Assembly (NCBI RefSeq): GCF_016107545.1
Contig: NZ_JABASS010000001.1
Coordinates: 248,001-312,000 of the forward strand
DNA: 64,000 bases
Direction of reading: 5' to 3'
From: Psychrobacter namhaensis
Lineage (GTDB): Bacteria; Pseudomonadota; Gammaproteobacteria; Pseudomonadales; Moraxellaceae
This document shows, piece after piece, positions 1 through 64,000 of this stretch. The notes below the pieces were generated by a model. The model had not been told where the DNA came from. It was given only the letters and a program-made list of their open reading frames with translations, and did no database searches. A program made the position numbers and the translations under genes. Numbering within the stretch: the stretch's first letter is position 1; each line of letters opens with the position of its first letter.

Positions 1-689
1 ACCATGTAGCCGATCGCCATAAAAGGCACCACAAGCTCGGTCACGGTAGCAATGCGTTTAACCCCACCGAAAATAATGATGCCAAAAACCACCAAAATCA
101 TCGCTAGTGCGCTTAACCGTGTGGTACCCACCTCTTTACCTAAAATATTTATGGACGCGCCTTCTCCCACGACCTGAGTCACGGCATTGACCACGCCATT
201 CGCCTGAATACCAGGTAAGAACATACTTAAAGCAATCAGGGCCGCAATGGCAAAAATGACGCCATACCAGCGCTGGCCGAGTACACGCTCAAAATAGTAG
301 GCAGGCCCGCCACGGTATTGGCCCGTATTGACGTCTTTTTCTTTGTATATCTGGGCGAGTGTCGATTCGACGTAGGCGGTAGAAGCTCCTAAGAAACCCA
401 CCACCCACATCCAAAATACTGCACCTGGTCCACCAAAACCAATGGCTGCCGCTACCCCTGCGATGTTTCCCATACCGACGCGTCCAGCCAAAGATAAGGT
501 TAAAGCTTGAAAGGACGAGATGCCATCAACACTGGCCTTCCCTTTGAATATCAAACGTAACATTTCACCAAATAGCCGCACTTGCGCAAAACGCGTCATG
601 ATGGAGTAAAACAGGCCAGCTCCTAAACATAGATAGATTAGGGCTGAGCTCCAAATAATTCCGTTTACTGTACCAACTAGTCCTTCCAT
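1..689 (-). CDS. Sodium:alanine symporter family (AGCS) protein, C-terminus cut off by the window edge
   Basis: About 229 N-terminal residues are visible, starting MEGLVGTVNG; the rest lies beyond base 1. The protein is very hydrophobic and contains the AGCS signature region around SLAGRVGMGNIAGVAAAIGF, followed by GPGAVFWMW and a YRGGPAYYFER segment, all typical of AlsT/DagA-type transporters. These import alanine or glycine with Na+ across the inner membrane. The ATG at 687-689 has an AGGA about 8 bases upstream. It is transcribed leftward, away from the AT-rich spacer to its right. Family assignment is firm; the exact substrate is inferred from the family. Confidence 0.9.
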   Translation of the reverse strand, partial: MEGLVGTVNGIIWSSALIYLCLGAGLFYSIMTRFAQVRLFGEMLRLIFKGKASVDGISSFQALTLSLAGRVGMGNIAGVAAAIGFGGPGAVFWMWVVGFLGASTAYVESTLAQIYKEKDVNTGQYRGGPAYYFERVLGQRWYGVIFAIAALIALSMFLPGIQANGVVNAVTQVVGEGASINILGKEVGTTRLSALAMILVVFGIIIFGGVKRIATVTELVVPFMAIGYM

Positions 690-960
690 AGATGTATTCC
701 TAAAACGTTCTCAAGGCGGTATTTATACTTTTGTACTGTTGGGTCTAATGTCTTTTATATCAAAACTATAAGCGTTTAACTGTAAAGTATCACACTAAAG
801 TTTAATAAACTTGTTGGTTTAATGGGTTATAGCCGTGTGTGTCTTTATAAAAATGATGTATTTATTATTCCTTAGGCTATTTTAAAATCGATTATAAAAA
901 TATTTTTAGACCATCAAACTGTAGGCAAACCATTTACAAAATATTTTTAGTGAAAAATAG

Positions 961-990
961 TTGACTTAATTAATATATTCGTTATATAAC
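961..990 (+). promoter_or_regulatory. Candidate sigma70 promoter for the small membrane protein gene
   Basis: In the AT-rich 690-1072 spacer, TTGACT at 961-966 is followed after 18 bases by TATAAC at 985-990, about 80 bases before the next start codon. The rest of this spacer shows no gene; the symporter on the other strand must also be transcribed from here. Confidence 0.4.
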
Positions 991-1072
991 ATATATAGTA
1001 TTTACTATTTCGAATTTATTGGATTGCTCTGCTCTCTACGTGCGATCGCAACGAGATCTGTGAGGAATGAAT

Positions 1073-1402
1073 ATGAGACATTTAAGTTATACTCTCAAGT
1101 GCTGGGCATTAGGGGTCACTTTTTTCTTAGTGTTTTACTTTACAGTTCTCGTGAGCGATCCTGGTTTTAGCAAGTACATTTACATGTTAGCGTTAAGTAC
1201 CTTACTGTTCCCCATTGCCAAGCACGCAATCGATGTAGTGACCGATTTTTTTACACCAGATACCGTACTGTTTGATGGGTTGTTACCCGCGTTACTGATT
1301 AACACTGTGATCTGGATACTCACACCCTTTATTGTGATACTAACAGTGATTGCATTTATCCTTTATAGCATGGGTATACTGACTGAAAATATCAGGCAAT
1401 AA
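1073..1402 (+). CDS. Small inner-membrane protein of unknown function
   Basis: A 109-residue hydrophobic protein with about three predicted membrane segments (roughly residues 12-30, 37-50 and 76-100). I do not recognise a family. An in-frame ATG occurs at 1067, but the GAGG at 1062-1065 is only one base from it and about 7 bases from the ATG at 1073, so the later start MRHLSYTL is preferred. It is a single-gene unit between the symporter and hrpA, ending just before a strong hairpin shared with the convergent hrpA gene. Confidence 0.6.
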   Translation: MRHLSYTLKCWALGVTFFLVFYFTVLVSDPGFSKYIYMLALSTLLFPIAKHAIDVVTDFFTPDTVLFDGLLPALLINTVIWILTPFIVILTVIAFILYSMGILTENIRQ

Positions 1403-1416
1403 CGCTTTCAAATAAA

Positions 1417-1450
1417 AAGGGCTGGATCAGCAATCGCTAATCCAGCCCTT
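1417..1450 (-). terminator. Intrinsic terminator, probably bidirectional
   Basis: An 11-bp perfect stem (1417-1427 with 1440-1450, core GGGCTGGAT) with a 12-base loop. The A-run at 1411-1418 becomes a U-run on the minus strand, so it best serves hrpA; it also lies just behind the convergent plus-strand gene. Confidence 0.75.
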
Positions 1451-1549
1451 GTCCCATTTAGATGCTAATGGTCCTTTATCATAAGCTTAAAACAGTGTGA
1501 ATAACGCCTGCTCTAACCTACCATAAAAGCACCAAAATACTTTCCTACT

Positions 1550-4500
1550 TTAACTGACCTTATCCCACATCTTGCTGAGGCGCTTAGGGGATACTGCCAT
1601 ACGAGTTTTCATTGGCTGGGCAAACAATTGAATACGATATTCCTCCACCATCCAACGATATTCACTGATGGCATCTTTGTCCGCCCGTCCTGCTAGCCGC
1701 TCCATATGTAAGTCCAGCGCATAGACACCATCAAGATCAGCATCCAGATTATGCTCAAGGCGCTCAAGACGAATCTCTAGCGCTTCAAGATAGCGTGGAT
1801 ATTGTTGCCAATGGCTATAATCCATCCGATAAACAAAGTTAGCCAAATGCAGATCTTCTAACTGATCTTCAATATCCTCGATAGACTCACCGAAGATCTC
1901 CCGATCAAGCATCAATAACCCTTGGCGTATACGTTGCCAACGGGTATAGACGTTTTTGAGCGTTTTTATGACACCTTGACCAGTCAATAGGAAGTTACTA
2001 GCCACCACTTCTAAAGTTTGTGCATACTCCTCAGTGGTAAACGGTAGCTCCTCCGCCAAACCCACAGCCATGCTATCGGCGCTTTCAGGCAAGTCGGTGC
2101 TATGATCAAACAACACATAGTGCTCTTCGAGCGCAGCATCTAACGTCGCATCAATGATAATAGTTTTGAGCTTGTCCATATCACCAAGTGGCGCAAACGC
2201 TAATTTGAATATCTTATCAACTTGGCTGGTCAACTGTTTTTTCTTCGCCCCAAGCTTGCCTTTGATTAAGGTTAACACCCCAACACGGTGCGCCTGTAAC
2301 GCGGCATTGACATCCGTGTATTGATGAATAGACACGGCGTCCCCTGCCTCATCAGCGACTAGAGCCGCAAACTGCTTCATCACGACACCCGCGCTGTGAT
2401 GATTTTTACTAAAGGCAAAATGCTCAGGGAATTCTGTATGCACGCCTTGCTGCTCATTCACTGCTTGACTGGTCTCAGACGCATGACGAATCTGGAGCGT
2501 TTGTAGATCACGGCCTTTTTCGATGATGCGATTTTTATCATCGACTACGCAGATTTGTGGCTGTAAGTAACGGTCAATACTAGCCGGATTAAAACTCTCT
2601 GGCGTCACTGACATAATACCGCGACGGTTTAGCGCTTGGCACAATTGTTTTAGCAAGCCATGACCACCAGCCGGCTGTAGCTCGTCAAACAAGCTGTCAG
2701 CCGTATCAGGAATGGGGACGATTTGACGGCGAATGTCTTTCGGTAATGATTTGAGCAGCTGCAGCACCAGCTCATAGCGCCATCCAGGCACACCCCATAA
2801 CAGCTCGATAGCATCAAGCTGCGGTAACGCGGCAAGTGGCACCCGAATAGTCACGCCATCATCATCACTAGCCGGATCGAACACATAACGCAGGGGCAAT
2901 TTTAAATCACCCAACTTCCATACCTCGGGAAACTCGCCCGTGGTCGGAGCTTGGCTGTTTAACACATCTTCATCGGTAAAGAATAGATGCTTAGTATCCG
3001 TCTTTTCTACCTCAGCACGCCAGTCTTCAAAGGCTTTACGGCTGGCAATATGAGCCGGAATTTTTTTATCATAAAACTGATACAGTGATTCTTCATCGAC
3101 CAATAAATCACGGCGGCGCAATTTATCTTCAATGCGCTCAATGTCCGCGATTTTATCCATATTATGCTGTAAAAATGGCGCTTGACGCCCCAAATTACCC
3201 GTCACCAGACCATCACGAATAAAGATTTCTCGTGATTCACTTAGGTTGACTTGCTCATAGTTGGTCAGCTGCTTACTGACAATAATGAGACCAAACAAAC
3301 TAATCTGGGCGTAAGCTTTGACACGGCCTGTCTTCTTCGACCAATGCGGCTCAAAGTAGTGATATTTTAGTAAGTTACCGGCGGCTGAGATGATCCACTC
3401 AGGTTCAATCTTAGCCACCGTACGCATAAAGACTTGTGAGGTTTCGACCATCTCAAACGCCATCACCCAAGGCGGCGTTTGTTTAAACACCGTACTGGCT
3501 GGGAATATTTTGGCTTTTTGTTGACGCGCGGCTAAATACTCACCGCGATTTTCAGTTTTATGCGCGATAATGGACAATAAACCCGTTAACAGTGCTCGGT
3601 GCAAATTAGCATACTTAACAGCCCGAAGCTCTTCATCTTCAATTGCCGTAGGATCACTCGTTGTCGCTTCAATGGAGGCATTTTTCGCATGGGCTTTATC
3701 AGTATTTTTTGCATCGCTCACATCGGTCAGCTTAAGCTCAGTCACCATTTGTACCAGCTGACGATGGGTCTGATGCCATTCGCGCACCCGCGGAAAACTC
3801 AGATAGTTTTTCTTCGCAAATTGCTTACGCTGATTGCCAGACAACTTATTGCCATCTTCATCCTTTTCAAACAGTGCTTTCCACAAACTTAAATAAAACA
3901 AGAAGTCAGAGTCATCTTGACGGAAAACCGCATGTTTTTGATCGGCCTGCGTGCGCTTATTGGCGGGGCGCTCGCGTGGGTCTTGTACGGCAAGCGCGGC
4001 AACCACAATAAGCATCTCACGAATACAGTCAAAATCAGAGCCAGCGACCAGCATACGTGCCAGCCTTGGATCGATAGGCATACGTGCCATTTGTTGACCG
4101 ATACGAGTCAGACGCAAGTGATCTAAACCCTTTTTCGATTTGGGCTTGGCATTTTGATTGGCAGGCGCAGAGTCGTTTTTTACTGTAATCGCGCCCAGCT
4201 CATCAAGCAGTTTATGGCCGTCCGTGACTAAGCGGCTATCTGGCGGCTCAATAAATTCAAAATCATCAACGCTACCGAGGCGCAGATTGGCCATCTGTAG
4301 AATGACAGACGCTAAGTTGGTTCGTAGAATCTCCGGCTCTGTAAATTCAGGGCGACCACTAAAGTCTTCTTCACTATACAGACGAATACAAACGCCAGGC
4401 GCGACACGACCACAGCGACCTTTACGTTGATTGGCCGCCGCTTGTGAAATCGCTTCAATCGGCAAACGTTGCACGCGTGAGCGATACGAGTAACGTGAAA

Positions 4501-5821
4501 TTCGCGCAAATCCCAAATCAATTACATAGCGAATACCCGGTACCGTCAACGCAGTTTCGGCCACGTTGGTGGCGATAACAATACGCCGACCACGACCTGA
4601 GGGCTGAAAAATGCGCTGCTGCTCTTCATACGTCTGCCGAGCAAACAGTGGTAGTACTTCTGTGTGTTTGGGTCCATGGCGCACCAGCACGTCTTGTAAC
4701 TCGCGAATCTCAGCTTCGGTCGCCGCAAATATCAAAATATCGGCTTGATCGGCATGCCCTTTGTTTTGCGCGTCACTAAAACACTCATCGACCGCTGCCA
4801 CCACTGCACGGGGTAAATTATCCTCAAAATCATCATAGCTGTCATCGTCTGAGCTGGTCACAGGCTCATCGGTGAGTGGACGATAACGAACTTCTACCGG
4901 AAAGCTGCGGCCTTCAACATTAAAGATTGGCGCAGGTATCTGACGTTTTAGCTTGGCATCATAGCAGCTAAAATATTCACTGAAACGCTTGGTATCAAGG
5001 GTGGCTGACGTAATAATGACTTTTAAATCAGGGCGCTTGGGTAGCATTTTTTTGAGATAACCCATGATAAAGTCAATGTTTAAGCTACGCTCATGGGCTT
5101 CATCAATAATGATGGTGTCATATTTACTTAAGAAACGATCGTGCCCCAACTCCGCGAGCAAGATACCATCGGTCATCAGCTTAACAACGGATTGTGCTGA
5201 CCCTTGCTCATTAAAGCGAATCTTAAAGCTGACGGTATTACCTAATGGCTCGCCCAGCTCTTCTGCAATTCGGTTGGCAACACTACGCGCGGCCAATCTA
5301 CGCGGCTGCGTATGCCCTATTTGTCCTGTGATCCCGCGTCCTGCCAGCATCGCAAGCTTTGGTAACTGCGTCGTTTTACCAGAGCCCGTCTCACCTGCGA
5401 CAATGATGACTTGATTATCAATGATGGCTTGTACCAAATCATCGGCACGCTGACTAACAGGCAAATCAAGGTTTAATTTGGCCGGTAAGTCGCTTGGGAT
5501 ACTCTCAATACGTGCCTGCACCGCTTGTTGTGAGCGGGTTTTGATCTTGTCATACTGCGCGCGTTTTTTTGCAAGTATCTCATCGGTTTTATTGTTTTTC
5601 TGATCAGATTCGTGATTGGATTTTTTATTTTTGGCGACAGCACCACGCGCCAACTCGCGCTCAAGACGGCTTAGATAATAGCTGTCTTTAGCCAGCACTG
5701 GTAAATCAGTCGTATCACTTAAAGAGGTTTTTTCATCGTTTGTTGTTGCTGATTTTGCAGTATCATGATTTTCAACGACAGTAGATGTTTCTAAGTTTGT
5801 ATTCTTGGAAGTATTGGGCAT
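1550..5821 (-). CDS. hrpA: ATP-dependent RNA helicase HrpA (DEAH box)
   Basis: A 1423-residue DEAH-box helicase, slightly longer than the roughly 1300 residues usual for HrpA. After a charged, low-complexity N-terminal stretch of about 110 residues come the Walker A motif GETGSGKT (143-150), motif II DEAH (240-243), SATLD, and motif VI with QRKGRCGRVAPG, then the HA2/OB region and the long C-terminal DUF3418 domain that separates HrpA from shorter DEAH proteins. The family unwinds RNA or ribonucleoprotein in the cytoplasm; HrpA has been linked to rescue of stalled ribosomes and mRNA processing. No operon partner is evident. A hairpin at 1417-1450 lies downstream. Confidence 0.95.
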   Translation of the reverse strand: MPNTSKNTNLETSTVVENHDTAKSATTNDEKTSLSDTTDLPVLAKDSYYLSRLERELARGAVAKNKKSNHESDQKNNKTDEILAKKRAQYDKIKTRSQQAVQARIESIPSDLPAKLNLDLPVSQRADDLVQAIIDNQVIIVAGETGSGKTTQLPKLAMLAGRGITGQIGHTQPRRLAARSVANRIAEELGEPLGNTVSFKIRFNEQGSAQSVVKLMTDGILLAELGHDRFLSKYDTIIIDEAHERSLNIDFIMGYLKKMLPKRPDLKVIITSATLDTKRFSEYFSCYDAKLKRQIPAPIFNVEGRSFPVEVRYRPLTDEPVTSSDDDSYDDFEDNLPRAVVAAVDECFSDAQNKGHADQADILIFAATEAEIRELQDVLVRHGPKHTEVLPLFARQTYEEQQRIFQPSGRGRRIVIATNVAETALTVPGIRYVIDLGFARISRYSYRSRVQRLPIEAISQAAANQRKGRCGRVAPGVCIRLYSEEDFSGRPEFTEPEILRTNLASVILQMANLRLGSVDDFEFIEPPDSRLVTDGHKLLDELGAITVKNDSAPANQNAKPKSKKGLDHLRLTRIGQQMARMPIDPRLARMLVAGSDFDCIREMLIVVAALAVQDPRERPANKRTQADQKHAVFRQDDSDFLFYLSLWKALFEKDEDGNKLSGNQRKQFAKKNYLSFPRVREWHQTHRQLVQMVTELKLTDVSDAKNTDKAHAKNASIEATTSDPTAIEDEELRAVKYANLHRALLTGLLSIIAHKTENRGEYLAARQQKAKIFPASTVFKQTPPWVMAFEMVETSQVFMRTVAKIEPEWIISAAGNLLKYHYFEPHWSKKTGRVKAYAQISLFGLIIVSKQLTNYEQVNLSESREIFIRDGLVTGNLGRQAPFLQHNMDKIADIERIEDKLRRRDLLVDEESLYQFYDKKIPAHIASRKAFEDWRAEVEKTDTKHLFFTDEDVLNSQAPTTGEFPEVWKLGDLKLPLRYVFDPASDDDGVTIRVPLAALPQLDAIELLWGVPGWRYELVLQLLKSLPKDIRRQIVPIPDTADSLFDELQPAGGHGLLKQLCQALNRRGIMSVTPESFNPASIDRYLQPQICVVDDKNRIIEKGRDLQTLQIRHASETSQAVNEQQGVHTEFPEHFAFSKNHHSAGVVMKQFAALVADEAGDAVSIHQYTDVNAALQAHRVGVLTLIKGKLGAKKKQLTSQVDKIFKLAFAPLGDMDKLKTIIIDATLDAALEEHYVLFDHSTDLPESADSMAVGLAEELPFTTEEYAQTLEVVASNFLLTGQGVIKTLKNVYTRWQRIRQGLLMLDREIFGESIEDIEDQLEDLHLANFVYRMDYSHWQQYPRYLEALEIRLERLEHNLDADLDGVYALDLHMERLAGRADKDAISEYRWMVEEYRIQLFAQPMKTRMAVSPKRLSKMWDKVS

Positions 5822-6063
5822 ATTTACTTAGGCTATTTATTATTTAGAAGTGGTTAGATTATGGGGGTAATTTAGGTGTGATTCAAGTTGGTAATAGTGT
5901 TTGGTTAGAACTGAGAATGTGGTTGTAGTATCTACTAAGGTCAAAGATCACTTATTGATTTTTGCTGTTCCAGAGTTCTACAGTCATCAGAACGATGAAA
6001 GACCTGATTGCAATGCAAATACCTACATAGTTTACTATTATAAAGATGGCCTAAATGATGACA

Positions 6064-6381
6064 TCAATCACTACTCGTATAAATAATCTGTTGGCTGGTG
6101 GCCGCTCCCATAAAAAAGGTATGTAGTTTTTGCAATGGCAGCCTAGGAAAAGGAAGATGTAGCGAAAGTATTAATTTCTCAAATGCCACTATCTCATTGG
6201 CTAACGCGCTAGCGGTTTCAGGGTGAATCTGTGGATTATCATAAAGATGGTCAATTAACCACGTCAATTGTGGAAAATTCGCATTATCATGAACCTGATA
6301 AAAGGTGGGCAATAGCTCATCAGAGATTTGGCAGCGGGTTTTGCGGATCATACCGCTTTTGTAGTACATGTTTAAAGACAT
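6064..6381 (-). CDS. Hypothetical protein, 105 residues
   Basis: Soluble protein starting MSLNMYYKSG with no motif I recognise; a helical, mildly acidic middle region spans about residues 40-75. Its start codon lies one base after the stop of the small upstream gene at 6383-6526, which suggests a two-gene transcript. The 242 bases between its end and hrpA contain nothing I can support. Coding status rests on composition and this tight spacing. Confidence 0.5.
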   Translation of the reverse strand: MSLNMYYKSGMIRKTRCQISDELLPTFYQVHDNANFPQLTWLIDHLYDNPQIHPETASALANEIVAFEKLILSLHLPFPRLPLQKLHTFFMGAATSQQIIYTSSD

Positions 6382-6382
6382 A

Positions 6383-6526
6383 TTATGATAACTCCCTTAA
6401 GTTCTTAATACTCACATATCCAAAACACTCTTTATCTTCTTCAATCTCAAGATCGCCATTTCCTATATGGCCAACAGGCGCAATCAAAAGCTGACCGTTT
6501 GAGATAAGAGCATTGATGTTACACAT
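6383..6526 (-). CDS. Small hypothetical protein, possibly a truncated gene
   Basis: A 47-residue frame (MCNINALISN ... LRELS) with AGAGG 4 bases before the ATG. The same frame stays open about 27 further codons upstream without an ATG and still reads like protein (…HIDDKLEVDAED…), so the gene may have lost its 5' end or may use a non-ATG start. It is almost contiguous with the next gene at 6381. Function unknown. Confidence 0.4.
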   Translation of the reverse strand: MCNINALISNGQLLIAPVGHIGNGDLEIEEDKECFGYVSIKNLRELS

Positions 6527-6644
6527 ATCCTCTGCATCCACCTCAAGTTTGTCATCAATATGAGGGGCTGTGTTAAAAGGTGAGTCTTTATTTTAAAAAG
6601 TAACTGCTGATTTGATACATCAGTAATGAGTAAAAACAAATAAA

Positions 6645-6681
6645 AAACCCGATGCCTCGTAATGGTTGAGACATCGGGTTT
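6645..6681 (-). terminator. Intrinsic terminator of the DASS transporter gene
   Basis: Stem AAACCCGATG (6645-6654) with CATCGGGTTT (6672-6681), with an A-run to its left that becomes a U-run on the minus strand, 26 bases beyond the transporter stop codon. Confidence 0.8.
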
Positions 6682-6706
6682 ATTTATCATAACGCTGTTA
6701 ATGAGA

Positions 6707-8128
6707 CTATATCAAGAAAAAATAAGCCCACAACCCAACCACAAAGGTAGCGATAATATTGAGAATGACACCCGTACGGATCATCTCCGTCTGTTTAATC
6801 AGGCCAGTACCAAATACAATAGCATTGGGCGGCGTGGCAACTGGAAGCATAAAGGCACAAGAAGCCCCAATACCGATGACCAATACCAGTACTTCATGCG
6901 GCAGACCCATCTGCTCAGCGATAGCCGCAAATACAGGTACAAGTAGCGCGGCAGAGGCAGTATTAGAAGCAAACTCTGTCAAAAATATAATAAACGCCGA
7001 TACTGCAATCATAACCACAATCAGCGGTGCAGCAGACAGTGCATTGGCTACCGTCTCACCCAGTACCAACGACGCCCCTGATACTTTTAAAATCGTTGAC
7101 AGGGCAATACCACCACCGAACAACATGAGGACACCCCAATCGGTATTATCAGAGACTTGTTTCCATGATACCAAACCCAGACTGACCACAGCCGCCGCCG
7201 CTGATAAAGCAATAACAGCATCGGTATCAGTAATGTCCAGTGCTGCGCCAATTTTTTTGGAAAATATCCAGCTCAATGCCGTGACGATAAAGACGATAAT
7301 AGTCACCACACGCGGTTTGTTCCAAGCAATAGGCTCGTCTTCAACCAGTGTGATTTTACGATTTAGGTTCGGTTTAAGAAACACGTACATTGCACCCAAT
7401 AATAGCGGCAATAATACCAGCATCATTGGCACACCAAACTTCATCCAATCCACAAAGGCAATGTCGAGTGCTTTTGCCGCGATGGCGTTAGGCGGTGAAC
7501 CGACAATGGTACCCAATCCCCCAAGACTTGCTGAGTAAGCAATACCCAATAACACAAAAACAAAAGTACCACGATCTTTTTCACGATCAACTTGCGTCAA
7601 AATACCAAGCGCCAGCGGTAACATCATCGCCGCAGTCGCCGTATTCGATATCCACATCGATAAGAATGCCGTTACCCCAAATATCAAAAACACGGCTGTG
7701 CTTAGTTTGCCACCTGACATCGATAAAATCTTTAGCGCAATTTTTTTGTCCAACTGCTGCACATGCAAGGCCGCCGCCAACGCAAAACCACCAAAGAACA
7801 AATAAATGGTAGGATTAGCGAAACTTTGCAGACCAATTTCAGCATCGAACTCTGGTATACCAATTAAGGCCCCGACCACTACTACTAATAGTGCAGTAAT
7901 CGTCACGTGTACTGCTTCTGTGAGCCACAATACCCCAATAAAAAATAGCAGGGACAGACCCTTATTGGCATTGATGTCGAATGGTAATACATTATAAATA
8001 ACCATACTAACAAGCGCTGCAATAACGACAACGATCAACCCTTTGCCCGTACCCTTTGGAAAGGTATCTGTAAATAAATACTCATTGCCATCTTTAGGAA
8101 GATGGCTATCTAGTTTTTGCTCTGACAT
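6707..8128 (-). CDS. DASS/SLC13-family anion:sodium symporter
   Basis: A 473-residue polytopic membrane protein of the divalent anion:Na+ symporter family (the group of CitT, SdcS and VcINDY). It has the paired Ser-Asn-Thr motifs that bind sodium and substrate in this family: ISNTATAAMM near residue 160 and ASNTASAALL near 390, each in a helix-hairpin repeat. Members import di- or tricarboxylates such as succinate, malate or citrate; the specific substrate cannot be read here. The start has a soluble N-terminal tail of about 30 residues. It is a single-gene unit with its own terminator. Confidence 0.9.
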   Translation of the reverse strand: MSEQKLDSHLPKDGNEYLFTDTFPKGTGKGLIVVVIAALVSMVIYNVLPFDINANKGLSLLFFIGVLWLTEAVHVTITALLVVVVGALIGIPEFDAEIGLQSFANPTIYLFFGGFALAAALHVQQLDKKIALKILSMSGGKLSTAVFLIFGVTAFLSMWISNTATAAMMLPLALGILTQVDREKDRGTFVFVLLGIAYSASLGGLGTIVGSPPNAIAAKALDIAFVDWMKFGVPMMLVLLPLLLGAMYVFLKPNLNRKITLVEDEPIAWNKPRVVTIIVFIVTALSWIFSKKIGAALDITDTDAVIALSAAAAVVSLGLVSWKQVSDNTDWGVLMLFGGGIALSTILKVSGASLVLGETVANALSAAPLIVVMIAVSAFIIFLTEFASNTASAALLVPVFAAIAEQMGLPHEVLVLVIGIGASCAFMLPVATPPNAIVFGTGLIKQTEMIRTGVILNIIATFVVGLWAYFFLI

Positions 8129-8568
8129 AAAATGTCCTTAGTTCCTCAAAGACAGTGGGGAAATCCCATATATAAAGACGTGTACTACTCGTCAACCTTC
8201 TTTTTCTCGTACCCCAAAAAAATACGTCGCCATCATAGCAGATATACATCAAAAAAATCCTTTGATGAAGCATGGGTTTGCTTTATATCAGCCCCTACTT
8301 CGAATTAGGCTGTAAATTTAGACACTGATGGGCATTACATTTCTATCTAATCATAAGTTCTAGCCCCGTTTCTTACTCAGTCGCCACGGGGTCTTTTGTT
8401 ACACAACGTCACTAAATAAGCCCATATCCTATATGTACAACACAGAAGCCATATCTCATACTAAACTGTTGCAGTTCCACTAAAACACCAATAAATAGTT
8501 AATAACAATAGATTGAAACCATAAGTTTGTTAGAACTGAAACATTCATAAAACGTATAGGAGCACTTT
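8129..8568. other. Intergenic region without a recognised gene
   Basis: 440 bases that must hold the leftward promoter for the DASS gene and the rightward promoter for the 54-residue protein. A weak hairpin CCCCG (8364-8368) with CGGGG (8387-8391) followed by TCTTTT could be a plus-strand terminator, but no plus-strand gene precedes it. No RNA gene or coding frame is evident. Confidence 0.5.
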
Positions 8569-8733
8569 ATGACAGATACAAATAAAACCGACTCGACCAC
8601 CAAAATGGCGCGAAAAGATATCAACCAAGATGGTCTGGCCAAAGAAGATCAACAGCGCACCGATGACTCAGCACTTGATATGATGCAAGGCATGCACGAA
8701 CATGAAGATCATAAAGAAGAAGACGAAAAGTAA
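8569..8733 (+). CDS. Small hydrophilic acidic protein, 54 residues
   Basis: Frame from ATG 8569 to TAA 8733 with a strong AGGAG 7 bases upstream. The protein MTDTNKTDSTTKMARKDINQ… ends in a His/Glu/Asp-rich tail (MHEHEDHKEEDEK). It has no hydrophobic segment and is probably unfolded. A role in stress or metal binding could be imagined from the composition but is not supported. It stands alone between divergent and convergent neighbours. Confidence 0.65.
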   Translation: MTDTNKTDSTTKMARKDINQDGLAKEDQQRTDDSALDMMQGMHEHEDHKEEDEK

Positions 8734-8805
8734 TTTAGTGCTTTGGCACCCAAATACCCAGTGTGCGACTGTAAGATAAAACGTATAAAATGAGAGGCAC
8801 TTATC

Positions 8806-9501
8806 TTATGATGAGTGTCTCTCGCGTTTTGGCTCTCTTTTTTCTGGCAAGCGATCTGAGGCATAGTTATATATAAATGCCGCTGTTAAAACGATCGTAA
8901 TCGGTACAAATAGAGCCTCATAGCCAACTTTGGCAAACAAGTACGCCCCGACTGCACTACCCCCGCAAAAGCAATACCAAATAACAGCTTGAAAACCCAA
9001 TGTCGGCTTACTAATCGCGCGACCAGCCAACCAGTTACCGATTGCAGCCCCCATGTCGGATGTTAGCCCTGTCAAATGAGTGGTACGAATAACTGCACCA
9101 CTATAAGTCGCTACCATGGCATTTTGTAGGCCACATGCCATCGCTGCTGCCAGCTGCCCCAAAAAATCATGCTGCTGGTACAGCCAATAACTCACCAATA
9201 GTAATGCCGCCTCAATATACAGCGCCTGTCCATAGCGTTTGCCCAATTTCAATGCAGCTTGTCCAATGATAAAGCCACTCAATATTGCCCCTGCTAAAAA
9301 GGACAACAGTAGCGTACCGATATATAAAATACTACGAGCATCCAAATAGGCAATGGCCGCTGCAAATAAGCTCACATTACCCGTGACATGCGAGACCGAT
9401 AAATTCGCGAAACCCATTAATGCTGCCGTATTAACGCAGCCTGCACTAAATGCCAGTACTGCACCGCCCCACAATATCCACCTTGGTAACTTAGTTATCA
9501 T
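8806..9501 (-). CDS. YoaK/DUF1275-family membrane protein
   Basis: About 231 residues with six or so membrane segments. Family features visible are the N-terminal SAGCVNTAALMGFANLSVSH with THVTGN-like SHVTGN, the MACGLQNAMVATYSGAVIRT stretch and HLTGLTSDMG. These match the DUF1275 (YoaK) family of unknown function. An in-frame TTG at 9552 would extend it by 17 residues, but it sits inside the U-run of the fabI terminator, so the ATG at 9501 (MITKLPRW) is preferred although its ribosome-binding site is weak. Confidence 0.8.
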   Translation of the reverse strand: MITKLPRWILWGGAVLAFSAGCVNTAALMGFANLSVSHVTGNVSLFAAAIAYLDARSILYIGTLLLSFLAGAILSGFIIGQAALKLGKRYGQALYIEAALLLVSYWLYQQHDFLGQLAAAMACGLQNAMVATYSGAVIRTTHLTGLTSDMGAAIGNWLAGRAISKPTLGFQAVIWYCFCGGSAVGAYLFAKVGYEALFVPITIVLTAAFIYNYASDRLPEKREPKRERHSS

Positions 9502-9550
9502 ATGTATATAACGCCTAAAGGCTGCTCTCAAAATTGCCCCTAGTATAACC

Positions 9551-9575
9551 AAAAAAGGCAGCCAATTGGCTGCCT
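9551..9575 (-). terminator. Intrinsic terminator of fabI
   Basis: Perfect 8-bp stem AGGCAGCC (9556-9563) and GGCTGCCT (9568-9575) with an AATT loop and six A's to the left, which give a U-run on the minus strand. It lies 31 bases beyond the fabI stop codon. Confidence 0.9.
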
Positions 9576-9605
9576 CTCCTATATCAAACCACTAATACCA
9601 AACCG

Positions 9606-10412
9606 TTATTTAGGCTCATCAAGCGTCATTAATTGCTCACTGATAGCGACCGTATTAAAGCCTGCATCTACAAACATAATCTCACCAGTAATACCTGAAG
9701 CCCATGGCGACAGTAAAAACAACGCTGCATTACCTACTTCTGTTTGGGTAATATTACGTTGTAACGGCGCAATTTTTTCACTGATATCGAGCATCTTACG
9801 GAATGATTTGATACCACTGGCAGCTAGCGTACGGATAGGACCTGCTGAGATCGCATTCACACGAATGCCTTCACCGCCCATAGAGGTGGCAAGATAGCGC
9901 ACACTGGCTTCAAGACTGGCTTTGGCCATACCCATCACATTATAGTTTGGCAATACTGAGATACTACCTTCATAAGTCAATGTCAACATAGAGCCATGAC
10001 GCATGGCCAGCAACTCACGAGCTTCTTTAGCCAAAGCCACAAAGCTATAGCTTGAGATATCATGGGCAATGTGACTGCCTTCACGAGTCGTGGCGCTGAC
10101 AAAATCGCCGTCCAGCTGATCCATGGGTGCAAAGCCAATCGCATGTACCACACCATCAATACCATCACCCCAGTGAGCCGTGACTTGCTTAAAGCAGGCA
10201 GCAATAGACTCATCAGATGCCACATCACACTCGAGTACCAAATCCGCCTCAAAGGCTTCTGCTGCCATATCCACGCGTTTTTTGATTTTATCGTTTGGAT
10301 AAGTCAGGATCAATGATGCACCCTCACGGTGTAGCGCTTCAGCAATTGCCCAAGCGATAGAAAGTTTGCTTGCGATGCCAGTTACGACAAAACGTTGTCC
10401 TTGTAGTAGCAT
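9606..10412 (-). CDS. fabI: Enoyl-[acyl-carrier-protein] reductase (NADH), FabI
   Basis: A 268-residue short-chain dehydrogenase/reductase that reduces trans-2-enoyl-ACP in the last step of each fatty acid elongation cycle. The N-terminal [17 protein letters not shown] is the FabI version of the nucleotide-binding turn. The catalytic set is complete: Tyr147, Tyr157 and Lys164 in [20 protein letters not shown], closely matching the E. coli spacing of 146/156/163. The length matches the family (about 262). It is a monocistronic unit ended by a strong terminator. Confidence 0.97.
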
Positions 10413-10723
10413 AGTATTTCCTTTTGAATCGAACGAAATTATTTAGAAGATAAAGTTATTTAGAATAGTCAGATGTGAGAAATAACGTATAGTGACCAAA
10501 TACAAATAAAAGAAGATATTATACACGAATTGATTTAAGTAAACAGTCGTAAACTGTATTCACTTTTTCTGGGGCTGAATATGGATTAAACGTACAACTG
10601 CTCACCACAGCAGTATGAAGTTAAGCAGATTTCAAGTATAATCACAGCCCTCCCAGCTTGCACAATTTTTATAAAAATCCTTTACATAATAGGATTTAGC
10701 GTTAAGCTACACCCACATTTTGG
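10413..10723. other. Divergent promoter region between fabI and folE
   Basis: 311 bases, AT-rich at both ends, with no coding frame or RNA gene I can support. A TTGCAC at about 10657 and TACATAAT about 19 bases later are a possible but poorly spaced folE promoter. Confidence 0.4.
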
Positions 10724-11335
10724 ATGGCTGCCAAACTTATGAGTATCACCCCAACCATAACATCAGATTACCAAGAAAGCGTTGAGTCTTATCGTCAACT
10801 GATTCTCTCAACGGGCGAAGACTTGGAACGTCCTGGTCTTGAAGAGACCCCGATGCGGGCCGCAAAAGCGTTTGCTCATCTAACCCAAGGCTATCATCAA
10901 AGCTTAGATGAAGTCGTCAATGACGCCCTATTTCCCTCGAACAATCGCGAGCTAGTATTGGTACAAAACATCGAGTTTTATTCATTGTGCGAGCATCATA
11001 TGTTGCCGTTTCATGGTATTGCACATGTGGGCTACTTACCCAACGGTCAAGTACTGGGCTTATCAAAATTTGCCCGTATTGTCGACATGTTCGCCCGCCG
11101 TTTGCAAGTCCAAGAAAACCTGAGCGATCAGATAGCACAAACCATTATGGATGTGACTGGCTGTCGCGGTGTCGCTATCGTTATGGATGCATCACACATG
11201 TGTATGATGATGCGCGGTGTGAGCAAACAGCACACCACCACTCGTACCACCTCGATGCTGGGCGAGTTTGTTCATGACAATCAGGCACGCATGGAGTTTT
11301 TGAGTGCGATTCCTAGACGTCAACCAGCGTTTTAA
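10724..11335 (+). CDS. folE: GTP cyclohydrolase I, FolE
   Basis: A 203-residue cytosolic enzyme that converts GTP to 7,8-dihydroneopterin triphosphate, the first step of folate and pterin synthesis. The zinc ligands are present: Cys89 and His92 in [14 protein letters not shown] and Cys160 in [10 protein letters not shown]. The substrate region ([20 protein letters not shown]) is also intact, so this is the zinc-dependent type IA enzyme. A second in-frame ATG at 10739 is an alternative start with a similarly modest ribosome-binding site; the five extra residues are not conserved in what I know of the family. Confidence 0.96.
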
Positions 11336-11371
11336 ATTACTGGGTTAGCACGTGTTAAATCAGTACCTATC

Positions 11372-11407
11372 AAAAAGGACACTTACTTATGCAGTGTCCT
11401 TTTTTTT
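11372..11407 (+). terminator. Intrinsic terminator of folE
   Basis: 12-bp stem AAAAAGGACACT (11372-11383) and AGTGTCCTTTTT (11393-11404), nine-base loop, followed by further T's. With an A-run on the left it could also act on leftward transcripts. Confidence 0.9.
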
Positions 11408-11514
11408 ACCGCCTTTAAGTGCCTTATGAATGATTACTAGCACTCTTTATTGGTACTACTGTTTAACAGATGTACCATCTTAGCGACACTACGTTCTTTA
11501 GCAACCTTATGTTT

Positions 11515-12837
11515 TTAAGCCACTTTATTACCTTTAACATCAGTATCAGTATCAGTATCCACACGCTCGTCACTTGCCTGCTTAATTTTCGTTAGGATAT
11601 TTTTTATTTCAGACGCTGATAAATAAGTGGGAACTGCATAAGTATCACTGACTTCTTTAGCAGCTGCTTTGGCAATATGATCAAAATCACTGGCCTGCAT
11701 ACCCTTAACGGTTGGATCAATGTTTAGGGTATTAATCAGGTCACGTACTTGAGTAATAAGATGGTCTGCAATATCACGATCATTACCAATAGCTTGACCA
11801 TCCTTTATCATACCGGTTTTTTTGGCCAATTCAGCCAATCTTTTTTTGCTGGCCTCACGGTTCACTTCAAGTACATAAGGTAACACGATAGCATTGGCAC
11901 GACCATGAGGAATACTATAATACGCTCCTAATTGGTGTGCAATGGCATGCACATAACCAAGACCCGCTTTGTTAAAGGCGATACCGCCATAATGCGCTGC
12001 TATACCCATCTCCTCTCTTGCTTTTAGATTCCCGCCCTCTTTATAAACCACTGGCAAGTAATGCATCACGGATTTAACAGCTGAAGCCGCATAATAGTCG
12101 GTTTCGACGCTGGCATTGACACTCATCCATGCTTCAAGCGCATGCGTCAACACATCAATACCAGTGTCCGCTGTGATATGTGCTGGCATGCCCTTCATAA
12201 TCGTAGGGTCAATAGCCGCTGCCAATGGGACCATTCTTGGGTCGATTGACAGTGCTTTTTGATGGGTTGTATCATCTGACACAACTGCCCCAAGCGTCGC
12301 TTCTGAGCCAGTACCAGCAGTGGTAGGAATACAATAGAGCGGCACTGAAGGCTTTCTTGCCTTCAGAATGCCGATGAGTTTTTTGGGTTGACAATTATTA
12401 CCTTGCGCCATCGCAATCATCTTAGCCGCATCAATCACTGAGCCGCCGCCAATGGCAAGTATCGAATCGCACTTAGCCGCAACTGATTGGCGCAGTCCTT
12501 CTTCAATCACCTTGAACGTAGGATCTGGCGTAATACCGTCATAGACTTTATAGCTGATATTTTTTGCCTTTAAATAATCGGTGACTTTAGCGGGTATGCT
12601 AAGCTTATTTAGCACCGAATCAGTGACGATAAAGACATTGGTACTACCTTCATTGATGAGCATATCACATAGCTCATCACAAGAAGTCTCACCGACAAAC
12701 AACATTGGTCGTCTAACGGGTATGACGTAAGAAAATATCTTTAATACCTTGGCGCGCGTTTTGGCGACCGCCACATAACCTGCATACTGTAAACCATTGG
12801 TACTGACTAATTTGGTCATACTGTTTTGTTTTTTCAT
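11515..12837 (-). CDS. Iron-containing alcohol dehydrogenase
   Basis: About 440 residues of the group III (Fe-dependent) alcohol dehydrogenase family. Visible are the NAD(P)-binding AIGGGSVIDAAKMIA, the family block PTTAGTGSEAT, and the metal-site region with HALEAWMS, HAIAHQLGAYYSIPHGRANA. It oxidises alcohols or reduces aldehydes in the cytoplasm; the substrate is not readable. The ATG at 12837 (MKKQNSMTK) with an AAGGA about 10 bases upstream is preferred over an in-frame start 19 codons further out. The C-terminal tail carries Asp-Thr repeats encoded by a short tandem ATCAGT repeat (minus-strand ACTGAT) near 11540-11560. Confidence 0.9.
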   Translation of the reverse strand: MKKQNSMTKLVSTNGLQYAGYVAVAKTRAKVLKIFSYVIPVRRPMLFVGETSCDELCDMLINEGSTNVFIVTDSVLNKLSIPAKVTDYLKAKNISYKVYDGITPDPTFKVIEEGLRQSVAAKCDSILAIGGGSVIDAAKMIAMAQGNNCQPKKLIGILKARKPSVPLYCIPTTAGTGSEATLGAVVSDDTTHQKALSIDPRMVPLAAAIDPTIMKGMPAHITADTGIDVLTHALEAWMSVNASVETDYYAASAVKSVMHYLPVVYKEGGNLKAREEMGIAAHYGGIAFNKAGLGYVHAIAHQLGAYYSIPHGRANAIVLPYVLEVNREASKKRLAELAKKTGMIKDGQAIGNDRDIADHLITQVRDLINTLNIDPTVKGMQASDFDHIAKAAAKEVSDTYAVPTYLSASEIKNILTKIKQASDERVDTDTDTDVKGNKVA

Positions 12838-13109
12838 GGGCACAAAATCCTTTTTAATAATGTTAACAATAGCAATGACGATCATGCGAAACAACCATGT
12901 TGGCCGCTGTTATCATAGATAATATATAAATAGCGTGAGCGCCTACACTAAGTCAACGACTGTCCAAACTTATTGTACCACTGCCATTTTTAGTATGCCG
13001 CTATTATTGTGAACTGCTATGTGTTGCTTGCTTACAGCGTATAAAGGTATAGGTATCGTCAGTCCATCATAAAAGAGCCCCATTGTAGACAGTGTTTTAT
13101 TTGTGTGAA

Positions 13110-14783
13110 CTAACTGATACTCGCCTGCAGTAACTGCTTAGCATACGGATGTTGGGGTTTATTGAAAATATCTTCGGTACGTCCAGACTCCACACACATG
13201 CCGTCTTTGAGCACCACAACATGCTGACACAAGGCGCGCACTACCTTTAAATCATGACTGATAAACACATAGCTGATACGCTGCTTTTCTTGAATTTCAC
13301 GTAATAAGCTAACCACAGTCACCTGCGTGGTACTGTCAAGCGCCGAAGTGGGTTCATCCAATATCAACAGACTGGGCTTCATAATGAGGGCACGCGCCAA
13401 TGCCACGCGCTGACGCTGTCCACCTGATAGCTCGTGGGGATAACGCTGCGCAAACTCAGCTGGCAGATGCACCGTGGCCAAACTATCCATCACCGCTTGC
13501 TGACGAGTCACTTTGTCGACACCTTGTACTAGCAGTCCTTCTTCAACGATTTGCAACACAGTCATACGCGGGTTAATACTGGCAAATGGGTCTTGAAAGA
13601 CCATTTGAATCTGCGAACGAAACTGACGTAAGGCTTTTTTGGATAATGCCGAGATATCTTGATCATTGACTACTATCTGACCACTCACACGCGCCTGAGT
13701 GCTAAGTAATTGACTGAGCGCAAGGGCAATCGTGGTTTTTCCAGAACCTGACTCCCCAACGACACCTAGGGCCTGCCCTTTTTGTAGCGTCATATCCACA
13801 TCTTTGATCGCATTAAACCAACGCTTGGTACCGCCAAACAAGCTTTTTTCGATTGGAAACTGTACCTTAAGATGGTTCACTTTTAGTACGCTTGCTTGCT
13901 TATCTTCGTTGTTGTCTATTAGATTTAATGCTTGCCCAAAGTCTTGCTTGATAAGCGTACGCGTATATTCGGCCTTGGGATGCTCAAACACAGATGCAGT
14001 TTCGCCTTGTTCGATCGTCTGTCCTTGACGCATCACGATGACCTCATCACTATAACGCCTGACCAGATTTAGGTCATGACTGATTAGCACCATCGCCATA
14101 TTGTGTTGGCGCTTGAGACGCTCTAATAGTTCAAGTATTTCATGCTGCAAAGTGATATCAAGCGCGGTCGTTGGTTCATCAGCGATTAATATGTCAGGCT
14201 GCTGTGCCAATGCCATGGCAATCATCACGCGTTGTCGCTGACCCCCTGATATCTCATGGGGATAGCGTTTTAGTTTATCAGCAGGGTCGGTGATATTGAC
14301 ATCTTCTAACAAAGCAATACTTTTGTCTCGCCACTGCTTTTTGGGTACGCCGCTTAGACGTAGTGATTCAGCGATTTGCTTGGCGACCGTATGCAATGGG
14401 TTTAATGCCGTCATCGGCTCTTGGAAAATCATACCGACACGCCGCCCTCGGACAGAGCGTAACGCAGCGTTACGCGCCTTGTCATTGTCTATTGACAGCG
14501 CAGTCATTCCGGTGGGACAGGCTAGCTGCACCTTTCCCGCAACCATCAAACTGTCTGGCAATAAATCCAATAGTGCAAGACTCGCAATCGATTTACCGGA
14601 GCCTGATTCACCAACGATAGCCAAGGTTTGCCCTTGTCTTAGCTCATAAGACAGCTCGTCAACCAATTGGACGCCTGTGACAGTAGTGATACTGAGCTTA
14701 TCCACGCTCAGCATGAGCCTGTTTGGTGCATTACTATGGTTTTCTTTTAGACCACTATTTTTTTGTTCAGTAGCTACGGTCAT
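13110..14783 (-). CDS. yejF: YejF-type ABC transporter ATPase with two nucleotide-binding domains
   Basis: About 557 residues containing two complete ABC modules. The first has Walker A GESGSGKS, signature SGGQRQRVMIAMAL and Walker B ILIADEPTTALD. The second has GESGSGKTTIALAL, LSGGQRQRVALARAL and LLILDEPTSALD. Each is followed by the oligopeptide-transporter C-terminal region. It powers peptide uptake with the two permeases encoded just upstream. The ATG at 14783 (MTVATEQ) is one base past the yejE stop at 14785; an in-frame start 15 codons earlier would overlap yejE and is less likely. Confidence 0.93.
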   Translation of the reverse strand: MTVATEQKNSGLKENHSNAPNRLMLSVDKLSITTVTGVQLVDELSYELRQGQTLAIVGESGSGKSIASLALLDLLPDSLMVAGKVQLACPTGMTALSIDNDKARNAALRSVRGRRVGMIFQEPMTALNPLHTVAKQIAESLRLSGVPKKQWRDKSIALLEDVNITDPADKLKRYPHEISGGQRQRVMIAMALAQQPDILIADEPTTALDITLQHEILELLERLKRQHNMAMVLISHDLNLVRRYSDEVIVMRQGQTIEQGETASVFEHPKAEYTRTLIKQDFGQALNLIDNNEDKQASVLKVNHLKVQFPIEKSLFGGTKRWFNAIKDVDMTLQKGQALGVVGESGSGKTTIALALSQLLSTQARVSGQIVVNDQDISALSKKALRQFRSQIQMVFQDPFASINPRMTVLQIVEEGLLVQGVDKVTRQQAVMDSLATVHLPAEFAQRYPHELSGGQRQRVALARALIMKPSLLILDEPTSALDSTTQVTVVSLLREIQEKQRISYVFISHDLKVVRALCQHVVVLKDGMCVESGRTEDIFNKPQHPYAKQLLQASIS

Positions 14784-14784
14784 A

Positions 14785-15852
14785 TTAAGAGCGCCTCGGG
14801 TCAAACGCATCACGCAATGCTTCACCAACGAAGATCAGCAATGATAGAATAAAAGTTAAGCTAAAAAATCCTGATAGTGCCAACCACGGTGCATCAAGGT
14901 TGTTTTTCCCTTGCACCATCAGCTCACCCAATGACGGTGAACCAGGTGGCAACCCGTACCCTAAAAAGTCGAGCGCCGTTAAGGCGATGATGTTGGCGGT
15001 TAAAATAAACGGCAGTTGCGACAAACTCGACGCCAACGCATTGGGTAGAATGTGTCTTAGCATGATTTGACTGTCCGAAACGCCAAGGTTGCGAGCAGCC
15101 CGTACATAATCAAAATTACGCGCACGCAAAAACTCTGCCCGTACCAAACCAACCAACCCCATCCAACCAAATAACAGCATCATGGCAAAAAGCGTCGTGA
15201 TACTAGGACTAAACAAGCTGACCAAAATAATGATCATAAACAGCTGCGGCATACCGCCCCACACTTCCATGAAGCGCTGTCCTGCCAAATCTACCCACCC
15301 ACCATAATACCCTTGTATCGCACCGACGATAATACCAATCAAAGCGCCCGCAAGCGTCAAGGCCAGTCCAAATAATAAAGACACTCGCATCCCATACAGT
15401 ATTCGCGCCAGCACATCACGGCCCAAATCATCGGTGCCAAGCCAGTTTTGACTGTTGGGCGCTGCTGGATATGGCACCCCCAGCTCAACATTGGGCGTCT
15501 GATCAGCAAATGGAATGGGCGGCATCACATAATAGCCCTGCTCATCAATCAGTGCTTGCACCGCAGGATCTTTGTAATTGGCTTCGGTTTCGAACACACC
15601 ACCAAAGGTTGTCTCAGGATACGCTTTTAGAATGGGGAAATAATAGTCACCTTCATACTGCACAAAGAGCGGCTTATCATTAGCAATGACATTGGCTGCC
15701 ATACAAATAATGAATATCACCACAAAAATAAACAGTGATATCACACCAAGTCGATTGCGGCGAAATCGAGTGAAGCGCGCCTGCCATATAGGATTTAAAC
15801 GGCGTTTCTTTTTTACAAATGTAGCGGATGGGGTTAGAGATTGACTTGACAT
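14785..15852 (-). CDS. yejE: YejE-type ABC transporter permease
   Basis: A 355-residue inner-membrane permease with an N-terminal membrane segment (about residues 38-55), a periplasmic loop, then the BPD_transp_1 domain. The EAA-type cytoplasmic loop is visible as YVRAARNLGVSDSQIMLRHI. The loop ending NSQNWLGTDDLGRDVLARI is typical of DppC/YejE permeases. It pairs with YejB, whose stop shares its start base, indicating translational coupling, and with the YejF ATPase. Confidence 0.93.
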   Translation of the reverse strand: MSSQSLTPSATFVKKKRRLNPIWQARFTRFRRNRLGVISLFIFVVIFIICMAANVIANDKPLFVQYEGDYYFPILKAYPETTFGGVFETEANYKDPAVQALIDEQGYYVMPPIPFADQTPNVELGVPYPAAPNSQNWLGTDDLGRDVLARILYGMRVSLLFGLALTLAGALIGIIVGAIQGYYGGWVDLAGQRFMEVWGGMPQLFMIIILVSLFSPSITTLFAMMLLFGWMGLVGLVRAEFLRARNFDYVRAARNLGVSDSQIMLRHILPNALASSLSQLPFILTANIIALTALDFLGYGLPPGSPSLGELMVQGKNNLDAPWLALSGFFSLTFILSLLIFVGEALRDAFDPRRS

Positions 15853-16922
15853 TAGCGCCCCTCAAAATCAATACGGGGATCAATTAAGTGATAACTTAAA
15901 TCACTGATTAACTGTAGTAACAGCCCCACCAAAGTAAAGATAAATAGCGTGCCAAATATCACTGGATAGTCGCGTTGCTGAATGGCTTCAAAACCAAGTA
16001 GTCCCAAACCATCCAATTTAAAGATAATCTCAATAAGAAAGTTGCCCGCAAAGAAAATCCCGACGATAGCCGCTGGTATGCCCGCAATAATAATCAACAT
16101 CGCATTGCGAAATACATGCCCATATAAAACCTGACGCTCCCCCAACCCTTTGGCGCGAGCGGTGAGCACATATTGCTTACCAAGCTCCTCTAAAAAACTA
16201 AACTTAGTCAAATACGTCAAGCCAGCAAAACCACCAACCGTACTTGCCAACAGCGGCAGTGCCAGATGCCAAAAGTAATCTTTAACCTTGCCAAGGGTAC
16301 TTAATTGATCAAAATTCTCAGAGGTTAGCCCTTGAAGCGGAAAAATATTCCAGTAGCTACCGCCCGCAAAAAACACCAGTAGTATGACCGCAAAGACAAA
16401 CACGGGGATCGCATGACCGATGGCGAGGAGCATGGCCGTGACTTTATCGATGCCTGAACCATGGTGCATGGCTTTATAAACCCCAAGCGGAATGGCTATC
16501 ATATAAATGAGCAGCGTACTCCAAAGTCCAAGCGAGATGGAGACGGGTAGCTTCTCTACAATAAGCTCTGTCACTGATTGCCCTTTAAAAAACGACTCAC
16601 CGAAGTCTAGCTGAGCATAATTTTTTAACATCAGCCAAAAGCGCTCAGGCGCAGATTTATCAAAACCGTACTGCGCATTAATAGCAGTAACCATCTCCTC
16701 CGATAAGCCACGCGTCCCTTGATAAGTACTGCTGTTGCCACCTGCACTACCCGCACCAATATTACCACCCAGTGCGTTATCTTTTGCCCCTTGCTCAATG
16801 AGTGCCAGCTGTTGTTCCACAGGTCCACCTGGTGCTGCTTGTACAATCACAAAATTTGCCAGCAATATCAAAAAAAGCGTCGGTAATATCAGCAATAACC
16901 TTTTTAAGATATAACGACCCAT
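15852..16922 (-). CDS. yejB: YejB-type ABC transporter permease
   Basis: A 356-residue inner-membrane permease of the DppB/YejB type: N-terminal membrane segment (LLLILPTLFLILLANFVIV), the GGPVEQ motif characteristic of YejB, and an EAA loop (YVLTARAKGLGERQVLYGHV). A glycine/serine-rich insertion near residues 50-65 is unusual but in a loop. It is the first permease of the yejBEF block; gloB lies 92 bases upstream on the same strand. Confidence 0.93.
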   Translation of the reverse strand: MGRYILKRLLLILPTLFLILLANFVIVQAAPGGPVEQQLALIEQGAKDNALGGNIGAGSAGGNSSTYQGTRGLSEEMVTAINAQYGFDKSAPERFWLMLKNYAQLDFGESFFKGQSVTELIVEKLPVSISLGLWSTLLIYMIAIPLGVYKAMHHGSGIDKVTAMLLAIGHAIPVFVFAVILLVFFAGGSYWNIFPLQGLTSENFDQLSTLGKVKDYFWHLALPLLASTVGGFAGLTYLTKFSFLEELGKQYVLTARAKGLGERQVLYGHVFRNAMLIIIAGIPAAIVGIFFAGNFLIEIIFKLDGLGLLGFEAIQQRDYPVIFGTLFIFTLVGLLLQLISDLSYHLIDPRIDFEGR

Positions 16923-17014
16923 AGTGGTGGCTTCCTACAATAAATGTTTTTGACAACAGAGAAAATGAGCAGTATAGCGTTCCCAAAGCGGGGCGGTGAT
17001 TAAAACATACGGGT

Positions 17015-17794
17015 TTAAAAGTTGTTTTTAAGCTCACGTAGCGCGGCAAACACGGTCAAAGACTTATCATCTTCAATGGTCACCTTGGATTTGACGCCTG
17101 CGATCACACTCGGCTCTTGGGTGCGTAAAAACACATTAACCGCGCGCTCATGCTCTAAGGTCACGGGTAAGGTTGGTATGCCTTGCGCTGTTTTTTCTTC
17201 TGCTTGTCTCAAAGCGTGCTGCATGGCGGCATTGTCAGGCTCAATAGATAAGCCAAAACGTAGATTGCTAGCGGTGTACTCGTGAGCAGGATACAGCAGC
17301 GTCTCGGCTGGTAGGGTGTTTAAGCGTTTAAAGCTGTCATATAACTGTTCAATCGTACCAGTAAAAACACGTCCACAACCCGCACTAAACAAGGTGTCGC
17401 CGCAAAAGCAATGCTTACCACCATCGACATCTAGTACATAGGCCACATGACTAGCAGTGTGACCAGACACGTCCCACACTTGGGCCGCACAGCCCCATGC
17501 ACTCACCGTACTACCGTCCTTTATCGTCTGATCTTCATCTACATTGTGCTCAGGATGGGCGACCAAATGCGTCATGGGATAAGACTCTTGTAACCCCGCG
17601 ACGCCGCCAACGTGATCATGATGATGATGCGTGGTCCAAATCGAGGTCAGCTCCAACGCATGCTCTTCTAAATAGGCGGCGACAGGCTCGGCTTGACCCG
17701 GATCAATGACAATCGCTTGCTTATTGCTTTCATTAATTAATGTCCAAATGTAATTGTCATTAAACGCTTTAATCGGGTGAATACGAATACTCAT
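17015..17794 (-). CDS. gloB: Hydroxyacylglutathione hydrolase (glyoxalase II), GloB
   Basis: A 259-residue metallo-beta-lactamase-fold enzyme that hydrolyses S-lactoylglutathione, the second step of methylglyoxal detoxification. The binuclear metal motif THHHHDHVGG is at residues 55-64 (His56, His58, Asp60, His61). Further ligands are in DVSGHTASH and in CGDTLFSAGCGRVF, and the glutathione-binding C-terminal domain includes HEYTASNLRF. It lies between yejA and yejB on the same strand with gaps of about 100 bases on both sides, so it may be cotranscribed with the importer genes. Confidence 0.95.
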   Translation of the reverse strand: MSIRIHPIKAFNDNYIWTLINESNKQAIVIDPGQAEPVAAYLEEHALELTSIWTTHHHHDHVGGVAGLQESYPMTHLVAHPEHNVDEDQTIKDGSTVSAWGCAAQVWDVSGHTASHVAYVLDVDGGKHCFCGDTLFSAGCGRVFTGTIEQLYDSFKRLNTLPAETLLYPAHEYTASNLRFGLSIEPDNAAMQHALRQAEEKTAQGIPTLPVTLEHERAVNVFLRTQEPSVIAGVKSKVTIEDDKSLTVFAALRELKNNF

Positions 17795-17897
17795 GTTAAA
17801 TCCTTACCAATCGTTGTTTTTATTGCGAGTGCTTTTTGTTCAAATACTAGTAACTAAAAATTTAGTGACTAAATTAGTGACTAAAGATGACACCTGC

Positions 17898-19730
17898 TTA
17901 TTGCTTCAAGTAATTATTAACCCGTGCCTCTGCTGCTTTATCTGTCCACCAATAGTCAATACCAACGGCGTTGGTAGGCAGTTTTTCAGTATGCCGGTAT
18001 TGGTCCCAGTAAGCGACATTGGTGCCAGATTTGCCGTATAGTGGCACGACATAGTGACCTGCGCGCAATAAGCGATCCAGCACATGAGTGTAGAGCACAA
18101 TCTCTTCACGGTTCTTAGCACCACCTAACTTTTCTATTACTCTATCAATCACCGGATTTTTGATACCAACGGTATTTCTATTACCCGTTTGATCAGCGGC
18201 AGCGCTGCCCCAAAAGCTGAACTGCTCTGCCCCTGGTGACAGACTTTGGGCAAAGACATCCACCACCATATCATAGTCAAAATTGCGCATGCGCTCATAA
18301 TATTGTGGTCCATCAACTTGGCGCAGCGTCGCATCGAACCCTAACCGCTTTAAGTGACGAATATAAGGTAGCAACACACGTCCCATCGTTTCGCCCGTCA
18401 TCAACAGCTCAATTTTCGCAAGCTGTCCATTCGGTTGATACAGTTTCATATCATCATAATAAAATCCCGCATCTAACAATAACTGCCGTGCTGCAAGCAA
18501 CCCTTGTCGATTAAAACCACTACCATCACTGGTTGGCAGTTGCCATTCTGCTAACACTGCTTGACGCTGCGTCGGTTCAAGTTTGGATAATAATGGATTG
18601 AGCACTTTCATCTCGGCCACAGATGGCGTTCCTGTCGCTGCCAGCTCCGAGCCATGAAAAAAGCTTTGCAAGCGTTCATACTGACCATGAAACAAAGTCT
18701 TATTCATCCATTCAAAGTCATAAGCGGCTGTTAATGCTTGGCGCACTCGAATGTCTTGAAAAATAGGCTGGCGCATATTCATAACCAAACCTTGCATCGG
18801 TACTGGGTTTTGACTGCTTATCGTTTCTTTTTTGATCATGCCTGCTTTGACGGCAGGAAAATTATAGCCCGTTGCCCAGTTAGAAGCTTTGTTTTCGGGG
18901 CGAAAACGATACTGGCCAGACTTAAACCCTTCAAAAGCAATCTCATCACTTTGATAATACACAAACTTAATCATATCGAAGTTGTAACGACCACGATTGA
19001 CCATCAGATCACGCCCCCAATAGTTGGGATCACGCACGTAGCTGACCGAACGACCTGCATCGACGCGACCAAGCTTATAAGGCCCACTACCCATCAAAGG
19101 CGTCAGAGTAATTTTTTCAAAATCAGCTTCGATAGATGACTTAGCAAATATCGGAAACTGCCCGACGGTTAATAAAATCTCTTTATTATCATCAGAGGCA
19201 AAAACAAACTTTACTTGTTGCTTGTTAATAACCTGCACTTCTTGGATATCGCCCAAATAACTGCGGATGTACATCGGTCCTTTACTTAATAGCGCATCAT
19301 AGGTCGCTTTAACGTCACGACTCGTCACAGCTGAGCCATCCCAAAAGCGCGCGTTGGGGTTGATATGATAAATAATCCAGCTGGTGTCCTCTGGATCATA
19401 AGTGACCTTGCTTGCCAACTGCGGATACATGGTAAACGCTTCATTTAATGAACCAGTCATCAAGGTATCATACAGATAATCAGTCCCAATCATCGCCACA
19501 CCAGTGGTCATCCATTTATTGGCGCTATTGAAGGTACCGCGTGCATCTAATGAGAGTGTGCCACCTTTTGGTGCATTTGGATTGGCGTAGGGCATATAAG
19601 CCGCGCCCATATACTCAGTAGGACTGTTGTGACCAAGCGCCGTCGTTGTCATTGGTGCAGCAAAACTGACTGGCATCCAGCTGAGGACAATGGCAAATAA
19701 GACGGTTTGTAACCTAGCATTTTTTATCAT
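17898..19730 (-). CDS. yejA: YejA-type periplasmic peptide-binding protein
   Basis: About 610 residues of the SBP_bac_5 solute-binding family. A signal peptide is clear at the start (MIKNARLQTVLFAIVLSW… cleaved near SFA-AP). The YejA features YMPYANPNAPKGGTL, FNSANKWM and WGSAAADQTGNRNTVGIKNP are visible. It would capture oligopeptides in the periplasm for the YejBEF transporter encoded downstream beyond gloB. An in-frame TTG 11 codons upstream is possible, but the ATG at 19730 gives a textbook signal peptide. Between this gene and gloB lies a short AT-rich spacer with two TAGTGACTAAA direct repeats. Confidence 0.93.
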   Translation of the reverse strand: MIKNARLQTVLFAIVLSWMPVSFAAPMTTTALGHNSPTEYMGAAYMPYANPNAPKGGTLSLDARGTFNSANKWMTTGVAMIGTDYLYDTLMTGSLNEAFTMYPQLASKVTYDPEDTSWIIYHINPNARFWDGSAVTSRDVKATYDALLSKGPMYIRSYLGDIQEVQVINKQQVKFVFASDDNKEILLTVGQFPIFAKSSIEADFEKITLTPLMGSGPYKLGRVDAGRSVSYVRDPNYWGRDLMVNRGRYNFDMIKFVYYQSDEIAFEGFKSGQYRFRPENKASNWATGYNFPAVKAGMIKKETISSQNPVPMQGLVMNMRQPIFQDIRVRQALTAAYDFEWMNKTLFHGQYERLQSFFHGSELAATGTPSVAEMKVLNPLLSKLEPTQRQAVLAEWQLPTSDGSGFNRQGLLAARQLLLDAGFYYDDMKLYQPNGQLAKIELLMTGETMGRVLLPYIRHLKRLGFDATLRQVDGPQYYERMRNFDYDMVVDVFAQSLSPGAEQFSFWGSAAADQTGNRNTVGIKNPVIDRVIEKLGGAKNREEIVLYTHVLDRLLRAGHYVVPLYGKSGTNVAYWDQYRHTEKLPTNAVGIDYWWTDKAAEARVNNYLKQ

Positions 19731-19941
19731 AATAAAGTTATACAAACCCCTATGCCAAACCAATGGATGTATGAGAGTTTACCTAATGACTAAAAGGTAT
19801 GGTAAATGACTGCAGAATACTAAAAACGTCAGTATCGCAAAATTTTATCATAACAAACTTAGGTTTTTTAACCTAATGGTTTGCCATATTAAGACAGGCA
19901 CATCATGTTTCGACACGCCAAAGGGTACACGAGAATCAATA

Positions 19942-19977
19942 AAAAAAGACGCAGTTCACAAGAATTGCGTCTTTTTT
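19942..19977 (-). terminator. Intrinsic terminator of serC
   Basis: 12-bp stem AAAAAAGACGCA (19942-19953) and TGCGTCTTTTTT (19966-19977), 12-base loop; A-run on the left supplies U's for the leftward serC transcript ending at 19998. Confidence 0.85.
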
Positions 19978-19997
19978 AGTTTAAACGACATGGGTCG

Positions 19998-21134
19998 TTA
20001 TGCGTACTTTTTTTCAAATGCTGTCATAAAGTCAACCAACTGCTGTACCCAGTCAAGAGGCACCGCATTGTAAATGCTAGCACGCATACCACCAACATCA
20101 CGGTGGCCTTTTAGATTCATCAAACCCGCGGCTTCTGACTCCTCTAAGAAGCGTTTATCAAGACTACTATCAGCGAGAGTAAACGGTACGTTCATGATAG
20201 AACGATATTGAGGGGCTACGGGGTTGCTATAAAAACTGCTACTATCAATGGTCTGATAGAGCAGCTCTGCTTTTTGCTGATTAATTTTACCCATAGCTGC
20301 CACGCCGCCCTGCTCTTCTAACCAATCAAAGACCAGTCCTGCTAGATACCAAGAGTAAGTCGCTGGCGTGTTTGACATGGATTCCTTATCAGCCTGATGT
20401 TCATAATTTAGAAGCATAGGGCACCACTCGCTTGCCTGCCCCAATAAATCTTCACGGACGATAACAATGACCAATCCTGCTGGGCCAATATTCTTTTGCG
20501 CGCCCGCATAAATCATACCAAACTTAGACACATCAATGGGCTGAGACAAGATACAAGACGACATATCAGCGATGATCGGTGCATCGACTTGAGGCGGCTC
20601 AAATATCTGCAAACCATGAATGGTCTCATTAGCGCAGTAATGGAAGTACGCTGCATCATCGCTCAAGCTCCAACCGCTTTGGGCTGGCACATCGGTAAAG
20701 TTACAGTCTTTACCCGTGGCCACCAAGTTAATCTCACCAAGACCTAAATTGGCATAACGCTGCGCTTCCTTGACTGCTTTGCCTGACCAAGTACCAGTAG
20801 TCAGATAGTCTGCGCGACCACCATTTAACAGATTTAATGGAATCGCTGAAAACTGTAAGCTGGCACCGCCTTGTAAAAACAGCACTTTATAATTATCCGG
20901 AATGTCCATCAATGAGCGTAGTTTGGTTTCCGCTTTATCAGTAATCTCCATGTATTCTTTACTACGATGGCTCACTTCCATTACCGACATGCCGCGGCCT
21001 TGCCAGTCGAGTAGCTCTGCTTGAGCACGTGATAACACCGCAGTCGGTATCGTGGCAGGTCCTGCAGAAAAATTAGGTAAACGATTAGGAGTCGCCGTAT
21101 TGAAAGTTGGTGTAGACTCTGGATTGGTAGACAT
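19998..21134 (-). CDS. serC: Phosphoserine aminotransferase, SerC
   Basis: About 378 residues; a class V PLP-dependent aminotransferase that makes 3-phosphoserine in serine synthesis and also acts in PLP synthesis. Family markers are NFSAGPATIPTAVL at the N-terminus, SVMEVSHRS, LFLQGGASLQF, and the PLP-lysine motif YAGAQKNIGPAG. The C-terminal FTLADSSLDKRF and GMRASIYNAV are also typical. The ATG at 21134 is preferred over one at 21143 because the AGGA there is about 10 bases upstream of 21134 and overlaps the earlier codon. Confidence 0.96.
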   Translation of the reverse strand: MSTNPESTPTFNTATPNRLPNFSAGPATIPTAVLSRAQAELLDWQGRGMSVMEVSHRSKEYMEITDKAETKLRSLMDIPDNYKVLFLQGGASLQFSAIPLNLLNGGRADYLTTGTWSGKAVKEAQRYANLGLGEINLVATGKDCNFTDVPAQSGWSLSDDAAYFHYCANETIHGLQIFEPPQVDAPIIADMSSCILSQPIDVSKFGMIYAGAQKNIGPAGLVIVIVREDLLGQASEWCPMLLNYEHQADKESMSNTPATYSWYLAGLVFDWLEEQGGVAAMGKINQQKAELLYQTIDSSSFYSNPVAPQYRSIMNVPFTLADSSLDKRFLEESEAAGLMNLKGHRDVGGMRASIYNAVPLDWVQQLVDFMTAFEKKYA

Positions 21135-21253
21135 AGCTTTCATCCTAAATATGATGAGGTCATCGTTGTTAGTGGGATTTTAAAAACTGAACGTTAAAAC
21201 ACTCTAAACTGGGTCTTAAATTTTTTCACTTGGCTTAAAATAACTATATATAG

Positions 21254-22090
21254 CTAATGAGAGAGCGTCTCCCAAAATTGTCGTTTCAAGCTGCTATCAG
21301 CAAGCATCTCATCCAATGTCGGCACAGTAGTCATATTGGGATGCTCAAGTCCCTCAGGTAGCGCGGTCAATGCGGCTACTTGTATCTCTTCGCTTCTCCC
21401 TATTTTAAACACATAGCCTGCTAGGCTGGCATTGGCAAGCTCGGCAGTATCCATACCTTCGCAGATGGGGAACGATGTTGTCTCACAGGTTATGGACAAT
21501 GCCTGCGTGATATTTTGCCACAGTTTTTGGCTATCATTATTAAGGGCTTGGATATCAACAAAAAATACCCAGTCCCCATAGCGGCCACCTTGTAAATCAA
21601 ATGGCGCTATTTTAAGATTGTTAGTGTCGTGACCTCTGTCAGGAGGGTCGATTGATTCAACGGCTGTTGCTTGTGGGACAGCTGGCTCTACACGAGAGGT
21701 GGTAGCGGTGTCAGGGGTACTGGTATCAAAACTATAGATTACGGGGCTTTGTTCATGAGGGCGGCTTAAGCCAGCATCGTTATCGTCATGGTAATAAGTG
21801 CTATAAGAGTCTTCATCGACTAGAGCTGATCCAAAGTCCTCAGACGTGACATTTGACATATGACCGTTTGTATTATCAATACTTGGTTTTGCCATGTGAG
21901 GCTGTTCAACACTTATGCTCGAAGAAACAGGCTGAATGATACTATCGGCGACATTAGGAGCAGAGATGTCTGCGATATTAATGGTTCCTGAGCTTGGCTG
22001 CACCCACTGATTAATACCCATTAACGCTAAAATCTGACGCTGCTGCATACGATGTTGCAATACAACTAGCGGGTCTTGGATATCACTCAT
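21254..22090 (-). CDS. Hypothetical protein with an N-terminus like DNA polymerase III psi (HolD)
   Basis: A 278-residue protein. Residues about 12-32 (HRMQQRQILALMGINQWVQP) resemble the start of HolD proteins, which read like LQQLGITQW. Then comes a long acidic, Ser/Thr-rich stretch (about 35-150) that looks disordered, and a compact C-terminal domain (from about 160) with DLQGGRYGDWVFFVDI and a LWQNITQALSI segment. HolD bridges the clamp loader and SSB. This is an inference from a short N-terminal resemblance and overall layout; an unrelated Moraxellaceae-specific protein is also possible. Confidence 0.45.
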   Translation of the reverse strand: MSDIQDPLVVLQHRMQQRQILALMGINQWVQPSSGTINIADISAPNVADSIIQPVSSSISVEQPHMAKPSIDNTNGHMSNVTSEDFGSALVDEDSYSTYYHDDNDAGLSRPHEQSPVIYSFDTSTPDTATTSRVEPAVPQATAVESIDPPDRGHDTNNLKIAPFDLQGGRYGDWVFFVDIQALNNDSQKLWQNITQALSITCETTSFPICEGMDTAELANASLAGYVFKIGRSEEIQVAALTALPEGLEHPNMTTVPTLDEMLADSSLKRQFWETLSH

Positions 22091-22838
22091 GCGGGTCTAC
22101 TATCCTATTTATCACAAATGGGTTTAAAACGTCTATTTTGGACAATACCTTCATATAGGTAGCACCTTGGCAGCCAAATATTCGCTACATCAAGCCTGTT
22201 TTAAGTCAGTCAAAAATCTGCCGCACCCGAGCCCGTGCTCTAACAGTAAAAGCCGACAATCATACTCATCTTGACTGACTATCGTATCGTGTAACACCAT
22301 CGTATGCAATGTACCCAGCCATTGTTGGTCATTATTATAAGTATAATAATGATTTATTAGTGGCATTATCAGTATGGCGGCTATTTTTACCGTCATTATA
22401 ATCTATTTGATGACTGCCCTGTTGTTTGTCTTGATAATTATCAACCGCATGATCGGTTTTACGGATGCCGGTTAATAATGTGGCTGAAACAAATTTTTTA
22501 TTTTATGCTTAGGCTATTTAACTTTTCACCATCGCCTAGTCAGCGCTGCTCGTATCGTTGTCCCACTCTTTGGTTAATTAAGATGCCAATCATTAGCAGT
22601 TTGTACAACACACAATGGTCCCCACTGATTAAAAAATCGTACGTTCAGCCAATCTAAGGTGATTAAACAGACCATGAGGCGTACTCTAAATCCGTCCCAC
22701 AGTTGGCAAAGAAGAAACAACTGAGTCCCTTATTGCAGAATCAGACAAATTTAGAGCAAAAAAAAGCCCTTTATAATAAAGGACTTAATACAATATACGA
22801 GCATTTTTAGTTGTTCACAGAGACAGATGTCAAATTTT
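22091..22838. other. Host intergenic region left of the prophage
   Basis: About 750 bases with no convincing gene. A 33-codon plus-strand frame (22374-22475) encodes a single hydrophobic helix but lacks a ribosome-binding site. A 68-codon minus-strand frame (22190-22396) has no recognisable family. A terminator-like hairpin lies at 22758-22786. In the uninfected chromosome this region would directly follow the ffs RNA gene. Confidence 0.5.
22758..22786 (-). terminator. Candidate intrinsic terminator left of attL
   Basis: AAGCCCTTT (22764-22772) pairs with AAAGGACTT (22778-22786) with one mismatch; eight A's precede it, giving a U-run on the minus strand. It may catch read-through from ffs in the unlysogenised chromosome. 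Confidence 0.5.
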
Positions 22839-22863
22839 AGGCAAAAAAAAGCGACTCCAAAAG
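22839..22863. repeat. attL: attL core (25-bp direct repeat of the ffs 3' end)
   Basis: Identical to 63907-63931: AGGC, eight A's, then GCGACTCCAAAAG. The bases flanking it (22838 and 22864) differ from those at the right copy, so the repeat is exactly 25 bp. Weak further similarity to ffs continues to the right of the core, as expected if the phage attP carries a longer imperfect copy of the gene end. Confidence 0.88.
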
Positions 22864-22985
22864 TATATCTTTATGTACTTGATTGTCTCACCTTTTCCCT
22901 ACTAAGTGCCATTGATTTGTAAGGGTTACGGCTTTTTCATCTTTACTTATTGGGACAAATTGATACATACTTGGACAAAACAACT

Positions 22986-23017
22986 GGCTATCAAAAAGGC
23001 TATCAAGTGGCTATCAA
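22986..23017 (+). repeat. Three GGCTATCAA repeats at the start of the integrase gene, candidate arm-type sites
   Basis: GGCTATCAA occurs at 22986-22994, 22998-23006 and 23009-23017, spaced 12 and 11 bases, about 120 bases inside attL. The same nine bases occur twice with 12-base spacing near attR. Such paired clusters near both ends are typical of integrase or excisionase arm sites; the third copy overlaps the likely int start. Confidence 0.55.
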
Positions 23018-24224
23018 GACCGACACCCAAATTAAGAAAATAATCAAGGCTCATGACTCTGGCAATGCGGCGCATCAGATAGAGGGATTCGCTGGACTCG
23101 ACCTCTATATCAGAGAAAACAAGACTACCACGTTCCGCCATCGCTATACCAGCCCCAATACAGGCAAGCGTCCGTATTATACACTCGGTACTTATCCGTA
23201 CATGACGCTTGAGCAAGCGCGTGAACGACACAGTGAAAACATGCGATTGCTGAAAAATGGTATTGATCCAAAGCTACACGATGAGAAGTTGAAAGATAGG
23301 TCATCAAGCATGCCCACGTTTGCGATTATGGCTGACGAATGGCTACAAGCTCAGGTATCATCAAACCATTTTGAGAAGCGCACTATTGACCAGAAAAGCA
23401 AGCATATCAACTATGCCAATGAGCATATCGGTCGCATGAGCATCGACAAGATAACCACGCCTGACGTATTGAGAGCCATCAAAGATATTGAGCAAACGAT
23501 GATACCAACCGCTAAGCGCGTGCGTGGTGTCTGCCAAAAAGTATTCGCCCTGGCGATTGGTCGTGGTTACATCGACAATAACCCTGCGATAGCCGTGGCT
23601 GATTTAATGCTGCCTAAAAATAAGACCGAGCATCATAGCGCCATTATTAATCCTGCTGATTTTGGCCAACTGCTAAACGACATTGATAACGTGATAGGTT
23701 TTTATGGACACACCAAAAATATTATAAAGCTGCAATCCCTGCTATTTCAGCGCAATCAAGATATGTGCTCTATGCGCTGGGACGCAATCGACTTTGACGC
23801 TAAGACGTGGGCGTTTAACCCATCAAAAACAGGCAACAGGGCTGACATGGTGAGCAACTTAGTCGTGCCGCTACCTACGCAAGCCATTGAGATTTTGAAG
23901 CAGATGCACGCAGATACTGGAAAGACTGACTACGTTTTCTATAACGTTAAGCGTAGGTCGAAGCATGAGCACCCACAGCAATTGAATAAATACTTATGGC
24001 GCTTGGGGTATAAAGACATTCACACACCGCATGGCTTTCGTGCGTCTGCTCGTACCATGATGGTTGAGCAATTAGGCATACCTGAGCAGTTGATTGAGTT
24101 GCAACTAGGCCATAACGTGCGTGATGCGAATGGTCGTGCCTACAATAGAGTGACCCTTATAAAAGAAAGAGCTAACATGATGCAAGTTTACGCCGACTAT
24201 TTGGATGAGTTAAAGGGCAATTAA
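23007..24224 (+). CDS. int: Tyrosine-recombinase integrase with N-terminal DUF4102-type arm-binding domain
   Basis: About 405 residues. The N-terminal MAIKTDTQIKKIIK… with RYTSPNTGKRPYYTLGTYP is the DUF4102 arm-binding domain, followed by a core-binding domain and the catalytic domain. Catalytic residues seen are Arg in LLFQRNQDMCSMRWDAIDF, His-x-x-Arg in HGFRAS, His in LGHNV, and the nucleophile Tyr in GRAYNRVTL. A TTG at 22950 could extend the frame, but the GTG at 23007 has AAAAGG about 8 bases upstream and gives the usual family start, so it is preferred. It catalyses insertion and excision at the ffs end; the left attachment repeat lies 144 bases upstream. Confidence 0.92.
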   Translation: MAIKTDTQIKKIIKAHDSGNAAHQIEGFAGLDLYIRENKTTTFRHRYTSPNTGKRPYYTLGTYPYMTLEQARERHSENMRLLKNGIDPKLHDEKLKDRSSSMPTFAIMADEWLQAQVSSNHFEKRTIDQKSKHINYANEHIGRMSIDKITTPDVLRAIKDIEQTMIPTAKRVRGVCQKVFALAIGRGYIDNNPAIAVADLMLPKNKTEHHSAIINPADFGQLLNDIDNVIGFYGHTKNIIKLQSLLFQRNQDMCSMRWDAIDFDAKTWAFNPSKTGNRADMVSNLVVPLPTQAIEILKQMHADTGKTDYVFYNVKRRSKHEHPQQLNKYLWRLGYKDIHTPHGFRASARTMMVEQLGIPEQLIELQLGHNVRDANGRAYNRVTLIKERANMMQVYADYLDELKGN

Positions 24225-24268
24225 TACCTTATTAAACAGGTGTTTATGGTATAATTAAAGCTCAAACA

Positions 24269-24301
24269 AAAACCCCAATTACTATCAATAATTGAGGTTT
24301 T
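24269..24301 (+). terminator. Candidate terminator after the integrase
   Basis: AAAACCCCAATTA (24269-24281) pairs with TAATTGAGGTTTT (24289-24301) with one mismatch and a seven-base loop; only four T's end the stem, so strength is moderate. Confidence 0.55.
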
Positions 24302-24330
24302 CTGATCAAACCAACTGTTCGGAGTTAGTT

Positions 24331-25350
24331 ATGACTGACCGCAATTGTACTATTCAAAACACCCCTAAGCAAGCTAAGACCAGAAAAAAACCAACTGTCA
24401 GAAACTTTGATGACTTCATTAAGAGTGCTAGAGTAAAATTTGGCAGTAGGTTTGATTACTCTAAAGTTGATTATGTTAACACGCAAGAAAAAATAGAGAT
24501 CGTTTGCAAAGAGCATGGCTCATTCTGGCAAGCCCCTTGTGACCATTTAAGAGATAGAACAAAGCATGCTTGCTTAGAGTGCAGCAATAAAAGCTTTTGC
24601 TACACTCACACCAAATTTGTTAGTAAAGCTAAAATTAAGCATGATAACTACTACACATACCCCGAATCGCCGCTATCAAAACTACATGATTTTGTTCCTG
24701 TTATTTGCCCTAAACATGGTTTGTTTGAGCAAGCTGCCTACAGTCATTTAGCGGGGTTTGGCTGTAGAATATGTGCGGATGAGAGCAATACCAAGACACA
24801 AAATGATTTTTTAGAACAGTGCGTTGATGTTCATGGTGAAAAGTACGACTACTCTAAAACTAAGTATGTCAAAGGTATAGACGATATAGATATAATTTGT
24901 AAAACTCATGGCGTGTTTTCTCAGAAAGCCGCCATTCACGTTGGTGGGTCTGGGTGTCAAAAGTGCTACCTTGAGACCAATCTATGGACGAGAACATCAT
25001 TCCAAGTGAAATGTGACAAAAATAACCGTGGACTTGGCTGCTTGTATGTTATTAAGTGCAGCAGTCATAGTGAGGTTTTTTATAAAATCGGAATAACATC
25101 AAAAACCACTGGCTTGAGAATGTCTGGCAATCGCGCAATGCCGTATGATTATGAAGTTTTGTATGAGGTGATAGGCCACGGACACTATATCTGGGATTTG
25201 GAAAAGAGACTTCACAACCTACTTAGAGATAATAATTACAAGCCGTTAGTATACTTTGGTGGGCGCACTGAGTGCTTCGATAAAATCAATCCCATCAAAA
25301 AACTCTTGTGCAGATTATCATCCAGTACGCAAATACAGTTGTTAGCATGA
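24331..25350 (+). CDS. DUF723 zinc-repeat protein with C-terminal GIY-YIG-like domain (possible homing endonuclease)
   Basis: About 339 residues, ATG 24331 with GGAG 7 bases upstream. Three repeats of the DUF723 type occupy roughly residues 20-225, each with a pattern like FDYSKVDY…IVCKEHGSFWQ…CLEC. The C-terminal quarter reads LGCLYVIKCSS…FYKIGITSKTTGLR…GHYIWDLEKRLH, which resembles the GIY-YIG/T5orf172 nuclease fold. DUF723 repeats with nuclease domains occur in phage genes thought to be homing endonucleases. The frame ends on a diverged duplicate of the integrase C-terminal codons, as expected of an inserted mobile gene. Defence function is an alternative. Confidence 0.75.
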   Translation: MTDRNCTIQNTPKQAKTRKKPTVRNFDDFIKSARVKFGSRFDYSKVDYVNTQEKIEIVCKEHGSFWQAPCDHLRDRTKHACLECSNKSFCYTHTKFVSKAKIKHDNYYTYPESPLSKLHDFVPVICPKHGLFEQAAYSHLAGFGCRICADESNTKTQNDFLEQCVDVHGEKYDYSKTKYVKGIDDIDIICKTHGVFSQKAAIHVGGSGCQKCYLETNLWTRTSFQVKCDKNNRGLGCLYVIKCSSHSEVFYKIGITSKTTGLRMSGNRAMPYDYEVLYEVIGHGHYIWDLEKRLHNLLRDNNYKPLVYFGGRTECFDKINPIKKLLCRLSSSTQIQLLA

Positions 25351-25403
25351 TGCAAAAATGGGCTGACTATTTAGACGATTTAAAAGCGGCGAATTCGCCA
25401 TAA
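25347..25403 (+). pseudogene. Detached second copy of the integrase C-terminus
   Basis: In a frame different from the preceding gene, these bases read MMQKWADYLDDLKAANSP then stop. The integrase itself ends MMQVYADYLDELKGN then stop. The DNA is also similar (ATGATGCAA, then GACTATTT, then TTAAA at matching spacing). It therefore looks like the 3' end of a different integrase allele left behind an inserted segment spanning about 24176-25346. Confidence 0.75.
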
Positions 25404-25451
25404 TTAGACCAACTTAGACCAACTTAGACGTGTTTAGACCAAATTTTAGAC
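25404..25451. repeat. Helically phased TTAGAC array
   Basis: TTAGAC starts at 25404, 25414, 25424 and 25434, an exact 10-base period, and again at 25446. It directly follows the detached integrase tail. Such phasing places every copy on one face of the helix, as for a cooperatively bound protein. Which protein is unknown. Confidence 0.7.
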
Positions 25452-25453
25452 AC

Positions 25454-25485
25454 AAAAAAAGCCCACCAAATTAATGATGGGGCTT
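25454..25485 (-). terminator. Terminator at the end of the late operon
   Basis: AAGCCC near 25459-25464 pairs with GGGCTT near 25480-25485 with an inner CCA/TGG; seven A's on the left become U's for leftward transcripts. It lies about 95 bases past the endolysin stop. It would also block rightward transcription from int. Confidence 0.65.
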
Positions 25486-25578
25486 GCTCAACAACCGCTA
25501 TACACCCACTATCATAATGGCTAACACGGTTCGAGGCTTCGAATTTTTATTATAGCAACTATTTGTAGCTAAATATAG

Positions 25579-26268
25579 CTAGATTATAGCTAAGCTATCC
25601 AAAAATTTAGCGGCATAACCTGCTATCAAATCATCTTTATCCGTACCATTGATGATGCGCCTAGCATTGACGAACTCAAAGTATAAGCCATACTTGATAT
25701 ATTTTGACAGCGATTTACCTGTAAAGCTACCCTCTAGCATACCGACAATCATAATGTCTGCTGCGTGTTTTGGATCTAGCGCCAACTCAGGACTGTTGAC
25801 AAAATCCACGCCCAAACGGTTACGCATAAACACATAGTTTGTGAGCCATGTTAACTGGACGTAACCTCTGCCGTAATAGATAGGCAATGAGCTAGAGTAT
25901 TGACCGCCATGAACATCAATGCGCTTGCCGTATGGTCTGCCTCCGCCCTTGCCGTACTCCTCAATGGGATGCATGGTTGCTGCTGTCTCATGCCATGCGG
26001 TTGCCAGCATGTATGCTACATAAGCAGGTTTGTTTGCTGGGCTGCCATACTCGTTAATAGCAGATAGCAGCGCATTAAAACCATCGACTTGAGATTGATT
26101 AAAGCGCCCAAAGTGCGAGCGCAGCTTATCCCAGTCATAACCTATCTTGGATTTGCGAGCAATTATTTTTAACTGCGACCCTGTGCCCCAGTAACCATCA
26201 ACTACCGCGCCCACACTCTCTTGTAGTCGCTTGTTGGCTGCTATGGTCATTGCATTATAATCTGCCAT
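25579..26268 (-). CDS. Endolysin of the glycoside hydrolase 19 type
   Basis: A 229-residue muralytic enzyme. After a short N-terminal stretch with DGYWGTGSQ, the GH19 lysozyme/chitinase-like domain shows AYMLATAWHETAATMHPIEE with the catalytic Glu in HET, then GGGRPYGKR and YYGRGYVQLTWLTNY, the conserved substrate-groove motif. It would cut the peptidoglycan glycan strand at the end of infection. No signal peptide or anchor is visible, so release depends on a holin encoded upstream. It is the last gene of the late operon. Confidence 0.9.
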   Translation of the reverse strand: MADYNAMTIAANKRLQESVGAVVDGYWGTGSQLKIIARKSKIGYDWDKLRSHFGRFNQSQVDGFNALLSAINEYGSPANKPAYVAYMLATAWHETAATMHPIEEYGKGGGRPYGKRIDVHGGQYSSSLPIYYGRGYVQLTWLTNYVFMRNRLGVDFVNSPELALDPKHAADIMIVGMLEGSFTGKSLSKYIKYGLYFEFVNARRIINGTDKDDLIAGYAAKFLDSLAII

Positions 26269-26277
26269 TACTAGCTC

Positions 26278-26442
26278 CTATTTACCAAAAAATCGTAACG
26301 CAAAATACAGCATGTTGAGTGCTGTCAGCCCGCGCCTGTAGTGTTTCTCTTTAACGTATGGCCTGACAACCTCACTATTTTTAATCGCTGTGTCAGTCGC
26401 ATGTTTTGCAATATTGATAGCCGCTCGTTTGTCGATTTTCAT
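26278..26442 (-). CDS. Small basic protein of the lysis region
   Basis: 54 residues from ATG 26442 (MKIDKRAAINIAKHATDTAI…), with GGAG about 9 bases upstream. It is basic, with a hydrophobic patch near the C-terminus (LNMLYFALRFFG). An in-frame extension to 26487 would cross a terminator hairpin and is rejected. No family recognised; its place suggests an accessory lysis role. Confidence 0.55.
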   Translation of the reverse strand: MKIDKRAAINIAKHATDTAIKNSEVVRPYVKEKHYRRGLTALNMLYFALRFFGK

Positions 26443-26452
26443 AAAATTTGCT

Positions 26453-26478
26453 CCAAAAAAAGCCCCAATCAAGGGGCT
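26453..26478 (-). terminator. Intrinsic terminator inside the lysis module
   Basis: AGCCCC (26461-26466) and GGGGCT (26473-26478) with a six-base loop; seven or eight A's on the left give the U-run on the minus strand. It separates holin candidates from the endolysin pair. Confidence 0.85.
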
Positions 26479-26483
26479 ATTGC

Positions 26484-26696
26484 TCACATGTGTTTGTAAT
26501 TTTTGCCGTAAAGCCCTATCAGCGCGCCAATTATCAAGATGGTCATAGCAATAAGACTATGATCCGACATACCTACAAGCGCGGCAAAGGCAATGATAAT
26601 CAAACCCCTGTAGACGTGGCTGCAATTTGTGTTAATCAGTCGGTTGGGGATAAAATGCAATAATAGCGTTGCCGAAAAAACGATAACCCATATCAT
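26484..26696 (-). CDS. Small membrane protein, holin candidate
   Basis: 70 residues, almost entirely two hydrophobic helices (about 1-15 and 28-62) with a short charged C-terminal KNYKHM. Its start overlaps the stop of the upstream membrane gene by four bases (ATGA). Size, topology and position next to an endolysin fit a holin or antiholin; sequence family not recognised. Confidence 0.6.
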   Translation of the reverse strand: MIWVIVFSATLLLHFIPNRLINTNCSHVYRGLIIIAFAALVGMSDHSLIAMTILIIGALIGLYGKNYKHM

Positions 26697-27142
26697 GACT
26701 TACCCCCTATCCCTAGTTTGTTTTTAACAATGCTTGGTACAATTTGTATGAGGTGCGGCGATACAAACGCAACGCCGCCCACCCACAGCGGCATGAGTAG
26801 ATTTAACTGCCCCTCACTATTAAGCACCCATAAAAACGCAGCCAACCCGCCCATCAAGCAGATTAAGAATCTAATCCACGGCCTAATCTCAATATCTCGC
26901 AAGTCGTCGGGCGCTCGGTAGACCGTGCCTAATACTGACCCACAAAACCAAAACGCAAAGCAAGCGCCAAGTATCAAGCCGAAACTGTTTGTACGTGCTA
27001 GTTGCTCTAAGCTGTTACTGACCATCGGCTCAGTGCTCATTGCGTATGCTGATTGCGCTTGTGATGATCTGATAGCCATGACTAACGGATAACCAAAAGC
27101 TACTATGAGCCGCCATACCAGCGACCATAAAATATGCGGCAT
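26693..27142 (-). CDS. Membrane protein of the lysis module, holin candidate
   Basis: 149 residues with an N-terminal hydrophobic stretch and three further membrane segments around residues 50-72, 90-107 and 114-130, ending in a charged tail (VKNKLGIGGKS). It is coupled by an ATGA overlap to the next small membrane protein, so the two may form a holin/antiholin pair. Assignment is by topology and context. Confidence 0.6.
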   Translation of the reverse strand: MPHILWSLVWRLIVAFGYPLVMAIRSSQAQSAYAMSTEPMVSNSLEQLARTNSFGLILGACFAFWFCGSVLGTVYRAPDDLRDIEIRPWIRFLICLMGGLAAFLWVLNSEGQLNLLMPLWVGGVAFVSPHLIQIVPSIVKNKLGIGGKS

Positions 27143-27167
27143 GACGCCTCCTCAAAAATTTGATAAT

Positions 27168-27191
27168 AAAAAACCCCAGTTAAGGGGTTTT
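27168..27191 (-). terminator. Intrinsic terminator after the tail fibre gene
   Basis: AAAACCCC (27170-27177), loop AGTTAA, GGGGTTTT (27184-27191); A-run on the left gives U's for leftward transcription. Confidence 0.85.
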
Positions 27192-27196
27192 GTTTG

Positions 27197-29287
27197 CTAT
27201 ACGGTCGCGCCTAGAGCGTCTACCCAAGCAGTACCATTCCAGCTAATTGGTTTGCCAGCAGCCAACAGAGTCGTGTCATAGTACCTATCACCAAGAGCAG
27301 GGGCTGTTGGACGCTGGGCTGTAGCGCCTTTGGTTACCTTGCGAACACCTGACAGCTGCATAGTAATGTTAGTGCCATAGCTATTAAGTGATAATGGCAG
27401 CCAAAAAGCTGCTGTAACAACCCCATTGTAATCACTGAGATTGATAGTAACGCTTGATAGATTGTTAATTGTAAAGCCCGTAGGGGCATTGATAGTTAAA
27501 ACAGTAGCAGCACTCGATGCTGCTGCAAAAAACAGCGTCTTGCTATTACGTTGAGTTAACTCCGCGATTTTATTATCATACGACAACGTAATCGAGGCAG
27601 TATTAGTAAAGACAACTTTATTGTGACTTTCCGATAATAAATTATACGTTTTGCTAGTAGATTCCAACGTTAGAGTCTCTGTGCCTACACTAATACTACC
27701 AGCACGTATAACAGACCAGTCGCGTCTACGCACACCACTCATGCGGTAAGCTGCTAAATTCCATATTTTGTCTTTATTGAGTGCAATGTTTTGCAAAATA
27801 GTCAGAGCGTTATAATTGTCTTGCAACCAGCCGTACACTATATCAAACGAGTTAGCTTCAAAATATGCGAGATTGACTATATTACCAATACTAGCTGTAG
27901 CACGCTCACCGACATGAAGAGCGCAACCATTATACTCAGTGATTAGATTACCTACATTTGTGCCATACAAAGAAGGCGCGTGTACACCAATACCGCAAAC
28001 AATTGCTTGCACAGTATCAGCTCGTGTACATGCTGTGTTCGCTGAATTGACTGAGTAAACACCCCCAAATATATAATCTACTCGTCCTGTTGTGACCCCA
28101 GTAGGTAAATTAGGATAAATGGTTAAAGTTTTAGCGGTATAGTCGTAATCTGTGATTGCATACGGCTCACCACCGATTTTAACTAGCTGACCAGCAATAC
28201 TATGCAGCTCAGGCGTATAAATCATGTCTGGTATTGTTAAGATTGAGCGTTGCTCTAAACTACCACCTACTGTAGTAGTACTAGTAAATGTATCATTAAT
28301 ACCTTGTAAATACGGATATGTATCATGTACTCTAGCAGACCCACAGTTACTACCCCGTGCTTGCTTAACACAGCTAAAATGGCAGTTAGCGCCAAACACA
28401 TACAACATACCTAAAAGATGACTTCCCACTACTAGATTAAATTCACAGTTGGACGCATTGCCTGTTAGTTCTGTACCTTGTGCATTGTATGCACCAAAAA
28501 TAATCCCATGCACAATCTTACGAGAGCGCATGTCAGGAAATGCGCTGTTGCCCTGTACATTAAATGTACCTGTACAAACGACTTGGTTAGTCGCAATGTG
28601 TAAGCAGTACGATAACTTGTTTGTGTTGGTCATCAAGGGGGCACAGACTAAACTACCGCTAATCAGCAGGGTCTTAGCTTCACGGTAGGAAACAAGCGGT
28701 TGATCTAAAAGTATCTCACAAGACCAGTCTGCGCCATCCACACGATTTGCAATCAAGTACAGTAGAAAAGCATCGAGTGCGACTCTATCAGCTAACTCAT
28801 CTAGTGACACTGCATTAGGATACTGCTCCTTTGCACCATCTAGTGTGGTAAATCTATCACTAAGTTTATCTATATTTAAATTGCCAACAACTCCAAAATC
28901 ATAAGGAGTTAGTCTGTCAGCGTTCTTTTCTCTTTGATTTCTTGCGACCTGCCCAATTCCGTTTGCTGTAGCCGTAACAAACGTATCAGCTAAAACACCG
29001 CCTTCAACTGCTGTGTTGTTGATAGCGTCTTGCACCGTTGTCTCGATATATGCAACCTTGCCATCAGCCTCCGCTACAGAGCTATTCAGGCTCGATAATG
29101 CCACAGAAACAGACGAGCTAAAGTCACCGTTAAGACTATTAAATCTATTTATATAAAACTGCAATGTGTCAATGGTTGGCGCTAATCGTCTTGCAACTTT
29201 AAAACCCGATGGCTTAAAAACAAAATCAGATAGCGATTGAGCATCAACCCTTGCGTCAGCCATCGTTTGCACAAATTCATTAGCCAT
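27197..29287 (-). CDS. Tail fibre / tail spike protein
   Basis: 696 residues. The N-terminus (about 1-130) is helical with VAEADGKVAYIETTVQDAIN, typical of the virion-attachment part of fibres. A central region (about 200-500) rich in Gly, Asn and short beta repeats suggests a beta-helix spike. The C-terminus ends GDRYYDTTLLAAGKPISWNG-like, seen in many phage fibre tips. It presumably binds the host surface. It is flanked on both sides by terminators and follows the tail-tip protein J, the usual place for a receptor-binding gene. Confidence 0.8.
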   Translation of the reverse strand: MANEFVQTMADARVDAQSLSDFVFKPSGFKVARRLAPTIDTLQFYINRFNSLNGDFSSSVSVALSSLNSSVAEADGKVAYIETTVQDAINNTAVEGGVLADTFVTATANGIGQVARNQREKNADRLTPYDFGVVGNLNIDKLSDRFTTLDGAKEQYPNAVSLDELADRVALDAFLLYLIANRVDGADWSCEILLDQPLVSYREAKTLLISGSLVCAPLMTNTNKLSYCLHIATNQVVCTGTFNVQGNSAFPDMRSRKIVHGIIFGAYNAQGTELTGNASNCEFNLVVGSHLLGMLYVFGANCHFSCVKQARGSNCGSARVHDTYPYLQGINDTFTSTTTVGGSLEQRSILTIPDMIYTPELHSIAGQLVKIGGEPYAITDYDYTAKTLTIYPNLPTGVTTGRVDYIFGGVYSVNSANTACTRADTVQAIVCGIGVHAPSLYGTNVGNLITEYNGCALHVGERATASIGNIVNLAYFEANSFDIVYGWLQDNYNALTILQNIALNKDKIWNLAAYRMSGVRRRDWSVIRAGSISVGTETLTLESTSKTYNLLSESHNKVVFTNTASITLSYDNKIAELTQRNSKTLFFAAASSAATVLTINAPTGFTINNLSSVTINLSDYNGVVTAAFWLPLSLNSYGTNITMQLSGVRKVTKGATAQRPTAPALGDRYYDTTLLAAGKPISWNGTAWVDALGATV

Positions 29288-29300
29288 TTTTTAAGCTCCA

Positions 29301-29325
29301 AAAAAAAAGCCCTCGTATTGAGGGC
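29301..29325 (-). terminator. Intrinsic terminator between the J-like and fibre genes
   Basis: GCCCTC (29309-29314), loop GTATT, GAGGGC (29320-29325), with eight A's on the left. Confidence 0.88.
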
Positions 29326-29341
29326 GTATGTTTAAATTAGT

Positions 29342-31984
29342 TTAGGCTATCAAGCCGTTAGTAAAGTCACTGTCATTTTGATAATAGCGGTCATCGTAGT
29401 TTGTGCATAACAGTTTGTTTGTCATGCCGTCACTCGGGTCTTTTTGAGCCACTAGATAAGCATCACGGTTGCCATCGGTTTCAGATACGATTTGATAAAC
29501 AGCTTGTACTGCTTTATCCGTACCGCTTATCTCACCGCTTGGCAATCTTGCGAGCTTTACGCTGTAATCGTCACGCGCTGTCACTGCGATGGATTCCACG
29601 CCGTTATTGATGGTTTGTATAAACAGCGTATGTGCCACTGAGTCGTCGATACTCACTGGGTCTGTCGTATGCAATACAATATCTCCGCCGATGGTTTCAA
29701 TGCTGTCAACGCTGCCTTGCTGTACGTCTGCACGCAATTGGTCAGCTACGGTAATGCGATTAGTGCGCACCACGATATTACTTTCATCACCTGCAACAAA
29801 CTCACAAGATTTATAAGCATGACGGTCTTTGTTATACATTCGCATCATGTGTGTATGCGCTTGCACCTCGTTACGCACACCGATCAGCTTATCCTCATGC
29901 GGATTAACAATGGCATCATTTGGATAGCTCATGGTAATCACCGCGTCATCAACGGGGTCAGTATATTCGACTTTAACGCCGTCATAATCATTGGCAATGC
30001 CTAACGACTGTGGCGCTGTGAAAGTATCGGGCAATATATTGTGACTGTTAAATACAGCCACCGATGCCGGTACTTTACGCTCAAAGTCCAGCATGATTTT
30101 ATTACCCTGCCTTTTGGCCTGACTAAATACCGCTTTAGCGACTATCTGCATAGTTTCCTCTGCTGATAGATTATTATCATCAAACGTACCGCAAAACTCG
30201 CTACACTTGCTTGTACCAAAATAAGCTATCTGCGCGTCTATCTCCGTTTTTATCTGTGCGATATCGACCTGCGTTAATTGCAAGTTGCCAATTTTTGGAT
30301 CAGTCATGACGTGCCTGATAATGTCGTCAGCACGGTTAGAGAGCTTAGGCAGGCCGCTTGTAGCGTCAGTCACGTAGCGTTGCACTAGCAGCCGTAACTT
30401 ACGCTCTTTGAGTGATAGTGCCCCCTCGGTTGCCCTTGTCTTTGTGTAAACCGTGGTTACGCCTTTTGGCATGTCAGCAGCAGTCATTACTCGGTAGCTG
30501 TAAAAATCTGCAATTTTGACTTCCTGAACCACTGATCCCTCATCTTTATAGAGCTTAGGCGTCTTGCGAGACACTCTCACCCTCATGCGCGAGCCTTTAA
30601 CGTAATTAGGGTTTTCAATCCTAATGGTGTTGGCTGCTGTTTGTCTGCGCTCATCCTCGGTTGTTGGACTTGGGTTGGGTGCTTTATCTAATGCGTAAAC
30701 ATCACCTAGTTGCGAGTGATAAGTGCCGGCTATCGCGTTGTCGTTGCTGTCAACCAACTCTGACTCAATATTAACCTCAACTCTGCGACCGTAAACGTTG
30801 CCGCTACTGCTGGTCACATAAAGGCCACTTGGGGCAATAATATTAACCATAGCGCCATCATGAGTCCTGTCCTCTGTGTAGTACCAGCCTTGCCACAACG
30901 GACTACTCTCAGCAGACAGGACGATGGTTTTAACGTTGGTCGTGTCATTGTGCAATGCTAAGTCATCCCAAGATTGCACTTGAGTGCCTGACAACACGAT
31001 TTTTACTTGTGTGCTAGTGACCTCTGCCACCTCGTAACTGCCGTCAAAATTATAGATAACTGGCGTTTCGATTGGATTTTCAGGATCGGTATTGTCAACA
31101 TTTACCGCGCCAGTTGATGATGTTAAGCCGTTAGCGTTTTCTATTAATATGATCTCACCCACTTTAGCGACCGAGCGCATATCAAACTCGCCTACCGACT
31201 CGATGATGTTTGGCGATTTAAAAACCACCTCCGCTCTATGATAACTGTTAGGGTACGGCAGGGTTTGACCGTTTACCGATGTATATCGCTTGGCCGCTAA
31301 TCGAGCAAAACTTGCCTCGCTTGGCGTAAATTGCTCACCAAAAATATTAGATGGCGCATCGTTGAGATTGGTATCAGGGTCATAAACAAGTACGCCTGAG
31401 CCAGCAACGTGTCTGATTGGCGTTGTATCATCGTAAGCGTCTTTAGTGTCGTACCTGCCACGCCCTACACACATATAACTATACTCAATCTCTTTTGAGT
31501 CGATGTAAACGCTATAAGTGGGCGCAATCAGGTCAGGCACAGACCAAACGGTGCCAAAAATATCAGGGACACGACCACCCAAACGCTGCTTGTTGGTACG
31601 TGCTGCTAGCGCGTTGTTAGGGCTTGGCGGTTGGTTTTGACTACCCATGTCTGGCACTGGCATTAAAAACGCCACAGCGACCGATGCTAATACCGATATG
31701 CCAATAATAGCCCATGATATAGGGTCTAAGCCCATCGGCTTAACCACCGCGTAAATACGACCATGCAAGCGCATTACTTTATCAACGTCTTGCGGCGTTT
31801 TCGGTGTGACTTCATCAAGCAAGTTGCCGTGATAAAGGCGCACACTTTCGGATAAGCCGTTACCACCAAACGCTTGCTTTAATAGCTTTTCAACATCATA
31901 ACCTGTGTAGGTTTCAATGTTATTTTGCGGATTAAAAATATCACGTATTACTACTAACTCAATCGAGCGTCTAAACAGGTTCAT
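29342..31984 (-). CDS. Tail tip / host specificity protein, lambda gpJ-like
   Basis: 880 residues. It starts with a small domain and has a hydrophobic segment at about 96-112 (WAIIGISVLASVAVAFLMP) followed by a proline/asparagine linker and RLGGRVPDIFGTVWSVPDLI, the arrangement seen in gpJ-type and related tail-tip proteins. The middle is rich in beta structure; NNGVESIAVTARDDYSVKLA resembles the repeated domain near the gpJ end. It forms the distal tail tip and contacts the host. Its start overlaps the end of the NlpC-like gene by 14 bases. Confidence 0.85.
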   Translation of the reverse strand: MNLFRRSIELVVIRDIFNPQNNIETYTGYDVEKLLKQAFGGNGLSESVRLYHGNLLDEVTPKTPQDVDKVMRLHGRIYAVVKPMGLDPISWAIIGISVLASVAVAFLMPVPDMGSQNQPPSPNNALAARTNKQRLGGRVPDIFGTVWSVPDLIAPTYSVYIDSKEIEYSYMCVGRGRYDTKDAYDDTTPIRHVAGSGVLVYDPDTNLNDAPSNIFGEQFTPSEASFARLAAKRYTSVNGQTLPYPNSYHRAEVVFKSPNIIESVGEFDMRSVAKVGEIILIENANGLTSSTGAVNVDNTDPENPIETPVIYNFDGSYEVAEVTSTQVKIVLSGTQVQSWDDLALHNDTTNVKTIVLSAESSPLWQGWYYTEDRTHDGAMVNIIAPSGLYVTSSSGNVYGRRVEVNIESELVDSNDNAIAGTYHSQLGDVYALDKAPNPSPTTEDERRQTAANTIRIENPNYVKGSRMRVRVSRKTPKLYKDEGSVVQEVKIADFYSYRVMTAADMPKGVTTVYTKTRATEGALSLKERKLRLLVQRYVTDATSGLPKLSNRADDIIRHVMTDPKIGNLQLTQVDIAQIKTEIDAQIAYFGTSKCSEFCGTFDDNNLSAEETMQIVAKAVFSQAKRQGNKIMLDFERKVPASVAVFNSHNILPDTFTAPQSLGIANDYDGVKVEYTDPVDDAVITMSYPNDAIVNPHEDKLIGVRNEVQAHTHMMRMYNKDRHAYKSCEFVAGDESNIVVRTNRITVADQLRADVQQGSVDSIETIGGDIVLHTTDPVSIDDSVAHTLFIQTINNGVESIAVTARDDYSVKLARLPSGEISGTDKAVQAVYQIVSETDGNRDAYLVAQKDPSDGMTNKLLCTNYDDRYYQNDSDFTNGLIA

Positions 31985-32294
31985 AATACGCTACCCTCTC
32001 AAATCCTTGCATTACAATATTAAGTGATTGCCAGACCACGCCGTGAGGCTCTAAGTGCAACACACGCCCATCTAACCATAAGCCCACATGAGCCTTGCCT
32101 TTATCTCTAAATAGGATAATGGTGTGCTGTTTTGGCTCGGTAACGGGCACAAACTGGCGTAAATTACTGGCACAAAAAAAGCCGCTCGTAAGCAGCTTGT
32201 TTGATATATCTTTGCCCGTATAGTGCCTGTAAGCATCTATTAAAAAATGCTCACAGCAGTATTTGTCAGCATCGTATTTGATAGCGTCCCACAT
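31971..32294 (-). CDS. NlpC/P60-like tail assembly protein (gpK-like)
   Basis: 107 residues. The start MWDAIKYDADKYCCEHFLID carries the candidate nucleophile Cys, and HTIILFRDKGKAHVGLWLDG with HLEPHG supplies the His region, matching the NlpC/P60 peptidase fold found in lambda gpK relatives. It probably acts in tail-tip assembly or in cutting the cell wall during entry. It overlaps the J-like gene, as K and J relatives often do through gpI; no separate gpI is seen. Confidence 0.75.
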   Translation of the reverse strand: MWDAIKYDADKYCCEHFLIDAYRHYTGKDISNKLLTSGFFCASNLRQFVPVTEPKQHTIILFRDKGKAHVGLWLDGRVLHLEPHGVVWQSLNIVMQGFERVAYYEPV

Positions 32295-32317
32295 GACTTG
32301 GCCTTATTTTTGACAAT

Positions 32318-32341
32318 AAAAAAACCCTCGCTAGGAGGGTT
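32318..32341 (-). terminator. Intrinsic terminator between tail genes
   Basis: AACCCTC (32323-32329), loop of five, GAGGGTT (32335-32341), seven A's on the left. Confidence 0.85.
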
Positions 32342-32356
32342 GTTGTATTTAGTAGT

Positions 32357-32548
32357 TTATAGCTGAGATTTTATGTCATCATAACGCATACTTGTTTCAA
32401 ACTGCACAAGCTCACCGCTTTCATTAATAGTGTTTATCATCACCTTGCTGCCACTTTTGACGCACATATCATAAATGCTAATAATGTTATTCGTGTTAAG
32501 CAATAGGCGCTGCCCATTATCCTTAATTATCTCGATAAACTTAGTCAT
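32357..32548 (-). CDS. Small hypothetical protein in the tail module
   Basis: 63 residues (MTKFIEIIKDNGQRLLLNTN…), with AGGAG 7 bases upstream. The pattern NG-RLLLNTNNIISIYD followed by a beta-rich GSKVMINTINESG resembles small FlbD-like folds, but only weakly. It lies between the L-like and K-like genes, just upstream of a terminator, so it may be an added (moron-like) gene. Function unknown. Confidence 0.6.
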   Translation of the reverse strand: MTKFIEIIKDNGQRLLLNTNNIISIYDMCVKSGSKVMINTINESGELVQFETSMRYDDIKSQL

Positions 32549-32581
32549 AAATCACTCCTTTTATTTAGCCTAATTATACCA

Positions 32582-33079
32582 CTAAACAAAACCTCGCAGC
32601 GTTGGATAATCATCAAGATTGTACGTTTCACCAGTTTTGGTGAGGTTCATTTGCTTAGCACGGCAAACAAATACAGCGCCCTCACGCTTTGGCTCATAGT
32701 CAGTGACCTCTAAGCCTAAAATGGTTAGCTGTGGCTTTGATAAGTCGCTAAGGTTATATTCACGGTAATTCAAGGTTGGCCTGATATGCGAGTATTGACT
32801 GGCTCTAGCAGCGTCCAGCTCTTTTGGAAATGTTTCGCCTAAATCACCAACACCGATAGTTATTTCCTGATCCAAATCATCGCTATTCGTGCCTTTTTGG
32901 ATTGTCAGCGGTACATACTCATAAGCGTAAGCAAAACCACCCTCGTGCGTCACTGTAACGCCGTCAGCATGGTTTTGTACGATACGATATACCTTTGACC
33001 ATGCAGGGTGTGAAATCTCCACACACTGCAATCTGACGTCATCAGGATTGCCGCTAAGCCAGTAATTATAATCAGGCAT
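32582..33079 (-). CDS. Phage tail protein of the DUF1833 family (gpL-like)
   Basis: 165 residues. The order after tape measure and M-like protein, the length, and blocks such as LQCVEISHPAWSKVYRIV, LTIQKGTNSDDLDQEITIGV and CRAKQMNLTKTGETYNLDDY match DUF1833, which fills the place of lambda gpL at the tail tip. It overlaps the upstream gene by 8 bases. Confidence 0.8.
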   Translation of the reverse strand: MPDYNYWLSGNPDDVRLQCVEISHPAWSKVYRIVQNHADGVTVTHEGGFAYAYEYVPLTIQKGTNSDDLDQEITIGVGDLGETFPKELDAARASQYSHIRPTLNYREYNLSDLSKPQLTILGLEVTDYEPKREGAVFVCRAKQMNLTKTGETYNLDDYPTLRGFV

Positions 33080-33560
33080 TTAAACTCCCTAGCGCGTCCG
33101 GTAAATCTTCATTGACCAGTTTTTCAAGATGATTAAAGAAAGCATCTATTTGTCCGTCGGTCATCTCGTAGATTGCAATTAACGATTCATCCGCTTCTGT
33201 ATTGACAGATTTTGACTTAACAACCATACTCAAGCTGACGGTAAATATCTGATCTCCTAATGCGCTAACATCAATCCTATCGCTAACTATGCGACACTCG
33301 TACCATTGATGGTTAATATCATCCAAGAGCAAGTAAGCTAAAAACGGTTTTGCCTCATAGACTCGCAAAAACGCCATAAGATACTGATATTGTGAACGTC
33401 TGCACTTATATGTTGCTTGTAGCTGGTGGATTGCGCCCACTTGTGAGCGCCGCTGTCTTGGCATACCCGCGGTATATTGAGTTGTTATGCTTGAGCGCCC
33501 CAAGCTAAAAGCGTAACCATTTCTATGCGGTTTTAGCATCATCTTTGGTAATTCAGTCAT
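33072..33560 (-). CDS. Minor tail protein (gpM-like)
   Basis: 162 residues with the beta-rich block MAFLRVYEAKPFLAYLLLDD and VSALGDQIFTVSLSMVV, consistent with the small tail-tip proteins that follow the tape measure gene in lambda-like phages. It starts on the same base at which the tape measure frame ends (33560). Family assignment rests on position plus general pattern. Confidence 0.7.
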   Translation of the reverse strand: MTELPKMMLKPHRNGYAFSLGRSSITTQYTAGMPRQRRSQVGAIHQLQATYKCRRSQYQYLMAFLRVYEAKPFLAYLLLDDINHQWYECRIVSDRIDVSALGDQIFTVSLSMVVKSKSVNTEADESLIAIYEMTDGQIDAFFNHLEKLVNEDLPDALGSLNA

Positions 33561-35815
33561 TATCCTAGATTCCTCCGCATGTTGTAGTTAGCGTTTAACC
33601 CTCGGTGCAAGTCGCTTCGGTTGTTGAAAGCCTGGCGCTTTACTTCCTCGCCTACTATCAATCGAATACGTCCATCGGGGTCACGCTCTTGTCTTACTGT
33701 GGCGTCTGTGTGATTTTCAATAGTCATGTTAATTACTGGATTACTGTCTTTTTGATAAGTGCCATCATTCATAGCCTCAAGCTCTGATCGGTATTTACTT
33801 GTAGCCGCAGCATGAGCAACAAACTCTTTACCATGTACTGGGCCAACCGGCATATTGGTCGGATAGTTGCCAGTGTAACCGCCATCCATAAAACCTTTGG
33901 GGTTCAGCGCTTGGATAGCAGCAGGAATGATACCTGTCTGCAATGTAGTGGTAGCGACCGCCGGAATATTGGCAGGGAATGGCGCAGATGACCACGCTTT
34001 AGCGATTGCTGTAAAACTTGCAGACTGAGCTTGCACAAAATCATAAGCCTTTTGCACTGCAAACATCGCCTTGTAGCCCTTGCTTGTTTCACCTAACGCC
34101 ATGCCAAACATAGCAGTCACAGCGCCTACGGTTTGCGCTTGTTTCTGCATCTCAAGCTCTTGTACGCTTTGGTTAAAACCCTCTGTTAAGCTGACACGCG
34201 CATTTTCAGCTTGTACCTTCTTATCAGTGTGCATCTGCTCATAGCGATCCACGATAGCCATTTTATTTTCATAAGCCAGACGCAGTTTTTCTACTTCTGT
34301 TTGTGGCCCGTTTACGTCTAGGTTATTAAAATCGCTTGCTGCGCCCGCTTGGTCGCTTTGGAATTGATTAGCCCTGTCTGAGATTGACGCATTAATGGCG
34401 GCTCTAGCGCGCTCCTCTTTTTTCATGTTCTCAATTTTTAGCAAGTCAGCTCTATATCGCGCTCTAAGCTCTGGCGCAACATTGTCATACTTTCCTACTA
34501 GCACATCATAGTCAAACGCCGCTACCGCGCTGTCATTGCCGAACAAGGCTATCTCTTTGCGCGTGCTTTCAATACCACTCAATAGCGATTTTGCAACATC
34601 GACAGCCGCTTTGTAGGCATCGCTTTTCTTGTCTTTAACGCCTACAACCAAGCCTTCGCCAATATCATTACCTAGCGAGCGCATTAAACGCGATGGCGAG
34701 CGCACGACAAAGAAGTTTTTGACGCCTTGATACATATTGCTAGCGGTATCTTTGACCGCATTTACCGCAGCCGCCGCCCTATCTTTAATGCCATTGATTA
34801 AGCCGTTTATGATGTCACGGCCAATACTTGCCATTGCGCTTGGCAAATTGACAAAAGCGTTTTTAATGCCTGTTGCTGTGTCCGATATTTTTTGCTTTGC
34901 TGTTTGGAAGCCAATGACTAGCTTCGCAATGCCCTCACCTAAAAACACCCCTGCGTTATAAACCGCAGTGAACGCTATTTTAACAACTGGAGCCATAACC
35001 TTGACAACGGACACAATGCCGTTAATAAAAGATTTTATCTCGTCTTGGTTAGCCTTAAACCATTCAGCGGCTTGTATTAGTGCAGGTAATACCGCTTCAT
35101 ATATCTGCACCTTCACGCCTTGAAATGATGTTTTGAGACTGGCTAAGTCCTGATTGAGCTTTCTGGTTGAATCAAGCGTGCTTTGGCTCATAATGCCGCC
35201 CGCTTTTTGCGCTTGATCGCCCAGCTCTTTGAAGCCTTGCCCGTTGTTAGCCAGTAGCGGTTGAAGTGCGGTAGAGTCTGATGCGATAGACTCCATGTAA
35301 AAAACCATATCAGCTTGTGATAGATTGGCTTTTTCCAACGAGCTGTAAAATAATTGCAACGACTCGGGGCCGCTTAGGTTTTTAAAACTCTTAGCGGTTA
35401 CGCCTACCTTTGGCGCGATGTTTTCAAAAAAGTCAGCTAGTGGACCGCCCCCTGTTTGCACAAAGTCACCAACACGGTCATTCATGTCTTTGTAAATATC
35501 GCTTAGTTTGTCTGCCTCAATGCCGTACCTTGCTGCACCTGCTGCCAACTTTTGAAACTCAACGGCAGTGGTATTCGATAATTGAGCAAAACGCTCAAAC
35601 TCGGCTGCTGCTGCCATCTGCTCTTTGGCTATACCGCCAATAGCGGCGGCTGCCACACCTGCACCGGCTGCAATACCAACAGCAGCAACTTTCATCGCTT
35701 GCTTAGCGCCAACACCAAAACGACCCAAGCGTGATTGCGCGTTATCCATATCACGCCTAAAGGCTGCGGTATCAGCGTGTAGCAATATGCTCAGTCTTGA
35801 TAATACACTTGCCAT
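33560..35815 (-). CDS. Tail tape measure protein
   Basis: 751 residues. The N-terminus DTAAFRRDMDNAQSRLGRFG is the usual tape measure opening; a Gly/Ala-rich hydrophobic stretch follows (AAVGIAAGAGVAAAAIGG, about 45-62). The middle has alternating hydrophobic and coiled-coil segments and a DIINGLINGIKDRAAAAVNA repeat type common in these proteins. It sets tail length and is thought to be ejected ahead of DNA. By family rules of thumb the length implies a tail of roughly 110 nm, which is an estimate. The G/GT chaperone genes lie directly upstream. Confidence 0.92.
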   Translation of the reverse strand: MASVLSRLSILLHADTAAFRRDMDNAQSRLGRFGVGAKQAMKVAAVGIAAGAGVAAAAIGGIAKEQMAAAAEFERFAQLSNTTAVEFQKLAAGAARYGIEADKLSDIYKDMNDRVGDFVQTGGGPLADFFENIAPKVGVTAKSFKNLSGPESLQLFYSSLEKANLSQADMVFYMESIASDSTALQPLLANNGQGFKELGDQAQKAGGIMSQSTLDSTRKLNQDLASLKTSFQGVKVQIYEAVLPALIQAAEWFKANQDEIKSFINGIVSVVKVMAPVVKIAFTAVYNAGVFLGEGIAKLVIGFQTAKQKISDTATGIKNAFVNLPSAMASIGRDIINGLINGIKDRAAAAVNAVKDTASNMYQGVKNFFVVRSPSRLMRSLGNDIGEGLVVGVKDKKSDAYKAAVDVAKSLLSGIESTRKEIALFGNDSAVAAFDYDVLVGKYDNVAPELRARYRADLLKIENMKKEERARAAINASISDRANQFQSDQAGAASDFNNLDVNGPQTEVEKLRLAYENKMAIVDRYEQMHTDKKVQAENARVSLTEGFNQSVQELEMQKQAQTVGAVTAMFGMALGETSKGYKAMFAVQKAYDFVQAQSASFTAIAKAWSSAPFPANIPAVATTTLQTGIIPAAIQALNPKGFMDGGYTGNYPTNMPVGPVHGKEFVAHAAATSKYRSELEAMNDGTYQKDSNPVINMTIENHTDATVRQERDPDGRIRLIVGEEVKRQAFNNRSDLHRGLNANYNMRRNLG

Positions 35816-35818
35816 GAT

Positions 35819-36118
35819 CTAAGCTCCTTTGATTTTTACGCGCTGTATATCCGCTTGCAGTTTTGCGGTTTGTCGCTCTAGTTTTTGCTTTTGCTTTTCG
35901 CGCTCGGCTTTTTCTTTCAGCTCTGCACTCATAGGCTCAGGGTCAACAACCAAAAAGTCGTTGATGCTGTGCTTCGCCTTATCACCGTACGCAAGATAAG
36001 CCATAAACGCTGTCTGCAAGTCTTGCCTGTAACCGCCGATAGGGTCTATTTGGTCATAAGCTCGCCACTCGTTAAGCTCACGATATGACATTGATTTTTC
36101 TAGCTGAGCTACTGTCAT
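35819..36118 (-). CDS. Tail assembly chaperone T part (DUF4035), expressed mainly by frameshift
   Basis: The ATG-initiated frame gives 99 residues beginning MTVAQLEKSMSYRELNEW, the DUF4035/gpT pattern. The same frame stays open 18 codons further upstream (…RQFLFKLSGHLG) right to the slippery site in the preceding gene, so the natural product is probably a G-T fusion of about 229 residues made by -1 frameshifting. The C-terminal Lys/Glu-rich helix (KEKAEREKQKQKLERQ) would bind tail tube subunits, and the G part the tape measure, as in lambda. Confidence 0.85.
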   Translation of the reverse strand: MTVAQLEKSMSYRELNEWRAYDQIDPIGGYRQDLQTAFMAYLAYGDKAKHSINDFLVVDPEPMSAELKEKAEREKQKQKLERQTAKLQADIQRVKIKGA

Positions 36119-36165
36119 GCCAAGATGCCCAGATAGCTTGAATAAAAATTGCCGTCTTGGTCGGC

Positions 36166-36507
36166 TTAAGAGTTTTTTAGCGAGTCATCAACTGCGTCAA
36201 AACCTGCCACGCCATTGAGCTTGTTTGACTCATTAAAAACTTTGGTTAATAGCGTAAATTTATAACCGTTCACTTCTTCCAAATCGTCGTCGGTATAAAG
36301 CAAGTTGCCGTCTTTATCACATACTGACTTAATAAAAATAGTGGCTCGTACACGGTTGCCGATGGTGTCATCTGTAAGCTGCTCTTCAAAGCTCTCGCGA
36401 TCACCCGCTGACACTTCGCGGATATAAAACTCTTTAAAGCCTTCGACATTGATTTTTTTAACCTTTAAGTCTTTGCCGTATGCGGCTATTTGCTCTCTTA
36501 GATTCAT
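36166..36507 (-). CDS. Tail assembly chaperone G part
   Basis: 113 residues (MNLREQIAAYGKDLKVKKIN…), a tail assembly chaperone by position between tail tube and tape measure and by a G-like pattern (GDRESFEEQL, ATIFIKSVCDKDGNLLYTDD). The last codons are CTA AAA AAC TCT TAA; they contain the heptamer A AAA AAC immediately before the stop, so a fraction of ribosomes should continue into the T frame. Two reading frames and the DUF4035 partner support this. Confidence 0.85.
   Translation of the reverse strand: MNLREQIAAYGKDLKVKKINVEGFKEFYIREVSAGDRESFEEQLTDDTIGNRVRATIFIKSVCDKDGNLLYTDDDLEEVNGYKFTLLTKVFNESNKLNGVAGFDAVDDSLKNS
36172..36178 (-). promoter_or_regulatory. A AAA AAC slippery heptamer for -1 ribosomal frameshifting
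   Basis: In the zero frame the codons are CTA AAA AAC TCT TAA (stop 36166-36168). A -1 shift reads on as CTC TTA AGC… without a stop through 18 codons to ATG 36118 and then the whole T gene. A AAA AAC fits the X XXY YYZ rule and is among the most efficient bacterial -1 sites known; lambda uses GGGAAAG at the same place. Confidence 0.88.
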
Positions 36508-36540
36508 CTTGTCATCTCACTGTCAAATTTTAGATAAAAA

Positions 36541-36562
36541 AATACCCGCTTATTATGCGGGC
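36541..36562 (-). terminator. Intrinsic terminator in the tail module
   Basis: CCCGC (36545-36549) and GCGGG (36557-36561) extended by a flanking pair, with six or more A's to the left; serves the single membrane-anchored gene just upstream. Confidence 0.75.
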
Positions 36563-36580
36563 ATCTTGTTTGGCTTGGGT

Positions 36581-36931
36581 TTATGCTATGGCGTAGTCTA
36601 TCATCTCGTCATTATCATCAAAGACGCACACCCCTCTATCTGTTACCTCTGCGCCAAAACTATTGGTCGCTTGAAAATTAAATACTATAACTTGTTGGCC
36701 GCTGCTAGTGTCATACTTGGCAGTCGTTGCATCGGCGTTAAAAGACTTCGGGCTTTTTAGTAGCGTCTGCACACTGCCTGCACAAGCATGGTATAAATCC
36801 ATCTGTCTATCTTGTTCGATTTGCTCAGCGCTCACAGTTTTAGGTTTGTCATCTTCCGAGCTTGTGCCAAAAATAAATAGGACGGCTATTACCGCAATAA
36901 TTATCAAAATTCTTTTTTTGCTAAGTTTCAT
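36581..36931 (-). CDS. Membrane-anchored or secreted moron protein
   Basis: 116 residues with an N-terminal signal anchor (KKRILIIIAVIAVLFIFG), then a periplasmic domain with two cysteines (HACAGS and RGVCVFDD) that may form a disulfide. It interrupts the usual order tail tube then G/GT and has its own terminator downstream and a structured spacer upstream, the marks of an independently acquired moron. Such envelope proteins in prophages often alter surface properties or exclude other phages; for this one that is only a guess. Confidence 0.65.
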   Translation of the reverse strand: MKLSKKRILIIIAVIAVLFIFGTSSEDDKPKTVSAEQIEQDRQMDLYHACAGSVQTLLKSPKSFNADATTAKYDTSSGQQVIVFNFQATNSFGAEVTDRGVCVFDDNDEMIDYAIA

Positions 36932-36966
36932 GGTATTACTCCGCTTTAGTAATCGCTAATAGAGGC

Positions 36967-37017
36967 GCTGACAAGTGGGTAGCGTGCCCACGGTTCGGCC
37001 TGCATTGCCTAGTCAGC
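36967..37017 (-). other. Possible three-way-junction RNA structure in a tail-gene spacer
   Basis: GCTGAC (36967-36972) can pair with GTCAGC (37012-37017). Inside lie a 5-bp hairpin GTGGG/CCCAC (36975-36979 and 36987-36991) and a weaker GGC/GCC hairpin. The structure would lie in the leader of the moron gene, between the tail tube stop and its start. Confidence 0.35.
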
Positions 37018-37066
37018 AAAACCACTATAGCTCTAAGCGGTGCAATACTCAACACTTATTCACTTG

Positions 37067-37495
37067 CTAAACCGCGACAACCGTAGTCGGCACACTGGTG
37101 ATTGTAATCGTGCCATTCATGCGCGTTTTTTGTCGCGGGTCGTCAGTTGCAGGGGTTAAGTTGCTCAAGAAACCTTTAAACTCACGACTCAACGTAGGCG
37201 CATTAACAAACACAAATCGCCAATCAAGCTCGGTGTTAGCATCAAACGATGTTTGTAGTAATTGATGCTGCGTGCTATCAGGGTCGTACACGTATGTAAA
37301 TTCGATAGTTGAGCTTTCTTTAAAGTCAATTACCGCGTTAATAGTAATTCGGTCATCGGTTGAAGTAACATCATCAAGCATTTTTTCCTGATCGGGAAAC
37401 CCCGCTTCTGTCAAATGCTCAATCTTATCGTATGCCGTGGCATCGCTCGATACGTGCAACTGATAATAGTTATCTACTAGGTTTTCTACTGCCAT
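37067..37495 (-). CDS. Major tail tube protein (gpV-like)
   Basis: 142 residues, mostly beta strands, with SSTIEFTYVYDPDSTQHQLL, the fold-defining strand pair, and the C-terminal QKTRMNGTITITS typical of lambda-like tail tube subunits. Position after the DUF3168 tail-terminator gene also fits. Lambda gpV has an extra C-terminal Ig domain that is absent here. Confidence 0.85.
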   Translation of the reverse strand: MAVENLVDNYYQLHVSSDATAYDKIEHLTEAGFPDQEKMLDDVTSTDDRITINAVIDFKESSTIEFTYVYDPDSTQHQLLQTSFDANTELDWRFVFVNAPTLSREFKGFLSNLTPATDDPRQKTRMNGTITITSVPTTVVAV

Positions 37496-37508
37496 GATGT
37501 TTTCGCTC

Positions 37509-37868
37509 CTAAAGCGTTGGTGTGGTGGTCTGCCAAAATTCGTAGTCTATGGACTGTCTAAATAGCTTAGTATCGTTTTCGTATAGTTGCTGCGACCCTG
37601 AGTGAATGGATAGGTCAATGCCGTTGCTCAATGCTTGCGTCACCTCGTTAGACAACGAAACGGTCTTGTCATAGCTTGTATCGTAAATATCTATTTGCAC
37701 ACGCAGCCATTGGTGATGGGTTGTGCCGTCTAGTGTGTTTTGTGGTTGTGCGCTCACAACTTGCCATACAATGTAAGGCGTGGTCGTATTTTTAGGCGCT
37801 ATCATTGGATAAATGCGCTTATCAACTAAAGACCCTAGCAAGCGGTGTATGGTTTGATTTGCTAGCAT
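37509..37868 (-). CDS. Tail completion/terminator protein, DUF3168 family
   Basis: 119 residues with the DUF3168 pattern: RIYPMIAPKNTTTPYIVWQV near the N-terminus, then HHQWLRVQIDIYD and a C-terminal RQSIDYEFW. Members form the ring that ends the tail tube and joins it to the head. It lies between the gp10-like gene (3 bases away) and the tail tube gene. Confidence 0.85.
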   Translation of the reverse strand: MLANQTIHRLLGSLVDKRIYPMIAPKNTTTPYIVWQVVSAQPQNTLDGTTHHQWLRVQIDIYDTSYDKTVSLSNEVTQALSNGIDLSIHSGSQQLYENDTKLFRQSIDYEFWQTTTPTL

Positions 37869-37871
37869 TAG

Positions 37872-38339
37872 CTACTCCGTATATTTATCGATATTCTTAG
37901 CCAGTTTTTCACTAAATTTAGCAATCATCACGTTTATGTTGTTGTCAAAAGCGGGTCGTAGAAATGGGGTCGCTGCCATTTTTGATGTACCATTTTCGAT
38001 AAAGTGCCAGTATCTCGGATATAATTTCTGTCGTCTGCCTTTGCCGATATAAACACCTACCGCAGCACCTTGCGCCAGCTCCCCCGTCATTTCACGTTTA
38101 GGCACTCGCTTTTTACGGATAGAGTCAGCGAGCAATCCAGGCTGCACCGTAACACCGCCCATCTTATGTGGCTCACTGGCGACTAGCGCGCCTTGTTTGG
38201 CTTCTTTAACTACTGGCGTTAATGCTACATTTAACGCACTGTATAAAGCCTTACCTGCTAACTCATTTGTTAAGCCTTCGAGTTTTTCCTCTAATTCTCG
38301 TAAGCCTTGAACGCCTATCGATCCTGAATCGCGTGCCAT
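37872..38339 (-). CDS. HK97 gp10-like head-tail component
   Basis: 155 residues (MARDSGSIGVQGLRELEEKL…). The pattern GLRELEEKLEGL at the start and HFIENGTSKMAATPFLRPAF near the end is the signature of the HK97 gp10 family, a neck or tail-completion protein. The ATG at 38339 has GAGG 6 bases upstream and is preferred to a TTG two codons earlier. It follows the head closure gene directly. Confidence 0.88.
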   Translation of the reverse strand: MARDSGSIGVQGLRELEEKLEGLTNELAGKALYSALNVALTPVVKEAKQGALVASEPHKMGGVTVQPGLLADSIRKKRVPKREMTGELAQGAAVGVYIGKGRRQKLYPRYWHFIENGTSKMAATPFLRPAFDNNINVMIAKFSEKLAKNIDKYTE

Positions 38340-38341
38340 AA

Positions 38342-38692
38342 TCAACCTCTGTGGTTCTCAACACCTGAACGTAAGTTAAAAGTGGTATAAGTCATACCAT
38401 CCTCGTTATCATCAAGCCCTTGGCTATCAATGGCATAGGTTCGACCTTTCCAAATGACGCGCATACCTGTGTCAATCTCAGTGTTATAGCGCACCATCAT
38501 GCGAGCTGTGACCTCTGATTGCTCGCCTTGTGCGCTTATCAAGTCTTTAGATGATAGCGGCGTGACCTTTGCCCATAGCTTTGAGTGCTCAATCCACTGT
38601 GACGGTAATTCAAAGCCGTCATCATCGCGCCCACCTGCATTGTACTTTTCGATAGTTACGCGGTGTCTTAGTTGTCCTGCTCGTACTGGCAT
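38342..38692 (-). CDS. Head closure / head-tail joining protein (SPP1 gp16-like)
   Basis: 116 residues of the Phage_H_T_join family: MPVRAGQLRHRVTIEKYNAG at the start, WAKVTPLSSKD, ARMMVRYNTEIDTGMRVIWK and GRTYAIDSQGLDD. It seals the portal channel after packaging and provides the tail docking site. It is one base from the connector gene. Confidence 0.9.
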   Translation of the reverse strand: MPVRAGQLRHRVTIEKYNAGGRDDDGFELPSQWIEHSKLWAKVTPLSSKDLISAQGEQSEVTARMMVRYNTEIDTGMRVIWKGRTYAIDSQGLDDNEDGMTYTTFNLRSGVENHRG

Positions 38693-38693
38693 A

Positions 38694-39077
38694 TCAAACC
38701 CCCATAGCCCTATAAGGCTGCAATCTGTGAGTGGCTGCTATAGGTAGCTCAGCGACACTAGCCCCCACTACAACGTCCTCACGGTGCGCGTATAACGTGC
38801 CTAAAATAAGCAATATCGCTATCTCAATCGCGGGATTGACAGCAATGGCGCGTGACTGCATGACAAAGCCATAACTGTCATGCTCGTCGGCTGTCTCAAG
38901 GTCAATCATCGCTTGTGACCTTGCTGCTCTTGCCTCTGTTGCATCTGAATAAATACGCTTGCCAATGTACTGCTCAGCAATTTCTACGGCTGCATCAAGT
39001 TTTAGCTGAACGTCGGCTAAGTCGTCATCGTCAGCCCTTAGATGGTGCATTGCGGTTTCAATATCGACTATAGCCAT
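38694..39077 (-). CDS. Head-tail connector protein (gp6-like)
   Basis: 127 residues, helical, with the phage connector pattern (DDDLADVQLKLDAAVEIAEQYI, GKRIYSD, then LILGTLYAHREDVV). The HK97 gp6 family forms a ring under the portal. The acidic N-terminus and the YAHRE block are characteristic. Confidence 0.87.
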   Translation of the reverse strand: MAIVDIETAMHHLRADDDDLADVQLKLDAAVEIAEQYIGKRIYSDATEARAARSQAMIDLETADEHDSYGFVMQSRAIAVNPAIEIAILLILGTLYAHREDVVVGASVAELPIAATHRLQPYRAMGV

Positions 39078-39083
39078 GATTGT

Positions 39084-39275
39084 TTACTCAGCTTTGTTAG
39101 CGGTTTTTTTAGCCATTTTGTTTTGTGCTTTAGGCGCGGCTTTTTCTTCTTTGGTTTCAGCGATTAAGCCCATTTTAATGAGCTGATCCGCGTCTGATTT
39201 GTTCTTAACTTCGCGCTCATCACCTGCCATATACTGCTTGTCACCAAAATGCTGACGTAATACTTGATATTTCAT
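39084..39275 (-). CDS. Small hypothetical head-region protein
   Basis: 63 residues. The first 40 residues (YQVLRQHFGDKQYMAGDERE…ADQLIKMGLIAE) resemble the short DUF7302/ribbon domain often found between capsid and connector genes, followed by a Lys/Ala-rich tail. Role unknown; a minor head component is plausible from position. Confidence 0.6.
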   Translation of the reverse strand: MKYQVLRQHFGDKQYMAGDEREVKNKSDADQLIKMGLIAETKEEKAAPKAQNKMAKKTANKAE

Positions 39276-39333
39276 GGTTTTAACTCCGTTTTATCAGGAC
39301 AAAATTAGCTTTAAAAACTGACTTTGTGCTGAT

Positions 39334-39355
39334 AAAAGCGCCCATTTAGGACGCT
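39334..39355 (-). terminator. Terminator after the capsid gene
   Basis: AGCGCC (39337-39342) pairs with GGACGCT (39349-39355) with a one-base bulge; four A's on the left. Strength is moderate; it would let capsid mRNA accumulate over downstream genes. Confidence 0.5.
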
Positions 39356-39369
39356 GATACCATTAATTT

Positions 39370-40575
39370 CTAGACTGCTGTTTTAGCTGCTAATGCACCA
39401 TAAACAAACGCTTCTGGTCTAAATACCGCTAATGCTAGACGTTCTTCTGCTAGCATAGTGATTAAGTTCTTAACGAAGTCGTCTTGGTTCTCAGTAGCGA
39501 TAGCAACTGCTGCTTGCTGACGGTCATACAATGTCGCGCCCATGTTAAATGCACCAGTCAAGAAGTTACCTGCTTGAATAGCTTGCGTTTCAACAACTGG
39601 CAAGCCCCACATTGTAGGATTAGCCGTACTTTGTGGCTGACCAATGATGTAACGACCTTCGTTGTCTTTTGTTAGCTCAATTCGCGCCCAGTCAATCGGG
39701 TTCAACACATGGCCTGTTGCTGGATATTCAGCCAATACCGCTTGCAACTGCGCCAAACGCAACTGGTCAATGATTGTGTAGCTAGCCATGCTTGCAGGGT
39801 CAGCAAACGCGCTTGCCTGTGGAATAATACCGTGTAAATTACCGCCAGTATTATCACCATTTAGCAACTGCTGTTCTTCAACCAGCTTCAAGCCATAAAT
39901 CAAGCGGCCACGAATGTAGCTTTCAAGCTGTGGCGCATCATCTAACACCTGACGACTAGCTTTCATCCAATGAGCAATAGTTTTTACGTTGACCGTTGCT
40001 TCGTCAAACTGAATGTCTGATTGAGCCTTCAAGTCACCTTCGTTTGCTTGTGAGGCTGCTGCGTTAGTAAAACCAGTCTCACGAATGTAAGTGATGGCAT
40101 TGCTGCTAGTATTGCCGCTACCTAGCAAGTCACGGATTGTCAGTTTTCGATCAGGCGTTGCTACGATGCCGTTGATATTTTGCGGCAGAATTAACGAACC
40201 TGCGCTACCTGCTGCATCTGTGGTTGCACTTGTGATGGTTGCTTTGGTGTGCATCTTGGCAGATTTACCTGCGCTCGGATTGCTAACAAAGTCTTTGTAG
40301 CTATCGCTATCCATTAACTGCTGAGTTAATGATTTTTGCTGAACCTGCTCATCAGAACCACGACGCGCTAGCTTTTGCTCAATATCAGTAAGGCTGGTTT
40401 TAAAGCCATTCATGTTGGTTAGTGCTTCATCGACTTGGCTTTTCAGGTCAGACAAACCTTGCTCACCTTTACCCATGCGACCTTTTAATTCTTCGCCCAA
40501 ACCTTTTACCTGCTCAACACTCTTAGCAAATTCGGTGGCGATCTCTTTTACATTGTCAGTCATAATATTACTCAC
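39370..40575 (-). CDS. Major capsid protein, HK97 gp5 family
   Basis: 401 residues. Residues about 1-105 form a charged coiled-coil scaffolding domain (delta domain) that the protease would remove. The rest is the HK97 fold, with AGSLILPQNINGIVATPDRKLTIRDLL, THWMKASRQVLDDAPQLESYI-like text (AHWMKASRQVLDDAPQLESY) and GNFLTGAFNMGATLYDRQQAAV. The start ATG overlaps the protease stop (TAATG). It builds the icosahedral shell. Confidence 0.95.
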   Translation of the reverse strand: MSNIMTDNVKEIATEFAKSVEQVKGLGEELKGRMGKGEQGLSDLKSQVDEALTNMNGFKTSLTDIEQKLARRGSDEQVQQKSLTQQLMDSDSYKDFVSNPSAGKSAKMHTKATITSATTDAAGSAGSLILPQNINGIVATPDRKLTIRDLLGSGNTSSNAITYIRETGFTNAAASQANEGDLKAQSDIQFDEATVNVKTIAHWMKASRQVLDDAPQLESYIRGRLIYGLKLVEEQQLLNGDNTGGNLHGIIPQASAFADPASMASYTIIDQLRLAQLQAVLAEYPATGHVLNPIDWARIELTKDNEGRYIIGQPQSTANPTMWGLPVVETQAIQAGNFLTGAFNMGATLYDRQQAAVAIATENQDDFVKNLITMLAEERLALAVFRPEAFVYGALAAKTAV

Positions 40576-41243
40576 TCATTAATTGATTTTAAGATGCTCA
40601 GCACTTCACTGTAGTCATCGTTTTTATCTGCCTTTGTTTCAGGATCGCCCTGCAACAATTTACGCAAGCCATGTCCGGCAATAGCAGTGGCTTGACTCTT
40701 AGAGAATCCGGCATCACGCAGGAATTTCTCAAATTCGGGTAGTGTCGGCATATCGCCTTTTAACAAAATAGATTTAACGCTATCAATGCGGCTATCGTCA
40801 TTGGCTGGGAATGTGACCACGCTGATTTCTTTTAAATCAACGGCCAGTAGCTCAAGCACTTCCTCATCTTCGTTGAATGACCACTTGTTTAGGCTATAAC
40901 CGATAGATAGGCCGTCAATAGCGCCATGTTTTAGCAGCGCGTGAGCTTCACGAGCTTTTGCCACATCATCTACAAGCAATCGACCTTCACCGTATAAGCC
41001 ATAGTCATCTTCATATAGTTTCGTCCATACGCCGATAACATCGCCTCGGTCATGTTGCCATAAGATAGGCGGCATTTTTCCTTTGGTTTCCCATGCTTTA
41101 ATGCTGTCAGTAAACGCGCCTTTCATAACAACATCACCGTAGCTGTCAGTATTGCCAAACACGCTGCAATAGCCGCCAAACGTACCGTCATCTTTGACCT
41201 CTGTTGGTTCAAAGTTGACCGCTTTAGTTTTAAATTTGCTCAT
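40572..41243 (-). CDS. HK97-family prohead protease
   Basis: 223 residues with the U35 serine protease pattern: GGYCSVFGNTDSYGDVVMKG, the catalytic His in ILWQHDRGDVIG and Ser in GLSIGYSL. It cleaves the capsid delta domain during maturation. A C-terminal extension (from about 165) is helical and charged. It overlaps the portal gene by 14 bases. Confidence 0.93.
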   Translation of the reverse strand: MSKFKTKAVNFEPTEVKDDGTFGGYCSVFGNTDSYGDVVMKGAFTDSIKAWETKGKMPPILWQHDRGDVIGVWTKLYEDDYGLYGEGRLLVDDVAKAREAHALLKHGAIDGLSIGYSLNKWSFNEDEEVLELLAVDLKEISVVTFPANDDSRIDSVKSILLKGDMPTLPEFEKFLRDAGFSKSQATAIAGHGLRKLLQGDPETKADKNDDYSEVLSILKSINE

Positions 41244-42468
41244 CTGTTTTCCCTAATTGGTCAATAGGCGTTAAGTTTAGCTGCACCGTTAATTGATCCG
41301 CGCCTTGATACCTCGGTAAATCCTCTAGTTCGCGTACCTCATTGCGAGTCATAACGCCATTTTGCAGCAATGTATTGTAGAAGTTGGCACGACCTGCGCT
41401 ATCTGCTCGCAGCAAGCCTTCTACTGAGAATTTAGGCGTGTACCGCTTGCGTTCCTCTATGGTCAGCAGCTTGCGTGATACCATTTGTTCAATGCGTACT
41501 AGCGTTGGTCGCAAGCCATAGGTTAAGTACCCTAAATTCATTTGCTCAAGGCTTGAAGCCCACGACGACGACTTATCTAAGTGATAGATTAGCTGTGGCG
41601 GTGTTTTGAACGTCCGGCAAATTTCCTCTACGCCAAAAAAGCGGCTTTCTAATAGCTGCGCGTCTTGCGGATTCATGCGGATACTTGCTGCGCTTGCTGG
41701 CTCCATACCTGCCTCAAGCACCATCCACTTACCCGCGTTCTCAGCCTTGCCAAACATCGCTAGGTTAGTGCGTAGTGCTTTGCGCTGCTCATCGTTCAAA
41801 ATCCTATCGCCAGTCTTTAAAAAACCACCTGCTTTAAGATTGTTTCTAAATTCCTGATTGGCTGCATTGTTTGCATCGATCTGAGCACCCATGACCTGAG
41901 CTTGATACTTGATAGGTGATAAGCCAACCAAGCCATCAAGTGAAAAACCCTTTAGGTGCAAAATATCTGCTTCGTTAAAAACAATCTCTTTGAACGTGCC
42001 TTTTTTATACGTGTAATCTATAGCTCCGTTTTTACTACGGCTGACCGTCATTTCTTCGGGGTCTAAAAACTCAAGCGCGATAACTTCATTTTGCGAGTTT
42101 CTAACAATCTCCGCATAACCGTTACCGTCCAGCTCTTGAGATGCGACCATCGCTTCCCAAAATTCACTGGCTGTCATGTCAGCGTTTGGCTGCTCATGCA
42201 AAATACGATACAGCGGATGATCTACCGCCATTGTTTTATCTTTGTCTCTTAGATGAAACGGCAATGAAGCAATCGTTTCGCTACGCAAGCGCACACACGC
42301 CCAAACTGTAGCGAGCTTTAGCGCTGATTGCGTATTAACAGCATTGCCTGACGCGGTACTGTCACCAGTAAACGGCTCAGCACTCTCACCTTTATCTAAG
42401 CGGCTATTGCCGCCTGTCAGCGCGTTTTTAAAGCGCGTCCACCAGTTAGTGTCATTTAAGTTACTCAT
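41230..42468 (-). CDS. Portal protein, HK97 family
   Basis: 412 residues of Phage_portal: LATVWACVRLRSETIASLPF, DHPLYRILHEQPN, MTASEFWEAMVASQELDGNG and the tail-ward LIYHLDKSSSWASSLEQMNL are all standard. Twelve copies form the DNA channel at one capsid vertex and bind the terminase. Start overlaps the terminase stop by four bases (ATGA). Confidence 0.95.
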   Translation of the reverse strand: MSNLNDTNWWTRFKNALTGGNSRLDKGESAEPFTGDSTASGNAVNTQSALKLATVWACVRLRSETIASLPFHLRDKDKTMAVDHPLYRILHEQPNADMTASEFWEAMVASQELDGNGYAEIVRNSQNEVIALEFLDPEEMTVSRSKNGAIDYTYKKGTFKEIVFNEADILHLKGFSLDGLVGLSPIKYQAQVMGAQIDANNAANQEFRNNLKAGGFLKTGDRILNDEQRKALRTNLAMFGKAENAGKWMVLEAGMEPASAASIRMNPQDAQLLESRFFGVEEICRTFKTPPQLIYHLDKSSSWASSLEQMNLGYLTYGLRPTLVRIEQMVSRKLLTIEERKRYTPKFSVEGLLRADSAGRANFYNTLLQNGVMTRNEVRELEDLPRYQGADQLTVQLNLTPIDQLGKTDEQI

Positions 42469-44171
42469 GCGATAATAGTATCCATTAAAAAGTCGTTTAT
42501 ATTCCCGCCATTTTGGTCATGTACCATTGCACGAGCTAAGGCCATAATGAGCGCAACCACGCCATCAATTTTGTTTTCTGATCGTTCTTTATTTGGGTAA
42601 ATGTTTTCTTTAACGTCCATTTTTGCCGTGACGTTTGACATCATCCACGTAAGAATAGGGCAGTCACCATGCGCTACACGTTGCTGTAGCACCAATGCCT
42701 CTAGTTGCTTCATCGGCTCTGATATGTTCTGTACGGTGTGTCTAATCTCCACCATACGAGCGCCCTTCTTCTCCATGTTCTGTGCGAGTTGCGTCGCTTG
42801 CCACGGGTCATAAGCCACCTCTTGAACATCAAAACGACCTAAAAACTCTGATAGGTCATCTTCGATTACTTCAAAGTCCACGACTTCGCCCATTGTCAGC
42901 GTTAATCGCCCCTCAACATCAAACGTCTGGTATCGCTCTGTATTAACGTCCACCTGATCTTCCAATACCCTTGCATCAGGCAGGTAGTATCGTGCGTGTA
43001 CGTGGTAATTAGGGTCGCCTGCGTGTGGTGGAAACAACAAGATAGCTGCGACCATATCGATTTTAGTTGCCAAATCTAGCCCGATGTAACACGGTCTGCC
43101 TTCAAGCTCTGTCAGTGGCAATCGACTAGGTGCGTTCTGCCACCGTGTCATGTTCATCCACGCTTCTTTAGCACCTACCCATTCGTTAAGGTGTTTGGTT
43201 CTAAAGGTGTTTTGTTTACGTGCTGACTGCATAGCGTCGCGCTGTCTTGATGCTAAGAACTCACCGCCTACTGATATATCGTAGTTAGGATTTGCCTTGC
43301 GTAGCGCAACCTCGCTTGTCCAGTCATCGTCTTTGTCTTTGGTGTAGAGCATCGCCCATAAATCGGGCATATCAAGCGAGCCTTCTAGTACTTTCTCAGC
43401 GTCACGTACAAGCAGGTAGCATGGGCCGCCGATGTTACTGCCTGCTGTGGTGATGACGAGTAACACGGGCTGCTCACGGCTCCCCATGCCCGTTTCCATC
43501 GTGTCGTATAACGTGCTGTCTTTGTGCTCATGGTATTCGTCAATAATGGCGCATGATGGTGAACTACCATCGCCAGGCTTGCCAATGACAGGCTCAAAGC
43601 GGCTGCCATCGTGTGCAACGTACATATTCGACGCGTTGACCTCTACGCCGTAATATTCTTTTAGATCCGGCGTGCGCTCTACCATCAGCTTTGCAGGTCT
43701 AAACACTTCCCATGCTTGTTTCTCTGTAGTAGCGCCTGAATAGACCTCTGCACCGTACTCGTTATCAGCAACTAACATATAATTGCCGATACCGCCGCCG
43801 ATGATGGACTTGCCGTTTTTACGCGGCACGAATACCACAATCTTTTGATATCGTCTTAAACCGTCACGCTTTTTTACCCAGCCAAACGGTATGCAAATGC
43901 TGAATAACTGCCACGGCTCTAGGTCGATGGTTTCACGCTTTTGCGCCCATTTGCCTTTTGTATGCGGTAGTAACTGTAAAAACTTAGCGATGCGCTCGGC
44001 TTTGGCGGCATCAAACTTGTAGGGATAATCTTTGTCTTTGCTTTTCTCTTTGTCGTCTAAGTGACGTTGACACGCTAAGATAATCCACTTGCAAGCTATT
44101 ATTTTTCCGCTAACAATGTCACGCGCATACTTCTCAGCTTTAGCGACGTTGGTATTTTTAGCGGCTGCCAT
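42465..44171 (-). CDS. Terminase large subunit
   Basis: 568 residues. The ATPase domain shows VFVPRKNGKSII (Walker A-like, near residue 115) and SCAIIDEYHEHKD (Walker B), and the nuclease domain shows GLDLATKIDMVA and later an acidic cluster. This is the Terminase_1 / HK97 type that works with a P27 small subunit. It packages DNA into the prohead. An HNH endonuclease gene lies near, as in cos-type phages of this group. Confidence 0.95.
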   Translation of the reverse strand: MAAAKNTNVAKAEKYARDIVSGKIIACKWIILACQRHLDDKEKSKDKDYPYKFDAAKAERIAKFLQLLPHTKGKWAQKRETIDLEPWQLFSICIPFGWVKKRDGLRRYQKIVVFVPRKNGKSIIGGGIGNYMLVADNEYGAEVYSGATTEKQAWEVFRPAKLMVERTPDLKEYYGVEVNASNMYVAHDGSRFEPVIGKPGDGSSPSCAIIDEYHEHKDSTLYDTMETGMGSREQPVLLVITTAGSNIGGPCYLLVRDAEKVLEGSLDMPDLWAMLYTKDKDDDWTSEVALRKANPNYDISVGGEFLASRQRDAMQSARKQNTFRTKHLNEWVGAKEAWMNMTRWQNAPSRLPLTELEGRPCYIGLDLATKIDMVAAILLFPPHAGDPNYHVHARYYLPDARVLEDQVDVNTERYQTFDVEGRLTLTMGEVVDFEVIEDDLSEFLGRFDVQEVAYDPWQATQLAQNMEKKGARMVEIRHTVQNISEPMKQLEALVLQQRVAHGDCPILTWMMSNVTAKMDVKENIYPNKERSENKIDGVVALIMALARAMVHDQNGGNINDFLMDTIIA

Positions 44172-44176
44172 TTTGT

Positions 44177-44371
44177 TTATTCCCTGCCCGGTGGTGGTGG
44201 ACGCCTAGGTGGATTGATAGGCTTTGGCTCTGAGTTTTTAGGCGTATAACCACCAACATAAACCGTGTCAATATCTCGTTCAGGCGCGTACTTACTTCGT
44301 TTGTTGGTCTGTGATTTTTGGCATTCGCACTCACCGCAAATTAATCGCTTTAGCCACTTAATCATAATCAT
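44177..44371 (-). CDS. Small hypothetical protein between terminase genes
   Basis: 64 residues with four Cys in the first third (LICGECECQKS), a possible small metal site, and a proline-rich C-terminus (NPPRRPPPPGRE). An alternative start is the third codon. It lies 5 bases upstream of the large terminase gene and may be translated with it. Unknown role. Confidence 0.5.
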   Translation of the reverse strand: MIMIKWLKRLICGECECQKSQTNKRSKYAPERDIDTVYVGGYTPKNSEPKPINPPRRPPPPGRE

Positions 44372-44379
44372 CGCCCATT

Positions 44380-44402
44380 AAAAAACCGCCATTATCGGCG
44401 GT
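44380..44402 (-). terminator. Intrinsic terminator between small and large terminase genes
   Basis: ACCGCC (44385-44390), loop ATTATC, GGCGGT (44397-44402), six A's on the left. Confidence 0.85.
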
Positions 44403-44490
44403 CTTGTTTTTGTTTTTTGCGCTTGGTGTAGATGGTCAGTGCAATATCAGCTAACAGTACAACAGCTCTAAGTATTCGTGATTTCTTCAT
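44392..44490 (-). CDS. Possible 32-residue membrane peptide
   Basis: MKKSRILRAVVLLADIALTI… then a Lys/Gln/Arg tail; one hydrophobic helix with basic ends. It fills the space between the small terminase stop and the terminator, and its last codons are part of the terminator stem. The ribosome-binding site is weak, so it may not be translated. Confidence 0.3.
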   Translation of the reverse strand: MKKSRILRAVVLLADIALTIYTKRKKQKQDRR

Positions 44491-44492
44491 GG

Positions 44493-44945
44493 CTATATAT
44501 CCGAAAATGGGTTACTAGGCGTATTGTCTTTTGCTGCACCTGACAAGCGTTGTCTGCTTGATGGGTCTAAGCCGAGCAATGCGCCAAACTTCATCATCTG
44601 AGTAGTTGCCTCATTGACTACGGTAACGGCTGGATTTTTAATAGTCGTGTTTTCATTGGTGATCGTAACGCCATTTACTTTGATGTCATCCTCTGCTTGA
44701 CGCCAACGATTGTAGGCCATACAAAACACTTCTACGTTGTGAATATCAGCAACCGTTAAAACTTTATTTCTAAGCAATTCAGGCATAACCGTTTCCCACA
44801 TGATGATAGCTTTATCACTTAACCATGTAGGCGGCTCAATATCTGTAATCAAAGTAAACTCAGGCTCGTTCTCGTTGAGCTTGCGACCACCTGGATTGCC
44901 TGACAATCTCTTTAATGCAGTGGGTTTGGGTTTGCGTCCCTTCAT
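44493..44945 (-). CDS. Terminase small subunit, P27 family
   Basis: 150 residues of the P27 family: MKGRKPKPTALKRLSGNPGG at the start, then APTWLSDKA-like PPTWLSDKAIIMWETVMPEL and the C-terminal LLGLDPSSRQRLSG. It recognises the packaging site and loads the large subunit. It follows the HNH gene, giving the HNH-TerS-TerL order common in cos phages. Confidence 0.93.
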   Translation of the reverse strand: MKGRKPKPTALKRLSGNPGGRKLNENEPEFTLITDIEPPTWLSDKAIIMWETVMPELLRNKVLTVADIHNVEVFCMAYNRWRQAEDDIKVNGVTITNENTTIKNPAVTVVNEATTQMMKFGALLGLDPSSRQRLSGAAKDNTPSNPFSDI

Positions 44946-45059
44946 ATCTTTTTGTCCATTTTATGCTTCGGGCTAAACTTCCAATTTCGCTTGTGTTTAA
45001 AAACGTCTAGGGGGGCGGTCATTTAGGCTTTTGCTCTGAACAATTTACCCACCCCTCCC

Positions 45060-45404
45060 TTATTCATTCGCCGTCTTAGCTCTGTGACATCGCTTACAAA
45101 GCGACTGTAAGTTATCCAACCCATCTGTACCACCATCTGCTTTACGCTTAATGTGGTCAACGTCAGACGCTTGTACGTGCCTATTGTTAGCTGCACACAT
45201 GACACACAAGTAACCATCACGAATAAGAACCTGCTCTCGCAACTTACGCCACTTGTGACCATATCCTCTTTGCGTGGTACTTCCTGACCTGTCCACTCTA
45301 TGCGTCCAGTTGCTACGTTGGTCACTGTGCTTATCGCAGTAGCCTTGCATTGCTCTACTGGTGACAAGGTTAGGGCATCTATGCGCTCTGCATGGTGTTG
45401 CCAT
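45060..45404 (-). CDS. HNH endonuclease of the packaging module
   Basis: 114 residues. The N-terminal half has paired Cys/His (PCRAHRCPN…YCDKH). The HNH core is LIRDGYLCVMCAANN, DVDHIKRKADGGTDGLDNLQ, LCKRCHRAKT, with zinc Cys pairs and the catalytic His in DHI. Such proteins adjacent to P27 terminases stimulate cos cleavage in HK97-like phages. The 114 bases between it and the small terminase hold no gene and could contain cos. Confidence 0.92.
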   Translation of the reverse strand: MATPCRAHRCPNLVTSRAMQGYCDKHSDQRSNWTHRVDRSGSTTQRGYGHKWRKLREQVLIRDGYLCVMCAANNRHVQASDVDHIKRKADGGTDGLDNLQSLCKRCHRAKTANE

Positions 45405-45449
45405 CGCTTATCACCTCATATAAAAAATGCCTGCACGTAGGGCAAACTG

Positions 45450-45605
45450 TTACAAATCTAAGTAACCATCAGCTATCTGCTGATCTATCGTCTCTTTTAT
45501 TAATTCCCAAGCATTAGGGTCAATAGCAACTGACTCACCGTCTCTAGTGTCCTTAATGAATATCGTTTGCTTGGTCACATCAATACTTACTGTTGAGTAG
45601 TCCAT
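45450..45605 (-). CDS. Small hypothetical protein, 51 residues
   Basis: MDYSTVSIDVTKQTIFIKDT… ending IADGYLDL. It starts inside the stop of the upstream gene (TGATG) and has AAGG about 9 bases upstream, so it is translationally coupled. Predicted beta hairpin then helix. No family recognised. It is the second gene of the late operon. Confidence 0.6.
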   Translation of the reverse strand: MDYSTVSIDVTKQTIFIKDTRDGESVAIDPNAWELIKETIDQQIADGYLDL

Positions 45606-45778
45606 CACTTGTTACCTTTGATGAAGTTCATCTCACCTAGCACAGCCTTTGAACCTTTACGCCCACACTGTGCACGCTTAACCATGAAGTCATGCCAATA
45701 ATCAGCGGCTGTCTTTCTACCGCTACTGTGGCACTGTTTCCATCTGCTTAATATCTCATCGTTTGATAAGTCGCACAT
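45605..45778 (-). CDS. First late-operon gene, 57-residue hypothetical protein
   Basis: MCDLSNDEILSRWKQCHSSG… with AGGG about 9 bases before the ATG at 45778. An in-frame extension to 45895 would run through the leader terminator and is rejected. The text CGRKGSKAVLGEMNF is common to small phage proteins near HNH genes, but I cannot name a family. It lies 30 bases after the leader terminator, so it depends on antitermination. Confidence 0.6.
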   Translation of the reverse strand: MCDLSNDEILSRWKQCHSSGRKTAADYWHDFMVKRAQCGRKGSKAVLGEMNFIKGNK

Positions 45779-45807
45779 GAGCAATCCCTTGCCAAATTTC
45801 GGACAAT

Positions 45808-45839
45808 AAAAAAGCCCTATCGAATTAACGATAGGGCTT
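45808..45839 (-). terminator. Leader terminator of the late operon (tR'-like)
   Basis: Perfect 11-bp stem AAGCCCTATCG (45812-45822) and CGATAGGGCTT (45829-45839), loop AATTAA, A-run on the left. It lies about 95-125 bases downstream of the late promoter and before the first late gene, the same arrangement as lambda pR'-tR'. Confidence 0.85.
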
Positions 45840-45938
45840 GGTATAGGTCGGGCCGCATGATGGACAAGATGTGTAAACACAACGCCAAATACCAACCCTA
45901 TTTAACACCGCTTTACACAAAAGTCTTAGCGTGACATA

Positions 45939-45967
45939 AATATAGCCTATTTTTTTGATTGGGTCAA
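45939..45967 (-). promoter_or_regulatory. Late promoter (pR'-like)
   Basis: On the minus strand TTGACC (45967-45962), 17-base spacer, TATATT (45944-45939). Transcription would start near 45932 and produce a leader of about 125 nucleotides ending at the terminator 45808-45839. This is where a Q-type antiterminator would act. Confidence 0.75.
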
Positions 45968-46034
45968 TAAATAAAAGCATTTAGCTCTAAATAATTTATT
46001 TTGCATTTATTTTTAATTATTTTACATTTAGGGG

Positions 46035-46063
46035 TAGACAGTGCCGCCAAATGGCACTATAAT
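46035..46063 (+). promoter_or_regulatory. Promoter-operator of the inserted cassette
   Basis: TAGACA (46035-46040), exactly 17 bases, then the consensus TATAAT (46058-46063). The 17-base spacer itself is an inverted repeat, GTGCC-N7-GGCAC (46041-46057). A repressor bound there would occlude the promoter completely. The likely start of transcription is near 46070. Confidence 0.85.
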
Positions 46064-46087
46064 AGACTCATACCAACCAATACTACA

Positions 46088-46101
46088 CACCCAAACGGGT
46101 G
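46088..46101 (+). promoter_or_regulatory. RNA hairpin abutting the first ribosome-binding site of the cassette
   Basis: CACCC (46088-46092), loop AAAC, GGGTG (46097-46101), immediately followed by the Shine-Dalgarno GAGAGGA of the gene at 46115. A protein bound to this hairpin would block translation of the first gene. Confidence 0.55.
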
Positions 46102-46114
46102 AGAGGATACCAAG

Positions 46115-46567
46115 ATGAACAAGTCAAACCTATTTAAACTAGCCCACACACTAACTAAAGCAACCATCAAAGCTGGTGACAACTATCAAGTAACATTTGG
46201 CGCAGCAGTAAAGCACATCAACTCTATCCACAACATCACTGGTACTGACAAGCAGTTAGCATGGGCTAACACGATCATTACTAACATCATTACTACTATC
46301 AAAGCTGCTAACGACAACATTGGCGCTCATTTTGCAAACAATCGCACTGATGTACGCGCTCTGCCAGCTCTTAACGCAACACTAAACAAGGGTATTGCTC
46401 ACTTTATCAACAAATATGCGAGCATGAGCTTTAACGAGCTAATCGCTTTAGCTGCAAACAAAACTTACAAAGATATGCGTCAAGAGCTAGATGCTAAGAT
46501 CGTTAAAGCTGTACTACAAAACGTTAAAAAAATGGAAGCAAAAAAAGGCGTTAAATTTATCAAGTAA
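46115..46567 (+). CDS. Cassette gene 1: hypothetical basic protein, anti-CRISPR candidate
   Basis: 150 residues, helical, Lys/Asn/Ala-rich. The opening LFKLAHTLTKATIKAGDNYQ and VTFGAAVKHI recall short hypothetical proteins of gammaproteobacterial phages and plasmids whose function I do not know. GAGGATACCAAG precedes the ATG. It is the first gene of a four-gene unit on the strand opposite to its late-gene and replication neighbours, driven by a strong, probably repressed promoter. Candidate anti-CRISPR or other early inhibitor from context only. Confidence 0.7.
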   Translation: MNKSNLFKLAHTLTKATIKAGDNYQVTFGAAVKHINSIHNITGTDKQLAWANTIITNIITTIKAANDNIGAHFANNRTDVRALPALNATLNKGIAHFINKYASMSFNELIALAANKTYKDMRQELDAKIVKAVLQNVKKMEAKKGVKFIK

Positions 46568-46592
46568 TCAACATAAAATTAAGGATAAGACT

Positions 46593-47018
46593 ATGTTAAA
46601 TATTAATGAGTTAAAAGCAAAAGCGGCAAGCAACGATGTGTCTATCGTAGATGTGGCAGATGGCTTGTATCAAATCTATAGCGGCGATTACGCTATCGGC
46701 GTACCTCAAGACTTAGAGCACCTGCAAAACGCTGATAAGTATGGTGTGTTTGAGGAGTTTGAGGAGGGCGCAGCCGAGGTGTTTACCCCTGATATTGAGT
46801 TTTTATGCACCAATGGCGCCAACAGCAGTTTTAAAGTGATGGCGGTTAATGCTGACGTGGCGTTAATGTTAGCAGCCAAGCGGTTTGATAGTGAGTCTGA
46901 TTATGTGCTACCGATTAACGTAGAGAGTGAGGGCGGATTAACTGGCGCAACGCTCAACGATCCTACCACTATATCGTACACAGATGAGGAGTTAGGGTTA
47001 AACGATGACTATATTTAA
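46593..47018 (+). CDS. Cassette gene 2: highly acidic protein, possible nucleic-acid mimic
   Basis: 141 residues from ATG 46593 with AAGGA 8 bases upstream. By my count it has about 27 Asp/Glu against 6 Lys/Arg, with clusters such as FEEFEEGAAE and TDEELGLNDD. It has no hydrophobic segment or recognised family. Strong negative charge is common in proteins that mimic DNA or RNA, including several anti-CRISPR and anti-restriction proteins. An in-frame upstream start at 46491 would overlap gene 1 by 77 bases and is rejected. It overlaps gene 3 by 14 bases. Confidence 0.75.
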   Translation: MLNINELKAKAASNDVSIVDVADGLYQIYSGDYAIGVPQDLEHLQNADKYGVFEEFEEGAAEVFTPDIEFLCTNGANSSFKVMAVNADVALMLAAKRFDSESDYVLPINVESEGGLTGATLNDPTTISYTDEELGLNDDYI

Positions 47019-47214
47019 AGATCACGGTTACAGCCCTGACAACTTTGCAGCGCTAGTCGCTGCATCGGGTTGTAAATCAAACTTACAGTTTATGACTGAC
47101 AATGATATGACCAAAACCACGTTTTACAGATACATGCGCGGCGACACGTCTATTGACTGGCAGACATGGCAGCTACTTGTTAAAAAATACGAGGTCAATA
47201 ATGGCAAGGCATAA
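47005..47214 (+). CDS. Cassette gene 3: HTH protein, candidate anti-CRISPR-associated (Aca) repressor
   Basis: 69 residues. The segment MTKTTFYRYMRGDTSIDWQT with WQLLVKKY reads as a helix-turn-helix followed by the W-x-W/L pattern seen in small phage regulators. AGGG lies 8 bases before its ATG. Its place inside a short operon whose promoter contains an inverted repeat matches the aca genes that autorepress acr operons. The family is inferred from pattern and context; it could be another type of autorepressor. Confidence 0.65.
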   Translation: MTIFKDHGYSPDNFAALVAASGCKSNLQFMTDNDMTKTTFYRYMRGDTSIDWQTWQLLVKKYEVNNGKA

Positions 47215-47470
47215 ATCTATCTCACAGCGATTAAAGTATCGGTTGGAGCCAAGCGTCAAGCAAGACATTGTTAATGACTGGTCAAAAGGTCAGCAAGACA
47301 AGTTTTTTGATGCGTACAAACAGCTTGAGGACGCAATAGGACGCAATGACGTACATGAGACACATATTGCACTAGATGCGCTAAAAGACATCGGTATCAA
47401 GTCGTTTGATGCGATCCCCAATATCGCAAAAGCTCTGATTGACACGCCACCCGATGGTAACTATGATTAA
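47201..47470 (+). CDS. Cassette gene 4: hypothetical protein
   Basis: 89 residues from ATG 47201 (MARHKSISQRLKYRLEPSVK…) with GAGG 8 bases upstream, overlapping gene 3 by 14 bases. The N-terminus is basic and the rest mixed helical (DWSKGQQDKFFDAYKQLEDA). No family recognised. It ends 4 bases before the CRISPR-repeat-like sequence, so both are on the same transcript. Confidence 0.65.
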   Translation: MARHKSISQRLKYRLEPSVKQDIVNDWSKGQQDKFFDAYKQLEDAIGRNDVHETHIALDALKDIGIKSFDAIPNIAKALIDTPPDGNYD

Positions 47471-47473
47471 CGA

Positions 47474-47551
47474 GTCGCACTTAGTGCGTGGATTGAAACC
47501 GAACTAGAGTTTTTTAAATTATAGAGAGCACGGTTAACGCCGTGCTTTTTT
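47474..47551 (+). ncRNA. Solitary type I-C-like CRISPR repeat with terminator, candidate RNA anti-CRISPR (Racr)
   Basis: Bases 47474-47499 read GTCGCAC, TTA, GTGCGTGGATTGAAAC. The stem CGCAC/GTGCG and the 3' handle GTGGATTGAAAC match type I-C CRISPR repeats as I know them, but the loop is about six bases shorter than the usual 32-nt repeat. There is only one repeat, so it is not an array. It is followed by a 27-base AT-rich stretch and then an intrinsic terminator. A transcript from the cassette promoter would end in a crRNA-like RNA that could capture Cas proteins. No cas gene is present in the window. Confidence 0.6.
47527..47551 (+). terminator. Intrinsic terminator ending the cassette
   Basis: AGCACGG (47527-47533), six-base loop, CCGTGCT (47540-47546), then six T's. 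Confidence 0.92.
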
Positions 47552-47562
47552 GTGCGATCAAA

Positions 47563-47964
47563 TCAAGATAAGTACCGCTCAATCATACGCTCAGCCTCTC
47601 TTATCATCATAGTCACATGCTGATACTTTACGTGTTTTTTGTCTTTATGATCCCAGCTTAGATGCGCTAATCTTGGGTACTCTTTGTCTGTTAGATAATA
47701 CCGCGCAATCTCTTTTGGTGTGTAAGTCTCGTAGTACCTCAGCTTTACAATGTCTGCTAGCACGTTTGACTCACCGCGTAGCGTCTTGATAGCAGCATCA
47801 ACAAGCATCGCCTCATCATCGCTGATATAGTAAGCCGTGGGCGCTTTACACGACTCTGCAACATTGCCTCGCATCATGAGCAAGCAGGGACTAATAAAAC
47901 CTAATCCGTGATTGCACGATCTACTCCAAGCGCCCCAAGACTGTAATTTGTCTTTAATATCCAT
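47563..47964 (-). CDS. Late antitermination protein Q (Phage_antitermQ type)
   Basis: 133 residues from ATG 47964 with GAGGG 6-8 bases upstream. The N-terminal MDIKDKLQSWGAWSRSCNHG matches the start of phage 82-type Q proteins (…LEQWGAW…). The DDEAMLVDAAIKTLR, LRYYETYTPKEIARYYL and C-terminal helix also fit. It would bind at the late promoter and let RNA polymerase read through terminators. Its start overlaps the stop of the DUF1364 gene (TGATG). The late promoter lies about 1.6 kb downstream, separated by the inserted plus-strand cassette. Confidence 0.8.
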   Translation of the reverse strand: MDIKDKLQSWGAWSRSCNHGLGFISPCLLMMRGNVAESCKAPTAYYISDDEAMLVDAAIKTLRGESNVLADIVKLRYYETYTPKEIARYYLTDKEYPRLAHLSWDHKDKKHVKYQHVTMMIREAERMIERYLS

Positions 47965-48248
47965 CAGTCCCTCACTCCAATCAGTCCGCTGTCTACCCAA
48001 ATTTGCAATGTCTCAAAATGCGCTCTTAAAACATCCTTATAAACCGTATCGCTCTTTACTCGCCCGTCTATCGTGTCGTGACAGCTTGAGCAAGCAAAGC
48101 AGCCCATGTAATCAGGTGGCTTGATGCCTACACCACAAAACCTGTTAATCCGTATATGAGCGAGTACCACCGTTTCAAGATTGTAGTTGCAGCCTGTGAG
48201 CCGTAACGTACATTGCTGACCTCTTGCTGATTTGCGTAGCTTACTCAT
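47964..48248 (-). CDS. DUF1364-family protein (putative nuclease/resolvase accessory)
   Basis: 94 residues: MSKLRKSARGQQCTLRLTGC, ETVVLAHIRIN and MGCFACSSCHDTIDGRVKSD, the DUF1364 signature with Cys pairs and CHD/IDGR. This family sits in nin-like regions of lambdoid phages. A metal-binding nuclease fold related to HNH is likely; the biochemical role is not settled. Confidence 0.85.
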   Translation of the reverse strand: MSKLRKSARGQQCTLRLTGCNYNLETVVLAHIRINRFCGVGIKPPDYMGCFACSSCHDTIDGRVKSDTVYKDVLRAHFETLQIWVDSGLIGVRD

Positions 48249-48332
48249 AAAAAACCCCTGCCTTGATCACACGTTAGATTGCCGAAAATAAAGGGCTGTA
48301 GAAAAATAAACCTTGAAATATCCGTTCCTTGA

Positions 48333-48806
48333 TCATTCATAATAAACCCCGTCTATTGGCGGCTGTGTTAGGCGTAAACCGCGCTTGATAACAAAATGGT
48401 GGTACATAGCATCGAGATATTGCTGCATCTGCGATTTATCCATTAGCCTGGTCACTGGCAGATCAATCGGTCTTGTCATCAGTGCAACTTTTGTCTCATA
48501 CGGTAGCGGCTCAACGTCTGCCATATAAACCGCCTCATATTCCGCATCTGCTGCACACAGTATCGGCACACCAAACCATAACTTGCATAACGCTCTGTAC
48601 TGCTCGTAGGTGTGCTCTTTATTCTGCTCCGCTACCTCAGTTAGCCACTTGTGCTGCAAGCTGTTCTGCGGGGTGCTACGCTTCACCTTTTCGCCATCTT
48701 CTTCGGTTGCTGTGTAGGGTAATGACCGTTGAGCTAGATAAGACATATGTTTTAACCTCTCATCGTCATTACGCACTAGTCGGCTGACCTTGGTTGATTT
48801 AGTCAT
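48333..48806 (-). CDS. NinB-like recombination protein
   Basis: 157 residues from ATG 48806 (MTKSTKVSRLVRNDDERL…). The blocks RSTPQNSLQHKWLTEVAEQN, LCKLWFGVPIL, MTRPIDLPVTRLMDKSQMQQ and FVIKRGLRL fit the NinB/Orf family, single-stranded-DNA-binding recombination mediators. It follows DUF3310 with a TAATG overlap. Assignment is by pattern; DUF1367-like relatives are an alternative. Confidence 0.6.
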   Translation of the reverse strand: MTKSTKVSRLVRNDDERLKHMSYLAQRSLPYTATEEDGEKVKRSTPQNSLQHKWLTEVAEQNKEHTYEQYRALCKLWFGVPILCAADAEYEAVYMADVEPLPYETKVALMTRPIDLPVTRLMDKSQMQQYLDAMYHHFVIKRGLRLTQPPIDGVYYE

Positions 48807-49291
48807 TAGTCCACATCCATGTTTTCTAGTCGCTGTATCTCGCACTCAATAGCTCGCTTAGCATCAGCCCACATATCCTCAAATATGTACTCCATTGCAT
48901 CGCTAATATTCCCACCTCGAAACTCTGCTATTTTTATAATCTTATCGAGCAATCTAATATCGGTTATTTCTTCCATCTGCCATGCTTGCTCTGCATACCA
49001 AGCTGCCTTCTTTAAATCCTCAATCGTTGAGCCTTTCTTACCTGCCCGATAGAGATACTTAAAACAATTTCCTCCGCAAAACTGCATTTTTGAAGTCACT
49101 TCAATACATTCAATTCCGCTTGCGTCTTTGTAATGCGGCGGATGATTTACCATGTCCGCAGTTATTTTCTTTTCGAGATCGGATCTTTTAGAGCCTCCAA
49201 CATAACGCTCATTACTACCCCACTTAAATCCGTTTATATCGCACGATGGAAAACCAATTTCTTCATGGTGTTTCTTCTCAATCTCACTCAC
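48806..49291 (-). CDS. DUF3310-family protein (nucleotide kinase-like)
   Basis: 161 residues. The core VNHPPHYKDASGIECIEVT, CGGNCFKYLYRAGKKGSTIE and DLKKAAWYAEQAW is the DUF3310 signature. Proteins with this domain are annotated as SaV-like nucleotide kinases, but the domain has no known activity. The C-terminal 50 residues are an added helical part. Confidence 0.88.
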   Translation of the reverse strand: MSEIEKKHHEEIGFPSCDINGFKWGSNERYVGGSKRSDLEKKITADMVNHPPHYKDASGIECIEVTSKMQFCGGNCFKYLYRAGKKGSTIEDLKKAAWYAEQAWQMEEITDIRLLDKIIKIAEFRGGNISDAMEYIFEDMWADAKRAIECEIQRLENMDVD

Positions 49292-49294
49292 AAC

Positions 49295-49489
49295 CTACCC
49301 CTTACGATAATTGTTAATAAAACTGCTCACACTGTCCGTGCTAAGCTCATTATTTTCATCGACCGACTCAATAACCGCCTGACCTTGCGTGTTAATCCAA
49401 ATCGATATGACCTCGCAATCCGTGTTGTCTTTCTTGTGTGTCGATTGGTCGCCTACTGCGATTGGTCTTTTTAGTTTGAGATTAGTCAT
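49295..49489 (-). CDS. Hypothetical protein, 64 residues
   Basis: From ATG 49489 (MTNLKLKRPIAVGDQSTHKK…). Beta-rich text (DCEVISIWINTQGQAVIESV) suggests a small barrel. AGGAG is about 12 bases upstream. Unknown function; part of the leftward early operon. Confidence 0.55.
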   Translation of the reverse strand: MTNLKLKRPIAVGDQSTHKKDNTDCEVISIWINTQGQAVIESVDENNELSTDSVSSFINNYRKG

Positions 49490-49516
49490 CGCCCTTACTC
49501 CTAATAGCTCGCTCAA

Positions 49517-49669
49517 TCAGCTTGTTTTCTCTCTCACTAGACTTGCACCTTTTGCTATCTCAAACGGCTCTACGACCCACTCACGACCGTTTAAAACCAC
49601 TCTACCTGCTATATGGTTGCTGCTTCTTGTCGTCAGCATCGTTATTTTTGGGTTTAATACGCTATTCAT
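49517..49669 (-). CDS. Small hypothetical protein, 50 residues
   Basis: MNSVLNPKITMLTTRSSNHI… ending LVREKTS. The start codon overlaps the rusA stop (ATGA) and has AGGA 7 bases upstream. It is beta-rich (AGRVVLNGREWVVEPFEI). Function unknown. Confidence 0.55.
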   Translation of the reverse strand: MNSVLNPKITMLTTRSSNHIAGRVVLNGREWVVEPFEIAKGASLVREKTS

Positions 49670-50016
49670 GTTTTATCCTCAATTTCGTACAGCTCAACGT
49701 CCACTCGACCACCCTTGATGACTTCGCCGCGTTTGACTGTGATTTCATCAAACTGTTCGTCATCTAAAAATACGTGCCCTTGCATTGAGTCTAAAAGCGC
49801 CTTCAAAACGTTATCTAAGTCCCTGCGCCGCCTATCTGGTACATTGACCACAAAAACCCCTTTCAATCGCCCTGTGAGCTGTTTGCGTCCATTTAACCGC
49901 ATCTTAACCATGTGCTTGTAGCTCTTACCCTCACTGCTAACCCTGACGCTGCCATTTCGGTTTCTTTGCCAGTAGCTATTCACCGATGGCGGATAGTCCA
50001 ATTCAAACTTAATCAC
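49666..50016 (-). CDS. rusA: RusA-family Holliday junction resolvase
   Basis: 116 residues: FELDYPPSVNSYWQRNRNGS at the start, the acidic catalytic segment DRRRRDLDNVLKALLDSMQG and FLDDEQFDEITVKRG, all RusA hallmarks (catalytic Asp in DLDN and in LDDEQ). It cuts Holliday junctions formed in phage recombination or replication. Coupled by overlaps on both sides. Confidence 0.93.
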   Translation of the reverse strand: MIKFELDYPPSVNSYWQRNRNGSVRVSSEGKSYKHMVKMRLNGRKQLTGRLKGVFVVNVPDRRRRDLDNVLKALLDSMQGHVFLDDEQFDEITVKRGEVIKGGRVDVELYEIEDKT

Positions 50017-50213
50017 CGCTTACCCTCCCTAAAATCCAAATCCCCAAATTCATGCTTAAACGCTGATCCGTCGCTATTCCACTTGGCGTAGTCGTCAAAA
50101 TACGGATCACCATCAATCACCCTCACCCTGCCTGACCAGCCGCGATAAACATTGCTTTTTGGGTGGTAGGCGGTTTGTAGTCCGAAAACTGCAAGTCCCT
50201 TGGTTGTTTTCAT
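50013..50213 (-). CDS. Hypothetical protein, 66 residues
   Basis: MKTTKGLAVFGLQTAYHPKS… rich in aromatic residues (VYRGWSGRVRV, DPYFDDYAKW). Four-base overlap with rusA. No family recognised. Confidence 0.55.
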   Translation of the reverse strand: MKTTKGLAVFGLQTAYHPKSNVYRGWSGRVRVIDGDPYFDDYAKWNSDGSAFKHEFGDLDFREGKR

Positions 50214-50215
50214 GC

Positions 50216-50581
50216 CTAAGCCCTGATTACGGCATAAGAGTTGACCAAATCCACTTTTAAATCTTCGTCATACTCTTTCTTAATCTTTGCTCGCAGCTCG
50301 TCACAAAACTCATTACCAAACCCAAAGATCACCTTTGACAAATCGCCCTGTCCGCCTCTGTCCTTGAAAACCATGCTTTGCAATCCGCGCTTGTGGCCGT
50401 CCATATCGAATATGTGCAGCGTGACTTGAAACTTGCGGTCGCGCTTCATGATCCGTTTGCGTCTTGATCTAATCCATTGACCCGTGAACTCAGCTCTGTC
50501 CACTGCCTTTTTGTAGTCGTCATCGTGTAGAAATATCTTGAAGTAACCGTCGAATACTGGTTTAAATGCTGTTTGGCTCAT
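50216..50581 (-). CDS. Hypothetical protein, 121 residues
   Basis: Basic protein with a cluster RSRRKRIMKRDRKF and a beta-rich middle (FQVTLHIFDMDGHKRGLQSM). Start overlaps the stop of the small gene at 50578-50736 (ATGA). Possible nucleic-acid contact from charge only; no family recognised. Confidence 0.6.
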   Translation of the reverse strand: MSQTAFKPVFDGYFKIFLHDDDYKKAVDRAEFTGQWIRSRRKRIMKRDRKFQVTLHIFDMDGHKRGLQSMVFKDRGGQGDLSKVIFGFGNEFCDELRAKIKKEYDEDLKVDLVNSYAVIRA

Positions 50582-50736
50582 GCTGCTGTCTCCACTGGCT
50601 CAATATCAAAATCTAATCCGACTGCGCGTAGTTGTTGGCGCTTCTTGTATTCTTTAGTCACTGGACAATTCATAATCATCAACCAATAGCGGTGCGGCTC
50701 ATCAAATGGGTCCGGCCAATTAGTTACGTTTCTCAT
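50578..50736 (-). CDS. Small hypothetical protein, 52 residues
   Basis: MRNVTNWPDPFDEPHRYWLM… ending DFDIEPVETAA. It overlaps the dnaB stop and the next start by four bases each (ATGA), clear signs of a coupled gene. Trp/Pro-rich N-terminus. Unknown function. Confidence 0.65.
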   Translation of the reverse strand: MRNVTNWPDPFDEPHRYWLMIMNCPVTKEYKKRQQLRAVGLDFDIEPVETAA

Positions 50737-52127
50737 GCTTGCTCACTCCCGTATGGCGGTATGCTGTCCGTGTGATAACTTGGCAGTAAGTTACTAAAGC
50801 GGCTGTACTCACCCTCAAACGCTAGTCTTACGGTCCCAACTGGCCCTTGACGGTTTTTGGCAACACCGACCTCAGCAATGCCTTTATGTTCTGATTTTTC
50901 GTTATAGACCTCATCGCGGTACAAGAACATAATCACGTCAGCGTTTTCTTCAATGGCCCCTGACTCTTTTAGGTCGCTCATGATGGGCCGCTTGTTTGGG
51001 CGGCTCTCTAAGCTGCGGTTAAGCTGTGACAATGCGATCACCGGACAATTAAACTCTTTACCGAACCGTTTAAGCTCTTTTGCAATCTCACCAATGGCGT
51101 TGGCCTTTTGTCCTGCATCTTTACCTTTTGCCTCACCCATGATCTGAATGTAATCAACCATGATTACGCCCACCTCACCGTGAGTATTGCGAATCTTGTT
51201 TAGCGTGGTCCGCATCTGATGAATGGTCATGGCTGGCTGTGATTCGATAAACATTGGATAGTTGTCACGATAGTTGCCGACTGTGCGCGTAAGGTTCTGC
51301 CAATCCTCTGTCTCTACGTTGGTCCCACTGCGAATCTTGTTGAGTTGAACACCTGACTTTGAGGCCATAAAGCGTTGGACCACTGACGCATCTGTCATTT
51401 CAATACTAAAGAACACACCTGCGCGTCGTTTGTAGTTGCCGTCTTTGTCTGTGTAGAAGTCATGCTCAACCATGTTTTGGACCATAGTCTGTGCAAACGT
51501 GGTTTTACCCATTGATGGACGTGCACCGACAATCACAAGGTCCCCATTTTGGATAGGGGCTTGTGCGTCCACTTCTTCAATGCCTGTTGGTTTGAATGGT
51601 AGAATCTCACCGCGCCCTGCTGCTTGCAGATTGTCAAAAAACTCATCCATCATTGAGCCGACTGTGCGTGCGCCGCCGTTTATCTTTTTAGTGTCGATAA
51701 CCTTGGTCATGCTCTCGATGGCCGTGTTGACCTTATCGTCTAGCCTTAGATCGGGATTCTTTAGGTCCTCACGCGCTTGGACCAATAGACGGTCCATTGC
51801 TCTATGCTGTGATAAGTCTCTGATGCGCTCAGCGTATGCCTTGAGATTGAAAAGCGTTGAAGGGCTAGTCATTAGGATTTCAGCAATGTAACCTTCACCA
51901 CCTGTTGCCTCTACTAGGTTGTTGGACTCTAACCAGTCATGGACCATTACGCTGTCATACGGTAAGCCCTGCTCATGTAGTGCGCGAACGCATCTGAACA
52001 TTGTCTTGTGACGGTCCGCTGCAAAATCTTCGTGATTGATAATGGTTGCTACGTGGTCAAGCGAACCTTCGATACTAAGTAGTGATGCAATAACTGATTT
52101 TTCTAAGTCGATGTTGTGAAAGCTCAT
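50733..52127 (-). CDS. dnaB: Replicative DNA helicase, DnaB family
   Basis: 464 residues with the DnaB N-terminal domain (EKSVIASLLSIEG, CVRALHEQGLPYDSVMVHDW) and the RecA-like C-terminal domain: Walker A GARPSMGKTTFA, Walker B IMVDYIQIMG, and ALSQLNRSLESRPNKRP. It unwinds DNA at the phage fork. Its start overlaps the replication initiator gene, giving an O/P-like replication pair in which the phage supplies its own helicase rather than a loader. Confidence 0.95.
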   Translation of the reverse strand: MSFHNIDLEKSVIASLLSIEGSLDHVATIINHEDFAADRHKTMFRCVRALHEQGLPYDSVMVHDWLESNNLVEATGGEGYIAEILMTSPSTLFNLKAYAERIRDLSQHRAMDRLLVQAREDLKNPDLRLDDKVNTAIESMTKVIDTKKINGGARTVGSMMDEFFDNLQAAGRGEILPFKPTGIEEVDAQAPIQNGDLVIVGARPSMGKTTFAQTMVQNMVEHDFYTDKDGNYKRRAGVFFSIEMTDASVVQRFMASKSGVQLNKIRSGTNVETEDWQNLTRTVGNYRDNYPMFIESQPAMTIHQMRTTLNKIRNTHGEVGVIMVDYIQIMGEAKGKDAGQKANAIGEIAKELKRFGKEFNCPVIALSQLNRSLESRPNKRPIMSDLKESGAIEENADVIMFLYRDEVYNEKSEHKGIAEVGVAKNRQGPVGTVRLAFEGEYSRFSNLLPSYHTDSIPPYGSEQA

Positions 52128-53035
52128 ACTGGTAACCCCGCTTGCTGCATTGCTTGTTTGTTTTTCTCAATCTGCTGTTCTCTGGTCAGTTTAGGACCAC
52201 TGCTTGGATTGAATGAATCACTACGGTTGCTGTGTGGTCTATTGGCTGTCTGCTGCTTCGTTTGATTTGCATGGGCATTGATATACCAATCATCATCAAA
52301 ACCTTTCCAATCCCTCATTAGCCAATAACCAATGATTGTGTTTAGATCATGCTTAGTTGCTGCTTGAGCTTTTTCTAGCGAATTGAAAATTCTTGTCCAT
52401 GCTGTCTGTGAGTCAGATGCTTTTTTAGATTTACGATGCTCTAGTAGGTCCATCCAAACTTGGATCGATACCGCTTCAGGCTTTACTGGTTGATATCTTC
52501 CTGTTTTTTTCTTATTTTCAGAGTCACCCTTAATATCTGTAAGTAATCTACTGGTACTCTCTGTAATGGTAGTGTCATTTTGACCTAATCCAGATTGGGT
52601 CAATCTGACCTGTTCATTGGTGCAATCTGACCCAATGACCGTGCAATCTGACCCAATGGAATTCTCAAGGGCTTGTATCTCATTAATACTTCTTTGTTTT
52701 ATCTTTGCGTCAATCTCTTGGACCTTGGCATTGTTGATCGTGTAGTAGTTGATGTGATAACCAGTGTGCTTAGAGAGTTTTTTAGATTCTATTAACCCCA
52801 TTTTTTTTAGGTTGGTAATAGTCCTTTTAAGTGTGCTTTCAGACATAAAGCAAAATTCTTTTTCAACCCACTCTTTTGTAGTGTTATAGACCCATCTTTT
52901 ACCGTCATAAACCTTGTTTGACTTCTGAATCCAATAGTTTATTTGCTGAAGAACTATCGCTTCGTTCGTGCCAATCTCACGGGCCAAGCTGGGAATAAAA
53001 GCTATTAATCGTTCGTCTAATAAAATATTGCTCAT
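52124..53035 (-). CDS. Replication initiator with winged-helix N-terminus
   Basis: 303 residues. The N-terminus (about 1-105) is a winged helix: AREIGTNEAIVLQQINYWIQ, TTKEWVEKEFCFMSESTLKR and TITNLKKMGLIE. This is typical of phage replication proteins of the Rep/DnaD-like group. A linker encodes repeats (IGSDCTVIGSDC) at iteron-like DNA repeats. The C-terminal part (VWMDLLEHRKSKKASDSQTA…) matches DUF1376/DnaT-like helicase-contact regions. It probably binds the internal repeats and recruits the DnaB encoded next. Confidence 0.85.
   Translation of the reverse strand: MSNILLDERLIAFIPSLAREIGTNEAIVLQQINYWIQKSNKVYDGKRWVYNTTKEWVEKEFCFMSESTLKRTITNLKKMGLIESKKLSKHTGYHINYYTINNAKVQEIDAKIKQRSINEIQALENSIGSDCTVIGSDCTNEQVRLTQSGLGQNDTTITESTSRLLTDIKGDSENKKKTGRYQPVKPEAVSIQVWMDLLEHRKSKKASDSQTAWTRIFNSLEKAQAATKHDLNTIIGYWLMRDWKGFDDDWYINAHANQTKQQTANRPHSNRSDSFNPSSGPKLTREQQIEKNKQAMQQAGLPV
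52591..52658. repeat. Iteron-like repeats, candidate phage replication origin
   Basis: GCAATCTGACCCAATG occurs at 52622-52637 and 52643-52658, 21 bases apart. A partial copy (CAATCTGACC) lies at 52601-52610, 22 bases before. CAGATTG-GGT-CAATCTG (52591-52607) is also a perfect inverted repeat. Two-turn spacing inside an initiator gene is the arrangement of lambda ori within gene O. Confidence 0.65.
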
Positions 53036-53343
53036 GATTTATTACTCCCAAACTCTATGCACCAGTTCCACTCATGTGTGTCTACATCGCGCTCAAGCGT
53101 TATATTTGTGATCTTGTAGTGATGCTCTTTGTTAAATACTACGAATCTGCTCGCATCATGCTTGGTAACAAATTCTAGATTGTCGCCAATAGCCATGGTT
53201 GGATGGTCAACGCCCCACTTTGGGTACGTGCCTTTTGCTACTGGCGTTCTAAAATCTGTCAGAAAACCGCTTTTTGCTAAATCTCTAAAATTCTTATCTG
53301 TGTCGATAAGGTGTGTTCTTGGTTGACTTCCTATAACTGCCAT
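53032..53343 (-). CDS. DUF3850-like / RNA-binding-fold hypothetical protein
   Basis: 103 residues. The second half AIGDNLEFVTKHDASRFVVF and HHYKITNITLERDV is beta-rich and lists like the ASCH/PUA-type DUF3850 proteins, but I am not sure. GGAG lies 9 bases upstream of the ATG. It overlaps the replication gene by four bases. Confidence 0.5.
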   Translation of the reverse strand: MAVIGSQPRTHLIDTDKNFRDLAKSGFLTDFRTPVAKGTYPKWGVDHPTMAIGDNLEFVTKHDASRFVVFNKEHHYKITNITLERDVDTHEWNWCIEFGSNKS

Positions 53344-53393
53344 GTGCTATACTCCAATTTCTAACTACTTATGCTTATAGTTGTTAGTAGGTA

Positions 53394-53429
53394 ACGCTTT
53401 ATCAGTTCGCCCTGATAAGGCGTTTTTTA
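53394..53429 (+). terminator. Plus-strand intrinsic terminator in a minus-strand operon
   Basis: ACGC-T-TTATCAG (53394-53405) pairs with CTGATAA-G-GCGT (53412-53423), loop TTCGCC, followed by six T's on the plus strand. Nothing known is transcribed rightward here. Confidence 0.6.
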
Positions 53430-53729
53430 TTGCTTAATCACTTTATAAGCGATTATGTTTCCGGATTTGTCAGCGACTCTCTCCAGCTGCATTGCTCCAG
53501 TGCTGTTTAATCTCCACATCTGATTCAGTGCGTTACGACGCGCTTTGCCTGTGAAAATTGCAGCGTGACAAATGCCGTATCTCTCCAACCGACTTTTAAC
53601 CACGTCAGTGACGCGCATTGCTCGTTCTGTGTGAGTTAGCGGTGTGCCCAGTGGCGCGTCTGACTTATGAGGTTTACGCGGCGTGACTGTAAAACCTTCG
53701 CCGAAGTTGTCCAGTTTTGTGATTTTCAT
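53427..53729 (-). CDS. Hypothetical protein, 100 residues
   Basis: Basic protein with a helical middle (TERAMRVTDVVKSRLERYGI, KARRNALNQMWRLNSTGAMQ) and a beta end (ADKSGNIIAYKVI), which reads like a winged-helix fold. Early-operon gene of unknown function. Confidence 0.6.
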   Translation of the reverse strand: MKITKLDNFGEGFTVTPRKPHKSDAPLGTPLTHTERAMRVTDVVKSRLERYGICHAAIFTGKARRNALNQMWRLNSTGAMQLERVADKSGNIIAYKVIKQ

Positions 53730-53932
53730 TTAACTAACTCCTCTGGTGCCTCTATTAGTTGATAGCCTTTGATATTTCCGCGATCGCCGATACGATTAAT
53801 AACAAAGCCGTTTTTTCTGAGTGCGTATATATGCTGTCTTAAAGCCGTCACATCGTCATCACTGCTCAGCATGACCTTGCCGTAACTAAGCATCCTTTTT
53901 TTGATTTGCTCGTACTTGTACCTGTGTTGCAT
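53726..53932 (-). CDS. Hypothetical winged-helix-like protein, 68 residues
   Basis: DVTALRQHIYALRKNGFVIN followed by NIKGYQLIEA looks like helix-helix-wing, often seen in small phage DNA-binding proteins. It overlaps the next gene by four bases. It also overlaps the previous gene by 47 bases; a shorter start at 53893 would remove that but has a poor ribosome-binding site. Confidence 0.55.
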   Translation of the reverse strand: MQHRYKYEQIKKRMLSYGKVMLSSDDDVTALRQHIYALRKNGFVINRIGDRGNIKGYQLIEAPEELVK

Positions 53933-54107
53933 TACCTTTGCTCCTTGCTTTACTCGCCCATTTGCTTGTCTGCGCGATCACGATCCGCTTCGTCTTTTTG
54001 CTGTAATGATTTGAGTTACAGTACAGACCTGTGTTGTCCTGATTGGTGAGCTGTTTTAAACCATGACGCTTAATGTGCTGCTCGATTTCTGTTTGACTGG
54101 TTGCCAT
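53886..54107 (-). CDS. Hypothetical basic protein, 73 residues
   Basis: From ATG 54107 (MATSQTEIEQHIKRHGLKQL…). Lys/Arg/Ser-rich second half (HYSKKTKRIVIAQTSKWASK) with no family I recognise. GGAG lies upstream. An in-frame extension to 54191 would run through the gene before it. Confidence 0.5.
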   Translation of the reverse strand: MATSQTEIEQHIKRHGLKQLTNQDNTGLYCNSNHYSKKTKRIVIAQTSKWASKARSKGNATQVQVRANQKKDA

Positions 54108-54109
54108 GA

Positions 54110-54328
54110 TTAGCTCCAAAACATAACGATTAATCGATAAGCCACTGCTAGCACTGTGACGACTGAGACAAAACTCATGACTCTGTGCCAAAAGATACGG
54201 TTCAGATCGCGTTTAAGCTCTCTTTGTGCTTCGTTGGCCTCGGCTGCTGCAAGCTGTCTTGCATCAATGCGGTCTTGCTCTGCTTGCGCTTCTAGTGCTT
54301 CGTTGGCTGCTGCTTCATTGAATCTCAT
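54110..54328 (-). CDS. Small coiled-coil membrane protein, 72 residues
   Basis: From ATG 54328 with AGGA about 9 bases upstream. Residues about 3-45 are a charged helix rich in Ala/Glu (NEALEAQAEQDRIDARQLAA), followed by one membrane helix (VMSFVSVVTVLAVAYRLIVM). A tail-anchored topology is likely. Its first bases overlap the previous small gene by 14. Unknown function. Confidence 0.55.
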   Translation of the reverse strand: MRFNEAAANEALEAQAEQDRIDARQLAAAEANEAQRELKRDLNRIFWHRVMSFVSVVTVLAVAYRLIVMFWS

Positions 54329-54455
54329 TGCTGTTGTCCTTGATTGGTAGTTCGTAAGTTTTGCCACCTGAGAAAGTGACCTTTTCGCGCTGTGCTTGCA
54401 TCATTTGAGAGTGTTCTAGCTCACGCTCCCATGCTTGAATGTCTTGCTCTTGCAT
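54315..54455 (-). CDS. Small hypothetical protein, 46 residues
   Basis: MQEQDIQAWERELEHSQMMQ… ending DNSNEIQ, with a strong AAGGGG 8 bases before the ATG. Helical first half. It is coupled to the membrane protein gene by overlap. No family recognised. Confidence 0.6.
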   Translation of the reverse strand: MQEQDIQAWERELEHSQMMQAQREKVTFSGGKTYELPIKDNSNEIQ

Positions 54456-54483
54456 CTTTTAGCCCCTTTTCGGTTACCGAAAA

Positions 54484-54669
54484 TCATTTGAGTATCTTTA
54501 TTGACTTCGGGTTATAAATTAATTTTCGAGCATCTTCCTTTACGCGCTTGACGTATCTATTTGCCGAATGACTTACAAGCTCCTCGACTGTCATACCCAT
54601 AATTTCAGCTGCTCGCTTGATATCCTCTAGTTCATCCTCGCTAAAAGATGGTGTATCGTTATCAGGCAT
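54484..54669 (-). CDS. Small ribbon-helix-helix-like protein, 61 residues
   Basis: MPDNDTPSFSEDELEDIKRA… with helices IKRAAEIMGMTVEELVSHSA and NRYVKRVKEDARKL. The short strand then two-helix layout fits small phage DNA-binding proteins. Similar in kind to the next gene; both lie just after cro. AGGAGGG-like sequence upstream of the ATG. Confidence 0.5.
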   Translation of the reverse strand: MPDNDTPSFSEDELEDIKRAAEIMGMTVEELVSHSANRYVKRVKEDARKLIYNPKSIKILK

Positions 54670-54702
54670 AAGCCCTCCTATTCTGCGGTTACCAAAAGTT
54701 TG

Positions 54703-54915
54703 CTAACCTGCGTCTTTAATGTTTGTGAAATCTCGGTCAAACTCTCCTTTAAGCTCAGCTTTTAATTCTTCGATGAATCTAAGTGTTGCCTGGCGCACTA
54801 AAGTGCTTTTTTGCAGACCAGTTAAGCTAGCCACGCTGTTGATCGCTTCGATCTCATCATCATTGAAACGAGCGTTAATTCTTTGGTCTTTAATGTGTTT
54901 AGGGTTGTCGTACAT
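54703..54915 (-). CDS. Arc-like ribbon-helix-helix protein, 70 residues
   Basis: The stretch INARFNDDEIEAINSVASLT followed by GLQKSTLVRQATLRFIEEL is the Arc/MetJ-type ribbon-helix-helix pattern (strand, helix A, GxxKS turn, helix B). It would bind DNA as a dimer and may regulate early phage genes. It lies 3 bases from cro. Confidence 0.7.
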   Translation of the reverse strand: MYDNPKHIKDQRINARFNDDEIEAINSVASLTGLQKSTLVRQATLRFIEELKAELKGEFDRDFTNIKDAG

Positions 54916-54918
54916 GGG

Positions 54919-55131
54919 TTAAGCCTCCTCTAGCTGTTTGTTTTGGCATAACTCTTGATGAGCTTTAACAAGTGCAGCGCCGTTAATGTATGTAAGGTTT
55001 GGTTTTGGCAAGCCGCGTTTTAGATCACTGATAACGCCTTGGTGCACACCAGTAATATCTTGCAGCTCGTTTTGCGTTCTACCTTCGAGAAGGTCTTGAA
55101 CAACTTTTGTGAAGTTAATTTCAGTAGTCAT
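54919..55131 (-). CDS. Cro-like repressor
   Basis: 70 residues from ATG 55131 with GGAG 8-9 bases upstream. The HTH is RTQNELQDITGVHQGVISDL, and the tail KPNLTYINGAALVKAHQEL is typical of small Cro/C1-type proteins. It is the first gene of the leftward early operon and lies opposite cI, so it is the lytic-choice repressor by position. It would bind the operators at 55164-55226. Confidence 0.82.
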   Translation of the reverse strand: MTTEINFTKVVQDLLEGRTQNELQDITGVHQGVISDLKRGLPKPNLTYINGAALVKAHQELCQNKQLEEA

Positions 55132-55159
55132 AAATATCGCTCCAGCGTTTAATGTAATC

Positions 55160-55188
55160 ATAATATCGTAATTACGTTATTTAATCAA
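55160..55188 (-). promoter_or_regulatory. PR: leftward early promoter
   Basis: On the minus strand TTGATT (55188-55183), 17-base spacer, TATTAT (55165-55160). The operator TAACGTAATTACGATA lies in the spacer, so CI binding would block it. Transcription would start near 55153. Confidence 0.7.
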
Positions 55189-55226
55189 ACGTCAAAACGA
55201 TATTTATTTGTATCATAATTACGATA
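55164..55226. promoter_or_regulatory. CI/Cro operators between cro and cI
   Basis: Two 16-base near-palindromes: TATCGTAATTACGTTA at 55164-55179 and TATCATAATTACGATA at 55211-55226. A related half-site (AACGATA) lies between them near 55197. The consensus is TATCGTAATTACGATA. Confidence 0.8.
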
Positions 55227-55245
55227 ATTAGTAAGGGGTATTAAA

Positions 55246-55989
55246 ATGGACAATGAAAAGTTAGGCGATAGGGTTAGGAAGGCGCGGAAACACGCAGGAT
55301 TCACTCAAAATCAACTCGCTAAAAAAGTCGAAACATCACAAGGCGCTATTTCTGATATTGAGAATGGCAGAAACAAAGACTCGTCTAGTTTGTACGATAT
55401 TGCCAAAGTAACTGGCGTAAGTACCGATTGGTTAATCAAAAACCAAGGTGAAATGCTCGACGTAGATAAAGTGCCCTCTATTGATGAGCTGAGAGCGCAG
55501 ATAGAAGCCATGCAGGGTCAGCAAGGTAGCGCTGATTTGTTCGATGCCCCTAGTGGTACTCAGCACGCGCCTATGTCTGATAGCTCTGATATGGTTCCAA
55601 TACTGAGCTGGGTGGCTGCCGGTAGCTGGTCGAATGTAGAACCAGTATCAATGTCGGACGCTATAGGTAAAGCGCCTAAACCTGCTAAGTTATCAAAAAA
55701 TGGGTTTGCTTTAATAGTGCGCGGCGAAAGTATGCTGCCTAAGTTTGATCCAGGTGATATTATTTACGTTGAACCACAAACTGGATTTTTAGCTTTGAAA
55801 AATGCTGACCTGATTATTGTGCAATGCAACGATGACAAAGAAGCCACTTTTAAGCAGCTTGTTCTGGGCGAAACATCAGATGATATGTATCTGCGCCCTC
55901 TTAATCCTAACTGGCATGAGCAAAGAATGGTTCCAATGGGCGAATGCAACTTAGTCGGCAAAGTGGTAGGTAAATATGTCGAATACTAA
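55246..55989 (+). CDS. CI-type phage repressor with LexA-like S24 peptidase domain
   Basis: 247 residues. The N-terminal HTH is HAGFTQNQLAKKVETSQGAI with SDIENGR. The C-terminal S24 domain has the Ala-Gly cleavage site in WVAAGSW, the catalytic Ser in RGESMLPKFDPGD and the catalytic Lys in EATFKQLVL. It keeps the prophage silent and would self-cleave on RecA activation, so the lysogen should respond to DNA damage. It is flanked by matching operators on both sides. Confidence 0.95.
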   Translation: MDNEKLGDRVRKARKHAGFTQNQLAKKVETSQGAISDIENGRNKDSSSLYDIAKVTGVSTDWLIKNQGEMLDVDKVPSIDELRAQIEAMQGQQGSADLFDAPSGTQHAPMSDSSDMVPILSWVAAGSWSNVEPVSMSDAIGKAPKPAKLSKNGFALIVRGESMLPKFDPGDIIYVEPQTGFLALKNADLIIVQCNDDKEATFKQLVLGETSDDMYLRPLNPNWHEQRMVPMGECNLVGKVVGKYVEY

Positions 55990-56095
55990 TGACTGGGCTT
56001 ACATTTGGGTGTGTCATCTGGTCAGGCACTCACGCCTAATTGAGCAACGTCCTTTTGGTTGGTGTGTCTATAGAGAAGCTGTAGATTTAGACTAA
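55976..56095 (+). CDS. Small hypothetical protein overlapping the cI end
   Basis: 39 residues, MSNTNDWAYIWVCHLVRHSR… ending EAVDLD, starting inside the last codons of cI with AGGT 6 bases upstream, ending before the terminator. It fills the otherwise empty cI 3' region. Trp/Cys/Arg content is unusual; translation is uncertain. Confidence 0.4.
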   Translation: MSNTNDWAYIWVCHLVRHSRLIEQRPFGWCVYREAVDLD

Positions 56096-56115
56096 TAACT
56101 AAAATCACCTATCAA

Positions 56116-56139
56116 ACCGTCCTTTTGGGCGGTTTTTTT
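56116..56139 (+). terminator. Intrinsic terminator of cI
   Basis: ACCGTCC (56116-56122), TTTT loop, GGGCGGT (56127-56133, one G-U pair), then six T's. It isolates cI from the rightward early operon. Confidence 0.88.
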
Positions 56140-56150
56140 GTATCTGTGAA

Positions 56151-56243
56151 TATCGTAATAACAATACATTTACATAATAATATCGTATATACGTTAAAAA
56201 TATCGTCATAGGGGTTTACATCATATCGTAATCACGATATTAT
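56151..56243 (+). promoter_or_regulatory. PL: rightward early promoter with CI operators
   Basis: Operator-like sites at 56151-56166 (TATCGTAATAACAATA), 56181-56196 (TATCGTATATACGTTA), a half-site at 56201, and 56224-56239 (TATCGTAATCACGATA). The promoter TTTACA (56215-56220), 17-base spacer, TATTAT (56238-56243) has the last operator filling its spacer, the same design as PR. Confidence 0.78.
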
Positions 56244-56308
56244 AACTACATCGCAACGAACAACGGCAGACGATGCAGCGATCACTATTTAACAGCGAGA
56301 TTATAAGA

Positions 56309-56548
56309 ATGAATATTAAAGAAGACATTGCGCGTCAAGAACAGCGCAAGAAGGATTTATCAAACGTCTTTAAAACTAAGACAGCGCCAAAAATGCGGAT
56401 CAGTACAAAAGAACGTATCGAGCAAGCGGAAAAGGCGCAACTGCAAAAGATACTGCAAGCCCTACATGACGGCAAGCGAACGTTACCGAAAGACTGGGAG
56501 CGAGGTTATAACGCTGCAATGTCAGCCGTAGAGTTAGCAGTTAATTAA
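56309..56548 (+). CDS. First gene of the rightward early operon, 79-residue charged protein
   Basis: From ATG 56309 (MNIKEDIARQEQRKKDLSNV…). Rich in Lys, Arg, Glu, Gln; helical throughout (KERIEQAEKAQLQKILQALH). Position right after PL is that of antiterminator N in lambda, and its basic N-terminal half is compatible with RNA binding, but I see no N signature. An extension to 56273 is possible. Confidence 0.55.
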   Translation: MNIKEDIARQEQRKKDLSNVFKTKTAPKMRISTKERIEQAEKAQLQKILQALHDGKRTLPKDWERGYNAAMSAVELAVN

Positions 56549-56581
56549 CTAACGGTCTATGACCACAACGAGGATAGAGAT

Positions 56582-56971
56582 ATGAGTGAATTAATTATCA
56601 ACCCTGAACTTAACTGGGAGAGCTTCCCTGCAAACGAAGCAGATGTCTTGTCTCGTTTTAACGGATATCAAACTATTGTTCTGGCGAAAATACCGAAAGG
56701 TATCGACGAAGACTTTAACCAAAATGGTATCTATTTTGGGAATATCAGTAACGCTGATTTGGATTACAGCGGCATGTTTTTTAGTACGTCTTACTGGAAT
56801 GGTCAGCAAGACGCCTATTACTTCGCGGAAATTTTTACAGAGTCATCACCCCATCTTGTGAATATAGAAGAAGACATTTACTCAATATATAGCCCGATCA
56901 CTAAGAGATTGAGGCTTGAAGATATAACCGAATTTGTCGTCGTTGAGCGAATGAAAATACAAACCAGCTAG
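56582..56971 (+). CDS. Hypothetical protein, 129 residues
   Basis: Acidic, aromatic-rich protein (YSGMFFSTSYWNGQQDAYYF; SIYSPITKRLRLEDITEFVV) with GAGG before the ATG. No family recognised. Early operon gene. Confidence 0.6.
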   Translation: MSELIINPELNWESFPANEADVLSRFNGYQTIVLAKIPKGIDEDFNQNGIYFGNISNADLDYSGMFFSTSYWNGQQDAYYFAEIFTESSPHLVNIEEDIYSIYSPITKRLRLEDITEFVVVERMKIQTS

Positions 56972-57025
56972 TAAGTCATAGCCGTTCACGGACGGCTATC
57001 GCGTACTAACTAAGAGGATAAGGGT

Positions 57026-57376
57026 ATGAGTGACCTTAACGATTTACTCAAAAAGATTTCAGGGCTGAGCGAGCAGCATAAGGCGAACGAGGTTGATAGT
57101 AACACCCTCAAGTCGTTTGCACAGATAGCGCTAGATACGGTCAAGATGGAAAACGCCTTTAACTGTAAGCACTTTACAAATGCAGCGACTGGCAACTGTA
57201 AGAAGTTTGACGCTAGAAACTGCAAGTCAAATCTAGGAGTTATGGGAACGATCAGCGAGTTTCAAATTTTTAACAAAAACGGATTAGTTTTAGCGACCGA
57301 TGATGGCGGATGGAAGTTTGAGCTAACACCGCTTGGCGCAACTATCGTCCAGTTAGCTTTGGATTTAACCAAATAA
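57026..57376 (+). CDS. Hypothetical protein with four cysteines, 116 residues
   Basis: The middle CKHFTNAATGNCKKFDARNC carries three of four Cys and a His within 20 residues, a possible zinc site. The C-terminus (GGWKFELTPLGATIVQLALD) looks like a small beta-helix unit. AGAGGATAAGGG precedes the ATG. Followed by a terminator hairpin. Confidence 0.6.
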   Translation: MSDLNDLLKKISGLSEQHKANEVDSNTLKSFAQIALDTVKMENAFNCKHFTNAATGNCKKFDARNCKSNLGVMGTISEFQIFNKNGLVLATDDGGWKFELTPLGATIVQLALDLTK

Positions 57377-57386
57377 CACTCACAAA

Positions 57387-57422
57387 AAAGCCCTGCGATT
57401 GGCGGACACCAGACAGGGCTTT
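57387..57422 (+). terminator. Candidate terminator inside the rightward early operon
   Basis: AAAGCCCTG (57387-57395) and CAGGGCTTT (57414-57422) with an 18-base loop; only three T's follow, but six A's precede, so it may work better leftward. It may reduce expression of distal genes. Confidence 0.5.
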
Positions 57423-57445
57423 ACTTACTAATAAGCGAGGACATT

Positions 57446-57790
57446 ATGGCACAGCAAATAAGATTAGACAATGACGCTGACCACGAGTTAAGCGAATCAG
57501 GCACAAGCGGTACGGTTTACATCGCAATGCCAAACGACGTATCAGTTGAGATTTACTTTGAGACTGACGACAGACAAAACATCAACTTGCTAAGCGTAGG
57601 TGACTGCTACAAAGAGATTGACGGCATCAGTGAAGACTATGCTTACACGCTGCAATTTGAGCATGAGCCGATGATTAAAGCCGTTATCAACCAGTTTCTT
57701 TGGGATAACCCAGTTGATGATAGCGAGCCACAGCCTTACGACACGATGGAATCGCTAGGCTTTACTAACTCAGACTTTTTATACGGATAA
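57446..57790 (+). CDS. Hypothetical acidic protein, 114 residues
   Basis: Strongly acidic (DNDADHELSESG; DDRQNINLLSVGDCYKEIDG; DNPVDDSEPQPYD) with alternating strands. GCGAGGACATT lies before the ATG. No family recognised; acidic phage early proteins are sometimes nucleic-acid mimics, but nothing else points that way. Confidence 0.6.
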   Translation: MAQQIRLDNDADHELSESGTSGTVYIAMPNDVSVEIYFETDDRQNINLLSVGDCYKEIDGISEDYAYTLQFEHEPMIKAVINQFLWDNPVDDSEPQPYDTMESLGFTNSDFLYG

Positions 57791-57801
57791 GGAGAATAGT
57801 T

Positions 57802-58389
57802 ATGAAAAACAAGCGAACGGTGGCTGGTGTGGGGTTTATCGGGCGTGGCAGCTATAACTCAGTTTCTAATGCCAATGAGTATCTAGTTTGGCGAGATATT
57901 ATTTATCGCTGCTACAAGCCAAAGGTAATGAATCGCAAGACTTGTTATGTCAACTGTGAAGTTGATGAACGTTGGCACGACTTCCAGAATTTTGCTGACT
58001 GGTACGTAAAACACGAGTTCTCAGGTTTTGGGTATCAAGTAGATAAAGACCTTTTGGTAAATGGAAATAAGATTTATAGCCCTGAAAGATGCTGTTTACT
58101 ACCAAAAGAGGTAAACGGAAAAATACAAACATCTAACTCTAGAACAAAACTGGTAGGGGCTACATTTCACAAGGTAAGTGGCAGATGGCAGTCACAAATA
58201 AGGATAGATGGCAAGAATTTATTTTTAGGCACTTTTGACACTCAAATGGAAGCGCATTTAGCTTATGTGGAGGCAAAAGAGTCTCATATACATGAAATTG
58301 CTGAAAAATGGAAAGGTGGTATTGAGGATAGGGCTTACAAAGCCCTTTTAAATTGGAAGGTTGGTATCGAGGGATCGCAGCCATGTTAG
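57802..58389 (+). CDS. HNH/AP2-type homing-endonuclease-like protein, copy 1
   Basis: 195 residues. The N-terminal part (VWRDIIYRCYKPKVMNRKTC … VDERWHDFQNFADWY … QVDKDLLVNGNKIYSPERCC) is the HNH-like block of phage AP2/HNH proteins. The C-terminal part (LVGATFHKVSGRWQSQIRID … LFLGTFDTQMEAHLAYVEAK) is an AP2 DNA-binding domain. A clear paralog lies at 63007-63606. Such genes spread by homing; a regulatory role is possible. AGGAG precedes the ATG. Confidence 0.8.
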   Translation: MKNKRTVAGVGFIGRGSYNSVSNANEYLVWRDIIYRCYKPKVMNRKTCYVNCEVDERWHDFQNFADWYVKHEFSGFGYQVDKDLLVNGNKIYSPERCCLLPKEVNGKIQTSNSRTKLVGATFHKVSGRWQSQIRIDGKNLFLGTFDTQMEAHLAYVEAKESHIHEIAEKWKGGIEDRAYKALLNWKVGIEGSQPC

Positions 58390-58664
58390 AGATAATCAGA
58401 ATTGAAAGCAAAGACCAAAATTCGCACAACACATGCAATGTAATCCTTACGTTTGAGTGTGTTGACTACTCATGCCGTGACCCTGACTTCTACGAAAAAT
58501 CGCCCTACGCTGTGCTTCATAGAGTGCAGCTAGAGCCAACGGCTGACGGTATGTTGGTTATTGATGTACCGCTAGATGACGACGATGTGAGAGAGCATTT
58601 TGAGAGCTTATTGAGTGCACATTGTCACGGTTATGACGTGCATACAGCAAGCGAGGTGGCGTGA
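58383..58664 (+). CDS. Hypothetical protein, 93 residues
   Basis: From ATG 58383 (MLEIIRIESKDQNSHNTCNV…), with GAGG about 10 bases upstream, overlapping the HNH/AP2 gene by 7 bases. Acidic C-terminal half (DVPLDDDDVREHFESLLSAH). The codons for its last residues (ASEVA) contain the ribosome-binding site of the next gene. Confidence 0.6.
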   Translation: MLEIIRIESKDQNSHNTCNVILTFECVDYSCRDPDFYEKSPYAVLHRVQLEPTADGMLVIDVPLDDDDVREHFESLLSAHCHGYDVHTASEVA

Positions 58665-58879
58665 TGAAATGGATCGCCTTAGTTGAACAAAAGCCAATGA
58701 TCGATGGCAAGTACCTAACTTTAAGAAAAGGCTTTACTTACGACATGGGTAATGATGCTCATCTTGAGCCTTGGGTTGGTTACTGGAATGGCGGTAGAGG
58801 TTGCTTTGATGAAGATTACAGACATAGCAGTTTTATCTACTGGATGCCAATTCCTGAACTACCAAGCGAGGTGGCGTAA
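58664..58879 (+). CDS. DUF551-like protein, 71 residues
   Basis: MKWIALVEQKPMIDGKYLTL … FIYWMPIPELPSEVA. The opening W-x-x-x-x-x-x-P and the closing YWMPIPELP match DUF551, a small phage domain of unknown function. GAGG 8 bases before ATG 58664; a GTG one codon earlier is also possible. Confidence 0.75.
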   Translation: MKWIALVEQKPMIDGKYLTLRKGFTYDMGNDAHLEPWVGYWNGGRGCFDEDYRHSSFIYWMPIPELPSEVA

Positions 58880-59128
58880 ATGAAACAAATCATTTTCATA
58901 TCATTTTGGGCTGTATTTGGTGCGTTCGTTACGCATCAGGCACTTGCTGACACGGTTGTTATCGATGACAAGGCCTATCAGCTAGTCGAGATTGACGGTG
59001 AGCTGCTTGTGAGCAACGAGTGGGAGCCGACGACTGAGAGTGGATATACGGACGAGTATTTGCAGTCTGAGCAGTATCAAACGGTTAAGGCTGCGAACGA
59101 GAGTTTACGCAGAATCAAACAACAATAA
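58880..59128 (+). CDS. Secreted or periplasmic small protein, 82 residues
   Basis: A signal peptide is clear (MKQIIFISFWAVFGAFVTHQ, cleavage after ALA-D), then an acidic mature part (VVIDDKAYQLVEIDGELLVS…). It starts on the base after the previous stop. Periplasmic early proteins may alter superinfection; that is speculation. Confidence 0.65.
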   Translation: MKQIIFISFWAVFGAFVTHQALADTVVIDDKAYQLVEIDGELLVSNEWEPTTESGYTDEYLQSEQYQTVKAANESLRRIKQQ

Positions 59129-59139
59129 GGAATAAGACG

Positions 59140-59931
59140 ATGAGCAAATTAACGACAGTAAATGACAATCAGGTAGCGGTACAAGGCGATGCAGGTCAAG
59201 TCATGGCATCTAAGATTTTAGAGTTGGCTGCCGATCCAAACTTTGACGTTGATAAGCTAGAGCGCCTGATTGGTCTGCAAACAAAAGAAACTGAGCGCCA
59301 AGCAACGGTCTCATTCAGTACGGCTTTTGCTGAAATGCAATCAGAGATACCGACCATTGCAAAGGCTAAATCAGGCAATGGCTCAAACTATGCCACGCTT
59401 GAGGATGTAGTAGAAATCACGCGCCCTATCTTAAACAAGTATGGTTTTTCTCTATCGTTTGACACCAATACAGTGCTAGAGAAAAATGATGACAAGTCAG
59501 CTAATGACTATAAAGGCTATGTTGAAATTACCGCAATCCTTTTACACAAAGAAGGGCACAAAGAAAAGACAACCCTACTCGTGCCCTTTGACTATAGCGG
59601 CTCAAAGAAAAACAACCCTGCTCAAGCAATGGGGTCATCGGTCAGTTACGGCAAACGATATACATTGTGCGCCCTGCTCAACATTGCAACGCGCGATGAT
59701 AACGACGCATCGGCGGCATGGCAGCACAAAAAGATAACAGCGGCTCAGGCTCGCGGTTTGACTGCTAAGCATGAAAAGCTAAACAAGGCCGACCAAGACG
59801 GCTTTAATAAGTGGCTGCTAAATGACTTCGCCCTTGATGCAATCGCTGATATACCGCAAAGCGCATACAACTACATTGACGGTCAGTTGACTGCCAAGCT
59901 AAACGCTGCAAAGGAGCTTGAAACCGCATGA
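59140..59931 (+). CDS. ERF-family single-strand annealing protein
   Basis: 263 residues. ERF superfamily features are FSTAFAEMQSEIPTIAKAKS, GSNYATLEDVVEITRPILNK, YGFSLSFDT, and the GSSVSYGKRYTLCALLNIAT block. It anneals complementary strands in phage recombination. A C-terminal helical tail follows. Its stop overlaps the exonuclease start by four bases, forming a recombination pair. Confidence 0.93.
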   Translation: MSKLTTVNDNQVAVQGDAGQVMASKILELAADPNFDVDKLERLIGLQTKETERQATVSFSTAFAEMQSEIPTIAKAKSGNGSNYATLEDVVEITRPILNKYGFSLSFDTNTVLEKNDDKSANDYKGYVEITAILLHKEGHKEKTTLLVPFDYSGSKKNNPAQAMGSSVSYGKRYTLCALLNIATRDDNDASAAWQHKKITAAQARGLTAKHEKLNKADQDGFNKWLLNDFALDAIADIPQSAYNYIDGQLTAKLNAAKELETA

Positions 59932-60569
59932 TTATCTTAGACGTTGAACAAGGCTCAGATGAATGGCTTGAAGCGCGTCTAGGATTGCCAACGGCTAGCG
60001 AAATGCACTGTCTGCTTGCAGATGGTCGCGTCTGCAAGCCGTTTGGTCAAGGCGCACTCACCTACGCTGACAAACTGATTTACGAGCGTTTTACTGGACA
60101 ACTTGAAGGCTCGTTTGGCGGCAACGCTGCTACTGATCGCGGTCATACTATCGAGCCAATAGCGGTGCAAGCATACATTGATAGCGGTCATGCAACGGCA
60201 ATGGATGTTATTGAGGCTGGCATCATGCTTGATAAAGGCGTTGGTGCAAGCCCTGATCGGTTGATTGGCGCCGATGGCGGTCTTGAGATTAAATCAAAAG
60301 ACGGTAAAGGTATGGTCACGCTGTTACGCAATGGCGCGATTGATAAAGCTCACATAACGCAGATGCAAATCAATATGTGGGTGTCTGGTCGCCAATGGTG
60401 GGATTACTTTGTTTACTGTGACGGCTTACCGCCATTTTACCAACGCTTTGAGCCTGACTTGGAGCTACACGAAAAACTGGACGAGCGAGTGCCGCTATTT
60501 TTGGCACTACTCGATGAACTAGAGCAAGCATTAATCACGGGCGATATGCCTGATAAGTTTAAGGTGTGA
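59928..60569 (+). CDS. YqaJ-type viral recombinase/exonuclease
   Basis: 213 residues: EQGSDEWLEARLGLPTASEM at the start, then RGHTIEPIAVQAYI, GVGASPDRLIGADGGLEIKS (the catalytic Asp and Glu-x-Lys) and HITQMQINMWVSGRQWWDYF. This is the lambda-exonuclease fold. It makes 3' overhangs for the Erf annealase encoded just upstream. Confidence 0.93.
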   Translation: MIILDVEQGSDEWLEARLGLPTASEMHCLLADGRVCKPFGQGALTYADKLIYERFTGQLEGSFGGNAATDRGHTIEPIAVQAYIDSGHATAMDVIEAGIMLDKGVGASPDRLIGADGGLEIKSKDGKGMVTLLRNGAIDKAHITQMQINMWVSGRQWWDYFVYCDGLPPFYQRFEPDLELHEKLDERVPLFLALLDELEQALITGDMPDKFKV

Positions 60570-60573
60570 CGAC

Positions 60574-61296
60574 ATGAAAGCAATCGTACTAGATTTTGAA
60601 GCGACCGACTCAAGCGAGGACGCGCAAGCGACTGAAATTGGCATCATGGGCGTTGAATTTTATGAAGGTAATCTTGATAAGTCAGACGACCAAAAGGATG
60701 TGACAAGCAAGCGTTGCAAGCCTGACCGCCCTATTAGTTTTGGTGCAATGGCTGTGACCAATATCTTTAATGAGGACGTAGCAGACTGTGAGAGTCATAC
60801 AGAGATATGCGCTAGAGCTATGCCAAAAGGCGTAACCTACATCATCGGTCACAACGTAGATTTTGATATTCGAGTAGCTGCAAATGCTGGTGTTGATGTT
60901 GGTCAGTACAAAGCGATTTGCACCCTGGCGATAATGCGTAATTTATATCCTGATGCTGACAGTCATACGCTGGGCGCTATGTCTTGTATGCTCGACTATG
61001 AGTATGCAAGAACAAACATGAAAGACGCTCACGGAGCTGCTGCTGACGTAGTGATGACCGCTAGATTGCTTTATCTAATCTGCAAGCGTCAAAACATCAC
61101 AAGTATGGATCAGCTTTATGAGTTCAGCGAGTTTGCCCGAATACCGACACACTTCCCTTTTGGCAAACATAAAGGCGTGGCAATCGCAGAGCTTGCGACT
61201 AACCATGATGGGCGCGGTTATCTACAGTGGGTGGTGAATAGTATTAAAGATAACGAGTATCTAACAACCGCTTGTAAAAAAGCGCTGAGCGAATAG
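60574..61296 (+). CDS. DnaQ-like 3'-5' exonuclease with DUF3820 C-terminus
   Basis: 240 residues. DEDDh motifs: VLDFEATDSS (Asp, Glu), IIGHNVDFDIRVAA (Asp), and KDAHGAAADVVMT (His, Asp). The C-terminal FPFGKHKGVAIAELATNHDG … YLQWVV is the DUF3820 zinc-free domain often fused to phage exonucleases. It resembles ExoX-type enzymes. Likely trims single strands in recombination. Confidence 0.9.
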   Translation: MKAIVLDFEATDSSEDAQATEIGIMGVEFYEGNLDKSDDQKDVTSKRCKPDRPISFGAMAVTNIFNEDVADCESHTEICARAMPKGVTYIIGHNVDFDIRVAANAGVDVGQYKAICTLAIMRNLYPDADSHTLGAMSCMLDYEYARTNMKDAHGAAADVVMTARLLYLICKRQNITSMDQLYEFSEFARIPTHFPFGKHKGVAIAELATNHDGRGYLQWVVNSIKDNEYLTTACKKALSE

Positions 61297-61304
61297 GTGC
61301 CAAA

Positions 61305-61526
61305 ATGACCAAAAACGCTAACCTGCGCCTTGTCCGAAACAAGATACTTGATGATATGAGTACTAAGAAACAAGTTTTGTCTTACGAGGACTATGCAGAG
61401 CTTTGCACTCGTAAGCAGTTTAAAAGGCAGATTCAGTACATTAAAGACACGCTAGGTATTGAGATCAAATTTTTTAATAAGAGTCATTATTTTAATCACC
61501 AAGCCGCTTATAGAGTGATTTATTAG
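61305..61526 (+). CDS. Hypothetical basic protein, 73 residues
   Basis: MTKNANLRLVRNKILDDMST… with helices (YEDYAELCTRKQFKRQIQYI) and a beta end (YFNHQAAYRVIY). Likely a small DNA-binding protein by charge. No family recognised. Confidence 0.55.
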   Translation: MTKNANLRLVRNKILDDMSTKKQVLSYEDYAELCTRKQFKRQIQYIKDTLGIEIKFFNKSHYFNHQAAYRVIY

Positions 61527-61703
61527 TTTTACCGAGCAGTGCGGGCTAATACACTGACGCGTATAGCTAGATGGTGGCGAACAACCGTTAGCAGCCGCGA
61601 TTGACATTCCTTACGTGCTTAGCATGTGCTTTGAAAAAGCAGTCGAGGCAAGGCCGATTGGCTCACGATACGGGCACCTATTTTAATTAGAAGGATGATG
61701 ATA
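61527..61703 (+). other. Non-coding spacer in the rightward operon, possible structured RNA
   Basis: About 177 bases with no frame. GC content is higher than in most spacers, with short hairpins such as TGCTTT-GAA-AAAGCA (near 61630-61645) and GGC-CGATT-GGC-type repeats. No terminator or tRNA. The lack of coding in an otherwise compact operon suggests an RNA element. Confidence 0.3.
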
Positions 61704-62120
61704 ATGAGTAATTTAAGCACAGAAAAAACAGTTTTCTACATGAGCATGGATGACGGCGAAGTCTTAAACGAAGGTCCATATAAAAGCCGTGAAGATGCGG
61801 CATTAGAAGCGCCCGAAATACGCCAACAGTATTTTGAGGACCACGATGAAATGCCATCATTCTTTACCGTTTGCAAAATCATACCATCGGTTGAAAATGC
61901 CATTCAGGAAACAATGAGGCTGCCTGAGCAAATCAAAGATTTTATCGACGACTGGATTAATGACAATGCTCAAGGCGGTACGGAAGATGGTGTTATCGAG
62001 ATACAAGACGGCGCTGAAGATGTTCTACGAGCAGCGTTGATAGACGTGCTGACAAACCACAGTATATATCTTGGTAATGGTGCCGCGGTTGAGTGTATCG
62101 AAACTAAGTTTGAGGACTGA
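61704..62120 (+). CDS. Hypothetical acidic protein, 138 residues
   Basis: ATG 61704 (MSNLSTEKTVFYMSMDDGEV…) has AAGG 9 bases upstream and is preferred to two earlier in-frame ATGs that overlap it. Acidic and helical (PEQIKDFIDDWINDNAQGGT; GVIEIQDGAEDVLRAALIDV). Unknown function. Confidence 0.6.
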   Translation: MSNLSTEKTVFYMSMDDGEVLNEGPYKSREDAALEAPEIRQQYFEDHDEMPSFFTVCKIIPSVENAIQETMRLPEQIKDFIDDWINDNAQGGTEDGVIEIQDGAEDVLRAALIDVLTNHSIYLGNGAAVECIETKFED

Positions 62121-62122
62121 CA

Positions 62123-62332
62123 ATGACCCAAAAACTAAACTGGACGACAAACGATGTGGCTAACACTGATAGTCATAGCTATCGAGTTGAGACAATCGGC
62201 AATAGCCATCGTGTGATTTACAGCGCAAAGGGTGATTATCCTGTGTTTCAATCAAGCGACTTTGACAGCGTGGCAGCCGCTAAGCAATGGGCGCAAAACT
62301 ATCATAATAAATATGGGGCAGATGATGAATAA
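62123..62332 (+). CDS. Hypothetical protein, 69 residues, single small domain
   Basis: The end DSVAAAKQWAQNYHNKYG closely resembles a segment near the start of the next gene (TIDEAKQWAWNHYNEKM), and both follow a short beta stretch. The two proteins therefore share a small alpha/beta domain. Function unknown. It overlaps the next start by 8 bases. Confidence 0.6.
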   Translation: MTQKLNWTTNDVANTDSHSYRVETIGNSHRVIYSAKGDYPVFQSSDFDSVAAAKQWAQNYHNKYGADDE

Positions 62333-63005
62333 TTTACCGTTAAAGCCGTTGTTTTGGAAAGATTATGGTAATGGCACAGCGTCAGAAACTAGGTCTGCGT
62401 TGCATGAGTATGACGCATGGCAAACAGATAATGATACAGGCTGGTATGTTGGTTACTTTGACCGACGTAACCCAACTGGCATAAAAGAAGCCACTGGCTT
62501 TGCAACCATCGACGAAGCTAAACAATGGGCATGGAATCACTACAACGAGAAGATGCAGCCGTATGTTAAGCCTGATTCTATAACTGATATTCGCAACTGG
62601 TTTAAAGCTGCGAAGCCTGAGCCGACTGACAAGGATGTTTGCACTCAGATCGGTTGTCACTACGAAGAAGTCTATGAGATGGATGTGGCGTTGTACGGCT
62701 ATGAACCAAGCCACAATGGAGAGATTGCAGATTGGTACAAAGGCGACAGTATTAGCGTTGTTAATGTTATTCAGCGCATGGATAAAGTCGAGCTACTAGA
62801 CGCCCTATGCGACCAAATCGTAACCGCCACTGGTGTCGCATACATGATGGGCTTTGATATTGAGGGCGCACTAAAAGAAGTCATACGCTCAAACAATAGC
62901 AAGATGGTTAAGGGTAAGTTTGAGTATGACGAGAACGGCAAGATTATGAAGCCTGAGAGTTATAGCGAGCCTGATTTGACACCGTTTTTAAAACAAGGAG
63001 AGTGA
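62325..63005 (+). CDS. MazG-like NTP pyrophosphohydrolase domain protein
   Basis: 226 residues from ATG 62325 with GGGG 6 bases upstream. Residues about 1-70 repeat the small domain of the previous gene. From about 80 comes an all-helical domain (DVCTQIGCHYEEVYEMDVAL; ELLDALCDQIVTATGVAYMM; SNNSKMVKGKFEYDENGKIM) typical of phage MazG/PRA-PH-like proteins, including the E-x-x-E/D metal pattern. Such enzymes may cleave nucleotides or alarmones. Confidence 0.8.
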   Translation: MNNLPLKPLFWKDYGNGTASETRSALHEYDAWQTDNDTGWYVGYFDRRNPTGIKEATGFATIDEAKQWAWNHYNEKMQPYVKPDSITDIRNWFKAAKPEPTDKDVCTQIGCHYEEVYEMDVALYGYEPSHNGEIADWYKGDSISVVNVIQRMDKVELLDALCDQIVTATGVAYMMGFDIEGALKEVIRSNNSKMVKGKFEYDENGKIMKPESYSEPDLTPFLKQGE

Positions 63006-63006
63006 T

Positions 63007-63606
63007 GTGAGTATGAAGCGCACTTTGATCGGTATCGGCTTTGTTGGAGACGGTCCGTATAAAACTCGCATCGATGGATCTATGACGAATGCGTACATAG
63101 CGTGGAGAGATATGATTCATCGTTGCTACAACCCAAAATTGAGGGAAAAATATAACACTTACAATGATTGTATGGTTGATGATCGTTGGCATAACTTTCA
63201 AAACTTTGCAAAATGGTTTTCTAGTAGTAAGTTCTCCGAACGAGGTTATCACCTAGACAAAGACTTACTGGTTCGAGGTAATAAAACTTACGGTCCTGAT
63301 AATTGCTGTTTGCTACCACCAGCATTGAATTACCTAATAAGAATCAATCGACCAAACAAACAACCTTTAGGGAAAAACCCTTTGATCGGAGCTACGATTC
63401 ACCAATCTAGTGGCAGGTGGCGTTCAACTATAAGCAAAAACGGGGAAAAAGTATATTTAGGGCTTTTTGATAAAGAGATAGATGCGCACTTGCGCTATGT
63501 AGAAGAAAAAGAACAATTCGTTCGCGAGCAAGCCGAATTTTGGCGAGACAATATTGAAAATAGAGCTTATGAGGCGTTAATGAGATGGAGAGTGACAGAT
63601 GATTGA
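63007..63606 (+). CDS. HNH/AP2-type homing-endonuclease-like protein, copy 2
   Basis: 199 residues, clear paralog of 57802-58389: AWRDMIHRCYNPKLREKYNT, VDDRWHNFQNFAKWF, HLDKDLLVRGNKTYGPDNCC and an AP2 domain (LIGATIHQSSGRWRSTISKN … YLGLFDKEIDAHLRYVEEK). GTG 63007 lies 6 bases after GGAG; an ATG two codons later is possible. It overlaps the previous stop region closely and the next gene by 8 bases. Confidence 0.8.
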   Translation: MSMKRTLIGIGFVGDGPYKTRIDGSMTNAYIAWRDMIHRCYNPKLREKYNTYNDCMVDDRWHNFQNFAKWFSSSKFSERGYHLDKDLLVRGNKTYGPDNCCLLPPALNYLIRINRPNKQPLGKNPLIGATIHQSSGRWRSTISKNGEKVYLGLFDKEIDAHLRYVEEKEQFVREQAEFWRDNIENRAYEALMRWRVTDD

Positions 63607-63820
63607 ACAAAACGAGCATATCGAGCGATTGCACCCTGACGGATTGACCAGCTTGTCAAAAGTAGCGGATTTGTACGATGTTAGCGCAAAAACGATACGC
63701 AGACGCTGGGAATCGGAATCAAGTGATTTTCCGAAGCCGATTAAGATTGATGGGTGTAATTATTTTAAGAATAGAGACTTGCTGGAATACAATGAAAACT
63801 TACAATATGAGACAGCTTAA
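63599..63820 (+). CDS. MerR/AlpA-like HTH protein, candidate excisionase
   Basis: 73 residues. SLSKVADLYDVSAKTIRRRW followed by FPKPIKIDGCNYFKNRDLLE is the AlpA/MerR-type winged helix pattern common to phage excisionases and regulators. It lies 87 bases before attR and just left of the GGCTATCAA repeats, where an Xis would bind. It is the last gene of the PL operon, so it is made on induction, as needed for excision. Confidence 0.78.
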   Translation: MIEQNEHIERLHPDGLTSLSKVADLYDVSAKTIRRRWESESSDFPKPIKIDGCNYFKNRDLLEYNENLQYETA

Positions 63821-63841
63821 TGGCTGTCTTTTAAATCAGAT

Positions 63842-63862
63842 GGCTATCAAACAGGCTATCAA
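63842..63862 (+). repeat. Two GGCTATCAA repeats near attR, candidate arm-type sites
   Basis: GGCTATCAA at 63842-63850 and 63854-63862, spacing 12, identical to the repeats next to int. They lie about 45-65 bases inside attR. Confidence 0.55.
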
Positions 63863-63918
63863 ATATCAGAATATTATCCGTAACCTTATACAAATCAGTA
63901 TCTTACAGGCAAAAAAAA

Positions 63919-64000
<82 letters not shown>

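Follow-up and report, generated by a model that had tools for sequence, protein, structure and literature searches.

A solitary, stem-shortened type I-C repeat in a Psychrobacter prophage: a candidate phage-encoded CreR-like guide RNA matching the host cas3 upstream region

How does a prophage persist in a host whose CRISPR array carries spacers against it? This question arises in the 2.9-Mb genome of Psychrobacter namhaensis, in which the 64,000-nt stretch of DNA analysed here (the window, part of contig C11) holds a prophage that extends from near 22.9 kb to past 60 kb, with PHROGs matches to integrase, tail, tape measure, major head, portal, terminase, DnaB-like helicase and repressor among ten scanned proteins. 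The host cas locus, on contig C7, is intact (Cas3, Cas5c, Cas8c, Cas7c, Cas4, Cas1 and Cas2 are open frames matching type I-C models), and the host array (G000:C7:24326-36049, L010) contains 180 I-C repeats, a handle variant counted, and 179 spacers. Four repeats near the far end of the array share a T-to-C change in the handle.

Seventeen of the 179 host spacers matched the prophage at four mismatches or fewer, all within window positions 23869-60771 (84 kb around the window were scanned); four spacers matched exactly, three of them with a TTC PAM. The PAMs of the 17 protospacers were TTC (9), CTC (2), TCC (2) and others (4). In three shuffled controls, matches at up to nine mismatches numbered 1, 0 and 1, none better than nine, and the reversed sequence gave two, both at nine. 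Since intact cas genes are found together with self-targeting spacers, something must block immunity, and we infer that the blocker is a small unit of the prophage itself, located on C11 and not on the contig of the cas locus. Two spacers, 45 and 136, share a 32-bp prophage target (window 32867-32898) on opposite strands, the former matching it exactly and the latter with two mismatches.

The unit closes a plus-strand operon of four small genes, which lies between the terminase-side genes and a Q-like antiterminator and comprises the following features.

46035 to 46063, plus strand: operon promoter, TAGACA-17-TATAAT, 11 of 12 consensus bases
46115 to 46567, plus strand: gp1, 150 aa, weak family matches only
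46593 to 47018, plus strand: gp2, open reading frame of 141 aa from the ATG at 46593
47005 to 47214, plus strand: gp3, 69 aa, predicted helix-turn-helix protein (AlphaFold2 pLDDT 80)
47201 to 47470, plus strand: gp4, 89 aa, helical model (pLDDT 65)
47439 to 47467, plus strand: sigma-70-type promoter TTGACA-17-TATGAT, 11 of 12 consensus bases, predicted to be dedicated to the small RNA
47474 to 47499, plus strand: solitary stem-shortened I-C repeat (mini-repeat), GTCGCACTTAGTGCGTGGATTGAAAC
47489 to 47499, plus strand: expected 11-nt crRNA 5' handle TGGATTGAAAC after Cas5c cleavage, following I-C processing as given in a section of PMC5965380
47500 to 47526, plus strand: guide
47527 to 47551, plus strand: predicted terminator hairpin and U-tract, in place of the crRNA 3' repeat hairpin

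The spacer of the operon promoter contains an inverted repeat, GTGCC...GGCAC, which may be an operator. The gp2 query (46587-47015, which includes two extra upstream codons) returned no significant family match. Foldseek matches of the gp3 model were mostly helix-turn-helix proteins, Aca7 included, none at E ≤ 0.001, and gp3 is possibly an Aca-like autorepressor.

We compared the mini-repeat with the host repeat GTCGCACCCATCACGGGTGCGTGGATTGAAAC and found 23 of its 26 bases identical to the first 7 plus the last 16 bases of the latter, so that the prophage unit is a host repeat without upper stem and loop. The mini-repeat folds into a 5-bp CGCAC/GUGCG stem with a 3-nt loop. The handle GTGGATTGAAAC occurs 177 times in the genome, 176 times in the one C7 array and once in the window, where the repeat is present as a single copy. 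A chance origin was rejected, as the pattern GTCGCACN{1,8}GTGCGTGGATTGAAAC is expected 1.4e-8 times per window on both strands. These results bear out the initial annotation, made from the sequence of the window, which had proposed a solitary type I-C repeat at 47474-47499 in a phage operon and had asked for a comparison with I-C repeats; the likeness to the host I-C repeat is clear and goes beyond chance. Its placement of the repeat at the end of a plus-strand operon, with a terminator after it, likewise holds; the gap of four bases that it gave after the last gene does not, because gp4 ends at 47470 and leaves 3 nt.

The last codons of gp4 contain the small-RNA promoter, whose score was equalled at 7 of 2000 random window positions. 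Because this promoter ends at 47467, the expected +1 falls at about 47474, where the repeat begins, and the small RNA is expected to be transcribed from it. Downstream of the guide, an inverted repeat (47527-47533/47540-47546) is followed by a T-run, and 47500-47551 folds at -16.3 kcal/mol (z -4.60); the terminator call rests on this inverted repeat and fold, the consensus terminator scan listing no terminator after the guide. A functionless stray repeat, acquired through recombination with the host array, would have had 180 repeats as its source, but it is precisely the upper stem and loop that are missing, a promoter and a terminator are present, and the unit is kept in a second prophage despite diverged flanks (see below); we give this explanation hardly any credence.

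The guide CGAACTAGAGTTTTTTAAAT matches the target CGAACAAGAGTTTTTTAAAT at 19 of 20 positions, with the mismatch at position 6. The target (G000:C7:15123-15142, minus strand; 7124-7143 of the cas locus extract L009) lies 14-33 nt upstream of the cas3 ATG (L009 7157), beside a CTC PAM, which is a minority PAM among the 17 self-targeting protospacers (TTC 9, CTC 2). The similarity starts at the handle/guide junction and amounts to 23 of 27 positions overall; the last base of the handle also matches, the rest of the handle does not. In type I Cascade, every sixth guide base is flipped out and unpaired, and a mismatch is tolerated there. We placed the cas3 -10 at L009 7108-7113 by eye, guided by its conservation in relatives; the cas3 promoter of the host has a weak match to the consensus and does not appear in the consensus promoter scan listing.

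Significance was evaluated with Markov null sequences (n = 100,000) of the 400 bp upstream of cas3. None of the 100,000 reached 17/17 at the non-flipped positions. The length of 20 and the masked positions were picked after the match had been seen, and the test was therefore repeated unmasked at 20 nt and at 27 nt; again 0/100,000 reached 19/20 and 0/100,000 reached 23/27. A chance match was thus rejected under all three scorings. An origin of the guide as a host-array spacer was also rejected, as the array contains no copy of the guide core. Several of the 13 genus cas3 upstream regions compared (G077, the weakest of 14 cas3 matches, was left out) have a partly matching site at the same place, with the guide's best fit in its own host (17/17, versus 15/17 for G076, 14/17 for G079 and 13/17 for G008).

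Virus-borne mini-arrays acting in conflicts between viruses are known (a portion of PMC11656645 describes them), and the unit could in principle be such a mini-CRISPR, its guide aimed at a competing phage and its cas match accidental or secondary. Against this, CGAACNAGAGTTTTTTAAAT has no exact match in the viral contigs, and neither the target nor handle plus guide is present there (this set may lack records close to the genome of the window); furthermore, among the matches listed for 105 genus genomes, the cas3 upstream site is the only place, besides the unit itself, that the guide matches with at most one mismatch. We consider a role in inter-virus conflict very improbable.

We then asked which known class of RNA the unit resembles. 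CreRs (Liu et al. 2023) are crRNA-like RNAs with partial complementarity to the cognate cas promoter, through which the host effector represses cas (PMC12737573, PMC13131331, in their CreR passages); one of these two reviews names subtypes I-B, I-E and V-A there and the other type I and V-A generally, with I-C in neither passage. The prophage unit shares with CreRs a crRNA-like build, a degenerate repeat (short stem, intact handle) and a guide to the cas3 upstream region, and, next to a PAM, it is partly complementary to the cognate cas promoter as assigned by eye. CreRs, as portrayed in those passages, are a system's own autoregulation, whereas this unit is prophage-borne, of type I-C and on another contig than cas, and is not host-encoded beside the cas locus. 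Within the first 16.25 kb of L009, which cover the cas genes and the region upstream of cas3, no 16-mer came within four mismatches of half-stem plus handle; three weak 12-mer matches, with four mismatches each, lie upstream of cas3 in L009.

The Racr/SRU elements, in the parts of PMC10651486 that describe them, are similar in having one repeat in a viral genome, a predicted promoter, a host-matched subtype and a position 3' of small phage genes; here, too, a solitary repeat sits in a mobile element without a nearby array, and the host has a complete matching I-C locus and array. RacrIF1, according to the same parts, works via an aberrant Cas6f-Cas7f complex, whereas the prophage unit has no upper stem and its guide matches the cas3 upstream region. 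The unit aligned with each of four I-C repeats over 16 nt at 32.2 bits, which, for these four repeats only, is below the SRUFinder cut-offs quoted there (at least 90% identity and coverage, 41.1 bits). Two further RNAs, as outlined in a section of PMC9458426, are related in logic: CreA of CreTA is likewise an ectopic degenerate repeat with a partial guide and acts by Cascade-based transcriptional repression, but represses a toxin, the target of the prophage unit being the cas3 upstream region; the scaRNA of Francisella novicida combines a degenerate repeat, a 15-bp complementary sequence and repression, but is Cas9-based and bacterial and targets a lipoprotein operon. Considering that one CreR feature (host-encoded beside cas) is lacking and the Racr similarity cut-off is not reached, we class the unit as a CreR-like RNA encoded by a phage; it is predicted to work as CreRs do and bears a resemblance to Racrs. 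No phage-encoded CreR was found among the best-ranked matches in the open-access literature; an earlier description is possible.

The initial annotation had gone further and read the repeat as an I-C Racr. Much of that reading stands, namely the repeat mimic, the prophage, the intact self-targeting I-C host and an Aca2 gene near the relative's unit; the match of the guide is what it does not capture. As a plain Racr, the RNA would be a decoy that only sequesters Cas5c, Cas7 and Cas8c, the guide match being irrelevant. RacrIC1 of a Bifidobacterium prophage does inhibit type I-C (a passage of PMC10651486), and the related unit in Psychrobacter pygoscelis keeps the repeat and not the guide. A decoy, however, needs no guide, and a cas3 upstream match that begins at the guide start and is reached by 0/100,000 null sequences under three scorings is unexpected of one; moreover, guides also occur on truncated repeats in bacterial cas loci. 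The guide-like match makes a CreR-like mechanism, in which Cascade silences cas, better supported than a plain Racr, with sequestration as a likely second effect; that the RNA is a decoy and nothing else seems to us rather unlikely.

We therefore propose, with a probability of about three in four, that the phage encodes, in this element, a CreR-like guide RNA which directs host Cascade to the promoter of its own cas genes. From the dedicated promoter, a transcript of about 78 nt (47474-47551) would arise, in which host Cas5c would recognise the short hairpin and handle and cut; the 5-bp stem is expected to be accepted by this enzyme. The product would measure 63 nt (11-nt handle, 27-nt guide and 3' hairpin), the canonical I-C crRNA measuring about 65 nt in the processing section of PMC5965380. 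Loaded Cascade would bind next to the CTC PAM, in the interval that separates the cas3 promoter from the cas3 start codon. Since the guide pairs less well past position 20, an incomplete R-loop is expected, and the cas operon would be silenced without Cas3 cutting the chromosome. The same RNA probably also acts as a decoy that occupies Cascade, such that silencing and sequestration together would let the self-targeted prophage survive.

If this mechanism is true, it represents a form of counter-defence in which the virus makes the immune effector a repressor of the immune genes, joining Racr decoys and CreR autorepression, two ideas that the literature passages cited here treat apart. The unit would then exploit the very autorepression by which hosts can otherwise answer anti-CRISPRs with higher cas expression, and the truncation of the stem would hide such units from current SRU searches. 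We think it rather probable that phages carry RNA-guided transcriptional anti-CRISPRs of this type, i.e., stem-truncated crRNA mimics whose guide turns host Cascade on the cas operon. The mechanism predicts a guide-dependent fall in cas3 promoter activity, and solitary-repeat guides are worth comparing with host cas promoters.

A homologue of gp4 (74% identical) was found in one other of 105 genus genomes, that of Psychrobacter pygoscelis, whose prophage also encodes a gp3 counterpart (57% identical); the IMG/VR viral contig L057 is the same locus. There, both hexamers of the small-RNA promoter are identical and are followed by TCGCACTAGTGCGTGGATTGAAA and then by a terminator-like hairpin (by eye), and the flanks of the unit have diverged between the two prophages. 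P. pygoscelis has its own six-repeat I-C array. The guide of its unit showed no convincing match to the cas locus of P. pygoscelis, where the cas3 upstream region reached 12/17 (983 of 5000 null sequences did as well), or to 13 genus cas3 upstream regions (best 13/17, G036). With the relative's guide lacking a cas match, the conservation supports the repeat unit and not the guide. A related-locus search of viral contigs and tblastn of phage records recovered no gp4 relatives; L057, fetched by DNA pattern, encodes one, which means that this viral gp4 search was not exhaustive. The P. pygoscelis operon promoter (TTGACT-17-TATAAT) has a different inverted repeat at the same place (by eye); both operon promoters (window 46035-46063; L057:154) thus contain an inverted repeat between -35 and -10, each with its own sequence, which would fit an acr-aca operon under autoregulation.

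About 0.7 kb downstream of the P. pygoscelis unit, and separated from it by one gene, is an Aca2-family gene (PF08965, E 2.1e-15). It bears on a further explanation: that the prophage is protected by an anti-CRISPR protein, encoded in this operon or a different one, and the RNA contributes little. Gp1, gp2 and gp4 are small proteins without assigned function, and Acr and Racr genes often occur together, as stated in a passage of PMC10651486. Set against this, no known Acr family was detected with NCBIfam among the ten small window proteins scanned (the prophage has more), and the guide match would be left unexplained. We regard such a protein as possible though doubtful as the main protector, and it is compatible with a CreR-like RNA. 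The stretch 3' of the relative's unit (L057:1717-2704), encoding a 139-aa protein and the Aca2-family gene, is a place to seek new protein anti-CRISPRs.

Truncated I-C repeats were also sought in 84,980 genomes, which yielded 27 stretches. Ten of these (L030, L031, L034, L035, L039, L040, L044, L046, L049 and L050) belong to arrays or lie at array edges and were kept out of the solitary set. Five solitary truncated repeats lie beside cas genes (L032, L033, L036, L041 and L054; cas genes were sought for part of the rest), and four of the five have a partial guide match to their own cas region: L032 (TTC PAM; 4 of 20,000 null sequences as good), L036 (TTC; 27/20,000), L041 (TTC; 8/20,000) and L054 (TTT; 17/20,000). 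Guide position 6 is mismatched in L036, L041 and L054, and position 12 also in L054. The fifth, L033, showed no second site (1000/20,000 as good). Judged by sequence, these four loci, from Clostridiales (L032:715-981), Ramlibacter (L036:5221-5573), Geomicrobium (L041:1128-1529) and Spirochaetia (L054:7390-7562), look like bacterial I-C CreRs of the same build as the phage unit; truncated-stem patterns can find candidate I-C CreRs. The Geomicrobium cas3 beside L041 reads with stops. Arrays were found in three of the bacterial genomes with truncated repeats, and their repeats are longer than the solitary units.

An apparent second site at L055 (Treponema) was dropped as a small duplication of a gene start. 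No second site was detected within the scanned region for L029, L052, L042, L047 and L048, and the guides of L029 and L052 did not match the cas3 region of their own genomes. At eight other truncated-repeat loci, no sigma-70-type promoter was found in the corresponding place (between 265 and 1539 of 2000 random positions scored as well). A solitary degenerate I-C repeat in G008 (L094:8116) lies in the cas operon, between ORFs taken by position as cas7 and cas4, and had no clear target.

In viral contigs, the truncated-repeat pattern gave 9 matches versus 0 in the reversed control. L016, L018, L020, L023, L056, L058 and L059 carry solitary truncated repeats without a local second site. Two of them, L016 (10698) and L020 (187), are related; in both, TTCG closes the stem of the solitary I-C repeat and a short palindrome comes next. 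L020 is partly similar to Bacteroides phages. At position 3061 of L023, GTCGCACTTATGTGCGTGGATTGAAAC is followed by a hairpin and T-run (by eye), and the loop is nearly as in the window.
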